Assembly (NCBI RefSeq): GCF_000165425.1
Contig: NW_001799444.1
Location: 310,001-374,000, forward strand
DNA: 64,000 bases
From: Paramecium tetraurelia
Lineage: Eukaryota; Ciliophora; Oligohymenophorea; Peniculida; Parameciidae
Direction: 5' to 3'
Shown here: positions 1-64,000 of the stretch, piece after piece
How positions within the stretch are numbered: position 1 is the first letter of the stretch
How the letters are laid out: each line of letters opens with the position of its first letter
Translations under genes and position numbers: made by a program
Notes under the pieces: generated by a model
Database searches by the model: none
What the model was told of the DNA's origin: nothing
The model's input: the letters and a program-made list of their open reading frames with translations, nothing else

Positions 1-1630
1 TACAATATAACATTCTGATTTATAACTCTATACAATAAAAAGAAACGATTAATCTACAAAAATGCAGAAAAAATTTAAGAATAAATAAGCTTTTACTTTT
101 CGTAGACTATATGATTTTAATCAAATACTTAAAATAGATTGCTAGACAAGATTATTAAATTAGATGCCACCATATCTTTTAATAAAACTATTTCTAAGGA
201 TAAATACACAATTATTAAAATTAATAAATATGAGATTTTTGAATATCATTAAAGATAATTTTTTTTTTTAAGAAGTAATACATATACATAGATATAACAT
301 AGACATTAAATATTCTTTAAGAATCTCGTTAACTATATTTTTTATCATAGCGTTTGAATTTTTAATTCTTAATATCATTAATAAAAACAAGTTATATCTG
401 AATCTTAAATAGACCATTATCAAATCTCTGCATTTATTATCAAAATCAGAGATAACTAAATCTATTTAGTAGATAGCATGGTTGAAGTTGCAATTGAGAT
501 TCCTCATTGACCTGGAAACCATGAAGTTTTTGAACTCTAAAACTACTCAAATATCATATTGTGAATAAATAACTAAGTATGATGATTAAGAATCAAACGT
601 TTAAATTCATACTAAAGCTAATTCATATATTGAATCCGCTTAGTGGATTAGAATTAAAGTAATAATTAATAATCATCATAGATCTCATTTTACTATATTA
701 TTTAAGATTTATCGTCATTATTTCCTCCTTTGTTTTCTATTATTTACTATTCGTTCAAGCATTTTATATGGAGCCTTGAGTATATTCAGTGAAAATTCCT
801 TTTGTCAAGATCAAGAACATCTCTATGCAATGGTGAGCAATAAAAAACTCTACATATATGATTAAAATTAAATAAATCTTATACATAGATAATTCTAATA
901 CAGCTATTGAAGTGATCAAGAAAAAAGTCGAAGAATTTATTAATTAAAATACAGGATGAATCAGAACAGATTTATGAGACTAATATTGATCAAGTATTCT
1001 AAATGTTTTATGGAAATTATTGTGAACTTTTTTTAGGTTTAATTTGATATAAATTATAGAAATAATGCCAAATAAAGGAGTTGATAATTATGATTCATGA
1101 CAGTATAAATTATGTGGTGCATTCACTAGAGGACTAAATCAATATCATTTATTACTGAGTTAAATTGCAATATCTCTCATAAATCCTAATGATACTAGAT
1201 ATGATTAACCAACCCTAAATACTCTTTTGAATTCAGTGAATTAATTCATAAAATCTATCTTAGGTGCAATAAAAATGCATATCATATTAAACAACTCACC
1301 CTAAATCTTTGGTTTGAATAGTACTTTCTCTATTCAGATAATGAAATGTTTCTAGAAATTCTATCAATGTATTTTATATTTTAACAATGGATGCTTAATG
1401 TTATTTTTTCTTTTACTTTTACTTTTTTATGCTTTTTTATTGAACTCATCTTAGTCAAGAAATTAAAAATAATTATAAATAAACATTAAAATATATTCAT
1501 AGATATTACTCAAATGAAGTGTTAAATAATCAGTAGAATATTAGAGTCAGATTTATAAGAGAAGGTTTTATTCAAAAATGAAATAATTTGTATAAATCGA
1601 TCTAATAAAATGCAATAGTTAATGAATTCA
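1..1630. other. gene-poor, probably decayed stretch
   Basis: No intact gene could be assembled here. On the plus strand, open stretches read in the ciliate code (about 560-770, 780-870 and 1110-1510) have protein-like composition, but they lie in different frames, are separated by TGA codons, and have no obvious GT...AG joins. The last one ends in a leucine/phenylalanine-rich segment near 1390-1440 that would make a membrane helix. This may be the relic of one membrane-anchored protein gene, but I recognise no family. The rest is AT-rich spacer. Confidence 0.4.
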
Positions 1631-3035
1631 TCATCTTTTTACAACATGACTCGTTTTATTTTTACCCTAGTTCACATGAACGATAATTTTGTCCTCATCC
1701 TTTTTGACATTCTATAAGGAGCTAACTTTATCTTAGAGTTCCCTATTCCTACTACGCAATAAATCTTCCAGTTGTCTCACCTTGGCCAACAAGATCTCAT
1801 AATTATGTTGTCTACTTAGAAGTAAATTGATACAGATCATCTCTTTCATTTAGTGAATCATCCAGTTAAGCTTTAAGATTAGCAATTACTTATTGTAATT
1901 CTACAATCTTTCTCTTTAACACTCTGATTTCCTCCGTTAATTCCTCATCATCAGATTCACTTTCGACTTTCTTTTAAATATTTTATTAAACCACAATTGG
2001 CTATCTAGCAGGTACTCTTTCTCTGATGATTCTTTCGACTGGGACAATCTTTTCAATTTCTATAATTCTTTCAATAGGTTTTTCAACGATCACTTATTAA
2101 GGAACATGCTAAATAACTGTCTGTACCTTTTCCTTCTTCTTTGCCAATTTGGCATCCTTGACTCTAATTTCTCTTTCTAATTGTTCAATTCTTAATTCCA
2201 ATATTCTATCTCGAGATGGAGAATGTTCTAAAGTTTATGGTTTGATTGACTCCATGTGTTCCAATCTTCTGCATTTGGTTTTCCATTCCTCACATTCATG
2301 TGTTTTCTCTTATAATTATTATTTGATTTTCTATAGTGTTAATTAAAGATATCATACTTCTAATTCAAATAAAATTTGTTGATATTTTTCATCAAATAAA
2401 GCCAATTAAGATTTTAATTTATATATTTATTCTTCTAATGATTTCTTTTCAAATTAGAATTCTTAAAGTAATACTTGTTTTTATTAATTCTAAATAAAAT
2501 GAAACAATATAGTACTAATTCTTTATTCAATCTCTCTCTCCAAAATTATTCTTATTCATTTAGCTTCTGAATATGAAAATTATTTTAATTTTCCATTTCT
2601 TATTTAAAATACTTGATTTTATCCTTTTTTTTAAATATAACTTCTTTCAATTTTGAGTTCTCTACTTAGACTGATTCTAATGTGCTTTCGGCTGCTTGCA
2701 ATTTCTGAGTTAATACATTAATTTGAGAATCCTTTTAGTGAATTTAAGGTTCATATTATTAAACCAATTCATTTAAAGATTTTTACTATAAAATTAAATT
2801 AAGATTTTACTAGAATCCTTTCACTTTCAGATAGAAGATTGATTTTCAATTCTTCAATATCTATGTGATATCTGTCTTCCAATTCCATTAATTGCATTCT
2901 TAACTATTCTCTTTCATTTATGATAGCTCCATTAATATCGGGTTGAGTCGTTTAGACCAAGCATTATTATTAGGTCACACACTAAGTTAAAGGGATGTGA
3001 CAAGATTAATATGGTTAACAAGTCGGATAATACAT
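1631..3035 (-). CDS. coiled-coil protein, 434 residues, function unknown
   Basis: The reading runs from ATG at 3035 to TGA at 1631 with four short introns (25, 26, 27 and 22 bases), which leaves exactly 435 codons. The first ~45 residues are Cys/Gln/Thr/Pro-rich. The rest is almost continuous heptad-like sequence rich in Glu, Lys, Leu and Gln, broken by a proline-containing hinge near the middle (two IEKIVPVER / PVERIIRERVPAR-like patches). It ends in a basic tail. There is no catalytic motif, signal peptide or membrane segment. A structural or basal-body/cytoskeletal role is only a guess from the coiled coil. It diverges from the Elf1-like gene, with about 135 bases between the two start codons. 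Confidence 0.75.
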
Positions 3036-3169
3036 TCGTTAAAATTAATTTGAATTATAATTATAATTACGAACTAAAATTATTACTATGAAGTTCAAAC
3101 AAAAAAGTACTATATTATTTGATATAATAGCTATCTTGATTTTGCAAGAATTACCAATATTAATATTTC

Positions 3170-3840
3170 ATGGGAGGAAGAAAAAGAACTTTTAAAGTCC
3201 TCAAAAAACCTAAAACAATGAAACCAAGAGCATATTTTGATTGTGCAGTTTGTGGATGGAAAGACTGCATTATTATTAAAATGTATTCATAGTTTTATCA
3301 TCATACTCTAGCAAGAAATGCTATAAAACTTCTAAGTTGGAATGTGAAAGATGTGAAACCAAATTCGATATGAAAGTTCGATCACTAGATGAACCTATTG
3401 ATATTTACCATGAGTGGCTTCATAAATTAAAAACTAAAGCTATTACACCCTATCCAAATAGAATGTAAGATGAATATGATGATACTGGAGATGAAGCCAA
3501 TGAAAATGATGTTGAATGTATTTCCTCTTATTATTTTATATTAGAATTACTGAAAAATCAAAAAGGAAAAAAAAATAAAAGAAAAAGAATTAAGAGGAAT
3601 GCGTCAGAGGAAGATATGTCCTCTAAGAATGATAAAGTATCTGATTCAGAAGAAGCTCTAGATCGGGATTAGGACATCTCTGAAGACTCATTATTAAACA
3701 AATAAAAAGTTGAAGACAATATTGATGATAACTAAGAAGATGAAAAAGAAAATGACTAAGAAGATGAGAAAGAAGATTCAGAGGATGAGTCATATAATAT
3801 TAAGGAATAATACAAAAGAAAAAGAGGTAAAAAAAAATGA
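3170..3840 (+). CDS. Elf1/ELOF1-like transcription elongation factor with acidic tail
   Basis: A 204-residue protein with two introns (3283-3311 and 3518-3544). The first ~75 residues match the Elf1 zinc-ribbon family. They show a basic start (MGGRKRTFK), a first knuckle CAVC, a second knuckle CERC, and the family pattern ending in DEPIDIYHEW, which corresponds to the E/QPVDVYSDW signature of ELOF1. Elf1 travels with RNA polymerase II through chromatin. The remaining ~120 residues are Lys/Asp/Glu-rich, like the acidic tail of the fungal proteins and much longer than animal ELOF1. The stop lies only 27 bases from the stop of the convergent gene at 3868. Confidence 0.85.
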
Positions 3841-3867
3841 TATTCAATTCATCTTAATATATAAAAT

Positions 3868-6500
3868 TCACTATTATTTTTATTATAGCTAACTCTATTA
3901 CAATGCTGATTTTAGAGTTACTTATGATTCCGATAAGTTTATAGAGTCTTGTTCATTTAATTAAGAACTTAATAATTTTTTATCTAATCCCTTTGTTTCC
4001 TTAAATTGTGATTCTACTAGACTTTCAGTCAATAAAGAATCCTTCAAAAAATTGGATTCTTATTTTATTAACAATGAATTTGTTGATTGAGTTTAAGATA
4101 TTCCCTTCTAATATTACAATTAAATTGGCGTTGAGTTTTTAATCATACTGATTTACTTTCCTTATTCAGTCATTTTTTGTACTTTCTCCTTTTCATTCCT
4201 GTTAGGATCCTTTATTTAATATTATTATTACATTTATATTCAATAGACCCTAAATGACAGGCTGCTCAATGAATTCCATATTTTAGCCACCCTTTTTTAT
4301 TACAATTACCTCATCATTTCCTTAATTATCTTTATTATTAATCTTACTTTCATTTTGTTAATCAAGTTATTTTATGGTTTGATCTTCATTTGATATATCA
4401 ATTTTATTGCTTGGAGAATCCTCAATTTTATTAATAGGAAGATCCTATTTATTTTGAACTTCCTAAATAATTTATTGATTCTCATTGATTCTATCATCCT
4501 TAATCATCTGTAGATCATTTTTAAAATATCTATTAATCGATAATTCCTCATTTGGTCTATCATTTGGTCTATCATTTTGTTTATTAATAAGATTCTCCTT
4601 AGGTTTATCTATTTAATTGCTGTGAGAATTATAGTCTAGCATATCAATTTTATTAATAAGTAGATCCTAACTTATTTAAATATTATTGCTGATTTATGAA
4701 TCCTCATTTAATTTATCAATCACTATCTGATTATCAATTTTACTGTTATATAATTCTGTAAAATTTTTTAAACTTTATTAATTTTATTCTATTTTAACCT
4801 CATTTATTAATTCATCATATTGATCTTCCTTTTAGGGTTACATTTATTTGCTTAAATCAACTTTCTCTAAAATATCATATGTTGCATTCAGTTTTTTAGG
4901 TAGTGTTATTTTATTCAGATTCAGTGGCATTTCTTCTTAAACCCTTTTTCCTGATGATGAAGCTCTTACAATAAGCGTTTACTAATTTTCGTATTTTGGA
5001 ATTTTTGGATTTTTAAAACTAGTGGCTCTAGTGAAATTTTAGGGTTTCATTATGATTCTTTCATCTGCTTTCTAATTTTTGGCTTTAGGGGTTTTTCTGT
5101 TTGATTTCCTTTCTTCTGAATATCTACTTGTTTCATCTTTATCTTATATTTTTCTTTCTTCTGAATAATAATTTGATTTTCTCTCCTCTTCTGATTTTAA
5201 TCTTGAACTATAAGACCTCTAAGATTTATTTTATCTGGTTTAATTTATTATACTATTTTCCTTTTTGACTTTATCCTTATTTTAACTCAATTAATTAGAT
5301 TTTACACTTTTCACTTCAATTTATGCCTTTTATGCTTGTTTTAGTTTAGAAGTATCACTTTTGGGTGTCTAGACAGTTGATTTTTATTTTGATATCGCTT
5401 AATGTTACACCTAATTGGATTTCTCCGCAATGGTTTATTTATTGATCTCTTATTTATTTTATATAAAATGATAAGATTAATTTGTGAGATCTTATTCATT
5501 TTATTTTCCTTAAAATGAGGATGGAGTGGCTGGTTTAAACATTTTTGTACCTTCTTATTGATGTGAAAAGATTGTTTTATTTATTGGAGTTAGATCAATT
5601 TTGGGATTTTCTGTTATTTTTGATGTATTTTACTATTATTCATAATTTCTAAATTTTAAGTCTTATTATTCCTATATCTCTTTATATCTCAATTCTTTTT
5701 AAATCATCTACTATTTCATTTATTTATTTTTTTTTTCTCTTTATTCTTTGATTTCCATGTCTTTTAACTCTTTTACTTATTTTTCATTTCTCTTTGATGC
5801 AGATTCTATGATATGTTACTGTTTCTACTCATCCCTCTATTTTTGAAACGATAATTTTGATTTTTATAATTCTTCCTCATCTTTTTTCTCTAAAGTTACC
5901 AACACATTTTTCCATTTATCAACATTTGCAAACACACCTTTATCAAAGCCAGAAGCATTTTATGATTATTTAGCAGTATTTACAATTTTTCTTGACCTAA
6001 ACAATGTGTCAGCTTTTACCATTAATTTATTAAGTTTCTCAGTTTATTCTTTGCTCTTTGTTGCACTCATTAATCTCGATATATTTCTTTTAATAACCTT
6101 TCGGCCATATTCATCATTTTTCTCTTTATGATCTTCCTTCTCCTTGATTTTATGATTCCTAGGACATTTAAAAGGACATTGTATTTTAACTTTATTTTAT
6201 AATTGCTCATATCGAGTAATGCACTCCTTTCTTTCATATGGATCATCCTAATAGGGAAACTTTCTTCTTAAAAGTTCTGTATATCCTGCTTTCACATTAG
6301 GTTTTTCAGGAGGAGGATTCAGTTTTTAAAATACTTTATTACCACTCTCATCCACAATAAATCTACATTTTTCCTCAAAATCACTAATATGTTAGTAAGC
6401 AGAAGATATCACTCTATTTTTGATATGAACAATACTGTTTTGGTGCTGTAATTATAAAGGGAGCTTTCTTTTCGTTTTTTTTCTCCTAATTTTAATCCAT
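3868..6500 (-). CDS. large charged coiled-coil protein, 862 residues, function unknown
   Basis: ATG at 6500, TGA at 3868, introns of 22 bases at 6414-6435 and of 22 bases near 4215; the exons total exactly 863 codons. The N-terminal ~130 residues are the most structured part (ISDFEEKCRFIVDESGNKVF, then a Pro-rich PPPEKP and a CPFKCP cysteine pair). A long Lys/Glu/Gln coiled coil follows around residues 190-330. The C-terminal half is low-complexity, rich in Ser, Asn, Lys, Ile and Gln. I do not recognise the family. It overlaps no neighbour: the Elf1-like gene converges from the other side, and the TTLL-like pseudogene starts 39 bases upstream on the opposite strand. Confidence 0.75.
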
Positions 6501-6539
6501 TTGTGTTAATAATAAATTATTCATGCAGTTTAGAATTAA

Positions 6540-7990
6540 ATGAGAAAAACTCATTCTCCTTAAGGTAACTAGTACTTTATAATAGGAAGAGTCAAGGTTT
6601 CCAAAATTTAAACTTCAAGATTAACTGGAAACTTATGGATTGCTATCCAAAATTACTCCTAATTAACATTTCAGAATTGAAAATATCTAAAATAATTCCA
6701 ATAAATATATATTACCTCACTTATAAAAAAGAATAGCAAATAGTTAATCGAATGAGAAAAATGTTGATTCTCGCATTTCAATTGGGAATACATTAAAATA
6801 GATTGAAAGAAAAATTAAAGCTAAGGATATCATATTAGCTTGAAATTCCATCTAGTAAATATATTAAAACTAGAAGTAAGTCAAAAAAAATATGTGAAGT
6901 TTGATGGAATCTACTTTGAAGGAGAAAAATATTGTTTAGAATTAGAGTTTTAAGATAAAATTGCAAATATTAGATAATATTACAATTACATCAACATATC
7001 AATATTCATAAAATCAACTGTTAATTTTTATAAGGCTTGCGTATCAAAAAGGAATAATGGATAATTAGTAAAAACACTACTTAAATTAAAATGGTGGTGG
7101 TTGGTTGAGGAGAATTACAAAGACAATTTTAACTTTTTATGGGAATCTTCACGAAATGACAATTTTATAATTACAATGCCATACTAGGAATAAGACAATA
7201 ATTATAATTGTAATGTTTCAGAATAATAAGGTGACTAAGATATTCTATTGAATGACATCCTTATGGAAAATTGCTTCCTAAAAATTCACAAATTAAATGA
7301 GTTTATTTGAAAAAAAATTGGAAAATTGAATAAATTGTTAAATTATGAATAATGTGTGTGCAGTTTTGCAACAATTTTCGATATGTGAAATTAAAACATC
7401 AACCAAAATGCATTATAATATCTAAAATAATACGGGTCCAAAAAAGAATTTATTCCTCTATTTGAAAATTATTGTGAATTATATTCGAAAAGTGTCTTTG
7501 CGCTTTTTCCTTAACTTATCATATTAAGAATAAGTTCGGTTTAGAAAATTATCTAATTGAAAATTTCAAATGCAAAAGAAATTTGGATTGTCAAACCTGA
7601 AGAAATAACCAATCAAGGATATATCAACAATCCCTTGTTATATAATTAAAGAAAATTTGATATTCGATGCTTTATACTTTTTACAAGGATTAATGGCCAA
7701 TAGAAAGGATATTGGTATTAGGATGGCGAAATCAGAACTTCTCCTCAAAATATTCAATCTAAACAATTTATCAAACAAAATGATACACTTAACAAATAGC
7801 TTAATGCTGTTTCTGAGCTTTTAGATCCATTAAAAAGAGAAAATACATTTGAACTATTTGGATTAGATTTCATGAAAGATGAATCCTCTCACACTTGGTT
7901 AATTGAAACTAATACAAATCCTTGTTTAGAATAAACAGGCCCATTAGATTGAAAATCTCCTAAAAATTGTAATTGTTACTTTAAACCCTA
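6540..7990 (+). pseudogene. tubulin-tyrosine-ligase-like (TTLL) pseudogene
   Basis: Plus-strand reading shows pieces of the ciliate TTLL plan in order. There is a Gln/Asn-rich N-terminus (~6590-6830), the family's triple-tryptophan segment (KWWWLVEENYKDNFNFLW, ~7090-7140), an ATP-grasp core (IWIVKPEEITNQGYI near 7590, then RKFDIRCFILFT near 7650) and the magnesium-binding end (FELFGLDFMKDE...WLIETNTNPCLE, ~7850-7935). The ATP-grasp part is in one frame but carries in-frame TGA codons near 7308, 7385 and 7948, and the N-terminal part needs at least one frame change near 6830. TTLLs add Glu or Gly to tubulin tails. This copy looks dead but not ancient, because long stretches still read cleanly. 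Confidence 0.75.
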
Positions 7991-8451
7991 CTCTTTTTTT
8001 TTCTCATAAAAAGTTTGTATCTGAATGCTTGAATAAGAAATACGAACTTATTTATGATACTTCCAAAATGTTGAAATTAAAAAAGAATTGTGAAAGACTT
8101 GTAACTTACTAGTTTATTTTAATGTAATTAAATAATTTTTTATCAACCTATAACTTAATTATGTTGAACAAATAATGCTATTTTAATTGTCTAAACGGTT
8201 TTTTTTAATATAATCGAAAAAATATTACTTTTAAACCAAGAAATTTAGTGCAATTTAATTATGATATTTCACAAAATTAAAATAAAGTGTAAATTTACTA
8301 GTATTTTAGTGATCACATGTCGATATAAATGTAAATTTTTAAATCTAATTTTGAAATTCAAGACATTAAAATGATAAATATTGGTAATTCTTAAAGGATA
8401 TATAAATTTTTCATATTTTTTTGATTGTTTAGGAATTAATTGAATTTATAA
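7991..8451. other. AT-rich spacer
   Basis: No open reading of note on either strand. It separates the TTLL-like pseudogene from the three-kinase gene that ends at 8452. Confidence 0.6.
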
Positions 8452-11073
8452 TCATTGATATGGAGTAGTGCTCTAAACCAAATTTATTGACTATGGGAAT
8501 TTGAGTTATAATTATTTTTAAACTGAATCTATATTAGGTCTTTTGTGAGGTATTGGATCAATCATTTATGAAAGTAAATTTTTTAATTCTTCTCTGATTT
8601 GTAATTATTGAATTTCAAATCGTACTTATTGTTAGTTTTGGCAATAATTAAAAATTGATTATTATATTTCCCTTATAGATGAACCTTGATATAGAATAGA
8701 AATGAATACCATTAAATAAAGGAGATTATTTGAATATCTCAAAGAATAGACATCCTAAAGACCAAATGTCAACAGAAGCTGTATAATCATCTGATCCATT
8801 GATTATCTCTGGTGCTTAATACTGTGGGGATCCTACCATTTTTGTCTTTCTTAAATTTTATTCCCCATGTTTTACTAAACCAAAATCAATTAATTTGTAT
8901 ATGGAACCGACTTATATAAAGTTTTCAGGTTTAATATCTCTATGAATAAGTCCTAATTTATGAAGAAATGCAATTGATTAAGCAATCTAATATTTAATAT
9001 ATATGAATTACTTATTAACAAATTTATTCTTTTTATTATTATGGTATTCTGTTTGTTTTTAAAACAGAATTCATATCTTTAATTCCAAGTTCCATAATCA
9101 ATACTTATTACTTTTAATATTCAAACCTTTCATAGACTCTAATCAAATTGCTTTTTTGAAATGCAGTTTATTCCTTATTTTTCTAGTAATCAATCAAATA
9201 ATCAATAAATTAGAGTTCTTGATCTTTCATTTTTTATTAAATTTTCAATGCAACTTCTGTTGAGTAAAATGTTTCATTTACTGCTTTTGCTTAATAAACA
9301 GCTCCTTCTCCTCCATCTCCTATAAGTTTACTTAAAACAAAATAACGTTTTGGAAACTACCCTGTTGGAGCATCAAAAATTGAATTTACTTGCTATTGAT
9401 AGTTATTAAGGTAATCTTAAATAAATTTAATAACTTAATTTAAATCAATGCTTGAATTTGATTCATCAATAGATTAAAGCATTGGTAGAATTAATTATTC
9501 AAATTGAATCTGTTTGATTTTATTTAAGATTTGTTCTTTCTAATTTAAATAATTACTTATGTCCGACTAAATTTGTCTTTTCTAATTAGCCTATAAGGAT
9601 CTACTTCCAAATAACACACTTCCTTAAAGAATTTAATAAAATAGGCAGCCTAAACGGAATTTATCTTTTTATTTTGCATCCAACTCAAGAAAATCTGTTT
9701 ATGGCTGTTGTTCAGGTTAGTATTTTGAAATTGAATGAAATTTGGCAAGTTTCCAATTATTATTAACTTTAAAATATTAATCCAAATGAATATCTGTGTG
9801 ACAATAATTATTTTAATGAAGATACTATATGGACTTAGAAATCTATCAAAAATAACCTATAATTAAATACATCTAATATTATTAAAAGTTTTTCTTATAA
9901 GCTTAAATTGTTCTTCTGATAAAGATATTCTTACAATTCAATTGATAGTGATTCCATAACTAAATATCCTTTATTATCAATAATATGATTAACTTAAATA
10001 TTAGTATGTAATGGAATGTCTATTTTGTTATCATGTTAGTGGCTTCTCAACCAATTTATAAATTCTTAGTTTATTGTACCAATCCCATAAACTACTAATG
10101 TATATTCTTTTTAATTCTCATATATTGTATAAAATTTATCTTCTCTATTTAAGTAGTTGAAGATATTTTTTCCGAAAGGAAGTTAATTATAGATATTTTA
10201 AATCTCATCAACAACATCTTTTATATTTGGTCTATTTTCTGGTTTATTAAGCATTTTTATGATTAGAATTTTCCAATGATTATCAATTTTATCTAAATTT
10301 ACTTCTTCTAAATACTTTTCTCTGTTTTCTTTAAAACGTTTTTGTTATTTTTCTATCTCTTTATGGTTTTTCCCTAAAAAATACATCAAAGAATATCAAA
10401 CCTTTAAAAAATGGCTCATTCTAGAATATTTCATAAAATGTGCAACCAAGAGACCAAATATCAATTTCTTGAGAGTATTTTTCCGTTTTGGTTTCAGGTG
10501 CTTGATATTATGGAGTGCCAACAATTGAATCGAGTCTTTACTAGATCGTCTTAGATTGTTTAGTCAATCCAAAGTCAGTTAACTTGAATTAATTTTAAAA
10601 CTTAATAAAATTTTCTGGTTTGATATCTCTATGAAGATAATGATTATTGTGAAGAAATTGTATTGATTTTGAAATCTAATTATTAAAATCAGTCATACTT
10701 GAAAACATATATCTACTTTCTCGTCATAATTTAATGTCTTCGAATCCAGAAATTATTTTAAGGAACATTATCCTAATTCCATAACCAAATATGTTTAATT
10801 ATTATACATTATACGTTCAAAAATTTTAACAAGAAACGATTATTTACCATCATCTTTTTTTTAGTATTCAAGAATCCAATCAATTAATTGTTCTTCTCTT
10901 TCTTTAAATTCTTTATATAATTTAATGGCAACATTAGTTTGATAAAATGATTAATTTTCAACTTTTGCTTCAAATACTTCCCCCTCAATCCCTTGTCCTA
11001 TTTATTTTAAAAGTATAAAACGCCTTTGTTGAAATTCTTTTGCAGGGGATTCAATAACTTGATTAACAAACAT
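8452..11073 (-). CDS. protein kinase with three tandem kinase-like domains (kinase-pseudokinase-kinase)
   Basis: 830 residues; ATG at 11073, TGA at 8452, five introns (23, 28, 28, 25, 25 bases) leaving exactly 831 codons. Domain 1 (about residues 15-270) has a glycine-loop-like IGQGIEGEVFEAKV, the ATP lysine in NVAIKLY, HRDIKPENF (~139), DFG in LTDFGLTK and GTPQYQAPE, so it looks active. Domain 2 (~300-520) keeps the fold but has HTDIHLDQYF (~398) in place of HRD...N and KFHS in place of DFG, so it is probably inactive. Domain 3 (~535-825) again has a glycine loop, VALKI, HRDIKPENF (~675), DFG in LIDFGLVKHG and GSPQYQAPE. Domain 3, with its introns, is repeated in inverted orientation in the gene at 18790. 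The substrate is unknown. Confidence 0.85.
8471..9406 (-). repeat. left arm of a 936-base inverted repeat
   Basis: The reverse complement of this interval matches 19631-20566 with no difference that I could find over the segments compared, and both arms are the same length (936 bases). The arm covers the last kinase domain and its two introns. Homology stops abruptly: outward of the arms the flanks differ immediately (…GAGCACTACTCC against …GAGTGCTGGTAA at the C-terminal side). The arms lie about 10.2 kb apart. Confidence 0.9.
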
Positions 11074-12330
11074 ATTTTTCGATATATATATTTAATTATT
11101 ATAGAATTATGAAAATTATGAATGTTATTTTCACTATATTGAAAAAATCATTTTGATTTTTTTAATTTATATTATAAATTTTATCTGTTAATGATTTAAA
11201 ATTGAGTTTATTATGAATTTGAATTGAGTTTAAATAAATCCATTATTTAAATATAAGAAAACAAATTTGTAATAAATCTATTATAATTCTAAAGGTAATT
11301 GTGTAGTAATTATTTATGAATTTTGGTATTTAAATTTTTATAACTATTATTTAGTATTAAGAGGTTAGATTTGAATTATTAAAGCAAAGTAAATCTGGAA
11401 ACTTATGTTGATAATCAATTTCCTATAATCTACAAAAGCAAGATTTTTGCTTTGTGTAGTTCTTTTCAATGAAAATTGATTATTAACTTGCTTATTGATA
11501 AATGAGTAGTATAATCAAATAGATTCTTTTCAAGTGATTTTAGATTGGTTTTAATCTCTCTCCTAGAAGTTATGGGTATGAATATTATTCAAGAGGTTCA
11601 ACCTGAAAAATATCAACATTGTTAGCATTAAACATGAATGATTCTAATAACGGATTAGTACTTACCTATTAAATGAACTAATTTAATAATTCAAGATTGA
11701 TCATATATTTTGGTAAATCCGATTCATTTCCTCAATACAATTTATAAATTATGAAATAATATTATGAGAAAAGAGGAGCAGAGTTGAAATACTAGAGTCA
11801 GATATAACCCTCGATAATGATAGGCTTCCATTACACTTTTACTTCCTATTACTTATGGGTTTTAGAAAATCAAATTACAAATAAATTGGATAATCTAAAT
11901 TTATTTTGATAAATTAATTAGATAGATTTTTAGCTTGATTTTCTAACCTCTTAATTTATCTTTAATAAATTTGAAAAGCATGATAATTTGATTATGGCAA
12001 TAATATAATTTTTTTGTCAATTATTATTATTGAGAATTAGTATCGCTAGAAAAAAATTAAACAATAAAGTCTAAATCAATAGAGAAACACTTTTTTCCAT
12101 TCATTTATTAAAAACTAAATGAAAAAATTCTGTTTATTATTAAAGAACAGCGTATGATTTATGATTGTATTTATATATTTAGATCTTCCTCTCAGTACTT
12201 AATTAGTTTTTATGAATTTTGTTAAACTGATTAGCTTCATATTATAAATAATTATGTAAAGAATGTGATATTTCAAATAATAAAATATCAATAGAGATAG
12301 ATTATATATTTATTTTTGATAATTAAAGAG
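11074..12330. other. gene-free spacer upstream of two divergent genes
   Basis: AT-rich DNA between the start of the three-kinase gene and the start of the surface antigen. Short protein-like runs near 11560-11870 are interrupted in all frames, and I could not connect them by introns. At 1.26 kb this is long for this genome and may hold the control region of the surface antigen, but I see no specific element. Confidence 0.5.
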
Positions 12331-15300
12331 ATGATTATACTTATATTAATTTAAGTAGTCAACTCATAAGTTTGTAATTGTGGTTAACTTAAATCTCAGT
12401 CAGATTGCAAGTTAAATACGATTTGCTAATGGAATAACAATAGTTGCAATGAAAAATAAAATTAAACAATCGGTACATACTGTAAGTAATTTGATCAATC
12501 AAAATGTACAACAATAACAGGATGCATGTATTACGATAGTTAATGTTAATAATTTACAGGATGCACTTCATTTGAATACAATACAGATGAATTATGCAAA
12601 AGTGTTTCATCATCTTGTATTAGTAACGGAGAAGTATGTATAGACTTGGGAGAATGCATATCCTATGTTCAAAAGAGCACTTGCAAATTAGATTTAAGAA
12701 ATTAATTATGTTATTGGGATGGGTAAGCATGCTCATTAGCTGATGCTTGTTCAAAATTACCTTATACTACCGATGAGGCTTGTAGGAAAGCGAAATCAAC
12801 ATGTACTGTAAACTTTGCAGAGAAAGCTTGTATGGACGGAGGTAATTGTAAGGATATGCAAAAACAATCACAGTGCTTTTGGAATAAATCATAAACAATC
12901 AAGTGCAAGTGGATATCAGGGAAATGTTAAGATTATATATGTATGAATGCTCCTACTACAATGACAACAGATGCAGAATGTGAAGCATATTTATCGGGAT
13001 GTACAACTCAAGCAGGAGGAGGTTGTACATTTAGAACCACATGTGTCAAAGCATCAAATCAAAATGCATGTGTAAGTGATTCAAATGGAGCCAAGTGCAC
13101 TTGGATGGATACATATTGTAGTGATAGATATTGCTCTTAGGGATCAAAGTCATTTACAACTAATTCTCAATGCGATTCCTTTTTGAAAGGATGTATAGCT
13201 AAACCTTAAGGAGGATGTGTGTAAAATAAAGAATGCGATGCAGCTTTATCATAAGAAACCTGTTAATAAGATATTCACGGAAATCAATGTGTTTGGAATA
13301 AATCTATTTGTTAATTGAAAATATGCAAGAATGCTCCAATTATTGAAAACATAGACCATAATTATTGTGAATAATTTTTGAGTTCTTGTACTATGGTGGC
13401 CGGTTAATGTGCCACCAAAACCTGTGAAAATGCAAGTCTTTCTATCACTAATTGTAGATAATTTCTAAGTGGATGTGTTTCTAAACTGAATGGAGGATGT
13501 CAACGAGTAACAACATGCGCTTAAATCATAAATTAGGATGATTGTTTGAAGGATTCTAAAAATTAATTATGTTTTTGGTTTAATGACAAATGTATAGATC
13601 AACAATGCAATGTCATTTAAAAACAAGTCAATCAAGAATGCAGCTCTATTCTATAAAATTGTATAGATGATAAGACTGGAAATTGTTTAGATTATTAATG
13701 TTAAAATATTTGGAATCAAGGTTAATGTACTGTTGACTTTTACCAATCATAATGCACATGGAAGCCTGTCTGTTATCTAAAAACTTGTTATAATGCTCCA
13801 AAAACATTAAATACTCATCAGTTTTGTAATAATTATTTGTCAAGTTGCACAGTAAATAAGGATAAAAAAGGATGTATGGAAATTACTAATAATTGTGAGG
13901 CCTATAAAATTCAGGAATCCTGTGTTAAGAAATTAGATAACTCTTAATGTGAATGGTCTAATGAAAAGTGTTTATCCAAATCTTGTGAGACTGCTGATAA
14001 AATCAAATACGTGAGTATGGAATTATGCAATGAGTATTTATCTGGATGTGTTGTGTCGCCAAGTTTCAAAGGGTGCATGACATTGCCTCAAAAATGTCCA
14101 CCTAGATTAATTGATGTTGTCTGTCTCTTTGATGATTCCTGTTATTGGTATTAAGATGAATGTATTGAAAAATCCAAGACTTGTGATAACACTCCTAAGC
14201 CATTTTGCAATTTGGGATGTGTTTGGGCAAATGAAAAATGTGTGTAAAATCTATGTAATGTTATACCCAATCAATCTCATCAAATGTGCAATGCTATAAA
14301 TAATTCTTGCACAGTCAATGAAAAAAGATCTGGCTGCATAACTTTACTGCAAAAATGTTCAGATTATAAAACAAATTATTAATGTTAAAAGAGTAAAACA
14401 TAAAAATGCTTTTGGAATGGTACTGAATGTTTAGAATTTTAATGTACAGATATTCCTGATGATACAACTAAATTTGACACATTTGAAAAATGCCAAGAGG
14501 AATCTTCTACTTGCACAGTTATTCCTGTTTTGAATTAAACTGGATGTTTGAGTAGATTATCAAAATGTGAGTTATATACATTAAATTAATGCACATACAC
14601 ACTTGGAGGTAAAGAATGTATTTGGTTGGATGGCTTATGTTAACAATTAGATAAATTAAACTGCTCAAGTATTGTAGACTATTCTAATTGCGATGCCATA
14701 TTGTTTCAATGCAAATAATCAGGAGAAATTTGTGTGAATAAACTATGTAGTGAGATTTTAGTTGAAGATTTTTCATTAACTTTTTCGAAATGCCAAAGCT
14801 ATAGTTAAACTTGTTCAATTCATGCTAGCTTAAATAGTTGTATAGATATATAAAATGATTGTAATCAATATTTAATAGAAGAACATTGTATTCAGAGTAA
14901 AACAAGTCTATGTCACTATTTCAATAATAAATGTGTCAATCGTAATTCAATTTACGGGTGTTCTACTGTAAAATTAGAAACCTATACAGATCTTAAATGC
15001 AAATAGTTTAAACAATTTTGTAAACTTAATTCTACATCTAATGGATGTGCAGATACTGGATGCATACTCTATTTTGGATTGACATCCTTGGCTGATTGTG
15101 AAGGTGTTGATAATACATGCACTGTGAATTCAGCCAGGACTGGATGTACTACTAAAGTCCAAATGTGCTCATCTTTAGATTAAGATAATTGTATAAAAGC
15201 ATAAGAAGGATTTTGTGCTTGGGTTTCAACAAAATGTTAATTATTTAAGGATAATGATTGCTCATAAATAACATTATTCTAATATTCTCATTAACTTTGT

Positions 15301-18300
15301 AATTAAGTTAGCGCTAAATGTTCTGCAAATGCTTAAGTGACTTAATGTATTACAATGACTGATGATTGTAGTTTAAATTTATAATCTAATTGCTTTTAGT
15401 CAAAAAACTCTTTTTGTTTTTATAATGGAACCACCTGTGCTAATATAAGCACTATTACAAGTTGTTCAGACATTAAAGTTACTTCTAAAGTCATATGTGA
15501 TAGATATGATGGATCCTAAAACCCTCTAGCTATATGTACTTTTGTTGCTGGAAATTCCAATTGTATTCCAAGAACATGCTAAAATTATCCTGATAATAAA
15601 TTCTCACATTAAAATTGTTCAACTTGGTTGGCTACTTGCACATAAAACATTGCAAAAACAAGTTGTATCACAATGGAACAAACTTGTGATTTGTACATAG
15701 AAGGTACTTGTTACAAAAGTTAAGATTCATATTGTTAGTTTAATAGTACTTGTTTAAATGTGCCAAGTACATGTAATCAAATAGCAGCTGACGAAAGATG
15801 CACTTAGAATTCTCTTTGCATGATAAATAATACTCCAAAATGCGTTGATAAAACATGTGAAAATTATTAGAATAGTGCTGGCTATAATCATAATGTTTGT
15901 TCTTCATTTTTAGCAACATGCACAGTTTTGAAGGATTTGACTTAATGTATGACTTTACTTGATGATTGTACAAAAAATTTAATTTAAAATTAATGTACAA
16001 AATCACTTTCAGGAGATTGCATTTGGCTTTAAAATAAATGTGTAGCTGCAACTTGTGACACTGTTACTGATTGTGAATCTTATAATTGTATAGTTAAAAA
16101 ATAGGCAGGTTGTACAAACTTATTCGAAAATTGCTCATTATATCCAACACATATATAATGTAAGAAATCAATTAATAAGATTTGTTATTGGAATGGTAGT
16201 ATATGTGTAGATTTGACATGTGAGAACTTAAAAGGAGTGGGTTTTAATAGTTTTAGTGATTGTAATACTATTTTAGACAGTTGCACAATAGATGGATCTA
16301 AGGTACAATAATGTATGACAAAGAAAGAATGTTCATAATATTAATATGAGATTGAATGTAGTAAAGATGTTTTGAATAAAGAATGTTTTTGGAAGAATAA
16401 TGCTTGTTATTTAAAATCATGCAATGTATTAGTGTTAAGTTAATACAGCCATGTTACTTGTATGGATTAAATAATTAATAATAAATAACATACATGTACT
16501 ATTAATGACAATGGAGCTGGTTGCATTGAATTAAAGTAGTGTTCTTCATATAAGTCAGAAAATAATTGCATAATAGATATAGCAGGATAAATGTGTGGAT
16601 GGAAAAATGAGATTTGCAATATTAAATCGTGTTAAACAGCACCAATAAATGTAAATACTCATGAAGATTGCTATAAGTATCTAAATGGATGTACAATTAA
16701 TGCTACAAATGATGGATGCATAAAGATCCCTGATTAATGCTCTTTAATGAATGAATCTTAATGTAAGACTGACAATTGCACTTGGTAAGATTCAAAATGT
16801 TAAGACAAGACTTGTTCTAATGCTCCATAAGACTTAATTTCTGAATCATAATGTAATGCATACCTGAAAAATTGCGGATTTGTTAATAATTAGAAATGTT
16901 TCTAATTTTAATGTGAGGATGTAGAATTAAAAAGCCATCAGGAATGTTATGATAATTACAAATGTACTAGCAATGGATTTAGATGCACTGCAATACAAGA
17001 ATAATGTTATTATTACACTACTTCAATTAGTTGTGTAATTGATGTAACAAAAAGTCCATGTACATGGGTTGAAAAATCACTTGAATGTTAAATCAGAAGA
17101 TGTGATAATGCTCCTTAAAGTTTGATTACTAATGACTCCTGTAATATTTACTATCCTAATTGCACAACAAAGGCAGGAGGAGGATGCTAGGAATTACAAG
17201 AGTTGTGTACATCATATACAGTCTAAGAGGGTTGTTTGAAAACCCTTAATAAAACTCAATGTGTTTGGGATTCCAATTAATGTAGAGACAAATCATGTGT
17301 AGATTTATTTGGTTCCACTCATGCTTAATGTAATGGTTAGGACTCCAATTGCACTATAGGTTTATAAGGCAAATGTGCAATTTAAAACAATTGTTCTACA
17401 AAAGTAAATTAAGAAACTTGTATAGTTGGCGCTGATGGTCCTTGCTTATGGATCATTAAAAATAACATAGGCCAATGTTATTAATATAGTGATTGCTCAT
17501 CATTAAAATGGAAAACTGACCAAGATTGCAAATTGATATCGCCTTTATGCACAACAAATGGTGAAAATTGTATTGCTGTTCAAAAGTGTTCATTAAATAA
17601 AATTTCTGGATGTTATACTGGAATTGATGGCCCTTGTATCCTCACTATAGATAGTAACAATATTAAGTCTTGTTAATTGTTTAAAAATTGCACCCAAGCG
17701 AAATTTACAATTCATGAAGATTGTTAACTAGCTAATATAAATTGTACCACAAATACTATTGACTCTTGTATCGCTCTGAATGATAACTGTTCATCGTACA
17801 AACTGGCTGGATAATGTAAATAAAATAACAAAGGAATATAATATACCGAAGATAATAATATTAATTCAACAGGAATTTGTGTATGGGAATCTGGTTTATG
17901 TAGAGATCAATCTTGTTAAGATTTGAAAGCCAATAACCATGATGAATGTTCCAAATAATTAATCTCATGTACTTATAATTCTATTGGATGCATCTCTATT
18001 GCAAAATGTTCTTAATATCAAGATCAAAATACTTGTTTATCTGCTGTTGCATCTGATGGAATATGTATCTGGGATAAAAGCATTTGTAGAATTAAACTAT
18101 GTATAGATATTTTTGAACCAAAATCATAAATTGATTGTCAATCAAATATGAATTCCTGCATTTATGATGAAGCTAATAAAATATGTGTTCCAAAATCAAA
18201 TTGTTCATCATATAAATCTGAATCATTATGTAACTAAGGTAGCATTACTGGATCATGTGTATGGTAGTCCACTAATTGCATAGATTTTACTTTATGTAAT

Positions 18301-18726
18301 ATGGCAAATTCATCAGAAACTGTATGCAATTCAAATTCTTTTTGTAATTGGGTCACCAAAGTATCAAATCAGCAAAATTCAACTAATACAACAACACAAT
18401 AATGTGAAAGTTATACTTGTGCGACATGGTACAATACTAAAAAGAAATGTGAACCATTTCTATCATTTGATAAATCGACATATAATTATTGTAGCATGAA
18501 TAATAATACTTGTGTTTCAATAAGTGTGTCATAATTCGATTAAACAAATTGCTATTTATTCAGTAAATATACATACACTTGGGATTAAACACTTTAAAAT
18601 TGTGTGATTTGTCAAAAAGCAATTAATAATACTAATAACAATACAAATAACACAAATTAAACTATTGACTAAAAGGCCTTCATTTTTAAGTTTTACATAT
18701 TAATAATTTTGATTATTTTTTATTGA
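12331..18726 (+). CDS. giant cysteine-rich surface antigen (immobilisation-antigen type)
   Basis: A single uninterrupted ciliate-code frame of 2132 codons (2131 residues) with no intron. It starts with a hydrophobic signal sequence (MIILILIQVVNSQV). The whole body is a dense, regular array of cysteines in modules of roughly 65-80 residues, often with a conserved tryptophan (C..W..) and segments such as CNAYLKNC or CIEKSKTC. Near the C-terminus it turns Asn/Thr-rich and ends in a hydrophobic tail (FKFYILIILIIFY), which fits a GPI-attachment signal. This is the plan of Paramecium surface antigens, the GPI-anchored coat proteins of cell and cilia of which one is expressed at a time. The modules here are diverged rather than near-identical repeats. 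The stop lies 63 bases before the downstream kinase gene. Confidence 0.9.
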
Positions 18727-18789
18727 TATAAATTTTATCATAATTGTTTATTAAACTTAAATATAATTCTATAACATAATAAAAAGAAA

Positions 18790-20957
18790 ATGTTGGATCA
18801 TACTCATTAAATTTCAATACCATCTTAAGAAAATCCAAATAGGAACTATATATCTACACAGATAATTTCTTAAGATGGAGAAACAGTCGTTTATGAAGGG
18901 AAACTAATAGAAAATGAAAAAGAAATAAATGTAGTTATAAGGTGTTAGTGTAACAATAAAGACTCTGAACTAGAATTTATTGATTGGCTAATCTCTTAAT
19001 AAAAACAGAATTAAGCAAGAGAGATAATAAAAATTTATGAAAAAATTGAAAATAATCATAAAACATATTTAATCACTGAATTCAGCAGCCTTAAATTATC
19101 AAACTATTTAAAAGAGAATAAATAATTGAGTCGACTTTAAAAAATCGGTATTTGTAATTAAGTATTTAATTTTTGTTTTTAATATAGACTTTGGATGTTA
19201 TTTTATTCTTGCATCATAATTAGTATTTTAATGGAAATATCTTATCTGAAAATTTTGTACAAGTTGGAAATATCTTTAAATTAGCAAACTTTGGATTCAG
19301 GAAATTCTATTAAAAGACTGATGAAAATTAAAAAATAATTGATATACAATCTTTGGGATGTTTATTTTATGAAATTTTCAAAGGAGAAAAATTGTTTTAA
19401 GGTAAATGGTTTAGTTATTTAAGGGTAAATAGAATTAGAAAGCTAAAAATATAATGACTTTAATTTTAAAGGTATTGAATTTATTCCAAAAGTCAATGAT
19501 ATCTCATGGCAATAGATGTCAAATTTAATTTTAGAGATGATATAAAAAAAAATACAAGATATCTAAAAAATACAAGATGGCTTGAATAATTTAAGAGAAA
19601 AATAATTATAACCTCCTTTGCCTTAATTTTATAACTATCAATAGCAAGTAAATTCAATTTTTGATGCTCCAACAGGGTAGTTTCCAAAACGTTATTTTGT
19701 TTTAAGTAAACTTATAGGAGATGGAGGAGAAGGAGCTGTTTATTAAGCAAAAGCAGTAAATGAAACATTTTACTCAACAGAAGTTGCATTGAAAATTTAA
19801 TAAAAAATGAAAGATCAAGAACTCTAATTTATTGATTATTTGATTGATTACTAGAAAAATAAGGAATAAACTGCATTTCAAAAAAGCAATTTGATTAGAG
19901 TCTATGAAAGGTTTGAATATTAAAAGTAATAAGTATTGATTATGGAACTTGGAATTAAAGATATGAATTCTGTTTTAAAAACAAACAGAATACCATAATA
20001 ATAAAAAGAATAAATTTGTTAATAAGTAATTCATATATATTAAATATTAGATTGCTTAATCAATTGCATTTCTTCATAAATTAGGACTTATTCATAGAGA
20101 TATTAAACCTGAAAACTTTATATAAGTCGGTTCCATATACAAATTAATTGATTTTGGTTTAGTAAAACATGGGGAATAAAATTTAAGAAAGACAAAAATG
20201 GTAGGATCCCCACAGTATTAAGCACCAGAGATAATCAATGGATCAGATGATTATACAGCTTCTGTTGACATTTGGTCTTTAGGATGTCTATTCTTTGAGA
20301 TATTCAAATAATCTCCTTTATTTAATGGTATTCATTTCTATTCTATATCAAGGTTCATCTATAAGGGAAATATAATAATCAATTTTTAATTATTGCCAAA
20401 ACTAACAATAAGTACGATTTGAAATTCAATAATTACAAATCAGAGAAGAATTAAAAAATTTACTTTCATAAATGATTGATCCAATACCTCACAAAAGACC
20501 TAATATAGATTCAGTTTAAAAATAATTATAACTCAAATTCCCATAGTCAATAAATTTGGTTTAGAGTGCTGGTAACAACTAAGCAGGAGAACAAAGAACC
20601 AAGCCTATATTTTAAACAACTACTGAAGTCAGGATTAATGACAACAAAAATAACGAAAAACAACAAAAATATAATGAAAACATTTCTAAATTAGACTAAA
20701 TAGTTAAAGATATTTATGAACAATATTTTGATAATTCTAATTGGGATTGTTAAAAAAAAATAGCAGAAACTCAATAGAATTTCAGAGACCACTTAAACAA
20801 TTAAATTATTCAATTAGGATAAAAATCCCTTCCTAATAGTTTAGGATAGTCTGTTGGATAGGTATAAAACTAAATTTTTAATAATTAATTCCACCCAAGC
20901 ACATATTCTCCTTAGCAATAAACAAATATTATTAACAATTTTCATCCTGCATAATGA
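18790..20957 (+). CDS. pseudokinase-kinase tandem protein
   Basis: 686 residues; ATG at 18790, TGA at 20955, introns 19162-19187, 19402-19432 and two of 25 bases in the shared part, leaving exactly 687 codons. The N-terminal kinase-like domain (~20-240) has lost its catalytic residues: HFNGNILSENF-like FNGNILSENF (~136) stands for the HRD loop and NFGF for DFG. The C-terminal domain (~262-557) has glycine loop, VALKI lysine, HRDIKPENF (~408), LIDFGLVKHG and GSPQYQAPE, and should be active. A Gln/Asn-rich tail of ~129 residues follows. The C-terminal domain appears identical at DNA level to that of the three-domain gene at 8452. It starts 63 bases after the surface-antigen stop, on the same strand. 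Confidence 0.85.
19631..20566 (+). repeat. right arm of the 936-base inverted repeat
   Basis: Matches the reverse complement of 8471-9406, same length, no insertion or deletion. It includes two introns (GTAATTCATA...ATTAG and GTATTCATTT...ATCAAG), whose identity is unexpected if only protein sequence were conserved. Confidence 0.9.
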
Positions 20958-21480
20958 TGAGTATTTACATAGATTATGTTATTAATGTACAAGAATATAT
21001 ATGAATATTTAAAAATGTCTTAGCTTTCATATATACTTTAATAAATTCTAGGGGTTTAAGTAAATTTAAATTCTTTGTTTATTTTCAAGTGTATTCTTCA
21101 AAACCTGTGTAAAGCATTAATTATATTAGATGATTAATAAATTACGTCATTTTTATAATGACAGATGGATATTATATATTAATAGTTCTTTTGAGAGTGA
21201 TATATTTTTAATGTTTCTTGAATTATAAAAGCTAATAATGAAGAATTAAGCATAATTTTAAAGGGAATGAGGTTAAAGACCTATCGATATATTAATCCTA
21301 ACAATGATAAGATGCATATATGAATTTAAAAAAATATATATATGGCTATCAAAATCTAAGTCAGAGAGTACCAATCTTTTTAATTATTAAAGTTTAGTTG
21401 CAATTCATTATAATAAAATAAGATTGAACTTTTCAAATTTTTAATAATAATTAATTTTAAATTTAATATTGACTTATTTA
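20958..21480. other. AT-rich spacer
   Basis: Nothing recognised. It lies between the stop of the kinase gene and the degenerate C-terminus of the MORN pseudogene. Confidence 0.55.
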
Positions 21481-22382
21481 AGAACTGTAGTTAATGAATG
21501 CTATGTTTGCAAATGCTAATTTATTTGTAATCTATCTCCTTTTGGCTATTTCAATTCTGTAAACTTGAAATATATTTCTTTAATATATGACCGATCATTT
21601 AAATTCCATTACTATTCATATACTAACCAAATCCTAAAATTTATCCTTTTGTAAAAGTTCCTGTATAAAGAGAATCATCATTCTATTAAAAGGTTCCTTT
21701 CCCATTAAAGATGCTATTTTTGAATTAACCCTCATATCAAGAAAATATATATTATCATACTTGGAGCCATCACTCAAAATTAGAATACCTCTGCCCTCTT
21801 TATTGCCATATTAAAATTAACCAAAATATTTGCTTCCATAACTTTTAATTTCCTGACCTTCAATCTATATTGTATTATCAAATCGATGGTCCTATTAATT
21901 TTTTTCATTATTAAACCTCTCACTAATTTTTTTTAAGATTTAAAGATTCCGAATCAATTTGTTTTTCCTTATTAAATTGCATTCAAAACTGAATTAAATA
22001 TAAATATTTATTACTTCTCTCCTTTGGCATAATTCATTCTACAATAACCCTCTAATTGATCATTTTCCTATTAGCTAAAATCATATAATATTCTTTATCC
22101 TTCTAATAAATTTCTTATTTTTATTAATTTTCCATTATTCCATAATAAATGCTATAATCATTTAGTTTATCAACTAATAATTTGTTTTTTGAATTAAACT
22201 GTCTAACTTTTATTTTTTAAATGTTTAGGTAGCTTACTGATAACTTCTAAGAGTCTTGAATCTAAAGCAGCGCTATATAATTTAGAATTGTCATCATCAG
22301 CTGATATTGTTTTTTTATCGAGTTCTTTCGCTTAATTACAAATGACTTATCTTTGATATTAATTCTTTTTATAAGTGCTCAT
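21480..22382 (-). pseudogene. MORN-repeat protein pseudogene
   Basis: From a plausible ATG at 22382 a clean N-terminus reads about 75 codons (MSTYKKNQYQRQ, then LDSRLLEVISKLPKHLKN). Downstream come typical MORN-type pieces: YGSKYFGQFQYGNKEGRGIL with DGSKYD (~21770-21860), FNGKGTFQQNDDSLYTGTF and GFGQYMNSNG (~21615-21720). These pieces sit in different frames with TGA codons between them, and most joins cannot be made with normal short introns, so the gene looks broken at several points. A real gene with unusual introns is possible but less likely. MORN repeats usually attach proteins to membranes or cytoskeleton. Confidence 0.6.
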
Positions 22383-22822
22383 TACTGTGAAACTTAAACA
22401 TCGAATTTTTTGAGAATAACTTCCAAGATTAATTAGAATTAATTAAAAGATAAGGAAATGAGATATCTTGATATTAATTAATAAGGCATTTATTTTGAAA
22501 TTTTATATTTCTTTTTTAGATGTTAAACACACTATGGAAAAAAAGAAGAAGCTTACTTTTATCTATAATCTCGTTTTATAACTTAAAATATTAATCGTTC
22601 TTGAAGGTAAATTGAAACCATTTATTTTCACTAAAAAGGAAAGAGAATTGTGAATAATTCATTAATTTTGTTTGAATTAATTATGATTTTATTTAAAAGA
22701 GCAATCTTATTTAGAAAATAAGAAAGAAAATCATAAGTATAAGGTTGCAAAACACAAAATCAATTGGAATAAGGAATTAAAATAAATTTGTTTATACTAT
22801 TATTATTATTAATGCGAACAGA
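22383..22822. other. AT-rich spacer
   Basis: No coding pattern that I can support on either strand between the MORN pseudogene and the trichocyst gene. Confidence 0.5.
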
Positions 22823-23950
22823 TCACTTTCTTCCAAGGGAAGTTTATGAGGCCAATGATCTGACTTAATCTTTGAAGAGTTGAATAACAACATCGATGAT
22901 AGCGTTTTCCTCTACAAATTAATTAGATTGATACCTTATCTTCTAACAGTTTCTGATGCATAGAATTCTCTCTTCTCTTCTAAATCAGCAGTGGCTCCGG
23001 CAACTGCATTTAATGAATCTTTCCACAATTTGAGGGCTTTGGCTTATTGAGCAAGGATAGCAGGGAGTTACTTGAAAAATAGATGTTACTGATACAGTTT
23101 CTAATTTTTCAACAAGGGAAGTTCTTCTTTCATGTTCTGAATTCAACCAGTCAACTTCAGCATTTGTATCTGAGACATATTTAGCTAAAGCGAAAGCAGC
23201 ATGGATTTCTTATTCTTAAAGTGTTGCAAGGGTAGATTCTAATTCGCTTTATAAATCTTATAAGATTGCGAGAACTTATTCTCCTGTAGTTCCTTCTCTT
23301 TTCACTTCTGCAAGGGATTGGAATTTTTGAAGGGCATCCTATTAGAAAAGATGACTGTATGCAGATAATTTATCAGCAATTGTTTAAGCTTTTTCAACAA
23401 GTTCGACTCCAGCATTATTAGTTAGAAAACCTGCAACATCTTATTCCAAGAGTTACACAACACCTATGGCGTCAGCATGATCAGCAAGTGATTTAACAAA
23501 AAGTCCATTAGCCCAACATCTTTAATCTTGGAGTTGAGCATTTCTTCTTTCGATTTCAGCAAGTCTTGATTCAGCCCAAGCTAGCCATGAATATCCATCC
23601 TAAGAATATATCTGGAATATACTCTGATTTAGGCTTCAACATCTGTTCTGACAGCTCCTAAAGCTTCCCATTATTATTTGTTTAGTGAAGCGACATTTGT
23701 CAAGTCACCAATAACTTAAGAGAAGATTTCTAAAAGGATATAGGAAGATGAAGGTACCTTCGTCAGTGTTATTCTTTTTATCAGCAGCAGCTTGAACATT
23801 AACATTTTCTGTTTTAAGATCTCGCAAAAGGTTATATACTGATTCGACAGCATCATTTCCTCTTGTTCCTGCCTAAAGAAGGACAGCAAATTTGTTTGTA
23901 TCTAAGGCAAATACGGCAGCCACTAAGCAAATTATGGTAAGAGCTCTCAT
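22823..23950 (-). CDS. trichocyst matrix protein (TMP family)
   Basis: 342 residues; ATG at 23950, TGA at 22823, four introns (28, 23, 25, 23 bases), exactly 343 codons. It opens with a secretory signal peptide (MRALTIICLVAAVFA). The rest is an Ala/Glu/Asp/Leu-rich, almost wholly helical heptad sequence (for example HADAIGVVQLLEQDVAGF-type helices), as in the small acidic proteins that assemble into the crystalline core of trichocysts. In the family, precursors are cut in the secretory pathway and the products crystallise in the dense-core granule. The ending (LFKDQVRSLAS...) is also family-like. A second, diverged member lies on the plus strand at 31151. Confidence 0.88.
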
Positions 23951-24112
23951 AATTTTAATTTTTAATATTTTAAAAAACGGGCACATTATTCATGCTTTTA
24001 ATAATTAATCATTTTATATTCTTAAATCGTCAACTTATTTACAAATTTCTTAATATTCTTAAAAGAAGTCCTATTTTTTTAGTCCATTAATTCATTTATT
24101 CTAATTAAGATT

Positions 24113-24457
24113 TCAATTCCGTTGTTGGCAGACTGTTTAAACTTCTATCTATCTTTTTATTTGCGATAGTTCATCTAATACACAAAGATTGACTCTTGGT
24201 TTATTTGTTTTGTTCTCAGATTTGCTCTTCAGTAATTCTAAATTCTCTTTTTTCTATTTCACAATAAGTTTAGCATATTCAACCCTGTCCAATAATTCAC
24301 AATATTTTTCATAATTCTATTTTATAAATTATCTCAGATCAAATATATTATTTTAGAACAATTATTAACTATTGCAGTAAGCAAATCTTTCTAATGTTTC
24401 TTTTTTTTGTTTGATAGCGTTTCCACTCTTTGCTGATTATGGTTGCTATTTAAGCAT
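24113..24457 (-). CDS. small basic coiled-coil protein, 114 residues
   Basis: An intronless reading from ATG at 24457 to TGA at 24113. It starts MLKQQPQSAKSGNAIKQKK, followed by a helical Lys/Glu/Leu/Gln-rich middle (YEKYCELLDRVEYAKLIVKQ) and a basic Asn/Arg-containing end. There is no recognised domain. The start codon is only 23 bases from that of the divergent gene at 24481, so both must share one very small promoter. It is supported by the amino-acid composition and the uninterrupted frame, not by homology. Confidence 0.6.
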
Positions 24458-24480
24458 TATCGTTAATTATTAATTTATAT
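24458..24480. promoter_or_regulatory. 23-base divergent promoter space
   Basis: The sequence between the two divergent start codons is only AT-rich (…TTAATTATTAATTTATAT…). Transcription of both genes must start here or inside the neighbouring coding sequence. No specific element is visible. Confidence 0.4.
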
Positions 24481-26192
24481 ATGAAATAAAATAATTACAA
24501 AACTTCATAAATTGATCTTTCTAGTATTGGTGAAGAATCAAATACTCAATCAGATGTAGAATTAGAATAAATAGACATGGCTAAAATGAATTGTTATGAA
24601 TATTATACTGCTATGGATCCTTTATCAACTCAAGTCTTCTAAATTGATGGTGAACATCATATTAAAGAATTGTTTAATCGCTTGATTAAGAAGGTAATAG
24701 TTAAAGCATAAGAAAATGAAATCTTAAGAAAGTTACCTACTGTGTCTGCTTCCAATTCATTAAATCTTTTAGTTATGCCTTTGGTGCAAGCATTCTGTAA
24801 ACCTGAAAATCCAAATAAAGATATTCAAAGTGGTGGATTAGGAGAGGACTTCGAACCTGTACGCAATTTATTTAATTTAAGTTACACATTTAACAAGAAT
24901 AATGGCTGACATCTAAAATTAATATGGAAATCAAGCCAGAAATTAGGCCTAATACTTGTTAGACTTCAAGTCCAATGACTTTTGCTAGATCAAAGGTTTT
25001 TGTAATTTAATTATTATTCATTTTAGGATTAAACTTAACCAATCAAAGAAAAGAAATAGCTTGATCCTATGCCTATAGACTTAGTAGATCCATTAGATAT
25101 TAGTATTACAGAGGAGCAATTGAGAAATGAAAAGGAACGATAAACAAAGGAGAAATTAGAATTGAATGAAGCTGAAAAAAGAAGGAAACTAAAAGAAGAA
25201 AAAGAAGAATAATTAAAATACGAATTGATGGCAAAAGATAAGAAATCAAAGCAATATACTTATGATTATGATGGTAAACTGATATCTGTTAACTTGGCTA
25301 AAGGTACTAAATTGCCACCTCCAGCATCGACCTTGGGGTATAGTTGATTATTTTTTAAGATCTAAATTTGATGAGGATCAAACTGCAAAAGTAAATCCAA
25401 AAAAGAAATACAATAAAGTTCCCTGGAATAATAAGAAAACCGATGATGAAAAGGATAAAGAGAAAGATACATTCAAGTTCAATCAAATAGCTCCTTTAGT
25501 TGTAGAGAATATGAATTTATAACCAGGAATTGTAGTCATTCATGAGGGGAGAATCAAAGAGGGCACCAGACCAAATACTGTCGATTTACAGAAAATGAAT
25601 AATCCAAATCTGAGAATGGCAAGGAATGAATATCTTAGTCTTACTTAACAAATGAATTCATCTATTAACCATAATGTTTAAATTAAAGCAGAAGACAAGC
25701 CAATAAAAGAAATTGATAAAGGAAAAGGATTCAATTATGATAGACTAAAGAGACTTAGCCAGTAATCAAACAATCAATTAGGAGTTATTAAGTAATATTA
25801 GTTAATAAGTGCATAGAATTAATTCTACTAAGATATTTGAACAATTGGCATAAGCTTTTTTTGAGGAGCCTGAAGAATTACCAAAAATCATTAATTAATA
25901 GACATCAAAGAGTTCTTAAGAAAACACATTAAAAGGAGTGAAAAGCCCCATAGATTAATTTAACTTATCTTTATATAAAAATAATGTTGTGGGCAAAGAT
26001 TAATAAAATGAAATTGGAATAAATTATGAGAAATTAAAAACACTAAAAGCCAATTCACGGTATTACAATAATCATTTTAGAGAATTGAAATCCTCAATAG
26101 GATCAAGATCCAATAGACCAAGAGAAAGAAAAATGTTATCAGAACAAAGCACCCTACCTACTGTGAGGAGCTAAAAAAACTTTAAATTATGA
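24481..26192 (+). CDS. unknown 536-residue protein with basic/acidic coiled-coil centre
   Basis: Four introns (23, 31, 22 and 25 bases) leave exactly 537 codons. The N-terminal ~150 residues look folded (CYEYYTAMDPLSTQVFQIDG, then LLVMPLVQAF). A Lys/Glu-rich helix follows near 200-240, then a conserved-looking segment (QYTYDYDGKLISV...KGTKLPPP, then PGIVVIHEGRIKEGTRPN). The last ~150 residues are Asn/Ser/Arg-rich and end in SRSNRPRERK. I cannot assign a family. An internal Met (residue ~32, MAKMNCYEYY) is an alternative start that would give the divergent promoter more room. The next gene, calcineurin A, follows 59 bases on. Confidence 0.7.
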
Positions 26193-26251
26193 TCACTTTT
26201 GTTGTATATAATTTATTGACAAGGAGTGTGATTAATTATTTTATTAATATT

Positions 26252-27952
26252 ATGGAATTATTAAGGGATCCATCGCATGATAGAGTTGTGAAAACCTTGA
26301 AGCCACCTCCTCATTATCCTCTCTCTCGCTAACTCATGTTTCCAGATAAACTAAAAAGTTACTTACTTTAAAATTATTAGACAAACCCGACTGGAGATTA
26401 TTACTAGATCATTTATCAAAAGAGGGAAGAATTGCAAAAGAAGATCTTTTCAAATTAGTTTAAGAATGCAATAAAATATTTAGTAACATTTCCTTATAAT
26501 AACAGAAAATGAGGGGAATCTCATATATTTGCATGATCCTTTAACAGTTGTAGGGGACATCCATGGCCAATATTATGATTTAGTTAAAATGTTTGATGTC
26601 GGAGGCAATATAGAATCCACAAAATATCTATTTTTGGGCGATTTTGTTGACAGGGGTTCATTTTCCATCGAAGTGATCGTCCTAGTATATGCAATTAAGA
26701 TCAACTTTCCAAATACTGTTTTTTTCCTAAGAGGAAACCATGAATGTAGACAGCTCACAAGCTTTTTCAATTTTAAGGACGAATGTATACAAAAAAAAAC
26801 CCTCTCATCAAGGCCTCTATAAGTATGACCAAGAAACCTACGATTTTCTGATGGACTCTTTTGATCTTTTCCCCCTTGCCTGTGTAGTTAACAACAAGTT
26901 TCTAGCCATCCATGGAGGTATCTCTCCAGATCTAAAAACGGTAACAAGGTTCTGTATTTCCGATTTTAGCTTGAAGACATCAAAAAAATAGATAGATACC
27001 ATGAACCACCCAGAAGTGGACTCTTTTGTGATATTTTGTGGAGTGATCCTGTTGATAATGATTAAGGATCATTAGAAAATGGATGGAAAGGAAATGAAAT
27101 TAGAGGTTGCTCTTGGTTTTTTGGGGTTGATGCCGTGCATAGATTTTTACAAAGAAACAATCTCATTTCTGTCATTAGAGCTCACGAAGCATAGTTAGAC
27201 GGATATAAAATGCATAGATGGAAAAGCAGCTCAGACTTTCCAGTTGTTATTACAATATTTTCAGCTCCTAATTACTGTGATGTTTATAAAAACAAAGGAG
27301 CTGTAATAAAATTTGAAAATAACACCCTTAATATTTAGTAATTTAAAGATACTCCTCACCCTTATCTCTTACCAAACTTTATGGATGTATTCTCCTGGTC
27401 AATACCTTTTGTTACAGAAAAAGGTAGATTTCTGAATTTCATTTTAGTTACTGAAATGCTATATATGCTTCTTAAGCATGAGGATTAAGATTAAGAAAGC
27501 GGTGATGAAAAAATTAACCAAGAAGATATTGAAAAGTTTAAGCAAATCACATAGTCTGAAAAAACAAAAATTTTTGATAAAAATAAATCACTTCAAAAGT
27601 AACTCTCAAAAACTGGAAAAGAAAAACTGAGATCTAGATTAAAATTTGTGGCCACAATGATGAAAATGCAAAAAACGTTAAGGTCTTCAAATATATTTGT
27701 ATTTTCAGAGAAGAAAACCAAAGTATTGTTTAACTAAAAGGAGCTTGTCCAGATAAACGCCTGCCTAAAGGATTATTGCTCCAAGGAAAAGAAGCTATTA
27801 CTGATGGTATCTATTTATTTTGATGTTTAGCCTTGCAAGAATTTAATTATATGAAATTAGCTGATAGTATTAATGAAAAAATGCCTAATATACATATTCC
27901 TTAGCAATCAATATAAATTAAAAAGCCTGGTTAATCTTCAAAGAAAAAATGA
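26252..27952 (+). CDS. calcineurin A (Ca2+/calmodulin-dependent Ser/Thr phosphatase, catalytic subunit)
   Basis: 507 residues, seven introns (23, 23, 28, 29, 24, 26, 24 bases), exactly 508 codons. All metal and catalytic motifs of the PPP family are present: GDIHGQ (~90), GDFVDRG (~115), RGNHE (~145), HGG (~196), and [15 protein letters not shown] (~303), the last being the calcineurin-specific form. The helix that binds calcineurin B ([15 protein letters not shown]) follows, then a calmodulin-binding region ([16 protein letters not shown], ~420, with TLREENQS) and an autoinhibitory segment ([10 protein letters not shown], ~475) that corresponds to the LDRINERMP of animal calcineurin. So both regulatory parts are conserved. 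The regulatory B subunit is not in this window. Confidence 0.95.
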
Positions 27953-29976
27953 ATTTATTTATAGGTGATTAAATATCAAAGATATATATTACAAATTTTT
28001 TAGCTCAATCTTATATTTTATCAAATAACAATACTACGTTTTTTTAATATATATTTATTTTGTATTTTAAAATTGAGTTGTAAAATTCTTATATATAAAA
28101 AGTTACAAGTAAGCATTACTCTTCTCATTTTTTATGATTTTTTAATTGGTTGTATAAAATGATAATTTCATTCAGTTATCTCTAATCTTTTATATATCAG
28201 GATATAAAAATGATGGATTAGAGAGTTATATTAATTATTAGTTATACAATAGAAAAATATGAATAATTCAACATAATTCTAAATAAACCAATATCCTAAA
28301 TTTAACACTAAAAGACTATGAGAAATATTCGTACAAGACTTTCTGAAGAATTAATTGTTCTCAAATTAATTTATTAACTCTAAATATTCTAATAATATGT
28401 TATTCATTGTGCCTAAATCTAAACACTATATTAATTCAATTAAATTTTTCTTTCATAATTATTTAATCCTACTTAGATCTTTAAGGTTAATTTAATATTA
28501 TTGAATAATAATTAATTCTTTTGATATATTCTTTTTTTATTAGAAATCTCAATATAATTAAATCTCTATTAAAATTATAAAATGTTGTTTAATTTTTTTT
28601 CTATTATCCTATTCTAGAGTGACAACTATTAATAAATAATGATTCTATTAATTATCTTATACTTTAGATAAAATCTAATCAAACTAGTAAATAAATGATT
28701 CATTAATTGTTATAATTAAGTAATATATTGAAATGTTTTATTTTCCTATCGAATTAAATATTAAGTTGGACATTACTTTAATAACTTGAACTAAAATAAA
28801 TAACAGTTATGATTGTTATAGAAATTTCAATAGACAAATCAATTTTATATTATTATGACTTCTGAGAAATTAGATTTTAAATAGAATTTACTATAATAAT
28901 CTAACTTTAATAAATATTGAAGATATGATATCTAAAAATAAGTTGATGTTTAGAATATATCATAATTCTTTGAATTTCCACAAAGAATTATATTAGATAC
29001 TAAATTGATTAGTAATTAAAGGATAATAAATTATTTTATTATTATTTCTCAAAATAAACATGATAAATAAAATTTAGGAATGTTTCTGCTAATTAAAAAA
29101 AGTTTGAGGTATTATATTATTTTTTATTTAAGACTCCTATTAATCATTTAATTATAAGAGAGAGTTAAGTTGGATATTGAATTTATTAATCTATTAATTA
29201 CTGCCGATATAAATTTAATGAATAATTGAGCCTAGTGATACTACCTTAATATTTTTCTTGCATGAATAGGTCTAATGACTTATAAGCGCAGAAAATTTCT
29301 GCAGACCAAATTTGGTATTAAAAAATTTTTAATACAGGCTTAATTGAAATTGTGTTTAATTGTTTATCTTTTTTGATAGAGAAAAGAGGAGTTAAATTTG
29401 TGATTGTTACACCAAAATGATACAGAAACAATTTGATATATTTTGCTCAAAGCAACATTGTCGATTCTCTAAAATTCAAAAATTTTTAGTTGGATAACGA
29501 AGTTCCAAAGATTATATTATAAAGGATACGTTCAAATATCAATATCAATAATAAGATAAGATGTGATTATATTAAACTTTTAGAAAACTATTTCTAAGGG
29601 ATAAACTTATAAATAGGTGTAGTTTAATATAAAGTAGTCAAAAGTAACATAAGTGATGTAATTTCTGTATTCAGAATATTGGCTTCATTCTTTATTATAT
29701 CTTTTATAATTGAGAATCATTTTCATGTCTAAATAGTTATTAAAAATTAGCTATTATCATGAATTTTGATGTTAACAAAAAATTTAATTAATACTGATAT
29801 AATATCTTCTAAAATAATTAAGAGTATTTTATGGGTAAAATTAGAATAGTAATATTAAATTAATTAATAAAGAAATATTATTTTTTTTGAAAACAATCCA
29901 AGTAAATTTGTAAAAGATTGGATTAAATTGAAATGCAAATTGTAAAAATTTTCGATTGAATAATATTAATTTTTCA
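27953..29976. other. 2-kb gene-poor stretch with a possible decayed coding remnant
   Basis: Unusually long for this genome. Most of it is simple AT-rich sequence with frequent stops in all frames. Around 29340-29700 the plus strand holds a long open stretch interrupted by a single TGA, reading patches such as IEKRGVKFVIVTPK and LENYFQGINLQIGVVQYK. It has no start, no partner exon and no family that I recognise, so I treat it as a possible relic only. Confidence 0.5.
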
Positions 29977-30995
29977 TCAGTTGGTTTTTTAATTTCTCTA
30001 CAGTGGTGCCCCTTTAGATTTTCTTTTCTTTTCAACAGTTTCCCAACCATCGCTATCTTCATCTTCATTTTATTATGGTAATTCTTCTTATTATTATTAT
30101 TATTCTTATTATTATTCTTACTGCTATTTTTATTATTGGACTACAGGTGGATTTCCCTTGAATAAAGAATATTAAATACTTTAGCTTTAGAGTTGATAAA
30201 TGTGGGAATAGATTCCTCAACCTTCAATTGTTTCTATTATTCAGGGACTGCTTAAGAAGTTAATGTATTAGAATTTCTGGTGATATTGATTTATCTTTGA
30301 GGAAGATTAGATTTTTATGTTTCTTAAATTTATGGCTAAGGCTAAACCTAAGTTTCTTATTATGTTTTTTTGATTTATTCTTATTGTTATTATTAGAATA
30401 AAACAGTGTTTTCTTACTTTTTTGTATTTGTGAATGTTAGAGATCCTGAATTAGAATTTAATTGAGTATTTTTTGTTTAAACATTAGAAGCTGCTTAGCT
30501 TGAGGGTTTAGAACTAGAATTAGTAAATATCATAGCATTATTGGTGGTAGGCTAAATTTTTTAGTCTTGCTTTGGTTAATTTTGTAAATTCTTTTATTTT
30601 TTAGATTGTTTTGGTAATTCAGCAGCAACAGCAAGATCAGGGAACTCTTCATTCCTAATTTCTATGATAGGATCGTCATTCTTTTTCAATGATGAATTTG
30701 GCTTCTTGCCAATACCATTAGTTGGAAGCTCTTTAGACTCATCTGATTGTTACCAACCATCAGTTGATGTTTGCTAAATAGTGGGTTATCTAGACATGAT
30801 ATGGGCTTAAATACTTTTTTTCTGGTTTTTTTGCAACAACAACAAGATTGGTTTCTTCTTGTTCTTCTTCAAGATCAATAGAAGGCTTTTGATCATCCTT
30901 CTTCACAATTTTGGAAGCCTAAGTTTAAAGTTTTAGTTTACTTCAGGTTTAGGTGCCTAATTCTTAGGTTGTTATGAAGTTTTAAGTTTCAACAT
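29977..30995 (-). CDS. Q/N-rich low-complexity protein with polyglutamine tract
   Basis: 315 residues; ATG at 30995, TGA at 29977, three introns (23, 25, 23 bases), exactly 316 codons. The N-terminal part is charged (KPSIDLEEEQEETNLVVVAK). A short conserved-looking patch follows (DDPIIEIRNEEFPDLAVAAE), then a long Gln/Asn/Ser/Thr-rich region. A Gln tract near the C-terminus (plus-strand 30069-30143) is written mostly with TAA and TAG. It ends in EDEDSDGWETVEKKRK, a pattern seen in several RNA-associated low-complexity proteins, so a link to RNA granules is possible but unproven. It diverges from the trichocyst gene at 31151. Confidence 0.75.
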
Positions 30996-31150
30996 TGAGG
31001 ATTGATTTGAGGGTAGTGTAAAATTTAAAAGGTATTTTTTAAAAAATATTTAGCAAAGAAAATGAGGAAAGTTTTTATTTAAATAAAGAAGGAATTACTC
31101 AAATTTAATGAGTTAATTCGATCCGTTTTTAAACCAATATTAAAATATAG

Positions 31151-32328
31151 ATGTGAAAGCTAGCCATCTTGGCATTAGTAGTTACAATAACAACTGCTAA
31201 GTTCATTGACATTCATACAACATTGGCTCAAATTAATGCTAATCCATTCGGAAATGTGGTGTTATCTGCAATTAAGGCTCATCTTTAAGCCTAGACTCCA
31301 GCCAATGAAGTTAACATGTTGTTGAATGCTGTAGATGCTGGTATTGTTTAAGACTAAAATGATCACGATCATGCTTTTGAGTTGGATACAACAACTAACA
31401 ATAGAGTAAGGTTTTTATTAATTGTCAGATAGTAGAAGACTTAGACAAAGAAATCTTGTATCATTAGAATTAAATAGCAGCGAACACATAATTGAGAGAC
31501 GACACAATTGAATCACTTGCTGTTTCTGAAGAAGATATCAGAGTTACTATTCAAGATATTGCAAACATTGAAGCCACTTATGCCAGGGAAGAAACCACAA
31601 GAAATCAACAACACGAAACTTTTATTGCTAAAACTACTGCTATTGATGATGTTATTGATGCTATCGATGACGCTGCTAAACTTATCTAACATTTAAGTTT
31701 AGGTGCTTCATTTGCTTAAATAAAGACTAAATTCGACTCACTCCATAAGAAGTTATTAGATAACACATCACATACTGCTCTCTTACAAGTTTTATTTTAT
31801 AATAATTTAAAAGCCCGTCATCACAGCTTTGACTGAACTTGCTACTCATGGTGTCAACTAAAAAGCTTTGACTAAAATTGCCCAACTTTTGAGCGAAATC
31901 AGATAATAATTAGTCTAAGAGAAAGCAGCTAAGACAGTATTAATATTTATAAAATAATTTAGGATGTTGAAGAAAGATAAGCTGCCCACTGGGCTGAATT
32001 TTCAGTTCATCTAGCTAATGAACATACGAGATTAGGCGAAAGAAAAGCATAATTAGAAGTCTAAATATAAGAATAAAAGGATACTATAGAAGATGCTATC
32101 TCATGGATAGAATTCCAAACTTTGGAATTAGAAAATAGTGAAGAAAGACTTGCTGGATAATAAACATGGTTTGCTGTCTAATCCCAAATATATGAAACTT
32201 AAACTGCTGAACGGTATTCAATTATTCTATTATGTAGAACTGCTTAATAAGAAATTATTGACAGACTCTAAGAACATATTAGTGAAAAATTGTCAACTAC
32301 TGCTTAATTTATTGCAAGCAGAAACTGA
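31151..32328 (+). CDS. trichocyst matrix protein (TMP family), in-frame TGA at codon 2
   Basis: Three introns (23, 25, 26 bases) leave exactly 368 codons from ATG at 31151 to TGA at 32326. The sequence has the TMP plan: hydrophobic leader (KLAILALVVTITTA), then long acidic helical heptads (LDKEILYHQNQIAAN, AREETTRNQQHETF, EERQAAHWAEF). Codon 2, however, is TGA (ATG TGA AAG CTA), the only stop of this genetic code. No other in-frame ATG lies before residue ~45, and upstream ATGs are out of frame. Either this is a very recent loss, or a sequencing error, or initiation differs. Everything downstream looks intact and under constraint. It diverges from the TMP at 22823. Confidence 0.75.
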
Positions 32329-32462
32329 TTTTATTATCAATATCAATATTCATTAATATTTTTCCAAAAATAATTAACAAAAATAATTTTAATATTTCAT
32401 TTTACATTTCTTATATTCTACCCAATATATTCATAAATATATAAACCATATAAGTTATTTTT

Positions 32463-35400
32463 ATGCCTTTTTAAATTAAGCTATTTGAGAAATAGGTAGT
32501 TTTTATGCTGTCCCACTTTTTAACTTTGGAATACAAAATGCCTAAACTGTTTTAACTGCTCATTATCATCTATTCTGTTACCTAATCAATTTCTTATTCA
32601 TTTTACTACTAGTATACTTAAGATGAGCAACTCAGACATAGCCTTACTAAAATTACCTCATTAACAAGATTGTATTTATATATTGACAATCCAAATATTA
32701 AATCAGGTTTGTTTTGGTTACTTGCTATTGTCCAAAATTTGATATTCCTTGCCGCTAGTATTGTTGCTTACAAAAATCAATACAAAATGGGTGCTTTATC
32801 TTTTTGGACTAGATTTATATCTGTCATCTTCACTTTTTATATCTATTATTTTTCAACTGCATTTTTTCCTGTTATCTTTGAAATTTGCCTTTTTTAATCA
32901 TCAGATTTAGTATAATTTTGTGTTTCCATAATTGTAATGTTAGAAACACTCATTATTATGATTTTAGGAGAACTTGTTTTTAGAAGAGGCTTAATACTTA
33001 AATCAACTTCTCAATTGTATATTAATATGACCTCATACTCATACATAATCAAAATTCTAAAATTAATGTAAATCATTTTTTTTTTTTATTTACAAACAAA
33101 ATTTCTCTCATAAATGATTTAATGCGTAATTAACATCCTAATATAATTATGCTTTATAGCTGAATAGATTAGAGCCAAAGTTTATGCTTAAAAAATCTAT
33201 TCGAGCACAACAATTATTTTTAGTTCGATTGGATTAGTTCTTTCTTTTGATGTACTTCTAACCCAATCCACAAATAAGAATAATTATTGGATATTAGTTT
33301 GTATAATATTGATCAAAATCTTATTGTCATGTGAAGAATTTCGAATTGATAAAATTTCTAATTATGGAATCCATCAATTGAAATATTTATTTACTTTTTT
33401 AGATTTAAGTAATCATGAAAAATCAATAACAAAACTTTAAATTTTCATGCTTTTCTAAAGTCATTAATAGAGTTGTGATAATAAAAAAACATGTTTTTGT
33501 ACCAAACATAAAAATGATTAATTTGTTGCACTGATAAAAATTATTGAGAGTAAAATAGAAGAATCACTTCATGGTAAAACTAAAATATCTAAAGATTTAA
33601 TTTGCACTGATTATGCATAGATTTTATTTCGAAGTCACTAATATGTCAAAGCTTAATAACATATAACTAGATTTTTGACAAAATAATCTCCCAATTATGA
33701 CAAAAAATAAAATCCATTGTCAAAAATTACAATATTCTTATTAGAATATCTAAAGGGTGAGGTTTTAAATTAAGTCATGATTTAAATTACAGAAAAAATT
33801 GTTTTATCCAATTAGCATAATAAATTGCTAAATGAATCTTTGAAATCTTTTGTAATAAATGAAAATTCCGATTCCGAAATAATAGCCAATTTAAAACAAA
33901 TAATTCAAACTAAAATTTAATTTTATTATAATTTTATTGAGCATCAAAATGCTAATTTTGGAAATATCAATTATGCATTGCAATTTATCTAACAAATAAA
34001 ATAATTTAAGGAGATGCTATTAGATCGATATAATTAGTTCCCAAGTAAAAATACATAATAAATTTAGCGAGTAGTAACTAAAATATATTAAAGTATTTCA
34101 CTTTGCATATTCTAAATGATTACATCGATTCTTTCAACATCAATAGAGGTAAGGCTTTTGAGGACGATAAATTTAATTAATTCTCAGGACAAATGTATCA
34201 TAAAATCTTCGGAATTAATCCTGCTTACTTTATTACTGAATTGAATTCTGAATTAGAAGTGATAATAACTAAGAAGTCTTAAAGGGCGTAATATTTATTG
34301 AAATAATGGAAGGTTTAATAACATGAATAGAAATACCATGCTAACATTGAACTAAACGCTTTCTTACCTGAGTATGTGCAATTGAAACATAGCAGTTTGA
34401 TTGAGAAATTCTTGAGTGAAGGACAAAATAAATATTACCAATAATAAAATTTATCATTTTTAAAATAATAGGAAAAGGTAATGATGCCAATTCAAATAAT
34501 GGTTAGCATGAATTAAACAAATTATGATAAATTCTCCTTTCTTACTTTTTTCTATGAATCGCTTGACTATCGATCATACATAGTTGTAGATAAACATTTA
34601 GAGATATTGAATATAAGTTCTAACATTTCAGAGAGCTTATTTTTAAATGAAGCCAAGGTTCATTCAAGTTGTGTAACTAAAATAATACCAAATTTTCAAC
34701 AATTAGTATCTACTCATTAACATCAATTTTACAATCAAGAAATAAAGCTGGTTAAAGAATATCGCCATTAAAAAGTACCCTGTTCCTTTACTGGTAATAT
34801 TAAAATTGACAGAAAATTTGAAAATCAATATAAGTGTTATTTTGTTGAATTAGATAATATTCGAGCGATATCAAAGAAATTTAAAGATGAGAATTCTACT
34901 TTGTATATGGCTTCTCTTACTTAATTTCCTGGATCAAGTTAGAAGTTACTCAATATAAATAGTGAATTTGATGATTCAGAAGAAAAGATGATACCCTATA
35001 TAAATTTTGAAAATCATCCTATTCCTGAAAATTCTCTATGTATTATTCAATAAGAACAACAGCGTTAGACAATAAATTAAACTGATACAAATTTGGTCTG
35101 CACTCTATAAATGGTGGAATTAGGAAAGAGTCATAACATTTTTGAACCCTTATCATAAAAACGATTATTGCACAGTTCAAAGTATTCTCATGATGAAGAC
35201 ATGAAAAAATAAGTAAATAAAATTGTCGAAGAAGATGAGTTTCTTGAGATTGGATCAACATCTTCAGTAACTGCAATTAGAAGATCAAAATACTATAAAA
35301 AATTTGAGATAATAACTATTTTAATGAAATCAAAGAAGCAATCATAAAAGATTGTAAAAATGAATAAATTCATTTTTTTGTATATATTTGTAATATTACT

Positions 35401-37133
35401 GGGATTGATAATAGTAAACTATAATTCTAATTATTTAATAGCAAATCTTAATGGTTTAAAACTTGGAACAATTTATCGAAGATATCAAAACATTATCAAT
35501 AAGATATGATGTTGTCGAGCCTTATGAATCCTTTTATGTTTCTAGATTTTCTTAGGTTAATTACAGAGAGCAATTAGGTGGGGGGTTTATAAATGCAAGT
35601 GTTTATGCTTAATTGACAAAATATCCATTCTCCACTTTTGGCCTTATGTATGATCATCTACGAAATAGCATGTACAGTGTATTAGAAAGAAGGGAGATCG
35701 ATTAACTATCAGATAATGAGTTTATAACAATCAGTTTTTTGAATAAATCATATGTTGGGTATACTAAGAATGTTACTATCAGATCTTTAGCAAATATATT
35801 GATGAATTATTAGTATGATTTTAAGTTGGGATTAACTATTCGTAGTGTGGCGTTTGATAGTCCATTTTTTTACTTTACAAGTAAGAACTATCTAACAATA
35901 AAACACACATTTGATGGTTTAAATAAGATTGTTTTAGATGCTACTTTACAGAGATCTTAATTAGAGAAGGAAAAATGGATATCCGTGTTATTACCATTTA
36001 TCACGATAAGTTTGTTTTTATGCATCATAATAATTAATAGTTATAGAGAATATAATTAAATAATGAATTCAATATTTTAATATCTCATGGATTTGGATCA
36101 GTAGATATTGGATGGAGAAAAAAAGAGACTTTAAAAGCATTTGAGTATAGTAAGTAATGAGTTAGAGATAATTAAGAAATTTGAGTTTGATATTGAAGCT
36201 ATTGATGCTGAATTTGAGGAATAAAATATTGTAAGTAATAGGAATAATTCAAAGAGAGATGGAAAGAGATTCAAGATTAAGAATAACTTTTTAAGAACAA
36301 CAGCTGCAATAGGATTTATCCATTTTTTGTTATTTCTCACATTCTATATGACTATATATTTGATTATTGAAAGATATTTTGAGAAATATGATCAAACATC
36401 TATCATTTTTTAAAGGATTAGTGATCTTGGAGTTGATATTCCAACTTTATATGCTCAAAGAGAAGTTTTATATAGAAGGACTCTAAGATACTTTTTTTTA
36501 ACAGATGCTGAAATTGATGGAGTGTATGATGTATTTTTTTAGGCATATAATAAAGTAGAAGAGTTCACATAATTAAATATTGATTTAAGTTCGGATGACT
36601 ATTTATTTGATGAAAATGCTGTCAATTTTTATTAGGCTATTAACATAGGAGATTTGTGTGAATATTAAACTGAATAATTTAAAGAGCTAGCTAATTCAAC
36701 TTGTGGATTGGCGATGAATGGTAACTTATTAAAAGGATTATCATAAATCTTACCATACATTTTATATACTTTAAAAACCTAATATGATGATAGTAAAAAC
36801 TTTACTATTTTACCTACAAACACTAGACTTGAATTGGAAGGAGCAACTATTATTGGTAATGTAATGTCAACTGTAATATCTGAACTTTATGATAATCTAC
36901 TCATTTCTTGTTTAAAGTTGATTAATTTCACTTAGATACCATGTATAATTTTCTTAGTATTTCAATCTATTTGTATAGTGATTTACATTGCCATTATGAA
37001 TGAAAATCATAAGTAACAATTTTAGTCTATTAAACAATCTATATTTTTATTTCCAAGACAGACATTAATTTTTGATGATTAGTTTTATAGGAATTTTAGA
37101 TCAATCATAAAAGATGAAGGGATTTAATAATGA
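32463..37133 (+). CDS. large multi-pass membrane protein with PAS-like domain (TmcB/TmcC-like family)
   Basis: 1539 residues; ATG at 32463, TGA at 37131, introns of 23 bases (near 34072) and 28 bases (near 35454), exactly 1540 codons. The N-terminal ~330 residues hold several membrane helices (for example SGLFWLLAIVQNLIFLAAS and FISVIFTFYIYYF). A cytoplasmic helical part follows, then a segment typical of this family (NAFLPEYVQLKHSSLIEKF, ~600) and a PAS-like region (SYIVVDKHLEILNISSN, ~695-800). The C-terminal half has further helices (IFLYIFVILLGLIIV, ~960; FIHFLLFLTFYMTIYLII; CIIFLVFQSICIVIYIAI) around extracellular-type loops. Such PAS membrane proteins are abundant in ciliates and probably sense a signal, but the ligand is unknown. 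Confidence 0.75.
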
Positions 37134-37434
37134 GATTAAATTTTAATTATTTATAATATATACTTGTGATGCCTTTATATGATGATTAATGATCATCCTA
37201 TTTTCATCTCTACAGTGTATTTTTCTTTGAATAGTAATTGTAACAGTTCTGTTCATCGGTTTTAAGAAAATCTAATATGTAGAAATGTAAATTTTGAATA
37301 TATCAGTATCCTCAATAATATATATTAGTATCTAATTAACTAATTCAAATTAATTTTAGATCAGAATTATTAAAAAATCATAAGATAAAAAAATGACTAA
37401 GTATTGTGATTGATTGAATTGGCGTAAATAATAA
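37134..37434. other. spacer between convergent genes
   Basis: AT-rich with no open reading of note. It lies between two stop codons facing each other and presumably holds both 3' ends. Confidence 0.6.
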
Positions 37435-38224
37435 TCAATATTATTTTGTCTATAGTAATTTAGAGAAGGCATCCATGCTATAGGATGACATTTTCTCCTT
37501 TTCAGTTTCCAAATCCTATAATTTCTTTTCAAGCTCATCCATCAACTCTATCTTGTCTCTTTTTGGTTGTTTGGACCGATTCATTTGATTTCTTGTATTC
37601 AATATATTTCCTTAAATTATGATTCCCTAATTTATGGTTTTATTTGTCCCCTATTCTAATTACATTTCCAAATATTCTATTTTTTCTAATGCCTCTTAGT
37701 ATTTCTTCTGGAGATCATCTTAATCATCAGATTTTTATTTCGATCTTTGCAACTAAGCTTAAATATTATCTAAAATTTAATCAATAAATATACAAATTAC
37801 TTGTTATGCTTTAAACATTTATTATTATGCTTTCCAAATTATTTGATTTAGGCCATTATAACAAGAAATCCCATTTTTCATAATTTTAAACTAATAATGA
37901 CTTTTTAGGCATTCTCAATCCCAATTTATTGATTTACAATTCCTCATACATTACTTAATCTAAAGTATGTTGGGCATCTTCCAAAAGATATGCCAGCTGT
38001 TCAATAGTTAATTACTTTAATTAGTTTCTGCTTTAATCTTCATACTAACTCACTGGCACTAATTAAAATGATTAGATTCCTTCGTTCAACGGATATTTCT
38101 GAATCAATATCTACAAACACTGTTAATTCTTATATGCTTTCTCAAGAATAGAGTCGCATATCTCAACTTAAATTATCTATTTATTAATACATATTTCATC
38201 TATTAGTTGCTTCTTGGAAGTCAT
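37435..38224 (-). CDS. helical protein with C-terminal coiled coil, 252 residues
   Basis: One 31-base intron; exactly 253 codons from ATG at 38224. The N-terminal ~150 residues look like a small folded domain (KKQLIDEICINKQIIQVEIC, YPLNEGIQSFQLVPVSQYED, LTIEQLAYLLEDAQHTLDQ). The C-terminal third is a Lys/Glu/Gln coiled coil (QKKYQEALEKIEYLEMQL, IELMDELEKKLQDLETEK). No family recognised. It starts 61 bases after the pseudokinase gene ends, on the same strand. Confidence 0.7.
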
Positions 38225-38285
38225 TAAACTTAAATATTTATAATGAAAATTAACAACACTATTATTTATAAAATGTCCAAATAGA

Positions 38286-40090
38286 TCAAAAATTATTCAA
38301 TCCTGCTTGTAATGTTTGGTAAAGTTTCATAAAGATGTCATAATCTTACTCCTTTGGTAGTTATTGCTGCTTATCTTATTCTTGTAACTACTTCCCCTCC
38401 TCAAATCTTTTTATCACTTCATTTACTAAATCCTCCAAATTCTATTTTTCTAAAACGTCCTTTGGTTATTATTCTGTTATTATTGGTTATTCTTATAACT
38501 TGGCATTTAAAGAACTTGCACTTCCTTGAAGTTACATATTGTTTTAATCTGATGCATGATTTTATGAAAATTATTGTTATTATTCTGTATTCTTTAGTTG
38601 CTGTATTAATTAATCAATTTCCTATGTTTTTTGTTCTAACTTCTATTCATATTCATTTTTAATATCTTCTATTTATTAGGTTTGTACTGCCTATACATTA
38701 TCATTTAAATTTTGCATAATTCTAACAATTTCATTAAAAGCATCTTCAACATTATTTTAGTATTATATGGAACCACTTTCTGTGATTTCATTTTTTCCAT
38801 CCCTATCTACTATTTGTTACTATTAATTCTAACAAATTTATTTTTTGATTTCGCCTAGAAGTAATTGACAAACTTATTCTATATGACCAGAAGACAACTA
38901 TTATTAATGTTAAATATTTTATTATGGAAAGGGTGCTGCTTATAATTATGTAGGCTATTTAAATTAGATGGGTTGATTAGGTTATTAAAATTGTTATTAA
39001 TATGATTAAACAGAATTTGGTGGAGGTTATAAAACTTGATTCATTTAGGGTTAAAATTGAAGATTGGTTTTGTTTTAAATATTTGGAATTATTTGAGTTT
39101 AAAATAATGGATTTATTGGTGGATTTCCTTGAGGTTATACTACATTATTTTATTAACCAGGACTTAATTTATTAGTAAAAGATTCTTAGACATCAGCTAT
39201 TTTTATACGCTTGTATCGTTTATATTCCAACATTGACTTCAGATTTTCTTTAACATATGAAGGAACGCTTAGACTGTCAATTCTCTTTAAATAATATTGA
39301 TTTGTTTCTTTATCTTTAAAATCTTTGATTTTATTTTTTAGATCCTCAATTTCAGCTAAAATTTCAGATAATAATTGATACACGAAACAAAAAATGACTT
39401 GCCAGCAAGGGTCCAATAAATTACACAACCTAAGGACCAAGTATCTACAGATTAAAGAAAATCAGGTTTTTAATTTAAAATTTCTGGAGCTTAATATAAT
39501 ATCTATTGAAAATCTTTAATTTAATGTTTTTTTGAATCTTATCCTTTTATTGCCTACCAAAAATTAATTAATTTAAATTTATTTTCTATAAGGATGAAGC
39601 TCTCTGGTCTGATTTATTTATGAAATATACCTTTAGAATTCATAAATTTAATAGATTTAAAGAGCTAATGATTTTAGAGAATAATTACATCAGTGCAAAT
39701 TTCAATCCTTTTATCCATAGATATATTTTCGTTTTTTTAAATATAATCATATAGATTAGATTCCCCCCTCTCCATAAGTATTGTTTAAAAATTTGAGAAT
39801 AAACCTGTTTCATAAATCCTAATAATTCCTGATGTCTTAATTGGATCGTTGTCGTTCTTCTCTTAATGATCAATCAACTCCCGAATAAGAGATTTTTCCT
39901 AATCAGACATAGCTTTATAAATTCTTATTGCAAACAATTAAGAATTATTGTTGTTTGTAGGTTAAGCATCAAACAAAGCTTCATTTCCATCTTGGTCTAA
40001 GAGTTTTATAAGTTAAAATTATCCATTTTTAGTAAAATTCAAAGTCTTTTTCTCTAAAGGTGAAAAGTTTGTGGAATTCTATTAATTCAT
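38286..40090 (-). CDS. pseudokinase with long Q/P-rich and coiled-coil tail
   Basis: 584 residues; introns of 24 and 26 bases, exactly 585 codons. The N-terminal ~260 residues have kinase-fold landmarks (AIRIYKAMS for the lysine strand, LMERGESNLYDYIQ hinge, PEILNQKPDFLQSVDTWSLG for the APE/helix-F region). But the catalytic loop reads FHKQIRPESFIL without HRD and the DFG site reads INFW, so it should not transfer phosphate. A linker (YVKENLKSMLEYKRY) precedes ~170 residues rich in Gln, Pro and Asn (PPPNSVQSYQQQFQQP), then a coiled coil and a short C-terminal cap (DYDIFMKLYQTLQAGLNNF). A scaffold role is an inference. Confidence 0.72.
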
Positions 40091-40138
40091 TTCAAGGGAA
40101 TTATTTAATATATATTTTTATTGATAAATTTGATTAGA
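40091..40138. promoter_or_regulatory. 48-base divergent promoter space
   Basis: The space between the start codons of the pseudokinase (minus) and the 7TM protein (plus). It is AT-rich (…TTAATATATATTTTTATTG…), and no defined motif can be claimed. Confidence 0.35.
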
Positions 40139-41040
40139 ATGAATGATTTAATTGTTCCAATAGTCACAGTTGTTTTAAGTCTTATATCAATTCTAAGTTG
40201 TGGATTTGTAATTTATATTTATGGAAGATTTAGAGAATTAAGGAATGATCAATTTACTATTGTATTACAGATTATTTTATTCGATCTGATATATGATCTC
40301 ATACTATTTAGTGACTCCATTGGATACTTATTTTTGAGAAACTCTACTTTTTAATTGAGTGAGAAGCCTGTTTTATGTCAGGCACAATCGTTTTTCTCTG
40401 TCTATAGTGTTTTGTCAAGCACTTTTTGGACTTCAATTATTATTCATAGTTTGTATATTTCTTTAAGAGAGAGTGAACCTAATTAGTATATGCAGTCATA
40501 TTATCCAGGATTAGGCTATGGAATACCCCTATTAATATCTATTATGTATGTATTGTTTGTGAAAAAGTCCAATAATTATAGATGCATATGGTCAATACTA
40601 CCCAATGCCTCAAACAAATTGTTTCTTTGATATCTATAACGAAAATATGGAACTCTATATCTTGGTATTTTTTGATATCCCTATATGGACAATGTTCCTA
40701 TATAACATTATTGTAATAATCCTTGTGATCAGAAGAATCAATTAGAATAGCACTATAAATTAATCTTTGTATTCCTTATTTATGTATCCTATGATTTTGG
40801 TTATTTGCTGGATAATTGTATAATAATATTTTTGATATTTAGCCTGGTTTTGTGAATATTATTGGAGTCAAATCAGTAATATGGAAAAGCATTAATTTCG
40901 GATTGGGAAGTTTGATTGGTTTTTTTGATGCTTATTGGTATTGCTACACTTCCTTGTCAGATAGATTGACTTTCGAAAATGGAAAAATGATACTGCGTAT
41001 AAAAGAGAATGCTGAAGAATAAGAATTACCTAAAATTTGA
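40139..41040 (+). CDS. seven-transmembrane receptor, cAMP-receptor-like (class E-type)
   Basis: 284 residues; introns of 22 and 25 bases, exactly 285 codons. Seven hydrophobic segments can be placed: VPIVTVVLSLISILSCGFVI, the stretch around IVLQIILFDLIYDLILF, FFSVYSVLSSTFWTSIII, GYGIPLLISIIPIIID, LYILVFFDIPIWTMFLYN, LFMYPMILVICWIIV and LIGFFDAYWYCYTSL. The CQAQ...FWTSIIIHSLY pattern after helix 2 and the YG...CFF...ELYILVFFD region resemble Dictyostelium cAR/CRL receptors. In that family the ligand is cAMP or unknown; for this protein no ligand can be named. The short acidic tail suggests little C-terminal regulation. Confidence 0.72.
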
Positions 41041-41209
41041 ATTATCTTATATAATATAGAAAATTTTAATTATCATCTATTTTTATTACATTGATAGTGA
41101 TTAATAATTTGATGTTATTATAGAAATCTAAACTTAATGAAATCTATCCTATTTTGACATGAAATGAAAGTTATTCGAATTTAAGTTTAAATCCAGAATT
41201 TTTGTGATT

Positions 41210-41523
41210 ATGAAGTTCTATATTTGTTATCATATAATATTATTGATAATTACTAAGAAATTTGAATATGAAAGACATTATTTTAGAGATCACTTATTGA
41301 GATGTTATGAATTCTAATTCCCATTCTGCATTCCTAATTCAACTAATACTTGGGAATACATATACAAAATTCCAGAAATTGATGAAACTATAGTATAGAT
41401 TTACTCTATTAAAAGCATCAAGAAATGATTGATAATCCATTCGAAACTAAATCTGATAGTTTCTACTTTGTTGGAGATTAATTAGTTATGCAGAATAAAG
41501 CTGAATATGATTACTCTGAATGA
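41210..41523 (+). pseudogene. UNC119-like C-terminal fragment
   Basis: With one 23-base intron this reads 96 codons. After an odd hydrophobic start it matches the second half of UNC119 closely: EYERHYFRDHLLRCYEF, FPFCIPNSTNTWEYIY, EMIDNPFETKSDSFYFVG and LVMQNKAEYDYS, the last two being hallmarks of the UNC119 end. UNC119 binds myristoylated cargo and carries it to cilia; the fold needs the N-terminal strands that come before ERHYF. I find no such sequence upstream (only ~170 bases to the 7TM gene stop), so the copy is truncated at its 5' side and is probably not functional. A short real gene is less likely. Confidence 0.7.
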
Positions 41524-42202
41524 AATAATTATATTGGCATTTATTTGTAATAAGAATCATTATTTTTATTTAGCTTCTCCTTTCTTTTTTTATATTTTAA
41601 TCTTTATATTTATCTCTAATTTGCCATTGGCCTTTCATTTATGTAGTCAACCTTATATATATTTTAAGCTTGTCTATTTTTTATAAATCCTTTATGAATT
41701 CTATTTTTCTTAATAGGCCAATTCTTCTAACACTAGTAAAATATATATCGCTATATTTTAGTAACCCAATCTTCACAAATTTTTCTGATTATATTAACTC
41801 CAACAAAAATAATTAAGTTTTTTTATTTTTGATATAATTCATAAATCTAAATTCATATTATTAATTACAGATGGAAAACTACTGTTCCTCTGTAGATTTT
41901 TTGTTTTATTTTTCTATTATTAATTATTATTTTATAAATATGTATTTTCAATAATCCAATTCAAAATTAAATATAATTAGGAGTTTCTATAATAGGCTTT
42001 TAATATATAAACAACATTAATAAATGATAAAGATAAATACCCTTAATCAAAAAGAAATTTTATATTTTATTATTATCTAGATGATTAATGATTATTCTCA
42101 TTAATTATTACTCATTTTTATGAGCAGGAGTTTTACAACGTCATTGCTAATATTTATCCAAAATTGTTTAACATAAATTAATTTAAATTTTATATTATAA
42201 AA
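41524..42202. other. AT-rich spacer
   Basis: No supported coding sequence on either strand between the UNC119-like fragment and the convergent 493-residue gene. Confidence 0.55.
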
Positions 42203-43684
42203 TCATTTTTGTTTTAATTTACATGTCTATTCATTTATTACTTAATTTAATCCAGCTGATTCGTAATTGTTATAAGTATTATAATCTTAATAATAATAAT
42301 CTTCTTCAAATAGAGATCTTTCTTCCCTATCTTTAATTTAATCCAAATCATAATTTAATATCTTACCTTGAAACAATATCTCCATAATTTTTTTTTTCTT
42401 TATAGTATAATCCTTATCTTCTTTGTCGTAATATAATACAAAAAACTAGTTGTCATATTCACGTGTCTCAATCTCGACAAAAATTGGTTAAGAGATTAAT
42501 GTAGTGTAAAGCAAATATTCTTTAGACACAATTAACTGTTAAATAATGTACTTAAATGTTTAATTTATCTTACTATCGATCATAAAAGTATCACAATCAT
42601 ATGGACCAAATTACCTTCCACATTCACATATAGGATCATCATTTAATTCTAATTTGATAAAATGTTTTAAATTATCCTACCAATCATCATCATTTAAACA
42701 TATAACACTTTAGTAATAATTTATTGGATTTCTGATATGGAATTCCTAAAATAAATATAAATATTCATATCTATATTTCGGGTACTTATTAGTATTTTCA
42801 AATGCAACAAATCCTTCATAATAAAATCCTCCTGGCTTTCTGGAATTCTACACAAATAACCCTCTTCTTTTTTCATATTTTATTTTGTATTAGATATTAT
42901 TTTTCGTAAATTATGAACTTATTTTTTTACCAAAACTCGTCCTTTTTGTTTTGAGTTAGTTATTAATCTCAGCATTAAATAATTCTAACTGAATTTCATC
43001 GTTTTTCTCAAACAAAACTACTTAAAATTGCTTTAATTTTTTTTATTAAATAGCTGTAGAAATTGTGTTATGAAATAGGCTATTTTTGATTAAGAATTGT
43101 ATTTTATGATCTATTTTATGGAAGTAGATAGTTTCTTTATTATTTTCTATTTTACAAATTCCAAAATTAAGCTAGTGTGGATATAGAAGTATTTCAAACT
43201 TAGCATTATTCTGATGTTTTCTAATCAAAAGCTATCGGAGTTTCCAGAATAATAATATAACATAATATTCATCCGCATCTATTTTTTATATTTCATCCAA
43301 GGCATTTTCTGATTTTGAAATTTTCTCAACAATTACCCAGAAATCACAAAATAAAGGGTTTAATATCAGTTTATCATAAAATAAAGTTTTAAAAGGAATT
43401 TTAAGTGCTTGATTCTTTACAACATCAAATGACATTTGCAATTTAAAGGCATTAGGAACAATTACTCCCTTTATTTATTTCAATTAATCTTCACATAATT
43501 TTTTAAAAGCTTTTCTTGCTGCTTCAATTAGCTTTTTTAATTATTATTTGCGATATTTTGGTTATTCCAATTGAATGTCTTCAGAAGTATCAAGCTCAAA
43601 GACTTAGCCGTAAGAACATGTTGTATTGAGGTGATTAAGAATTTTTTTTATTAAATCTTCATCTTTCGACTAAGAATTGATCAT
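42203..43684 (-). CDS. unknown 493-residue intronless protein
   Basis: A single open frame of 494 codons from ATG at 43684 to TGA at 42203, with no intron, which is unusual here for this length. The composition is that of a globular soluble protein (many Phe, Tyr, Trp and charged residues). Notable patches are KLQMSFDVVKNQALKIPFKT (~110), QLNFGICKIENNKETIYFHK (~200), and a cysteine-containing DDPICECGRQFGPYDCDTF (~385). The C-terminus has a Tyr/Asp/Asn-rich low-complexity run (YYYQDYNTYNNYES). I recognise no domain. Confidence 0.72.
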
Positions 43685-43929
43685 ATTACTACTAGTTAAT
43701 AATTGTATTTTATTATGTGCATTTACCATTTTTAACATTATAAATATAAATATATATGAATGCAGAGTTTCTCTAAATGTAACAAGTGATTCTGATCGCT
43801 GTCTATTTAAATGGCAGTTTAGAATCATTTTAAATCGTTTAAATATCTCTTACCTAAATTTGCTTTGGCTAGTTTATTCTCTTGATTCTACATATTGTTC
43901 ATTCTTTTTCATTCTAAATATTATAGCTT

Positions 43930-45165
43930 ATATTTAATACTTCCTTTTCACCAAAATATCTGAACCAAAGTGATTTCTTGAATTAGGTATATTTGTAAAG
44001 ATCTTAAATGCTCAACTTTACTGATTTAACATTCTTAATTTAAATATCACTTAAAAAATCTTCATATATTTGAGTTTAAGATAAGTTGATTTTCATTTAA
44101 CTTTTCTCTGCCTAAGAATGGATTCAATAATAATTCTAATTTGAGATTATACTTTAATTCATTAGTTATTTTTTGGTTAATTATTATTGTAAATATTGCT
44201 TGAGATTAAAGATTACTTTATTTAAAGTAACATCCTTCATTATTACTATTATTAATATATTTAGTCCTCATTCAAAATGGATGGTCCTTCAATGTTTTTA
44301 TTTTGAATCTGAAGAAAATTTTATCATATAATTAACAATCAGTTTTCTACTTATTGCTTGGCTTTTCAATTGTTAACTTAATAAAAGAATGAATTTTTAG
44401 ACAAATTCGCATATTTGGTTGAAAACTAAGCATTTTATAGGATTTGACTTTATTTTTTTTTTTACTTTTTTAATAGAATTAATAATAAACTATCATTCCA
44501 AATTTAAGGGCATTTTAATCATCTTCTTCCAGCACTCATCTATAAGAATGATTCCTCTAATTTGGATCTCTTAATTTATTACACAAATTAAAAGCATATA
44601 AGTTATATCCATTGAATGCAGTTGGAAAAAACATGCCTAATAGGGCACTTATTTGTAGCCATGATGCATTGATTATAAACATTCCAACTAACATCAAAAA
44701 CATAAATAACTAAGCGAACCAATATATTCTGCTATGAATCATTTGAACTTCTCCTTTCTATTAAGATGAAGTCTCAAAAACCCAACTCTCATTTCCAAAA
44801 TCGATCAACCCACCAACGTAGTCTGACTAATTTTCCTAATTTAACTATTTTCTTATAGCTTTAATTATCCAAAAATCTATTGAGTCCAAAACTATAATTG
44901 TTTCATATAGCCTCTGATATTAAGGAGTAAAATATAGAGTATCAGAATAATAAATTTGAAAATGAAGCATAGCATACATCATAAAGGATTAGGAGATTCA
45001 AATATGTCTATATTTGCACTCTAAAACAGTTCATAATTAGCAAATGCTAAAGGATTCAAATTTACACTCAATCTCAACTAATATTATTCTTTCTCATTCC
45101 AATATTGTTTTGCATTTTTAAATTCATCCTTCAGTGATTTATGATGGATTCAGCTATGCTAGGAC
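43930..45165 (-). pseudogene. decayed multi-pass membrane protein gene
   Basis: On the minus strand several well-formed protein pieces follow each other. They are a soluble N-terminal part (~45150-44995: YWNEKEQYQLRLSVNLNPLA, ANIDIFESPNP), a long open part (~44990-44540: MLHFQIYYSDTLYFTPQY, SDYVGGLIDFGNESWVF) with membrane helices near 44730 and 44640 (FMFLMLVGMFIINASWLQIS), and C-terminal remnants (LEEDDQNALKFGMIVYY; NELKYNLKLELLLNPFLGRE near 44120). They are separated by a frame change near 44990, a TGA near 44545 and further breaks below, with no fitting introns. I do not recognise the family. Confidence 0.55.
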
Positions 45166-45426
45166 CTTATAAACCTCCTAATTAAGGGGGTTTTATGAAA
45201 TTTAATGGAGACTGTTCTTCTCTGGTTTGATTGATATAACAGTTAATTAATAATATTATAATATTGTAATTATTGTAGATAATGACAATCTAATTGTAAT
45301 TATTAATTTAATTTGAGATTTCTTGATAGTTTTCTTACTTATATGAAATAGGATAAAATTGCTTTATAATCAAAAAGAGACGTAATTTTGTATTAATAAA
45401 TAATATAAAAAATTTATTAATCAAAT

Positions 45427-46209
45427 ATGGATTAATAAGTATAAGAGACATAGATGCATTATGAAATAATTATTAGTGAAGTGATTATCAAGTTAAAGAA
45501 AAACTCAGATAAAGGGTAACTATAAATGAGCGAGTCTGAGATATAAACTTTTAAAGATGTATAAATTTTTAAATACTTTTTAGCTTTGGTAAAGTAGTTT
45601 AAAAGCAATTTAAAGCGGCTAAGAATATAGATTGAAAACAAAAGTGTCTCCTTAAATAAAGCAAAATATTGACGACCCTATCGAACAAGAACCTGCTATA
45701 GTTAAGAAAATTAAAACTAATGTAGATACTTAAATCATAAAAAAAGTTTATATTCACCCTATCTTTATTTTAGGAAGAAGCTGATGTAGAGTTCACTGAT
45801 GACTCTGGGGATGAAACTAGTTCAAAAGAAGAAAAAGTTGAGGATTTGAAAGCATCGAAATATTTGGATTACCAAATCTCAAAAAATGAGAGTTTGAGGG
45901 AGAAAACCCTGTTTGACAAGATTAGAGAGTTAGATCAATTAAAAAATCTTATAAAAGTGGAAGAAGAAGATGATGGCGAGACAGAAGAACCAAGAGTATT
46001 TGATACATAAGTCTATGCATAAAAAATTAACACTGAAAATGCAGTTAGTCGTATAAGAGTATTCTTACTTCTTTATATAGCCAAATAAATCTCAAAAAAT
46101 GAGTTTAGAGTATGTTCTTATACGAGAAAAAAACAATTAGGAAGCCATATATCCGTAAGCTCAATTGTTATTTAATTTTAAAACTAATAAGAAAAAAAAC
46201 TCTTAATGA
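45427..46209 (+). CDS. probable TFIIA large subunit (alpha/beta)
   Basis: 235 residues; introns of 25, 28 and 22 bases, exactly 236 codons. The N-terminal ~55 residues fit the TFIIA-alpha four-helix domain (HYEIIISEVIIKLKKN, then SEIQTFKDLWQSSLKAI, compare the LKQLWE/W-K-L ending of helix 2 in TOA1). The middle is charged and acidic (EEADVEFTDDSGDETSS, VEEEDDGETEEP), as in the linker of TFIIA. The last ~55 residues start at VYAQKINTENAVSRIRPNKS and end in LLFNF, where the beta-barrel strand segment would be, but this similarity is weak. TFIIA stabilises TBP on promoters. Convergent with the small gene at 46272, stops 62 bases apart. Confidence 0.55.
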
Positions 46210-46271
46210 AATTGTATTTATTTTTTGTGATTTTGTTTTAATTAAACAATTTTCATTAAAATTGCTTTTTT

Positions 46272-46510
46272 TCACATTCTTTCTTCCATCCTTTACAAAT
46301 ACTCATGACACCTTCCATTCCCTCTTCTCCTTTTAATCCAGTTTCTAATTTTGACAAGAATTAAGTTAATTTGTCATTCTCATCTTTGTTAAGTTCTTTT
46401 TTGTATTCATACAAATAGTATTCTTTTCCATCCACTTTTGCAGAACTTATCTAATACTGTATTTCGTCTATTTAAAATTCCTCATCTTCTTTTTTTATTT
46501 ATTAATCCAT
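46272..46510 (-). CDS. small acidic protein, about 72 residues
   Basis: ATG at 46510 (MDQQIKKEDEEFQIDEIQ...), then a compact segment (KVDGKEYYLYEYKKEL) and a helix with Leu, Lys and Glu. With a 20-base intron the frame closes at TGA 46272 (73 codons). Without that intron the frame runs on far into the opposite gene, so the intron is needed for the model. No family recognised. The end is the least certain part. Confidence 0.5.
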
Positions 46511-46619
46511 CTATTTTATATTAATATTATTAATATTGAGTAAATTTTATCATAAAAATTGATACTCATAAATATAAGAATTTTTAATTATTCTGTGAAT
46601 AAATCTCATTAAATAAATT

Positions 46620-47255
46620 ATGGAATGCAATTTGATAATGATTGGAGATCAAAAGGTTGGAAAGTCCTCCATTTTGTTAAGGTTTGCATATGATTACGCA
46701 TAATATAGGTTGTCCACAAACTAATTTTCTGATTCGTATGAACCAACTATTTGGGCTACAGTCAAAAAAAAAATCGACATTAATAACATCTCAATCAATT
46801 TGAATTTCACAGATATCTGTTGTCAAGAACATTATTTGTCAATTAGAAAAAACTCTTATATTAACAAGGATATTATTATAATTGTTTTTGATATCAATTA
46901 GATTGCAAGTTTCCATAATGTTTTATAACATGTAAGATATATACTAATCATAATAATTAGTGGAACTAAGAGACTTGTCAACTTAAGAATATAAAAAAGA
47001 TAATTATAGCGAATAAAATTGATCTGAGAGAAAATGATGAGTAGATTGAAGATTATAAATTATAAGTAGAGTATATCTTAGCTTAAGGTTAAAGAATCAT
47101 TCAAAGATTGCCATTTTTTCTCCTGTTCAGCCAAAACTGGAGAAAACATAGATGAGGTCTTCAAAGAAATAGCGAAAATCTTAATAGAATCATCACCAAA
47201 GAAGAAAGAGGAACAATTACATAGAGAAGAATTTTGTTCTTGTTTAATATTTTGA
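46620..47255 (+). CDS. Ras-superfamily small GTPase, Rho-like, prenylated
   Basis: 194 residues; introns of 29 and 22 bases, exactly 195 codons. G1 is GDQKVGKSS (~8-16), the switch I threonine lies in SYEPTIW, G3 is DICCQEHY in place of DTAGQE, G4 is NKID and G5 is CSAKTG. The spacing and the tryptophan in LQHWNQE are closer to Rho than to Rab. The C-terminus CLIF fits a CaaX box with Phe last, which in known systems favours geranylgeranylation. The change of the G3 AGQ to CCQ removes the usual glycine and may alter GTP hydrolysis. The role is probably membrane or cytoskeleton signalling. Confidence 0.8.
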
Positions 47256-47996
47256 TATATTTATTTATTTTCTTCATCCATAATTTGATAATAATATTTC
47301 AATAATAATAAATATATATATAAATCATATTAAAAAGTAAAGGAAAAGAGTTGATATATGATATTCAAATCTAACGAGGAGAATGATAATAATATTTTAC
47401 AATTCTTAACTATGAATTAGATGTAATTATGAATGTGCAAATATATTTAATAGATTATTGAAAGGATATTTTCATTAGGAGTATACTTTATATTGAGAAT
47501 ATTTAATAGTCACATAATGTTATAAATAAAACAACTTATGTGCAAATTTTCTCATCAGAATTTTAAATAGAAACAGTATCAATATCATTAAATTTTTTTG
47601 TATAAGAAAAAAGATATATTTCTAAATTACCAACGTGTTGCTGATATCTTATAAAGCTATTGAATTTCAAAGCAAAAAGTTGAAGATTCATATAAAGATG
47701 TGATTCTAAATAAGCCATCAATAATTAGTTTGCTTTGAATTTCTGAATCCTATCCTAATAGTTTGTTATACAATTGTTATGAACATCATTGTAATTATAT
47801 TTTTCAAATATCAATTCAAGAAAATTCATAATTGTACAAATATTGTTTTAATATAGTTTGTATTGATGATTTATTCTCTTATACCCTTATATTAATATTA
47901 TTATTGTTTAAAATCTATATGATAGAAAATAGTTAACATCAAATAAATTATTTTTGTCATCTTCATAATCAAATAAAACTACCAGTCACAGAAAAC
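47256..47996. other. AT-rich spacer, possibly old WD40-gene 5' part
   Basis: No intact frame. Short plus-strand readings around 47640-47760 are broken by stops. They could be the eroded N-terminal coiled coil that precedes WD40 repeats in this protein family, but this cannot be shown. Confidence 0.35.
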
Positions 47997-49075
47997 ATGG
48001 ATATTAAAATGCTTGGATTTAATACAAAATCATCTATCTTAGTTATAGGTAAAACAGATGGTAACATGTAAATTTTTTAATTTAAATGTGGGGATTTAAA
48101 ATTTATTAAAGAATTATATGGTCAGAGATCAATAGCTTCTAGTATAATTTTTACAAGGAAATCAAATCAAATTATATTTGTGAATAATAAGATGTAAATA
48201 TATTCTGAGGTTGGTATTGCTCGAGGATCTCATATATTTCAAAGTGATTTGCATAAACCGAATTGTTTAATACTCAATAAAGATGAGAATTTATTAATTT
48301 ATTCTAGAAATGATAGAACTATTAGATTGTTGAGGAAACATAATAATTAATGGAGTTTTGATTAAAAATTTGAAGTTTCTCACTATGGCTATATAATAAG
48401 TTTAAGTCTTAATGAGTCTGAAAATTTTTTAGTATGCTTATCTGAATTTGAAAATAAAATTTTTATTTGCCAAAAGAATCAATTGACAAATAAGTGGTCT
48501 ATCTTTTAAACATTATATTATAAGGAGAGTCAGGCATTGTAAGCTTGTTTTGTTAACGATTCTATCTTTATTTTATAATTATACAGAGAAGAAAATTTTC
48601 GATTTTTTCATCAGAATTAAGGGAATTAACGCTTTGAACTATTTAAACCAATAATATAAGATAAATAATGTAACTCACTTAAAATTCCTCAACGATTTTA
48701 GTTGTAAATGATATAATAAAAATAATTTTTAATGTATCGATGTATCGAAAAAGATAATTGTATCAACCTATTATTGATTAAGCAGCTAAAATAGTTTTGA
48801 ATTACAAAGGCTGATTCCTCTAGTTGATTCAAATTTCATCTATAGAGCAACAGATGATGGTTAGTATTTATTAATTTGGTAAAAAAATTATAATATACTA
48901 CTCGTATTACTTTTGAAGGAAAGTTGAATCATAATTTAATGCTTCTATTTATAAGATTTGAATCCTTGATATTTTCAAATGTATTTGAAGTTTTCAATTA
49001 ATTAGTTTAGAATTAAATGATCCCTAAAGCTTTCTCAAATTTTCATGATCTTATTCTTTTATTATTAAATATTTT
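47997..49075 (+). pseudogene. WD40-repeat pseudogene, tandem relative of the next gene
   Basis: A long open part from ATG at 47997 reads about 800 bases with WD40-like units (GNMQIFQFKCGDLKFIKEL, ILNKDENLLIYSRNDRTIRL, ISLSLNESENFLVCLS). Then the reading breaks: NYKG ends at a TGA, and the family-typical last segment (DSNFIYRATDDGQYLLIWQ, ~48830-48890) is in another frame with no intron able to join it. WD-type Trp/Asp pairs are also weak throughout. It therefore looks like a decaying tandem copy of the WD40 gene that starts right after it. Confidence 0.55.
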
Positions 49076-50101
49076 ATGAATTAACTATCTTTTTTAGAAA
49101 ATAATGATAATATTGAATAACCGATAAGTTTGAACCTAATAGATAATACAAATTAATAAAGAGATTTTTGTTATGCATTATCATTTAATAATGATAACAC
49201 AATTCTTATTACAAACTCAGAGAATTTAATATTAATATGGAAGTTCGAATTTGGTAAAATGGAATTAATCTAAAGCGTTTCTGGACACACAGAAGATGTT
49301 AATTGTTTAATATTTAGTAAAAAGACCAATAATTTTATCTCAGGATCAAACGATAATTGTATTAGATGTTGGAAATAAGTAAGTTCAAAAGAATGGGTAA
49401 GTTCATAAGAATTTGAACGTAATAGTTATATATACACATTAAAATTGAATAATAAAGAAAATCAACTTATCTCAGGTAGTTTTCATGGTTAAATAAATGT
49501 GTGGAATTTAGATTTTGATAGTGGTGAGAATGAATTGAAACTTATTTAATCATTAGATAAACATACCAGCACAGTCTATGATTTAAGTTTGAATTAATCT
49601 GAAACTTAATTTATCTCATGTTCTAAAGATAATACAATAATAGTTTGGGGATTAGGATTAAATAATTATTGGGAATTTAAATATATTGTTAAATAATCAA
49701 TAGATGATTTTGGATGTAAAGTTCATTTTATTAATGATGATTAATTTATTTGGGTAAGTGGAGGTTAGGAAAGCTAAGATTGTATATACACCTTTGGATT
49801 AAATAAAGGAGTATTCGAAGAAATTCCAGAAGCCAAAGTTTAGCTAATAAAGGATATAACTAATTTTGACATATTTTAATTTCCTATTATTTATTAGGAA
49901 TAGCAAAATATTATGATAATTCGACATAAAACACATATCTATGTTATTTAAAGACAATTGAATGGAAAATTTAAGATATGTTATCAATTAAATTATTAAA
50001 CAAACGTGATCTTTGGAACATTAACAAATGATTCTAAATATTTAGTAGTCAAAAGTAATACTAACAATAAATATATGATTTATGAAGTAATATTAAATTG
50101 A
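49076..50101 (+). CDS. WD40-repeat protein, 341 residues
   Basis: A single open frame of 342 codons without intron. After ~45 residues it shows consecutive WD40 units with the usual landmarks: LSFNNDNTILITNSENLILIW, SGHTEDVNCLIFS...FISGSNDNCIRCW, LISGSFHGQINVW and SLNQSETQFISCSKDNTIIVW, then a C-terminal part typical of the expanded Paramecium WD40 family (a penultimate block ending NDSKYLVVKSNTNNKYM). At least four clear blades are visible, enough for part of a propeller. The usual N-terminal coiled coil of the family is missing, so this may itself be a shortened member. Partner unknown. Confidence 0.7.
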
Positions 50102-50244
50102 ATAATCATATTTTAATCAAACACTTTAATACTCGCAAAATTCAACTACATATATTTTCTATACAATTTTAATAGAATTATAATAATATTTTATATAAAA
50201 TAAAACAACTTAGCCCAATAATTTAATTAAGTTAATGTAAGATC

Positions 50245-50545
50245 GTAAGTAAAGAGCAGATTCATTAATTGGCCAGAAAGGATGACATCGTTATCTATGG
50301 TGAAAAATCTAATAATGCTGGTGGAGCTGCTGGTTGGCATAAGTAAGGCTATTTTGTGCAAGATCCCAATGATGATGCTGGTATAATTACAAATGGATCA
50401 CATGTTGGAGGGATAATTAAAGTTGGATAAACAGTTTACGTTTACATACTCCTGGGGCTAACAGTGAAAATTCCATCAAAGCATACCCATCAGATTTTAT
50501 AAAATATTTTATAAATTATGGAACAGAAAGAAAGTTATGAATAAA
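50245..50545 (+). pseudogene. unrecognised coding fragment
   Basis: Plus-strand text with clear protein character (LARKDDIVIYGEKSNNAGG, GWHKQGYFVQDPNDDAGI, TNGSHVGGIIKVGQTVYVY) changes frame near 50440 and continues as PGANSENSIKAYPSDFIKYF to a TGA. It has no start codon context and no other exons. It could be the broken end of a larger gene. I do not recognise it. Confidence 0.4.
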
Positions 50546-50644
50546 CAATCAAAATTTTATCAACATAATTATTAAAATAAAAAACGCATGGATGTATAAC
50601 AACTATTTAACTAAAGTTGGACATAATAATTACAAATTTAATAT

Positions 50645-51015
50645 CCTAAAAAGGGTTGACTTATACAACAGAAGTTTAAGAATATTGTATCCTTGACTTT
50701 CATATAGGCTCCATTTTTAGTCAAATGAGCTGTTGGAATAAACATACCAGCAATTAAAGCTTTTTGGTTTTAGTGTAATATAAGGCATTTGATGGATCAG
50801 TTTTAGTCAAAGAAATTTATTACTTTTACATAATTTGTCTTATTTAAACCTTGATTTTATCTGCTGATTTTAAACATCGATAATTAATGAAATTTTGATA
50901 TAACCAATCAGAACTTTCATTGTGATCTTTAAATTATTAAACAAATTTAAGAATATAATGTGATCTCCATCTTAATGTATAAATTGATATCTAGCCTCAT
51001 CAGCTTACTATTATT
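50645..51015 (-). pseudogene. fragment of a Prp43/DHX15-like DEAH-box RNA helicase
   Basis: The minus strand reads ADEARYQFIHQDGDHIIF, then NESSDWLYQNFINYRCLKSA after a one-base frame change, then NALYYTKTKKALIAGMF and PTAHLTKNGAYMKVKD. These match the conserved C-terminal (helicase-associated/OB-fold) region of Prp43/DHX15 (compare WCYQNFINYRSLKSAD and the Y-I-N-I-R-K-A-L-G-F-F and KDNQVV patterns). Only ~110 residues remain, with a stop or frame change near 50860 as well, and no helicase core is nearby. This is a truncated copy, not a gene. Confidence 0.7.
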
Positions 51016-51275
51016 AATCCTTTGGTATTTAGAATACTTTTTTTTTGTACTTACTCTAAAATTATATTTTTTACTACCGATTTCTCTAATATCAGTTTTC
51101 TAAAGTTTTGATTTGGTAAATGGTAAATTCTTATCAACAAACATTATTTTAGAAAATTAATATTTTATTATATTTTTGGTAATAATTTCAATGTAGCAAT
51201 CATCTAAATATATATATATAAAGCAATCATTGTCCATTAATTTCCATAAAAGCTACTTTTTATTGTTACTACTTT

Positions 51276-52098
51276 TCAATTATCTTTTATAAGTTTGTCT
51301 GTGTTCCTCTTAGTTTTCTAAATTTAAATTAAAATTTACTTTCTTATTTTGGAATTGTCTTATTTTATTTCATCTAGTTCATGAATCAGACCAGATACAA
51401 ACAATAGCGATTCACTCCTTGGATTTGAACTGAAATGAGTATGAGTTTTAGATAGAGTAGTTTTTGTGCTCCTTAAAGGAGATGATTGCATAGTAAATTA
51501 TTTACCAAATGCGGTCAATCCTGCAACATCTGGTAGACTTGAAGCCCATTTCTTAATGATATCTTTTCGTAGTTTCTTTTCAGCATCTTTAGTTTCTAAT
51601 TTCTTCTTATACTCAAATTCAGTTTTTGATGTAAACTTGTAAGAAGGAGGGACTTCTTTTTTATCATCTTGTTCTTAATCCCATTCCCAATGAGCATACC
51701 TTCTAAGAACTCTTTTGGAAGGTTCTAAACTTTTTTAAGTTAATATAATTACTGAGATTATTTGAGATATTTATAAAGATCGAACTTTGGTATTAACTCG
51801 GTTATTTACATAGAACCTATTCTTGTTCTTGTACATATTCCTTTTAAGACAGGGCCAAGTCTTCTTGTCATCGATCAATTCTTATTATCTAAATGCAAAT
51901 TTAGCAAATGTGACTTTACGATCTTGAAGTGTTGATTTCAATTCGTTAAATTCTGAAACATTTTTTTTAATATGAGATAGTTGAACAAATTTTTAAGCAG
52001 ATTTTTCATCATTGATAGTCTTACCTTCAATAACATCTTTCAATCGATATTTACTCTAAGATTAATACTAAGCTAATTACCTTTTTGATGTTTTGCAT
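51276..52098 (-). CDS. unknown basic helical protein, 265 residues
   Basis: ATG at 52098, one 25-base intron just after codon 6, TGA at 51276, exactly 266 codons. The first ~115 residues are Lys-rich helical sequence ending in an aromatic patch (KTWPCLKRNMYKNKNRFYV). A Trp-containing segment (RRYAHWEWDQEQDDKKEVPP) follows, then YKFTSKTEFEYKKKLETKDA and a Ser/Thr-rich stretch (SPLRSTKTTLSKTHTHFSS). A basic coiled end closes the protein. No known family identified. Confidence 0.65.
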
Positions 52099-52559
52099 AT
52101 TAATAAATATAAATTTGTTATAATCATAATATTAATATTAGAATTATCGAATATATATGATATGCAAGAATAATATTGTAAGTTTCAAAATATTCTTAGA
52201 AACTATTTAAATGTACATATTTCTTGATTTTAAATAATTTCAGTGTCTATTTTTTAATTATTTCTATTCTGACATTCTTCGCAAATTTGTTATTTATTTC
52301 CATTTTAGCATTTTCTAGTATTAATTTAAGAAAACATACGCAATTAAAAGAAATATAATCAAAAGATGAAGCTCATTTATTAATAGATTAATTTTTGTTG
52401 TGTTATCACTATAAAGGCTCATTGTTCTACAGTCTTATTTTATTTACTTATAATAAAGTAAGCATTAAAATCCTATTTCAAATTTGAGATTAATCTAATG
52501 ATATTGGGTTTTATACTCTTTGGACCTGAATATTGAAAATTATTGATAATTATATAATT
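52099..52559. other. divergent intergenic region
   Basis: 460 bases between two divergent start codons. AT-rich; a short plus-strand ORF-like run near 52365-52430 has no support. Presumably holds both promoters. Confidence 0.5.
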
Positions 52560-54038
52560 ATGTAATTAAATTATGAAATTCTTCAAGAAATTTATTCAAG
52601 TCCAAGAGTGAGGATTTAGAAAGTAAGATCATTGCAAGATAACCAGACTTATATTTAAAAAACATATCTATAAAATAAAAATGAAGGTATAGTTTATAAT
52701 GATTGTGAGGATTGAATGCAATTAAAATGTTAGCTCAAATTAAGAATCAATTTGTATTATAAGTGATTGAATATCTAGAAAATGAAGAACAACAATTAGT
52801 TATAATATAAGAATACTGTGATTAAGGGGATCTTAAAACATTTACTTTACAACACATCGGTTACAGAATGCAAGAAAGTATAATTTGGTCTCTTTTCTTG
52901 CAAATGGCATATGTTCTTTTGTAATTAAATGAACTAGGGATACAACACAGAGTATTAATTCCTGAGAATATTTTACTACTAGTCAGAACTGAAGGGTATT
53001 AGATTCGAATTACCGATTTTCACAAATCATCAAGACAGACTCTCTGTTAATCCCCCTGTGCTGCTATTTATTTACCATATGAATACTTTTTTGAAGGACA
53101 TTACACTCAAAAATCACAAATCTGGTAAATTGGTCATATCTTGTATTATATGGTATCACAAAATTTGCTATTCCCAACATCGACTCTAGAGAGTCAAGTG
53201 AAGGAACAATTACGAAGAGGTCGAATCTAAATCAATATCCCTGATACCTATTCTCCAGGATTAATATAACTAATCAATGTCTGTTTGACAATAAGAGAAA
53301 ATCAAAGACCCAACATATTGTAGATTTTGAGGATGAAGGAAGTTAGAGAAGCTTTGGCAAGACCATATTATGAATTTTCATTGGATTAAAGGAGACATCT
53401 TATGTATTGGATTAATAGTTCGGAGACTGCTATTTCCAATCCAATTCAATACTCTTTTAATGAATTTGATTTGCATTCTCCAAGACAGATTCAAAAAGAT
53501 GTAGTTGTCAAGAAGAATTTCAAAAATACTAAATTACCTGAGATCTTCTAGCAAAATTAAAATGCCAAAAAATCATCGACTGACAGATTTCCAGAATCTG
53601 ATAACGCCAAAAGTGAAATCAAGAGAAAGGAAGATATGTATTTACAATAATAATTGTTGTCGAAAACCTATACAAATAAATATATCTAAGGTGTTGTCAA
53701 ACCCATCAGTTTTCATAAGAAACAATAGGCAATTGCTAGTACTGAATTACCTAAATTTTCCATTCCTTATTAAAGATAATTAGACCCTGTGTTCTAAAAT
53801 CTTCTGGAGAATAAAAAATAAGTTTGTGATCAATGGATCGGAGAAACTGAGTATATGTTCTTACGATCTTAGATTAAATTTAATGTATTGTATCATAATA
53901 GGTTTCTAGAAAACTGATAAATTACTCAATTACTTGCAAACAAAACATCCCAGAATTGACGGTAGTTTCATATTATAATAAATCAATGACATAGCGGATT
54001 TAGAAGAGCAGAGGAACCATTAGAAATTCAAAGTCTGA
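52560..54038 (+). CDS. NEK-like pseudokinase, 476 residues
   Basis: Two introns (23 and 25 bases, the second at about 53886-53910) leave exactly 477 codons. The N-terminal ~260 residues follow the NEK fold (NYEILQEIYSSPRVRIQKVR start, AIKML lysine strand, VIIQEYCDQGDLKTF hinge, GHYTQKSQIWQIGHILYYMV helix F, RENQRPNILQIL near the end). The catalytic loop is HRVLIPENI, so the catalytic aspartate is Val, and the magnesium motif reads ITDFHKSS without Gly. The glycine loop is also absent. It should bind partners rather than phosphorylate. The C-terminal 210 residues are Ser/Gln/Lys-rich and disordered with a final helix (INDIADLEEQRNHQKFK). Confidence 0.75.
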
Positions 54039-54112
54039 AATGTTATTTAATTTTAAATATTATTATGTGTCAAAAGCAGTTAAAATAAACTTATATATTA
54101 TTTATAATATAA

Positions 54113-57100
54113 ATGTCTTAGAGATTATTAAGAAAATCTCGAACTAATTTGGGTGAAATGAGTTAGAGCCAGAGTCATAGTCATACATCTCCAGTAATGA
54201 ATGAAGACGGCTTGAGAAATTTCAGAATTGAATTTTCGGACTTATCCAGAAAAAGACTGAGTGATAGTGGAGAAGTCAAAGATCCCACCATCTATAGTCA
54301 GAAACGGAAATCAAGACTCTCTTAGTTTTCCAATTTCAATCCGAGACAAAGAGATTAGAGCGATCATAATCTGAGTGTGCATCAGTACACTGCTACTACG
54401 AAATAATATTATCAACTGAAGTGGAAGGAGCTAAGTGGATTGCCAAAACAAACAGATTTACAATAAATACTCAGGACTTTTCTGGTGAAACTAAAAAGAA
54501 ATGCTAATATTTGGGATCAAATTAACAATAAGTATTCTTACTTTAAAGAAACTTATCTTCAAGATGAGGTTAGATTGCAATCATAATATATTTCATATAT
54601 GAGACAATCATTTCATTATGTTAGATTACTATCACTTCTAACTGTGCCAATTCAGGCTGGAACTCTTTATATAGATCAATGGATTCAAGGTTTAGTAATT
54701 TTATTTTTGGTGATTGAATTTATTGATTAGTTACTCAAAATAAAATTGGTTAAATTAAACGTAGTTTGTAACTTCATTTACATAGCAAGTACACTTTTGT
54801 TAAATTTTGAACTAAATCAATAGGGTAAAATAGTCCTAATGATATTATCCTTGACTGGTGTTTAATATTAATTTTAGTGGAGTAAATGTACACTTGCAAT
54901 CATACTCTTAATATATATCAATTATTTCGCTAATTTTTGGTTATTGATAAATGATAATGACAGCACTTACTTGGATTCCATTATTTGGACAATAAATAAT
55001 TGTGTATAATATTCACTATAAATAGAAAGTTGCCATTTACTGCAGTTGATGCCCAAATAGAAAGCTACAGCAACAAGATTATCAGTGTGGCTTTTTAAAT
55101 CATGTCCTTCTATTTTTAAATACTATTCATTTCAATTTTTGTGAAATTCTCATTTTCAACAAACGAGTACGTATCCATTATTTATATTCACTTAGATAAG
55201 AACTATTCATTGATTTTTTGAAGATCAATAAGGTTGATTAAAATCTTATAGATGAAGCACAAGACATATTGAATTCAAACGTTCATTCTAATGAATTGCA
55301 AACTGTAACCTATATAAATCTAATAAAATAGGTTAACAATTTGATGCAGTAATTACCAATCAATATTTAAAAACCACTATTCTTCTTAATCAAGAGTAAG
55401 AAACTCCAGGAAATTGAATTCTTTACTCAATATTTCTCAAAATAATCTATTGATGAAATAGCATTTGAATCAATATTAAAATTTTGCAAACCAAATGAAG
55501 TCATTGTAGAAAAAGGACAGCAAGATGAATATGTATATGTGGTCTTATAAGGGGAGATGGGGATATATGATAACAATATATACCTCCAAAGTCTTCCAAT
55601 GAATTAGGCCTTTGGAATTGAAAACCTTATAATGAATCAAGGACACAATTTAACTATGAGAAGTAAAGGAAATTCAATCTTAATATAAATAAATCATACC
55701 AAATTTTTAGGAACCATCAAAAAAATCAATAGCGATTTAGAAACTTTTCACTCGATAAAAAATGAAGTATTGTTTATGAATAGAATCGAACTACTCTTAC
55801 AACACTGTTATGTCTGTGGATCATATTAGCATCTGAGTTCTTTATGCAGTAGAGTGCATGTTAGTCTGAATAAGAATCTAGTTATCAGTAGACATTTGTA
55901 TACAAGACCTTAGAAGAGAAGAAAGTTTGATAGGAAATGGGATCAGAGAGTGAATTCCCTATATAATTTCAAACTGGTTAGAAGTTGCGGAAGAAGACTA
56001 AAAAGGAATTATGGGATTGTCATGGGGGATGCTGAGGTCTATGAAAGAGGAGAGTAGGAGTATGACGAAGAGGAAGAGGAGGAAATCTATTAAGGACATC
56101 TTTCTTATAAAGACCTGACAAATCCATCAAGAGTAAGAATTTGATCTAATTTAAGAAGAGTGTTGAAGTAGTGTCAGGTCAAACTTTGAGAGATATTATC
56201 TATCATGATCACATAGACAACGAAGAATAGTTATAATATTATCAATAATAATGGCAATAGTAATAGGACATAAATCGTCATTAGGCAGTCAAATAAACCA
56301 TATAAACAGCAGGATTTCAAAATGAAGACTTGTATTTTGGAGATGCAATTAACATCCCACTATAACACAAATAGTTTACTCAGAATAGCAATACTTTCAA
56401 ATCTTCTAGTGGATAAACATACCAAAGTCAAAAGAGTCAGCAGGTAAAACAACAATAACAAAACTAATAATAATAATAACAATAAGGATAATAGCAAATC
56501 CCATTCTAGTCAAAAACATATGTTCAAAGTCCTTTGGGCACAAACCAGTTCTTAATAGCAAATAATAGGAATGCCTAACCAAAATTAACATTCTCTTATG
56601 ACCCTTTCTATCATGAATAAAATAACAAACAAACTCTACCTCAGCCTTAGCCAGAATATCAAGCTATGGCACGACCTTAATTTAGATCATCTACCAATTA
56701 TATTCCTAGTGGTCCTACTTAGTTACCTGTAGTTTCAGAAGAAAGAGATTCTTAATTGAACATTCCGTAGATGAATGTACCTTATGCATCAGCCATATCT
56801 ATAAGTTCAGTTGGTATTTCGAGCATCGATGACATTTAAAGAAGGGATGGATAAAACAATACTTATACTGGGCCACGAAGGATGACTCAGAAGTAGACCA
56901 ACACCATTACGAGTACAGTGAGTCCAGATATTTAGAAGAAGAAATCAATTTCTGGATCAAATTCAAGATCTTATTCTGCTTTGTCTTCTAAACAGAATCA
57001 GCATTATAGTGATTTAGATAATGTGATATTTAGATATGATGTGAAGGACAATTTCGACATTGATTAGATAGGAATATATTAGCAATTCAAACCAATGAAC

Positions 57101-57172
57101 AACTACGATTGTGTGGTCAATTAAATCAAGATCTAATCTAAGAAATTAATTAAATAGAAGAAAATAAAATGA
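54113..57172 (+). CDS. channel-like membrane protein with cyclic-nucleotide-binding domain, no GYG pore
   Basis: 995 residues; introns of 20, 29 and 23 bases, exactly 996 codons. A Ser/Arg-rich N-terminus is followed by membrane segments from ~165 (YVRLLSLLTVPIQAG, GLVILFLVIEFIDQL, CTLAIILLIYINYFANFWLL) to an S6-like helix (~322-345, ISVAFQIMSFYFQILFISIF). The site of a potassium-channel pore helix reads SIIWTINNCVQYSLQIES, with no GYG or similar filter. A linker leads to a cyclic-nucleotide-binding domain (~430-520: CKPNEVIVEKGQQDEYVYVV, LQGEMGIYDNN, AFGIENL). A basic segment and a ~350-residue Gln/Ser/Pro/Asn-rich tail with TAA/TAG-coded Gln runs end the protein. The 20-base intron in the pore-S6 region is the weakest point of the model. 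Confidence 0.72.
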
Positions 57173-57200
57173 AATTTATACAAAATTAAATTTTAATTAC

Positions 57201-58145
57201 ATGTTCAAATTTCTTCTTAGGCCCTCATCATTGTTTTCCAAAAGAACAACCAAACTCAAGCATTTGATCTAATCAAAAGAATTGGAGTTTATCATGGAAG
57301 CTCATAATGGACTATCAGCTCTTATAGTGCAAGAAGCAGGTTTCAAAGGCATTTGGGCTTCAGGATTATCAATGTCAGCTTAATTGGGAGTAAGAGATTG
57401 CAACGAGGCTTCTTGGACTTAATTGTTGGAAGTCTTAGAATTCATGGCAGAAAGAACTACGATTCCAATATTAATGGATGGCGATACAGGATTTGGAAAT
57501 TACAATAATGCAAGAAGATTAGTAAGGAAATTGGAAGAGAGAGGGATTGCTGGAGTGTGTTTTGAAGATAAGATCTTCCCCAAAAGAAACTCTTTGGGTG
57601 ACGGGGCCTAAGAATTGGCAAACATTTAGGAATTTTCAAATAAGATCAAGGTTATGAACATCTTTTATTTTAGGCATGCAAAGACCATTAGAGGGATAAA
57701 GACTTTTAGATAGTGGCTAGATGTGAAGCATTCATTGCTGGATGGGGTTTGGATAGTGCCTTAGAGAGATGTGAAGCTTACAGAAAGGCTGGGGTTGATG
57801 CTGTTTTGATTCACAGTAAGAAAAGTGATTTTACAGAAATCGAGTAATTTTTAAAGGCTTGGAATAATCGATTGCCAGTTGTGTTGGTTCCAACAAATTA
57901 TTACAAGACACCAACTGAGGAATTTAGAAAAAACAGTAAGGATGTGCCATTGATTTGTAGATGTAAGTTTGGCAATATGGGCTAATCACAATTTAAGGGC
58001 GAGTGTAAAGGCCATGCAAGACACAAGCAAACAAATATTTGAGAGACAAAATTTATTGGGATTGGATTAGATAGCGAGTGTTAAGGAGGTGTTCAGATTG
58101 TAAAATGAGAAAGGGTTAGAGGAGGATGATAAGAAATATTTATGA
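57201..58145 (+). CDS. phosphoenolpyruvate phosphomutase (PEP mutase)
   Basis: 298 residues; introns of 23 and 25 bases, exactly 299 codons. It matches the eukaryotic PEP mutase family almost end to end: [54 protein letters not shown], the mutase signature [10 protein letters not shown] (EDK-x5-NS), [25 protein letters not shown], and [14 protein letters not shown]. The enzyme turns PEP into phosphonopyruvate, the C-P-bond-forming step towards 2-aminoethylphosphonate, which ciliates put into their lipids. About 30 residues precede the core ([20 protein letters not shown]). They are basic and hydroxylated without acids, which fits a mitochondrial targeting peptide. Partner enzymes (decarboxylase, transaminase) are not in this window. 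Confidence 0.95.
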
Positions 58146-58248
58146 CATAGTATTATTATTAAATGTTTTAATGAAATTCGATATATTAAATAAATTGCAA
58201 TGAGCAGATCATATAAAATAAATTATAATATTATGTTGATGGCATCAA

Positions 58249-61200
58249 TCAGACTTTGCTTTATTAGGAAATTTAAAGATATTTGAATAAATATTTGATA
58301 ATAGTTTCTGCCATATTTTTATTTGTATTGATGGAATGTAAGTTAGGTAAATAGCTCTAGAAGATTTTGATCATTAAATTTAGATGGCAACTAAGTTCAG
58401 GAATAATCAAATGAATTTATTTCATTCTATAGTTTTTTAAAATATCCACTTCTTTCAGTTTGCAAGGACAACCTTTGGGATAATTATCATCAAAACTGTG
58501 ATATTTGGAGTGACCATGAGGAGGAGCCTATGTTAATAGGATAACTATTTTTTGAGAATTTTTGTTGGACCAAGACAATTATTATTACTCGTGCAGTCCA
58601 TCAAGTACAGCATTAGGATAATCTGATATGGCAGTGGCCTTTTTTGGTTTGACATCCTTGAGTTTTGATAGTAGAGTAGCAGAATCTGTGAAATCACTAA
58701 GGATGAATGTAGGAGAGGAGATTTCTTTATGAGGATGATGATCATGATACAAAATGATTGCGAATTTGGCCTTGCCTGAATTAAATTCTCCCTTGATACT
58801 ATTACAAATAGATAACAATTTAAATGCGATTTGGATATTCTATTCATCTGTCCAATCTATAATCAAAGCAATATTGATTGATTTAATTTAATGAGAATTG
58901 TAGCATTCGAACTTGTGATTCATAGTATTGATACCTTTATCATGCCATGCCAAATAATTACAGAATTTGTTACATGTCTAACATTTGGCATTGCATTTTG
59001 AAATCTCAATTCTTTTACTACCTCTGATTGGTTATTCCCAGCCCAGGATTTCCCAAAACTATTTGCAGAGAACATGATCTAGATTATCTGAAACATGGAC
59101 AGCCTTATAATATTTGGAAGTCTTATTAAGTTGTTATTGATAACAAAGAAACTCATCAACACATTCTACTGCATGACTATGTCCTCTACCTAGACGAATA
59201 CAGTATTCATCACATGTTTCAGGTCTACAAAATTAGATATTTTCATCTTTCTCGTCCAATTTAAAACATGATTATTAAGGCTCTATCACATTATGATATA
59301 TCGTATGATGAAGATTCGTGTGACCTGATTCTAAATAACAATAAGCTTTACATCCGGGACATTATTGATCACACAAATGTTTCCTATTTGAACAAGCATG
59401 TCCTAAATCATGACTGTTTTCTCCTATTGGAATTAATTTAAAACACTTTTCTTTCCTTCTGACCTACTCATAAATTGTCTATCCATATAATGAACCTGCA
59501 TTAGACTTCCACATCTTCACTCTCTTCACATAACCATCAACTGTGCATATCCCAGGCAAATTGCATAATTTATCACATTAATGATGACAATTGCAAAAGT
59601 GCTCATTCTCTAATTCATGAGAGTGTTACTCTGAACACTGTCTTTAACAACCCAACGAACATGATTTATTACAATATCTCAAATTGCACATATGTTTATG
59701 TTCCACAAAAGGATCTTGAGTACATTGTTCAGCACAATATAGGCAAGTCTCTTAACACACATGTTTACTATAACAATAATGCAATGAATTATTGGAATGA
59801 CCAATCCTCAGTATACATTGACTCTAACATAATAGACATTCTTTATCACATTAATCATCTTTTAAACCTTTAGAAATATGTTCTCCAAAATGTGATTATA
59901 ATAATTCACAGTTCTTCTCTTCACATAAATGAGTATCACTCCAACAGATGTGTTACTTATTAAACTACTAGATCTACTCTTATTCTTTATTCACACTCTC
60001 CTATAACTCTATCATATTATTTAATTTCTTGATCCTCCCTTCTACATGATATATCTTCTATTGTATTTCCTTCAAAGCTGAAGCTCTCTAAACCATTGTA
60101 CGATCTCCCTTAATCCTTGACAGACTTACCTGTAATTCTTATAAACTTAATCTTTCTGCTGCCTCAAATTACTCCAAATCTGCTCCATCCTCCAAATCTA
60201 ATTGCTTCTAGATCATTTGGATCTTGGATTTCTTTTTCTAAATAATAGCTCTCACTTTCTCAATCTTAGTTCCATTCTTGCTTAAATGTCCATTATATTG
60301 AGTACACAATGCATAACACCTACTACATGTTTATCCACATAACTTATAAACATGTAAATGCTATTTTAACTCATTTTCACAATCTAATAAGATATTCTAC
60401 TTCATATCTCTATCTAACTCATATATTGGGACTAGTTTTTATTCTATCTCCCTAGATATAATGCTTATGATATAACTAATTCTTTTATTTGCAAATGACT
60501 AAATCAATTTATCCACTCTCATAAACTTTTGCATAAAAGCAGAGTCCTATTCAATATTAACTCTTACGATATCTTATGCTTACTCCAACAATTTACTGAA
60601 ATTATCTTCAATCGTCTGAGTTAATACTATTTATTATGATATATTGTTGCCATCCTCCTTCTTAATTATGTATGATGGCAATTCCAACCAATAGATATTT
60701 GACTATTCTTTTAACTTATGTATTTAATAGTTCAACTCATAATCCTAGACATTCCTAGTGTCTTTTACAGATAACTACAGCAAGGTGATCTTCATTGATG
60801 TAAATAGTGACTAAGCATCCTACCACCTGACAGTGTTTTTTGCATTTTCAAGGATTTACTCCCTGATTTGATTTACGTCTCTATCAAATTGTTCTAATTC
60901 AAAATAACTCATTAGTTGAGCACTCACTCCATTCTTCAACAATTACTTAAGCAATTCATTATTAGATGAATTAATTATGGAATCCATTTGACCATCTAAT
61001 TCCTATTGAGCATTCTATGAACTAGCTTGATAAATGTCTCTCACCAAAATCATAAGTCTGCTTTTGAATAATTGGTTGCCTTTCAATCTAGTATTGGCTT
61101 CTATTAGATTATCAAAGAGCTCATTCAAATGTCTATCATAAGAAGAACATTGATTGAATATTGTCAAATCACTTATTGCTGTTAGAAAAGACAATAGAGT

Positions 61201-63823
61201 AATTTCCTCTATATTATTTCTCCTTTATCCAAACAATCCTTCACAATCCAAAATTAGAAATTAATGTCCTTGCAATTAAACTTAACTACACCAAATCCCA
61301 TCTGTACACCTCGCTGATGAAACTCCAAATCTAATACCAAAGATTTAATTTAGCAAATAACTCTTACCACCAGATTGCTTACCCAAAATACTCACTACAT
61401 AAATAGGCTTCTTGTAATCATCTAACAATTCCTCTATCATTCCAAAGGATATCTATTTCAACTATCTATCAATCTAAATACAATCAAAATTTTAATTTAA
61501 TTTGTTCAATCCATCACTTAACACTATTAATCTCTTATATTCAAATGTACATAATTAGATCGGCACTCTTGATGATAATACATTAAGCAATGCTCTTGAA
61601 TTTACACTTTTTATCTCAAACACTTCCTGTATATGTAATGTTGAATATTTCTACAATTAGATTTTGTAAAAACAATCCTAAATAATTTCTCCGCATTTTT
61701 ATGAACAATAAAAGTTACTTTGAGTGTCAACAACATCTAACATGCTTGAGTTCTTGCCATACACTATAAATGATTATTTGATTAAGTCCAAAATGTAATT
61801 GGATGATTGTTTAAGGTAATTCTGATTGCTAGTCAATTTACTCTTCTTATTAAAGTTTTCCAATTGATAGAGTTCCTACTCATCTTCATTTTTGGCCAAA
61901 AGGATAAAACTATCGTATTGGTCACTAAATATGTAAATCTAATCTTATTAATATATTGATCTAAATTATATTGATGAAATTCTTGTATTATTAAAATCAT
62001 ATATATCTACTGATTGGATTTTAAATAATAAGTAAAACTTGCCTGATCCGCATACGATTAAGTTGTAATAGTCAGCATCAAATTCCTTTTCATTTACGAA
62101 TCCCTCCTCATCTTGATAACTCTACAATTATTGAATAAATTCTTAATCATTAGCTGACCATTTGTATACTTTCTTGTCATCTGACAACAATAAAAAACAT
62201 TCATACTCCTCAGAATAACTGTATTATATTATATAGATTGTCTCTTCCAATTCTATCACTCTTTCTGTGTCTATGCATTCCTTATCCTTATTCAAGGTCG
62301 AAATCACAATCCTCTTTGGCAAATTAAACTGATATAAGGTTTATTACTCTAAGGCATAATAAAAATAAGGATTATTTAAGTCAGTGTAAATCACAACCAA
62401 CACAGGTTTCCTGTTTTCTTATAATAAATATACATGATAACAATTTTTCTTAGATTCTACCATGATACATTTCATTATCAATAGATAGTCACTCTACTTT
62501 CCTTCATTTAAATTATACAATTAAAAGAAGTCAATCAATTAATAACTATGATAATTTTATTATTAGAATTTAGTTTCCTTCTCCTTCGAAATATTCATGT
62601 CTTTGTCCAAAAATTCGATTTTCTTAAATGTATTGTCCATATTTCTAAAGATCTTAAATCTCTATAGTTTCATCTCCACAATGAATTCTTGACCCACTCC
62701 TTATTCTATCTCAATCTTCTCCATTATCCACTTAATCTTTCTGTTCACAAAATCCTACATCTTTGAAAACTCTCTATTGATATACTTAATGACAATTCTG
62801 ATCAATTTAGCTAATAATTCCTTTGATTTCATTCGTATGTTGGATGTCTTGACCTCTTTGATCAATTCCGGACCCTTCAGCACTTCAGTATTATCTTTGA
62901 AAGAATTCAGTTTTCTAAAAGCATGATTTAAGAAGAACTTAACCAATTTTAAGAAGTCGAACTCTTAAGGTGAAAACTTCAACTGCAATTATTAATATAA
63001 ACCATTTTCAACACTATCTTTGAAATGCGAGAAATAATGAGTCATTGAAAACATCACATCCTTATTTATTTTTTAAACATATTTTCTTTCTAAGATTGGA
63101 TTCGGGAATTCTAATTCCTCGTTTAATCTCCCAAATAACATGATGTTCTTCACCTAGTCTTAATAATAGGATTCCACTAGCTTAAAATACTCCTCCTATT
63201 TTAGATCATAAAATAGTATAGAGTTCTACGAATTCTTATAATATAAGTTATAATTTTAGATTTGTTTTATGGCTAATTTCTACTAGACTTCAACACAACG
63301 ACAACTATTAGAATTAATTTCTTCCGATTAATAATTCTACATTTTGTTCCTTAAGAGTTGACTATCCTTAATCGGAATCCATTTCTGAAGTATTTTTTCA
63401 GTCGGTAAGATAATAATGTTCTAGCATAAATCAATTAAAATTCTATTTCAAATAAATTAAATACCTAAATAAATTAGTTTCAATTGATTCCACAACTTAA
63501 TCAACCTTTTTATTTTCAGGTATTAGATAACAGAACACTAATAAACTATCCAATTTGATCATCCCAATACAGGCTTAAGTATGATTCGATAGTTCAACAT
63601 CAAATTAAAGGTTAGCATTGTATCTTGTTGTCATATAATTAATTATTGTTTCTAAATATCCGTAGAGTCCAAGAATGTTTAGGGCTTTATCTTAATCAGA
63701 CTTTAATTAATTTAATAGTTATTTAATGTTCGATTTAATTTAAATCTTATCTTCGCTATACTCTTCAGTAAGATCTTTTTAAATTGTAAATGCCGTCTCA
63801 AAGTAAAAGGGCTGAGAGTTCAT
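58249..63823 (-). CDS. VLIG-like very large GTPase with Cys/His-rich region and VWA-like C-terminus
   Basis: 1850 residues; one 22-base intron (63443-63464), exactly 1851 codons from ATG at 63823. The N-terminal ~800 residues are helical and of unknown fold. A G domain follows: P-loop GKQSGGKSYLLNQIFGI (~810) with VSSARCTDGIW, then DCEGLFGQRR (~850, G3-like), as in interferon-induced very large GTPases and URGCP (GVQSSGKS...FGL.F.VSSGRCTRG). A long coiled-coil arm follows. Residues ~1320-1620 are a zinc-finger-like Cys/His array (CDKECLLC, HVCQETCLYC, HMCNLRYCNKSC, FCNCHHQCDKLC). The end (~1645-1850) resembles a VWA domain (IALIIDWTDEQN, AISDYPNAVLDGLHE, KIVILLTQAPPHGH) with an altered metal-site motif. 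Cellular role unknown. Confidence 0.8.
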
Positions 63824-63946
63824 GTCTAAATAAATTCAGGATTTGATAATAATATTGGAAAATAAAAAAATTGTGGATTTGATTAATTCCTGATAAAAAT
63901 TAGACATGATTATTTCTGTAAATATAATAATATTTATTTTATAAAT

Positions 63947-64000
63947 ATGGGATATTAAGCATATTCGCCTCCTATCGATACAAAGCATTATAGTAATTTA
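63947..64000 (+). CDS. first 18 codons of a gene running off the window
   Basis: ATG at 63947 opens a frame MGYQAYSPPIDTKHYSNL that is still open at the window edge. The short, Pro/Tyr-containing start has protein character, and its 123-base distance from the divergent VLIG-like gene is normal here. Nothing more can be said. Confidence 0.5.

Follow-up and report, generated by a model that had tools for sequence, protein, structure and literature searches.

A single catalytic kinase module of 936 bases, introns included, has probably been copied recently from one kinase gene to a divergent, inverted neighbour, by ectopic gene conversion. The window analysed here is a stretch of 64,000 nucleotides from Paramecium tetraurelia, corresponding to C182:310001–374000 (contig C182 has a total of 456,726 bases), in a genome of 69 Mb assembled into 231 contigs. 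In the window, TAA and TAG encode glutamine and TGA is the stop, as in the ciliate code, and the introns are tiny; together with the surface antigen gene, these traits led us to take the genome as macronuclear. The models for the two kinase genes, A and B, were read by hand from the sequence, with inferred introns, and their junctions may be off by one residue. The features of the region are as follows:

8452–11073, minus strand: gene A, with an intact-looking kinase module (A1), a degenerate kinase-like module (A2), arm A, a TTPYQ end and a TGA stop (reading frames; Pfam Pkinase, PF00069, in two stretches in A1 and A2, E=7.3e-49)
8471–9406, minus strand: arm A of the inverted repeat, the third kinase module of gene A (identity to arm B; Pkinase PF00069, E=6.3e-47)
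12034–18726, plus strand: Paramecium surface antigen gene, a 2230-aa open frame delimited from stop to stop, with the start codon not set (Paramecium_SA, PF01508, E=1.2e-177, 22 stretches)
18790–20957, plus strand: gene B, with a degenerate kinase-like module (B1), arm B and a C-terminal tail (reading frames; Pkinase in B1, E=1.6e-11)
19631–20566, plus strand: arm B, the second kinase module of gene B (identity to arm A; 72.8% DNA identity to a collinear module on contig C203, 685 aligned bases)
20567–20957, plus strand: C-terminal tail of gene B, approximately 130 residues (reading frames; DNA search)

Arm A matches the reverse complement of arm B at 936 of 936 positions, in an alignment free of gaps, as the earlier note on this DNA had claimed in describing reverse-complement arms of equal length without mismatch. 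The BLAST match between the arms grows to 939 bases with one mismatch and then ends. In the global alignment of the arms with 200 bases of flank, which the same note had proposed, the flanks were 55% identical upstream and 53% identical downstream, and 416 of 500 and 422 of 500 shuffles, respectively, scored at least as highly as the real flanks; the similarity of the flanks is not above that due to composition. Each arm contains two putative introns of 25 nt (9011–8987 and 8709–8685 in arm A; 20026–20050 and 20328–20352 in arm B), assigned from GT...AG and reading frame, and the identity extends through both of them, also as proposed. No differences were found between the arms at approximately 184 synonymous sites and 50 intron sites (divergence below about 1.3%, 95% upper bound), and these sites are as identical as the coding sites, as in a conversion tract. 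The arm pair was the sole self-match in the 64-kb window (megablast scoring, word size 15, dust on, E<=1e-10), and the next best DNA match to the arm, among the matches listed in the 69-Mb genome, was only 70% identical (C203:277340–278223). Chance is excluded as the source of the identity. With the ~1.3% bound and a substitution rate of 1.94–2.44 x 10^-11 per site per cell division, as stated in PMC11334263, a hand calculation gives an age for the arm copy of less than about 3 x 10^8 divisions; this is a loose limit, since mutation proceeds so slowly.

The rest of the two genes is strongly divergent, in agreement with the earlier note: the upstream modules A1, A2 and B1 share 30–35% protein identity, and the complete identity of the arms is thus bounded, by flanks at the level of shuffles, within otherwise divergent homologous genes. 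The tract corresponds to a single kinase module, and the suggestion in that note of a recent gene conversion or copying of one domain alone is supported by these limits. The usual kinase catalytic motifs, HRDIKPEN, DFG and APE, are kept in the arm and in A1, and are not kept in A2 and B1. The arm protein used in the Pfam search and in the module alignment contained one more glycine at the second intron than the scripted splice. In gene A, the arm is followed by five codons and the TGA, with no tail. In a genome search with the DNA of the gene B tail (query 20570–21060), the tail matched itself alone among the matches listed. The two genes are transcribed outward, A leftwards and B rightwards, so that the arm is present in the same sense in both mRNAs, and in the hand-read models the reading frames are open across all four arm junctions.

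Over the parts compared (C203 outside 283–293 kb), matches in collinear order link contig C203 to the window at 1.5 kb (C203:269690), 7.8, 20, 21.5, 22.8 and 34–43 kb, and up to 64 kb (C203:323132), and this contig is the apparent partner of the window from the last whole-genome duplication. An age of approximately 320 million years is cited for this duplication in the review PMC11334263, where the uncertainty is called large. At the place and on the strand of gene B, C203 carries a two-module kinase gene (modules C203_1 and C203_2) that ends in a tail, at approximately C203:276.45–278.8 kb, the second module being the one that is 72.8% identical to the arm. The tails of this gene and of gene B gave no alignment above shuffles. 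No counterpart of gene A or of the antigen gene was found at the matching place of C203, and the approximately 3 kb between a TTL-like gene (PF03133) and the kinase are filled by other open frames, with no remnant of either gene (best tblastx E 0.03). C203_1 aligned better to A1 (z 32) than to B1 (z 24). As a guide to a past inversion of the spacer between the arms, C203 gives no decision: C203_1 is nearer to A1 than to B1, and the tails of B and C203 are not alignable. Contig C165 also shares genes with the window (69–85%), perhaps through an older duplication.

In a tree of 25 module tips, the arms grouped with C203_2 (ultrafast bootstrap 82), and A1, A2, B1 and C203_1 formed a separate group (93), within which C203_1 was placed weakly with A1 (54); the values of 82 and 93 fall below the 95 usual for the ultrafast method, and most of the rows are fragments. 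The module alignment was restricted to modules with at least 120 aligned columns; three of its 24 rows were removed for the tree (the fragmentary A1, a duplicate C135 module and one C177 module) and four hand-read modules were added. Identities inside the A1, A2, B1 and C203_1 group were 22–35%, versus 100% for the arms. The grouping and these identities together suggest that genes A and B parted long ago and that the arm was copied recently. Gene B is likelier to be the donor and gene A the recipient, because the arm groups with the C203 module at the place of B. The phylogeny favours B through this grouping; the N-terminal modules do not resolve the donor, and C203_1 is nearer to A1. The better alignment of C203_1 with A1 and the unalignable tails also count against gene B as the strict partner of the C203 gene, and C203 is the one partner region on which both direction and mechanism rest. 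Copying from B to A nevertheless appears to be the most likely direction.

Near-identical modules of this kinase family were also found elsewhere in the genome. Contig C96 carries another inverted pair (953–1552 and 5943–5339; 97.4% identity over 609 aligned bases), with one mismatch in the last 481 aligned bases and differing mainly by small gaps in the remainder; no antigen match was found in its 3.8-kb spacer. A direct pair is present on C135 (8072–8986 and 11983–12897; 915 bases at 99.3%). Another kinase module has four copies at approximately 99%, including C135 7386–9026, C42 679–2302 and C96 1–522; the C42 and C135 copies are 99.3% identical over 1,627 bases, and the C96 copy is at 99%. 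Several of these copies lie at contig ends, from base 1 in C96, within 8 bases of the end in C135 and at 0.7–2.3 kb in C42, and they may reflect either recent copying or redundant contigs. Redundant contigs may explain some of the near-identical copies, because several of them sit at contig ends. A broader view would be that this pseudokinase-plus-kinase subfamily exchanges its intact catalytic module again and again between inverted or direct neighbours, its degenerate modules diverging meanwhile. Such a modular system of gene conversion would maintain a circulating supply of fresh catalytic domains, and the macronucleus might hold the enclosed DNA in both orientations; we regard such a system as decidedly unlikely.

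The surface antigen gene occupies the spacer between the arms. Its frame, with approximately 0.96 kb up to the start of gene A, lies wholly inside the spacer. The best other match to the antigen protein, among those listed in the genome, was 37% identical, and antigen matches were found on at least 12 contigs in a genome-wide search in which the best 21 of 198 candidates were scored. The nearer contig end is approximately 128 kb away from the gene, and no telomere repeats were seen in the outer 10 kb at the contig end. The antigen protein had no match in 18 other genome stretches (167,906 bases, mostly chosen for their kinase matches and including the C96, C135 and C42 module copies), whereas a control antigen locus gave six. 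An antigen-flanking inverted repeat as a general feature therefore received no support from these stretches. Since no antigen match was found near other copies of the kinase module and the control was positive, the antigen gene is most simply seen as a bystander, and this is probably its position between the arms.

The event that we favour would have begun with two old, divergent multi-module kinase neighbours in opposite orientations, approximately 10 kb apart, and gene A would recently have received from gene B a copy of one catalytic module with its introns. The most likely route would be ectopic conversion between the inverted arms, the conversion tract having presumably run until unrelated sequence was reached at both ends of the module. 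The main rival is a duplicative insertion, with a whole extra module pasted at the end of gene A and no old module replaced. Boundaries at the module ends count against conversion in that they are also compatible with a whole module having been inserted into A, the tract comprising a single module between unrelated flanks. The number of modules is three in gene A, versus two in gene B and in the C203 gene, and the tail-less end of gene A, five codons past the arm, is also consistent with an insertion. However, both B-type genes end in a module of the arm group, so that gene A may well have possessed such a module already; replacement would also make it easier to copy in frame and at the right place. 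We consider insertion unlikely and conversion the most likely explanation. It is quite unlikely that the exact identity was made by the assembler, from slightly different copies or by the filling of a gap in one copy with reads from the other. One published set of Paramecium macronuclear assemblies is described as relying on 99%-identity overlaps and on gap closing (PMC8354472), and another as made from short reads with SPAdes (PMC10195154); the near-identical kinase modules at contig ends suggest that assembly may struggle with this family. If the window was assembled with 99% overlaps, copies less than about 1% apart could appear identical, which would change the age of the event and not its existence. 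However, the window contains no N, the frames of the hand-read models are open over the four junctions, and, unlike an assembly duplicate, the two arms lie on a single 457-kb contig, each bordered by unrelated sequence of its own. The collinearity of gene B with its C203 partner, moreover, continues across the module, and a collapse would require copies already ~99% alike, so that the biological event would remain.

The earlier note had also raised a role for the repeat in antigen expression and its relevance to small-RNA-guided silencing, and neither has positive support. In an antigen switch, recombination between the arms would invert the 10-kb spacer and alter the expression of the antigen gene. 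Perfect inverted repeats can, in general, support inversion, and the ancestral orientation is not settled by the sequence. However, a flip would carry the antigen gene along with the ~0.96 kb that separates it from the start of gene A, and the swap would be confined to the ends of the two kinase genes. The partner region on C203 has neither gene A nor the antigen gene, and an inverted pair of the same kinase family exists on C96 with no antigen match in its spacer. Furthermore, the position of the gene differs from that of the expressed antigens of P. tetraurelia, described as subtelomeric in PMC9788069, a source that also gives the caveat that macronuclear chromosome ends vary. A switch of this kind is very improbable, and the bystander position of the antigen gene remains our most likely reading. 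The inverted arms could also be a source of double-stranded RNA silencing the kinases or the antigen gene, and the knock-down of RNA interference components is reported in PMC9788069 to co-activate subtelomeric antigen genes in P. tetraurelia. The geometry of the locus weakens this claim, however, because A and B are divergently read, both mRNAs hold the arm in the same sense and could not pair with each other, and a hairpin would need a single transcript of approximately 12 kb spanning the antigen gene. We consider a small-RNA source highly improbable. RNA interference directed through the arm stretch would be expected to hit both kinases. A conspicuous repeat next to an antigen gene does not have to involve the antigen.

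Copying of a single module, as seen here, is an event of a kind already known in Paramecium, a genus for which the literature describes conversion among paralogous genes as common (PMC10195154, PMC11334263). The conversion of ohnologs in the P. aurelia complex, as presented in these sources, resembles the present case in the recent homogenisation of duplicates; however, it concerns whole-genome-duplication pairs and blocks along paired chromosomes, rather than a single internal module in inverted neighbours on one chromosome, and here the C203 partner is still approximately 28% different. Recombination of TPR and WD40 repeats in Paramecium, inferred from multi-copy IESs in PMC3464196, similarly involves the expansion or recombination of domain-sized repeats, whereas the present copies are of a protein kinase domain, in two genes and inverted. 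The palindromes of Y chromosomes also have inverted arms held similar by local conversion (PMC3403216), but here there is one pair of 0.9-kb arms with a 10-kb spacer and no sign of repeated conversion. The best matches listed in our literature search included nothing on inverted kinase repeats in Paramecium, and a search on Paramecium endogenous siRNA, inverted repeats and serotype returned nothing relevant. The locus provides a clean example of a module copied between inverted neighbours, in a genus whose mutation rate is very low.

In DNA searches covering 48,391 window bases beyond the region of gene A, the antigen gene and gene B, the listed non-self matches reached at most 90% identity over at least 100 bases, a rough baseline, part of it obtained without the window's own contig and one search, in which the best 38 of 114 candidates were scored, having missed a known match. 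The stretch 31117–32348 had 12 further matches (77–79%) on 12 other contigs and corresponds to a conserved multi-copy gene. At 58249–63447, on the minus strand, a 1732-residue open frame matches GTPase families: the URGCP-like and RHD3-like matches fall below the Pfam cut-offs, and the MMR_HSR1 match lies slightly above its own.
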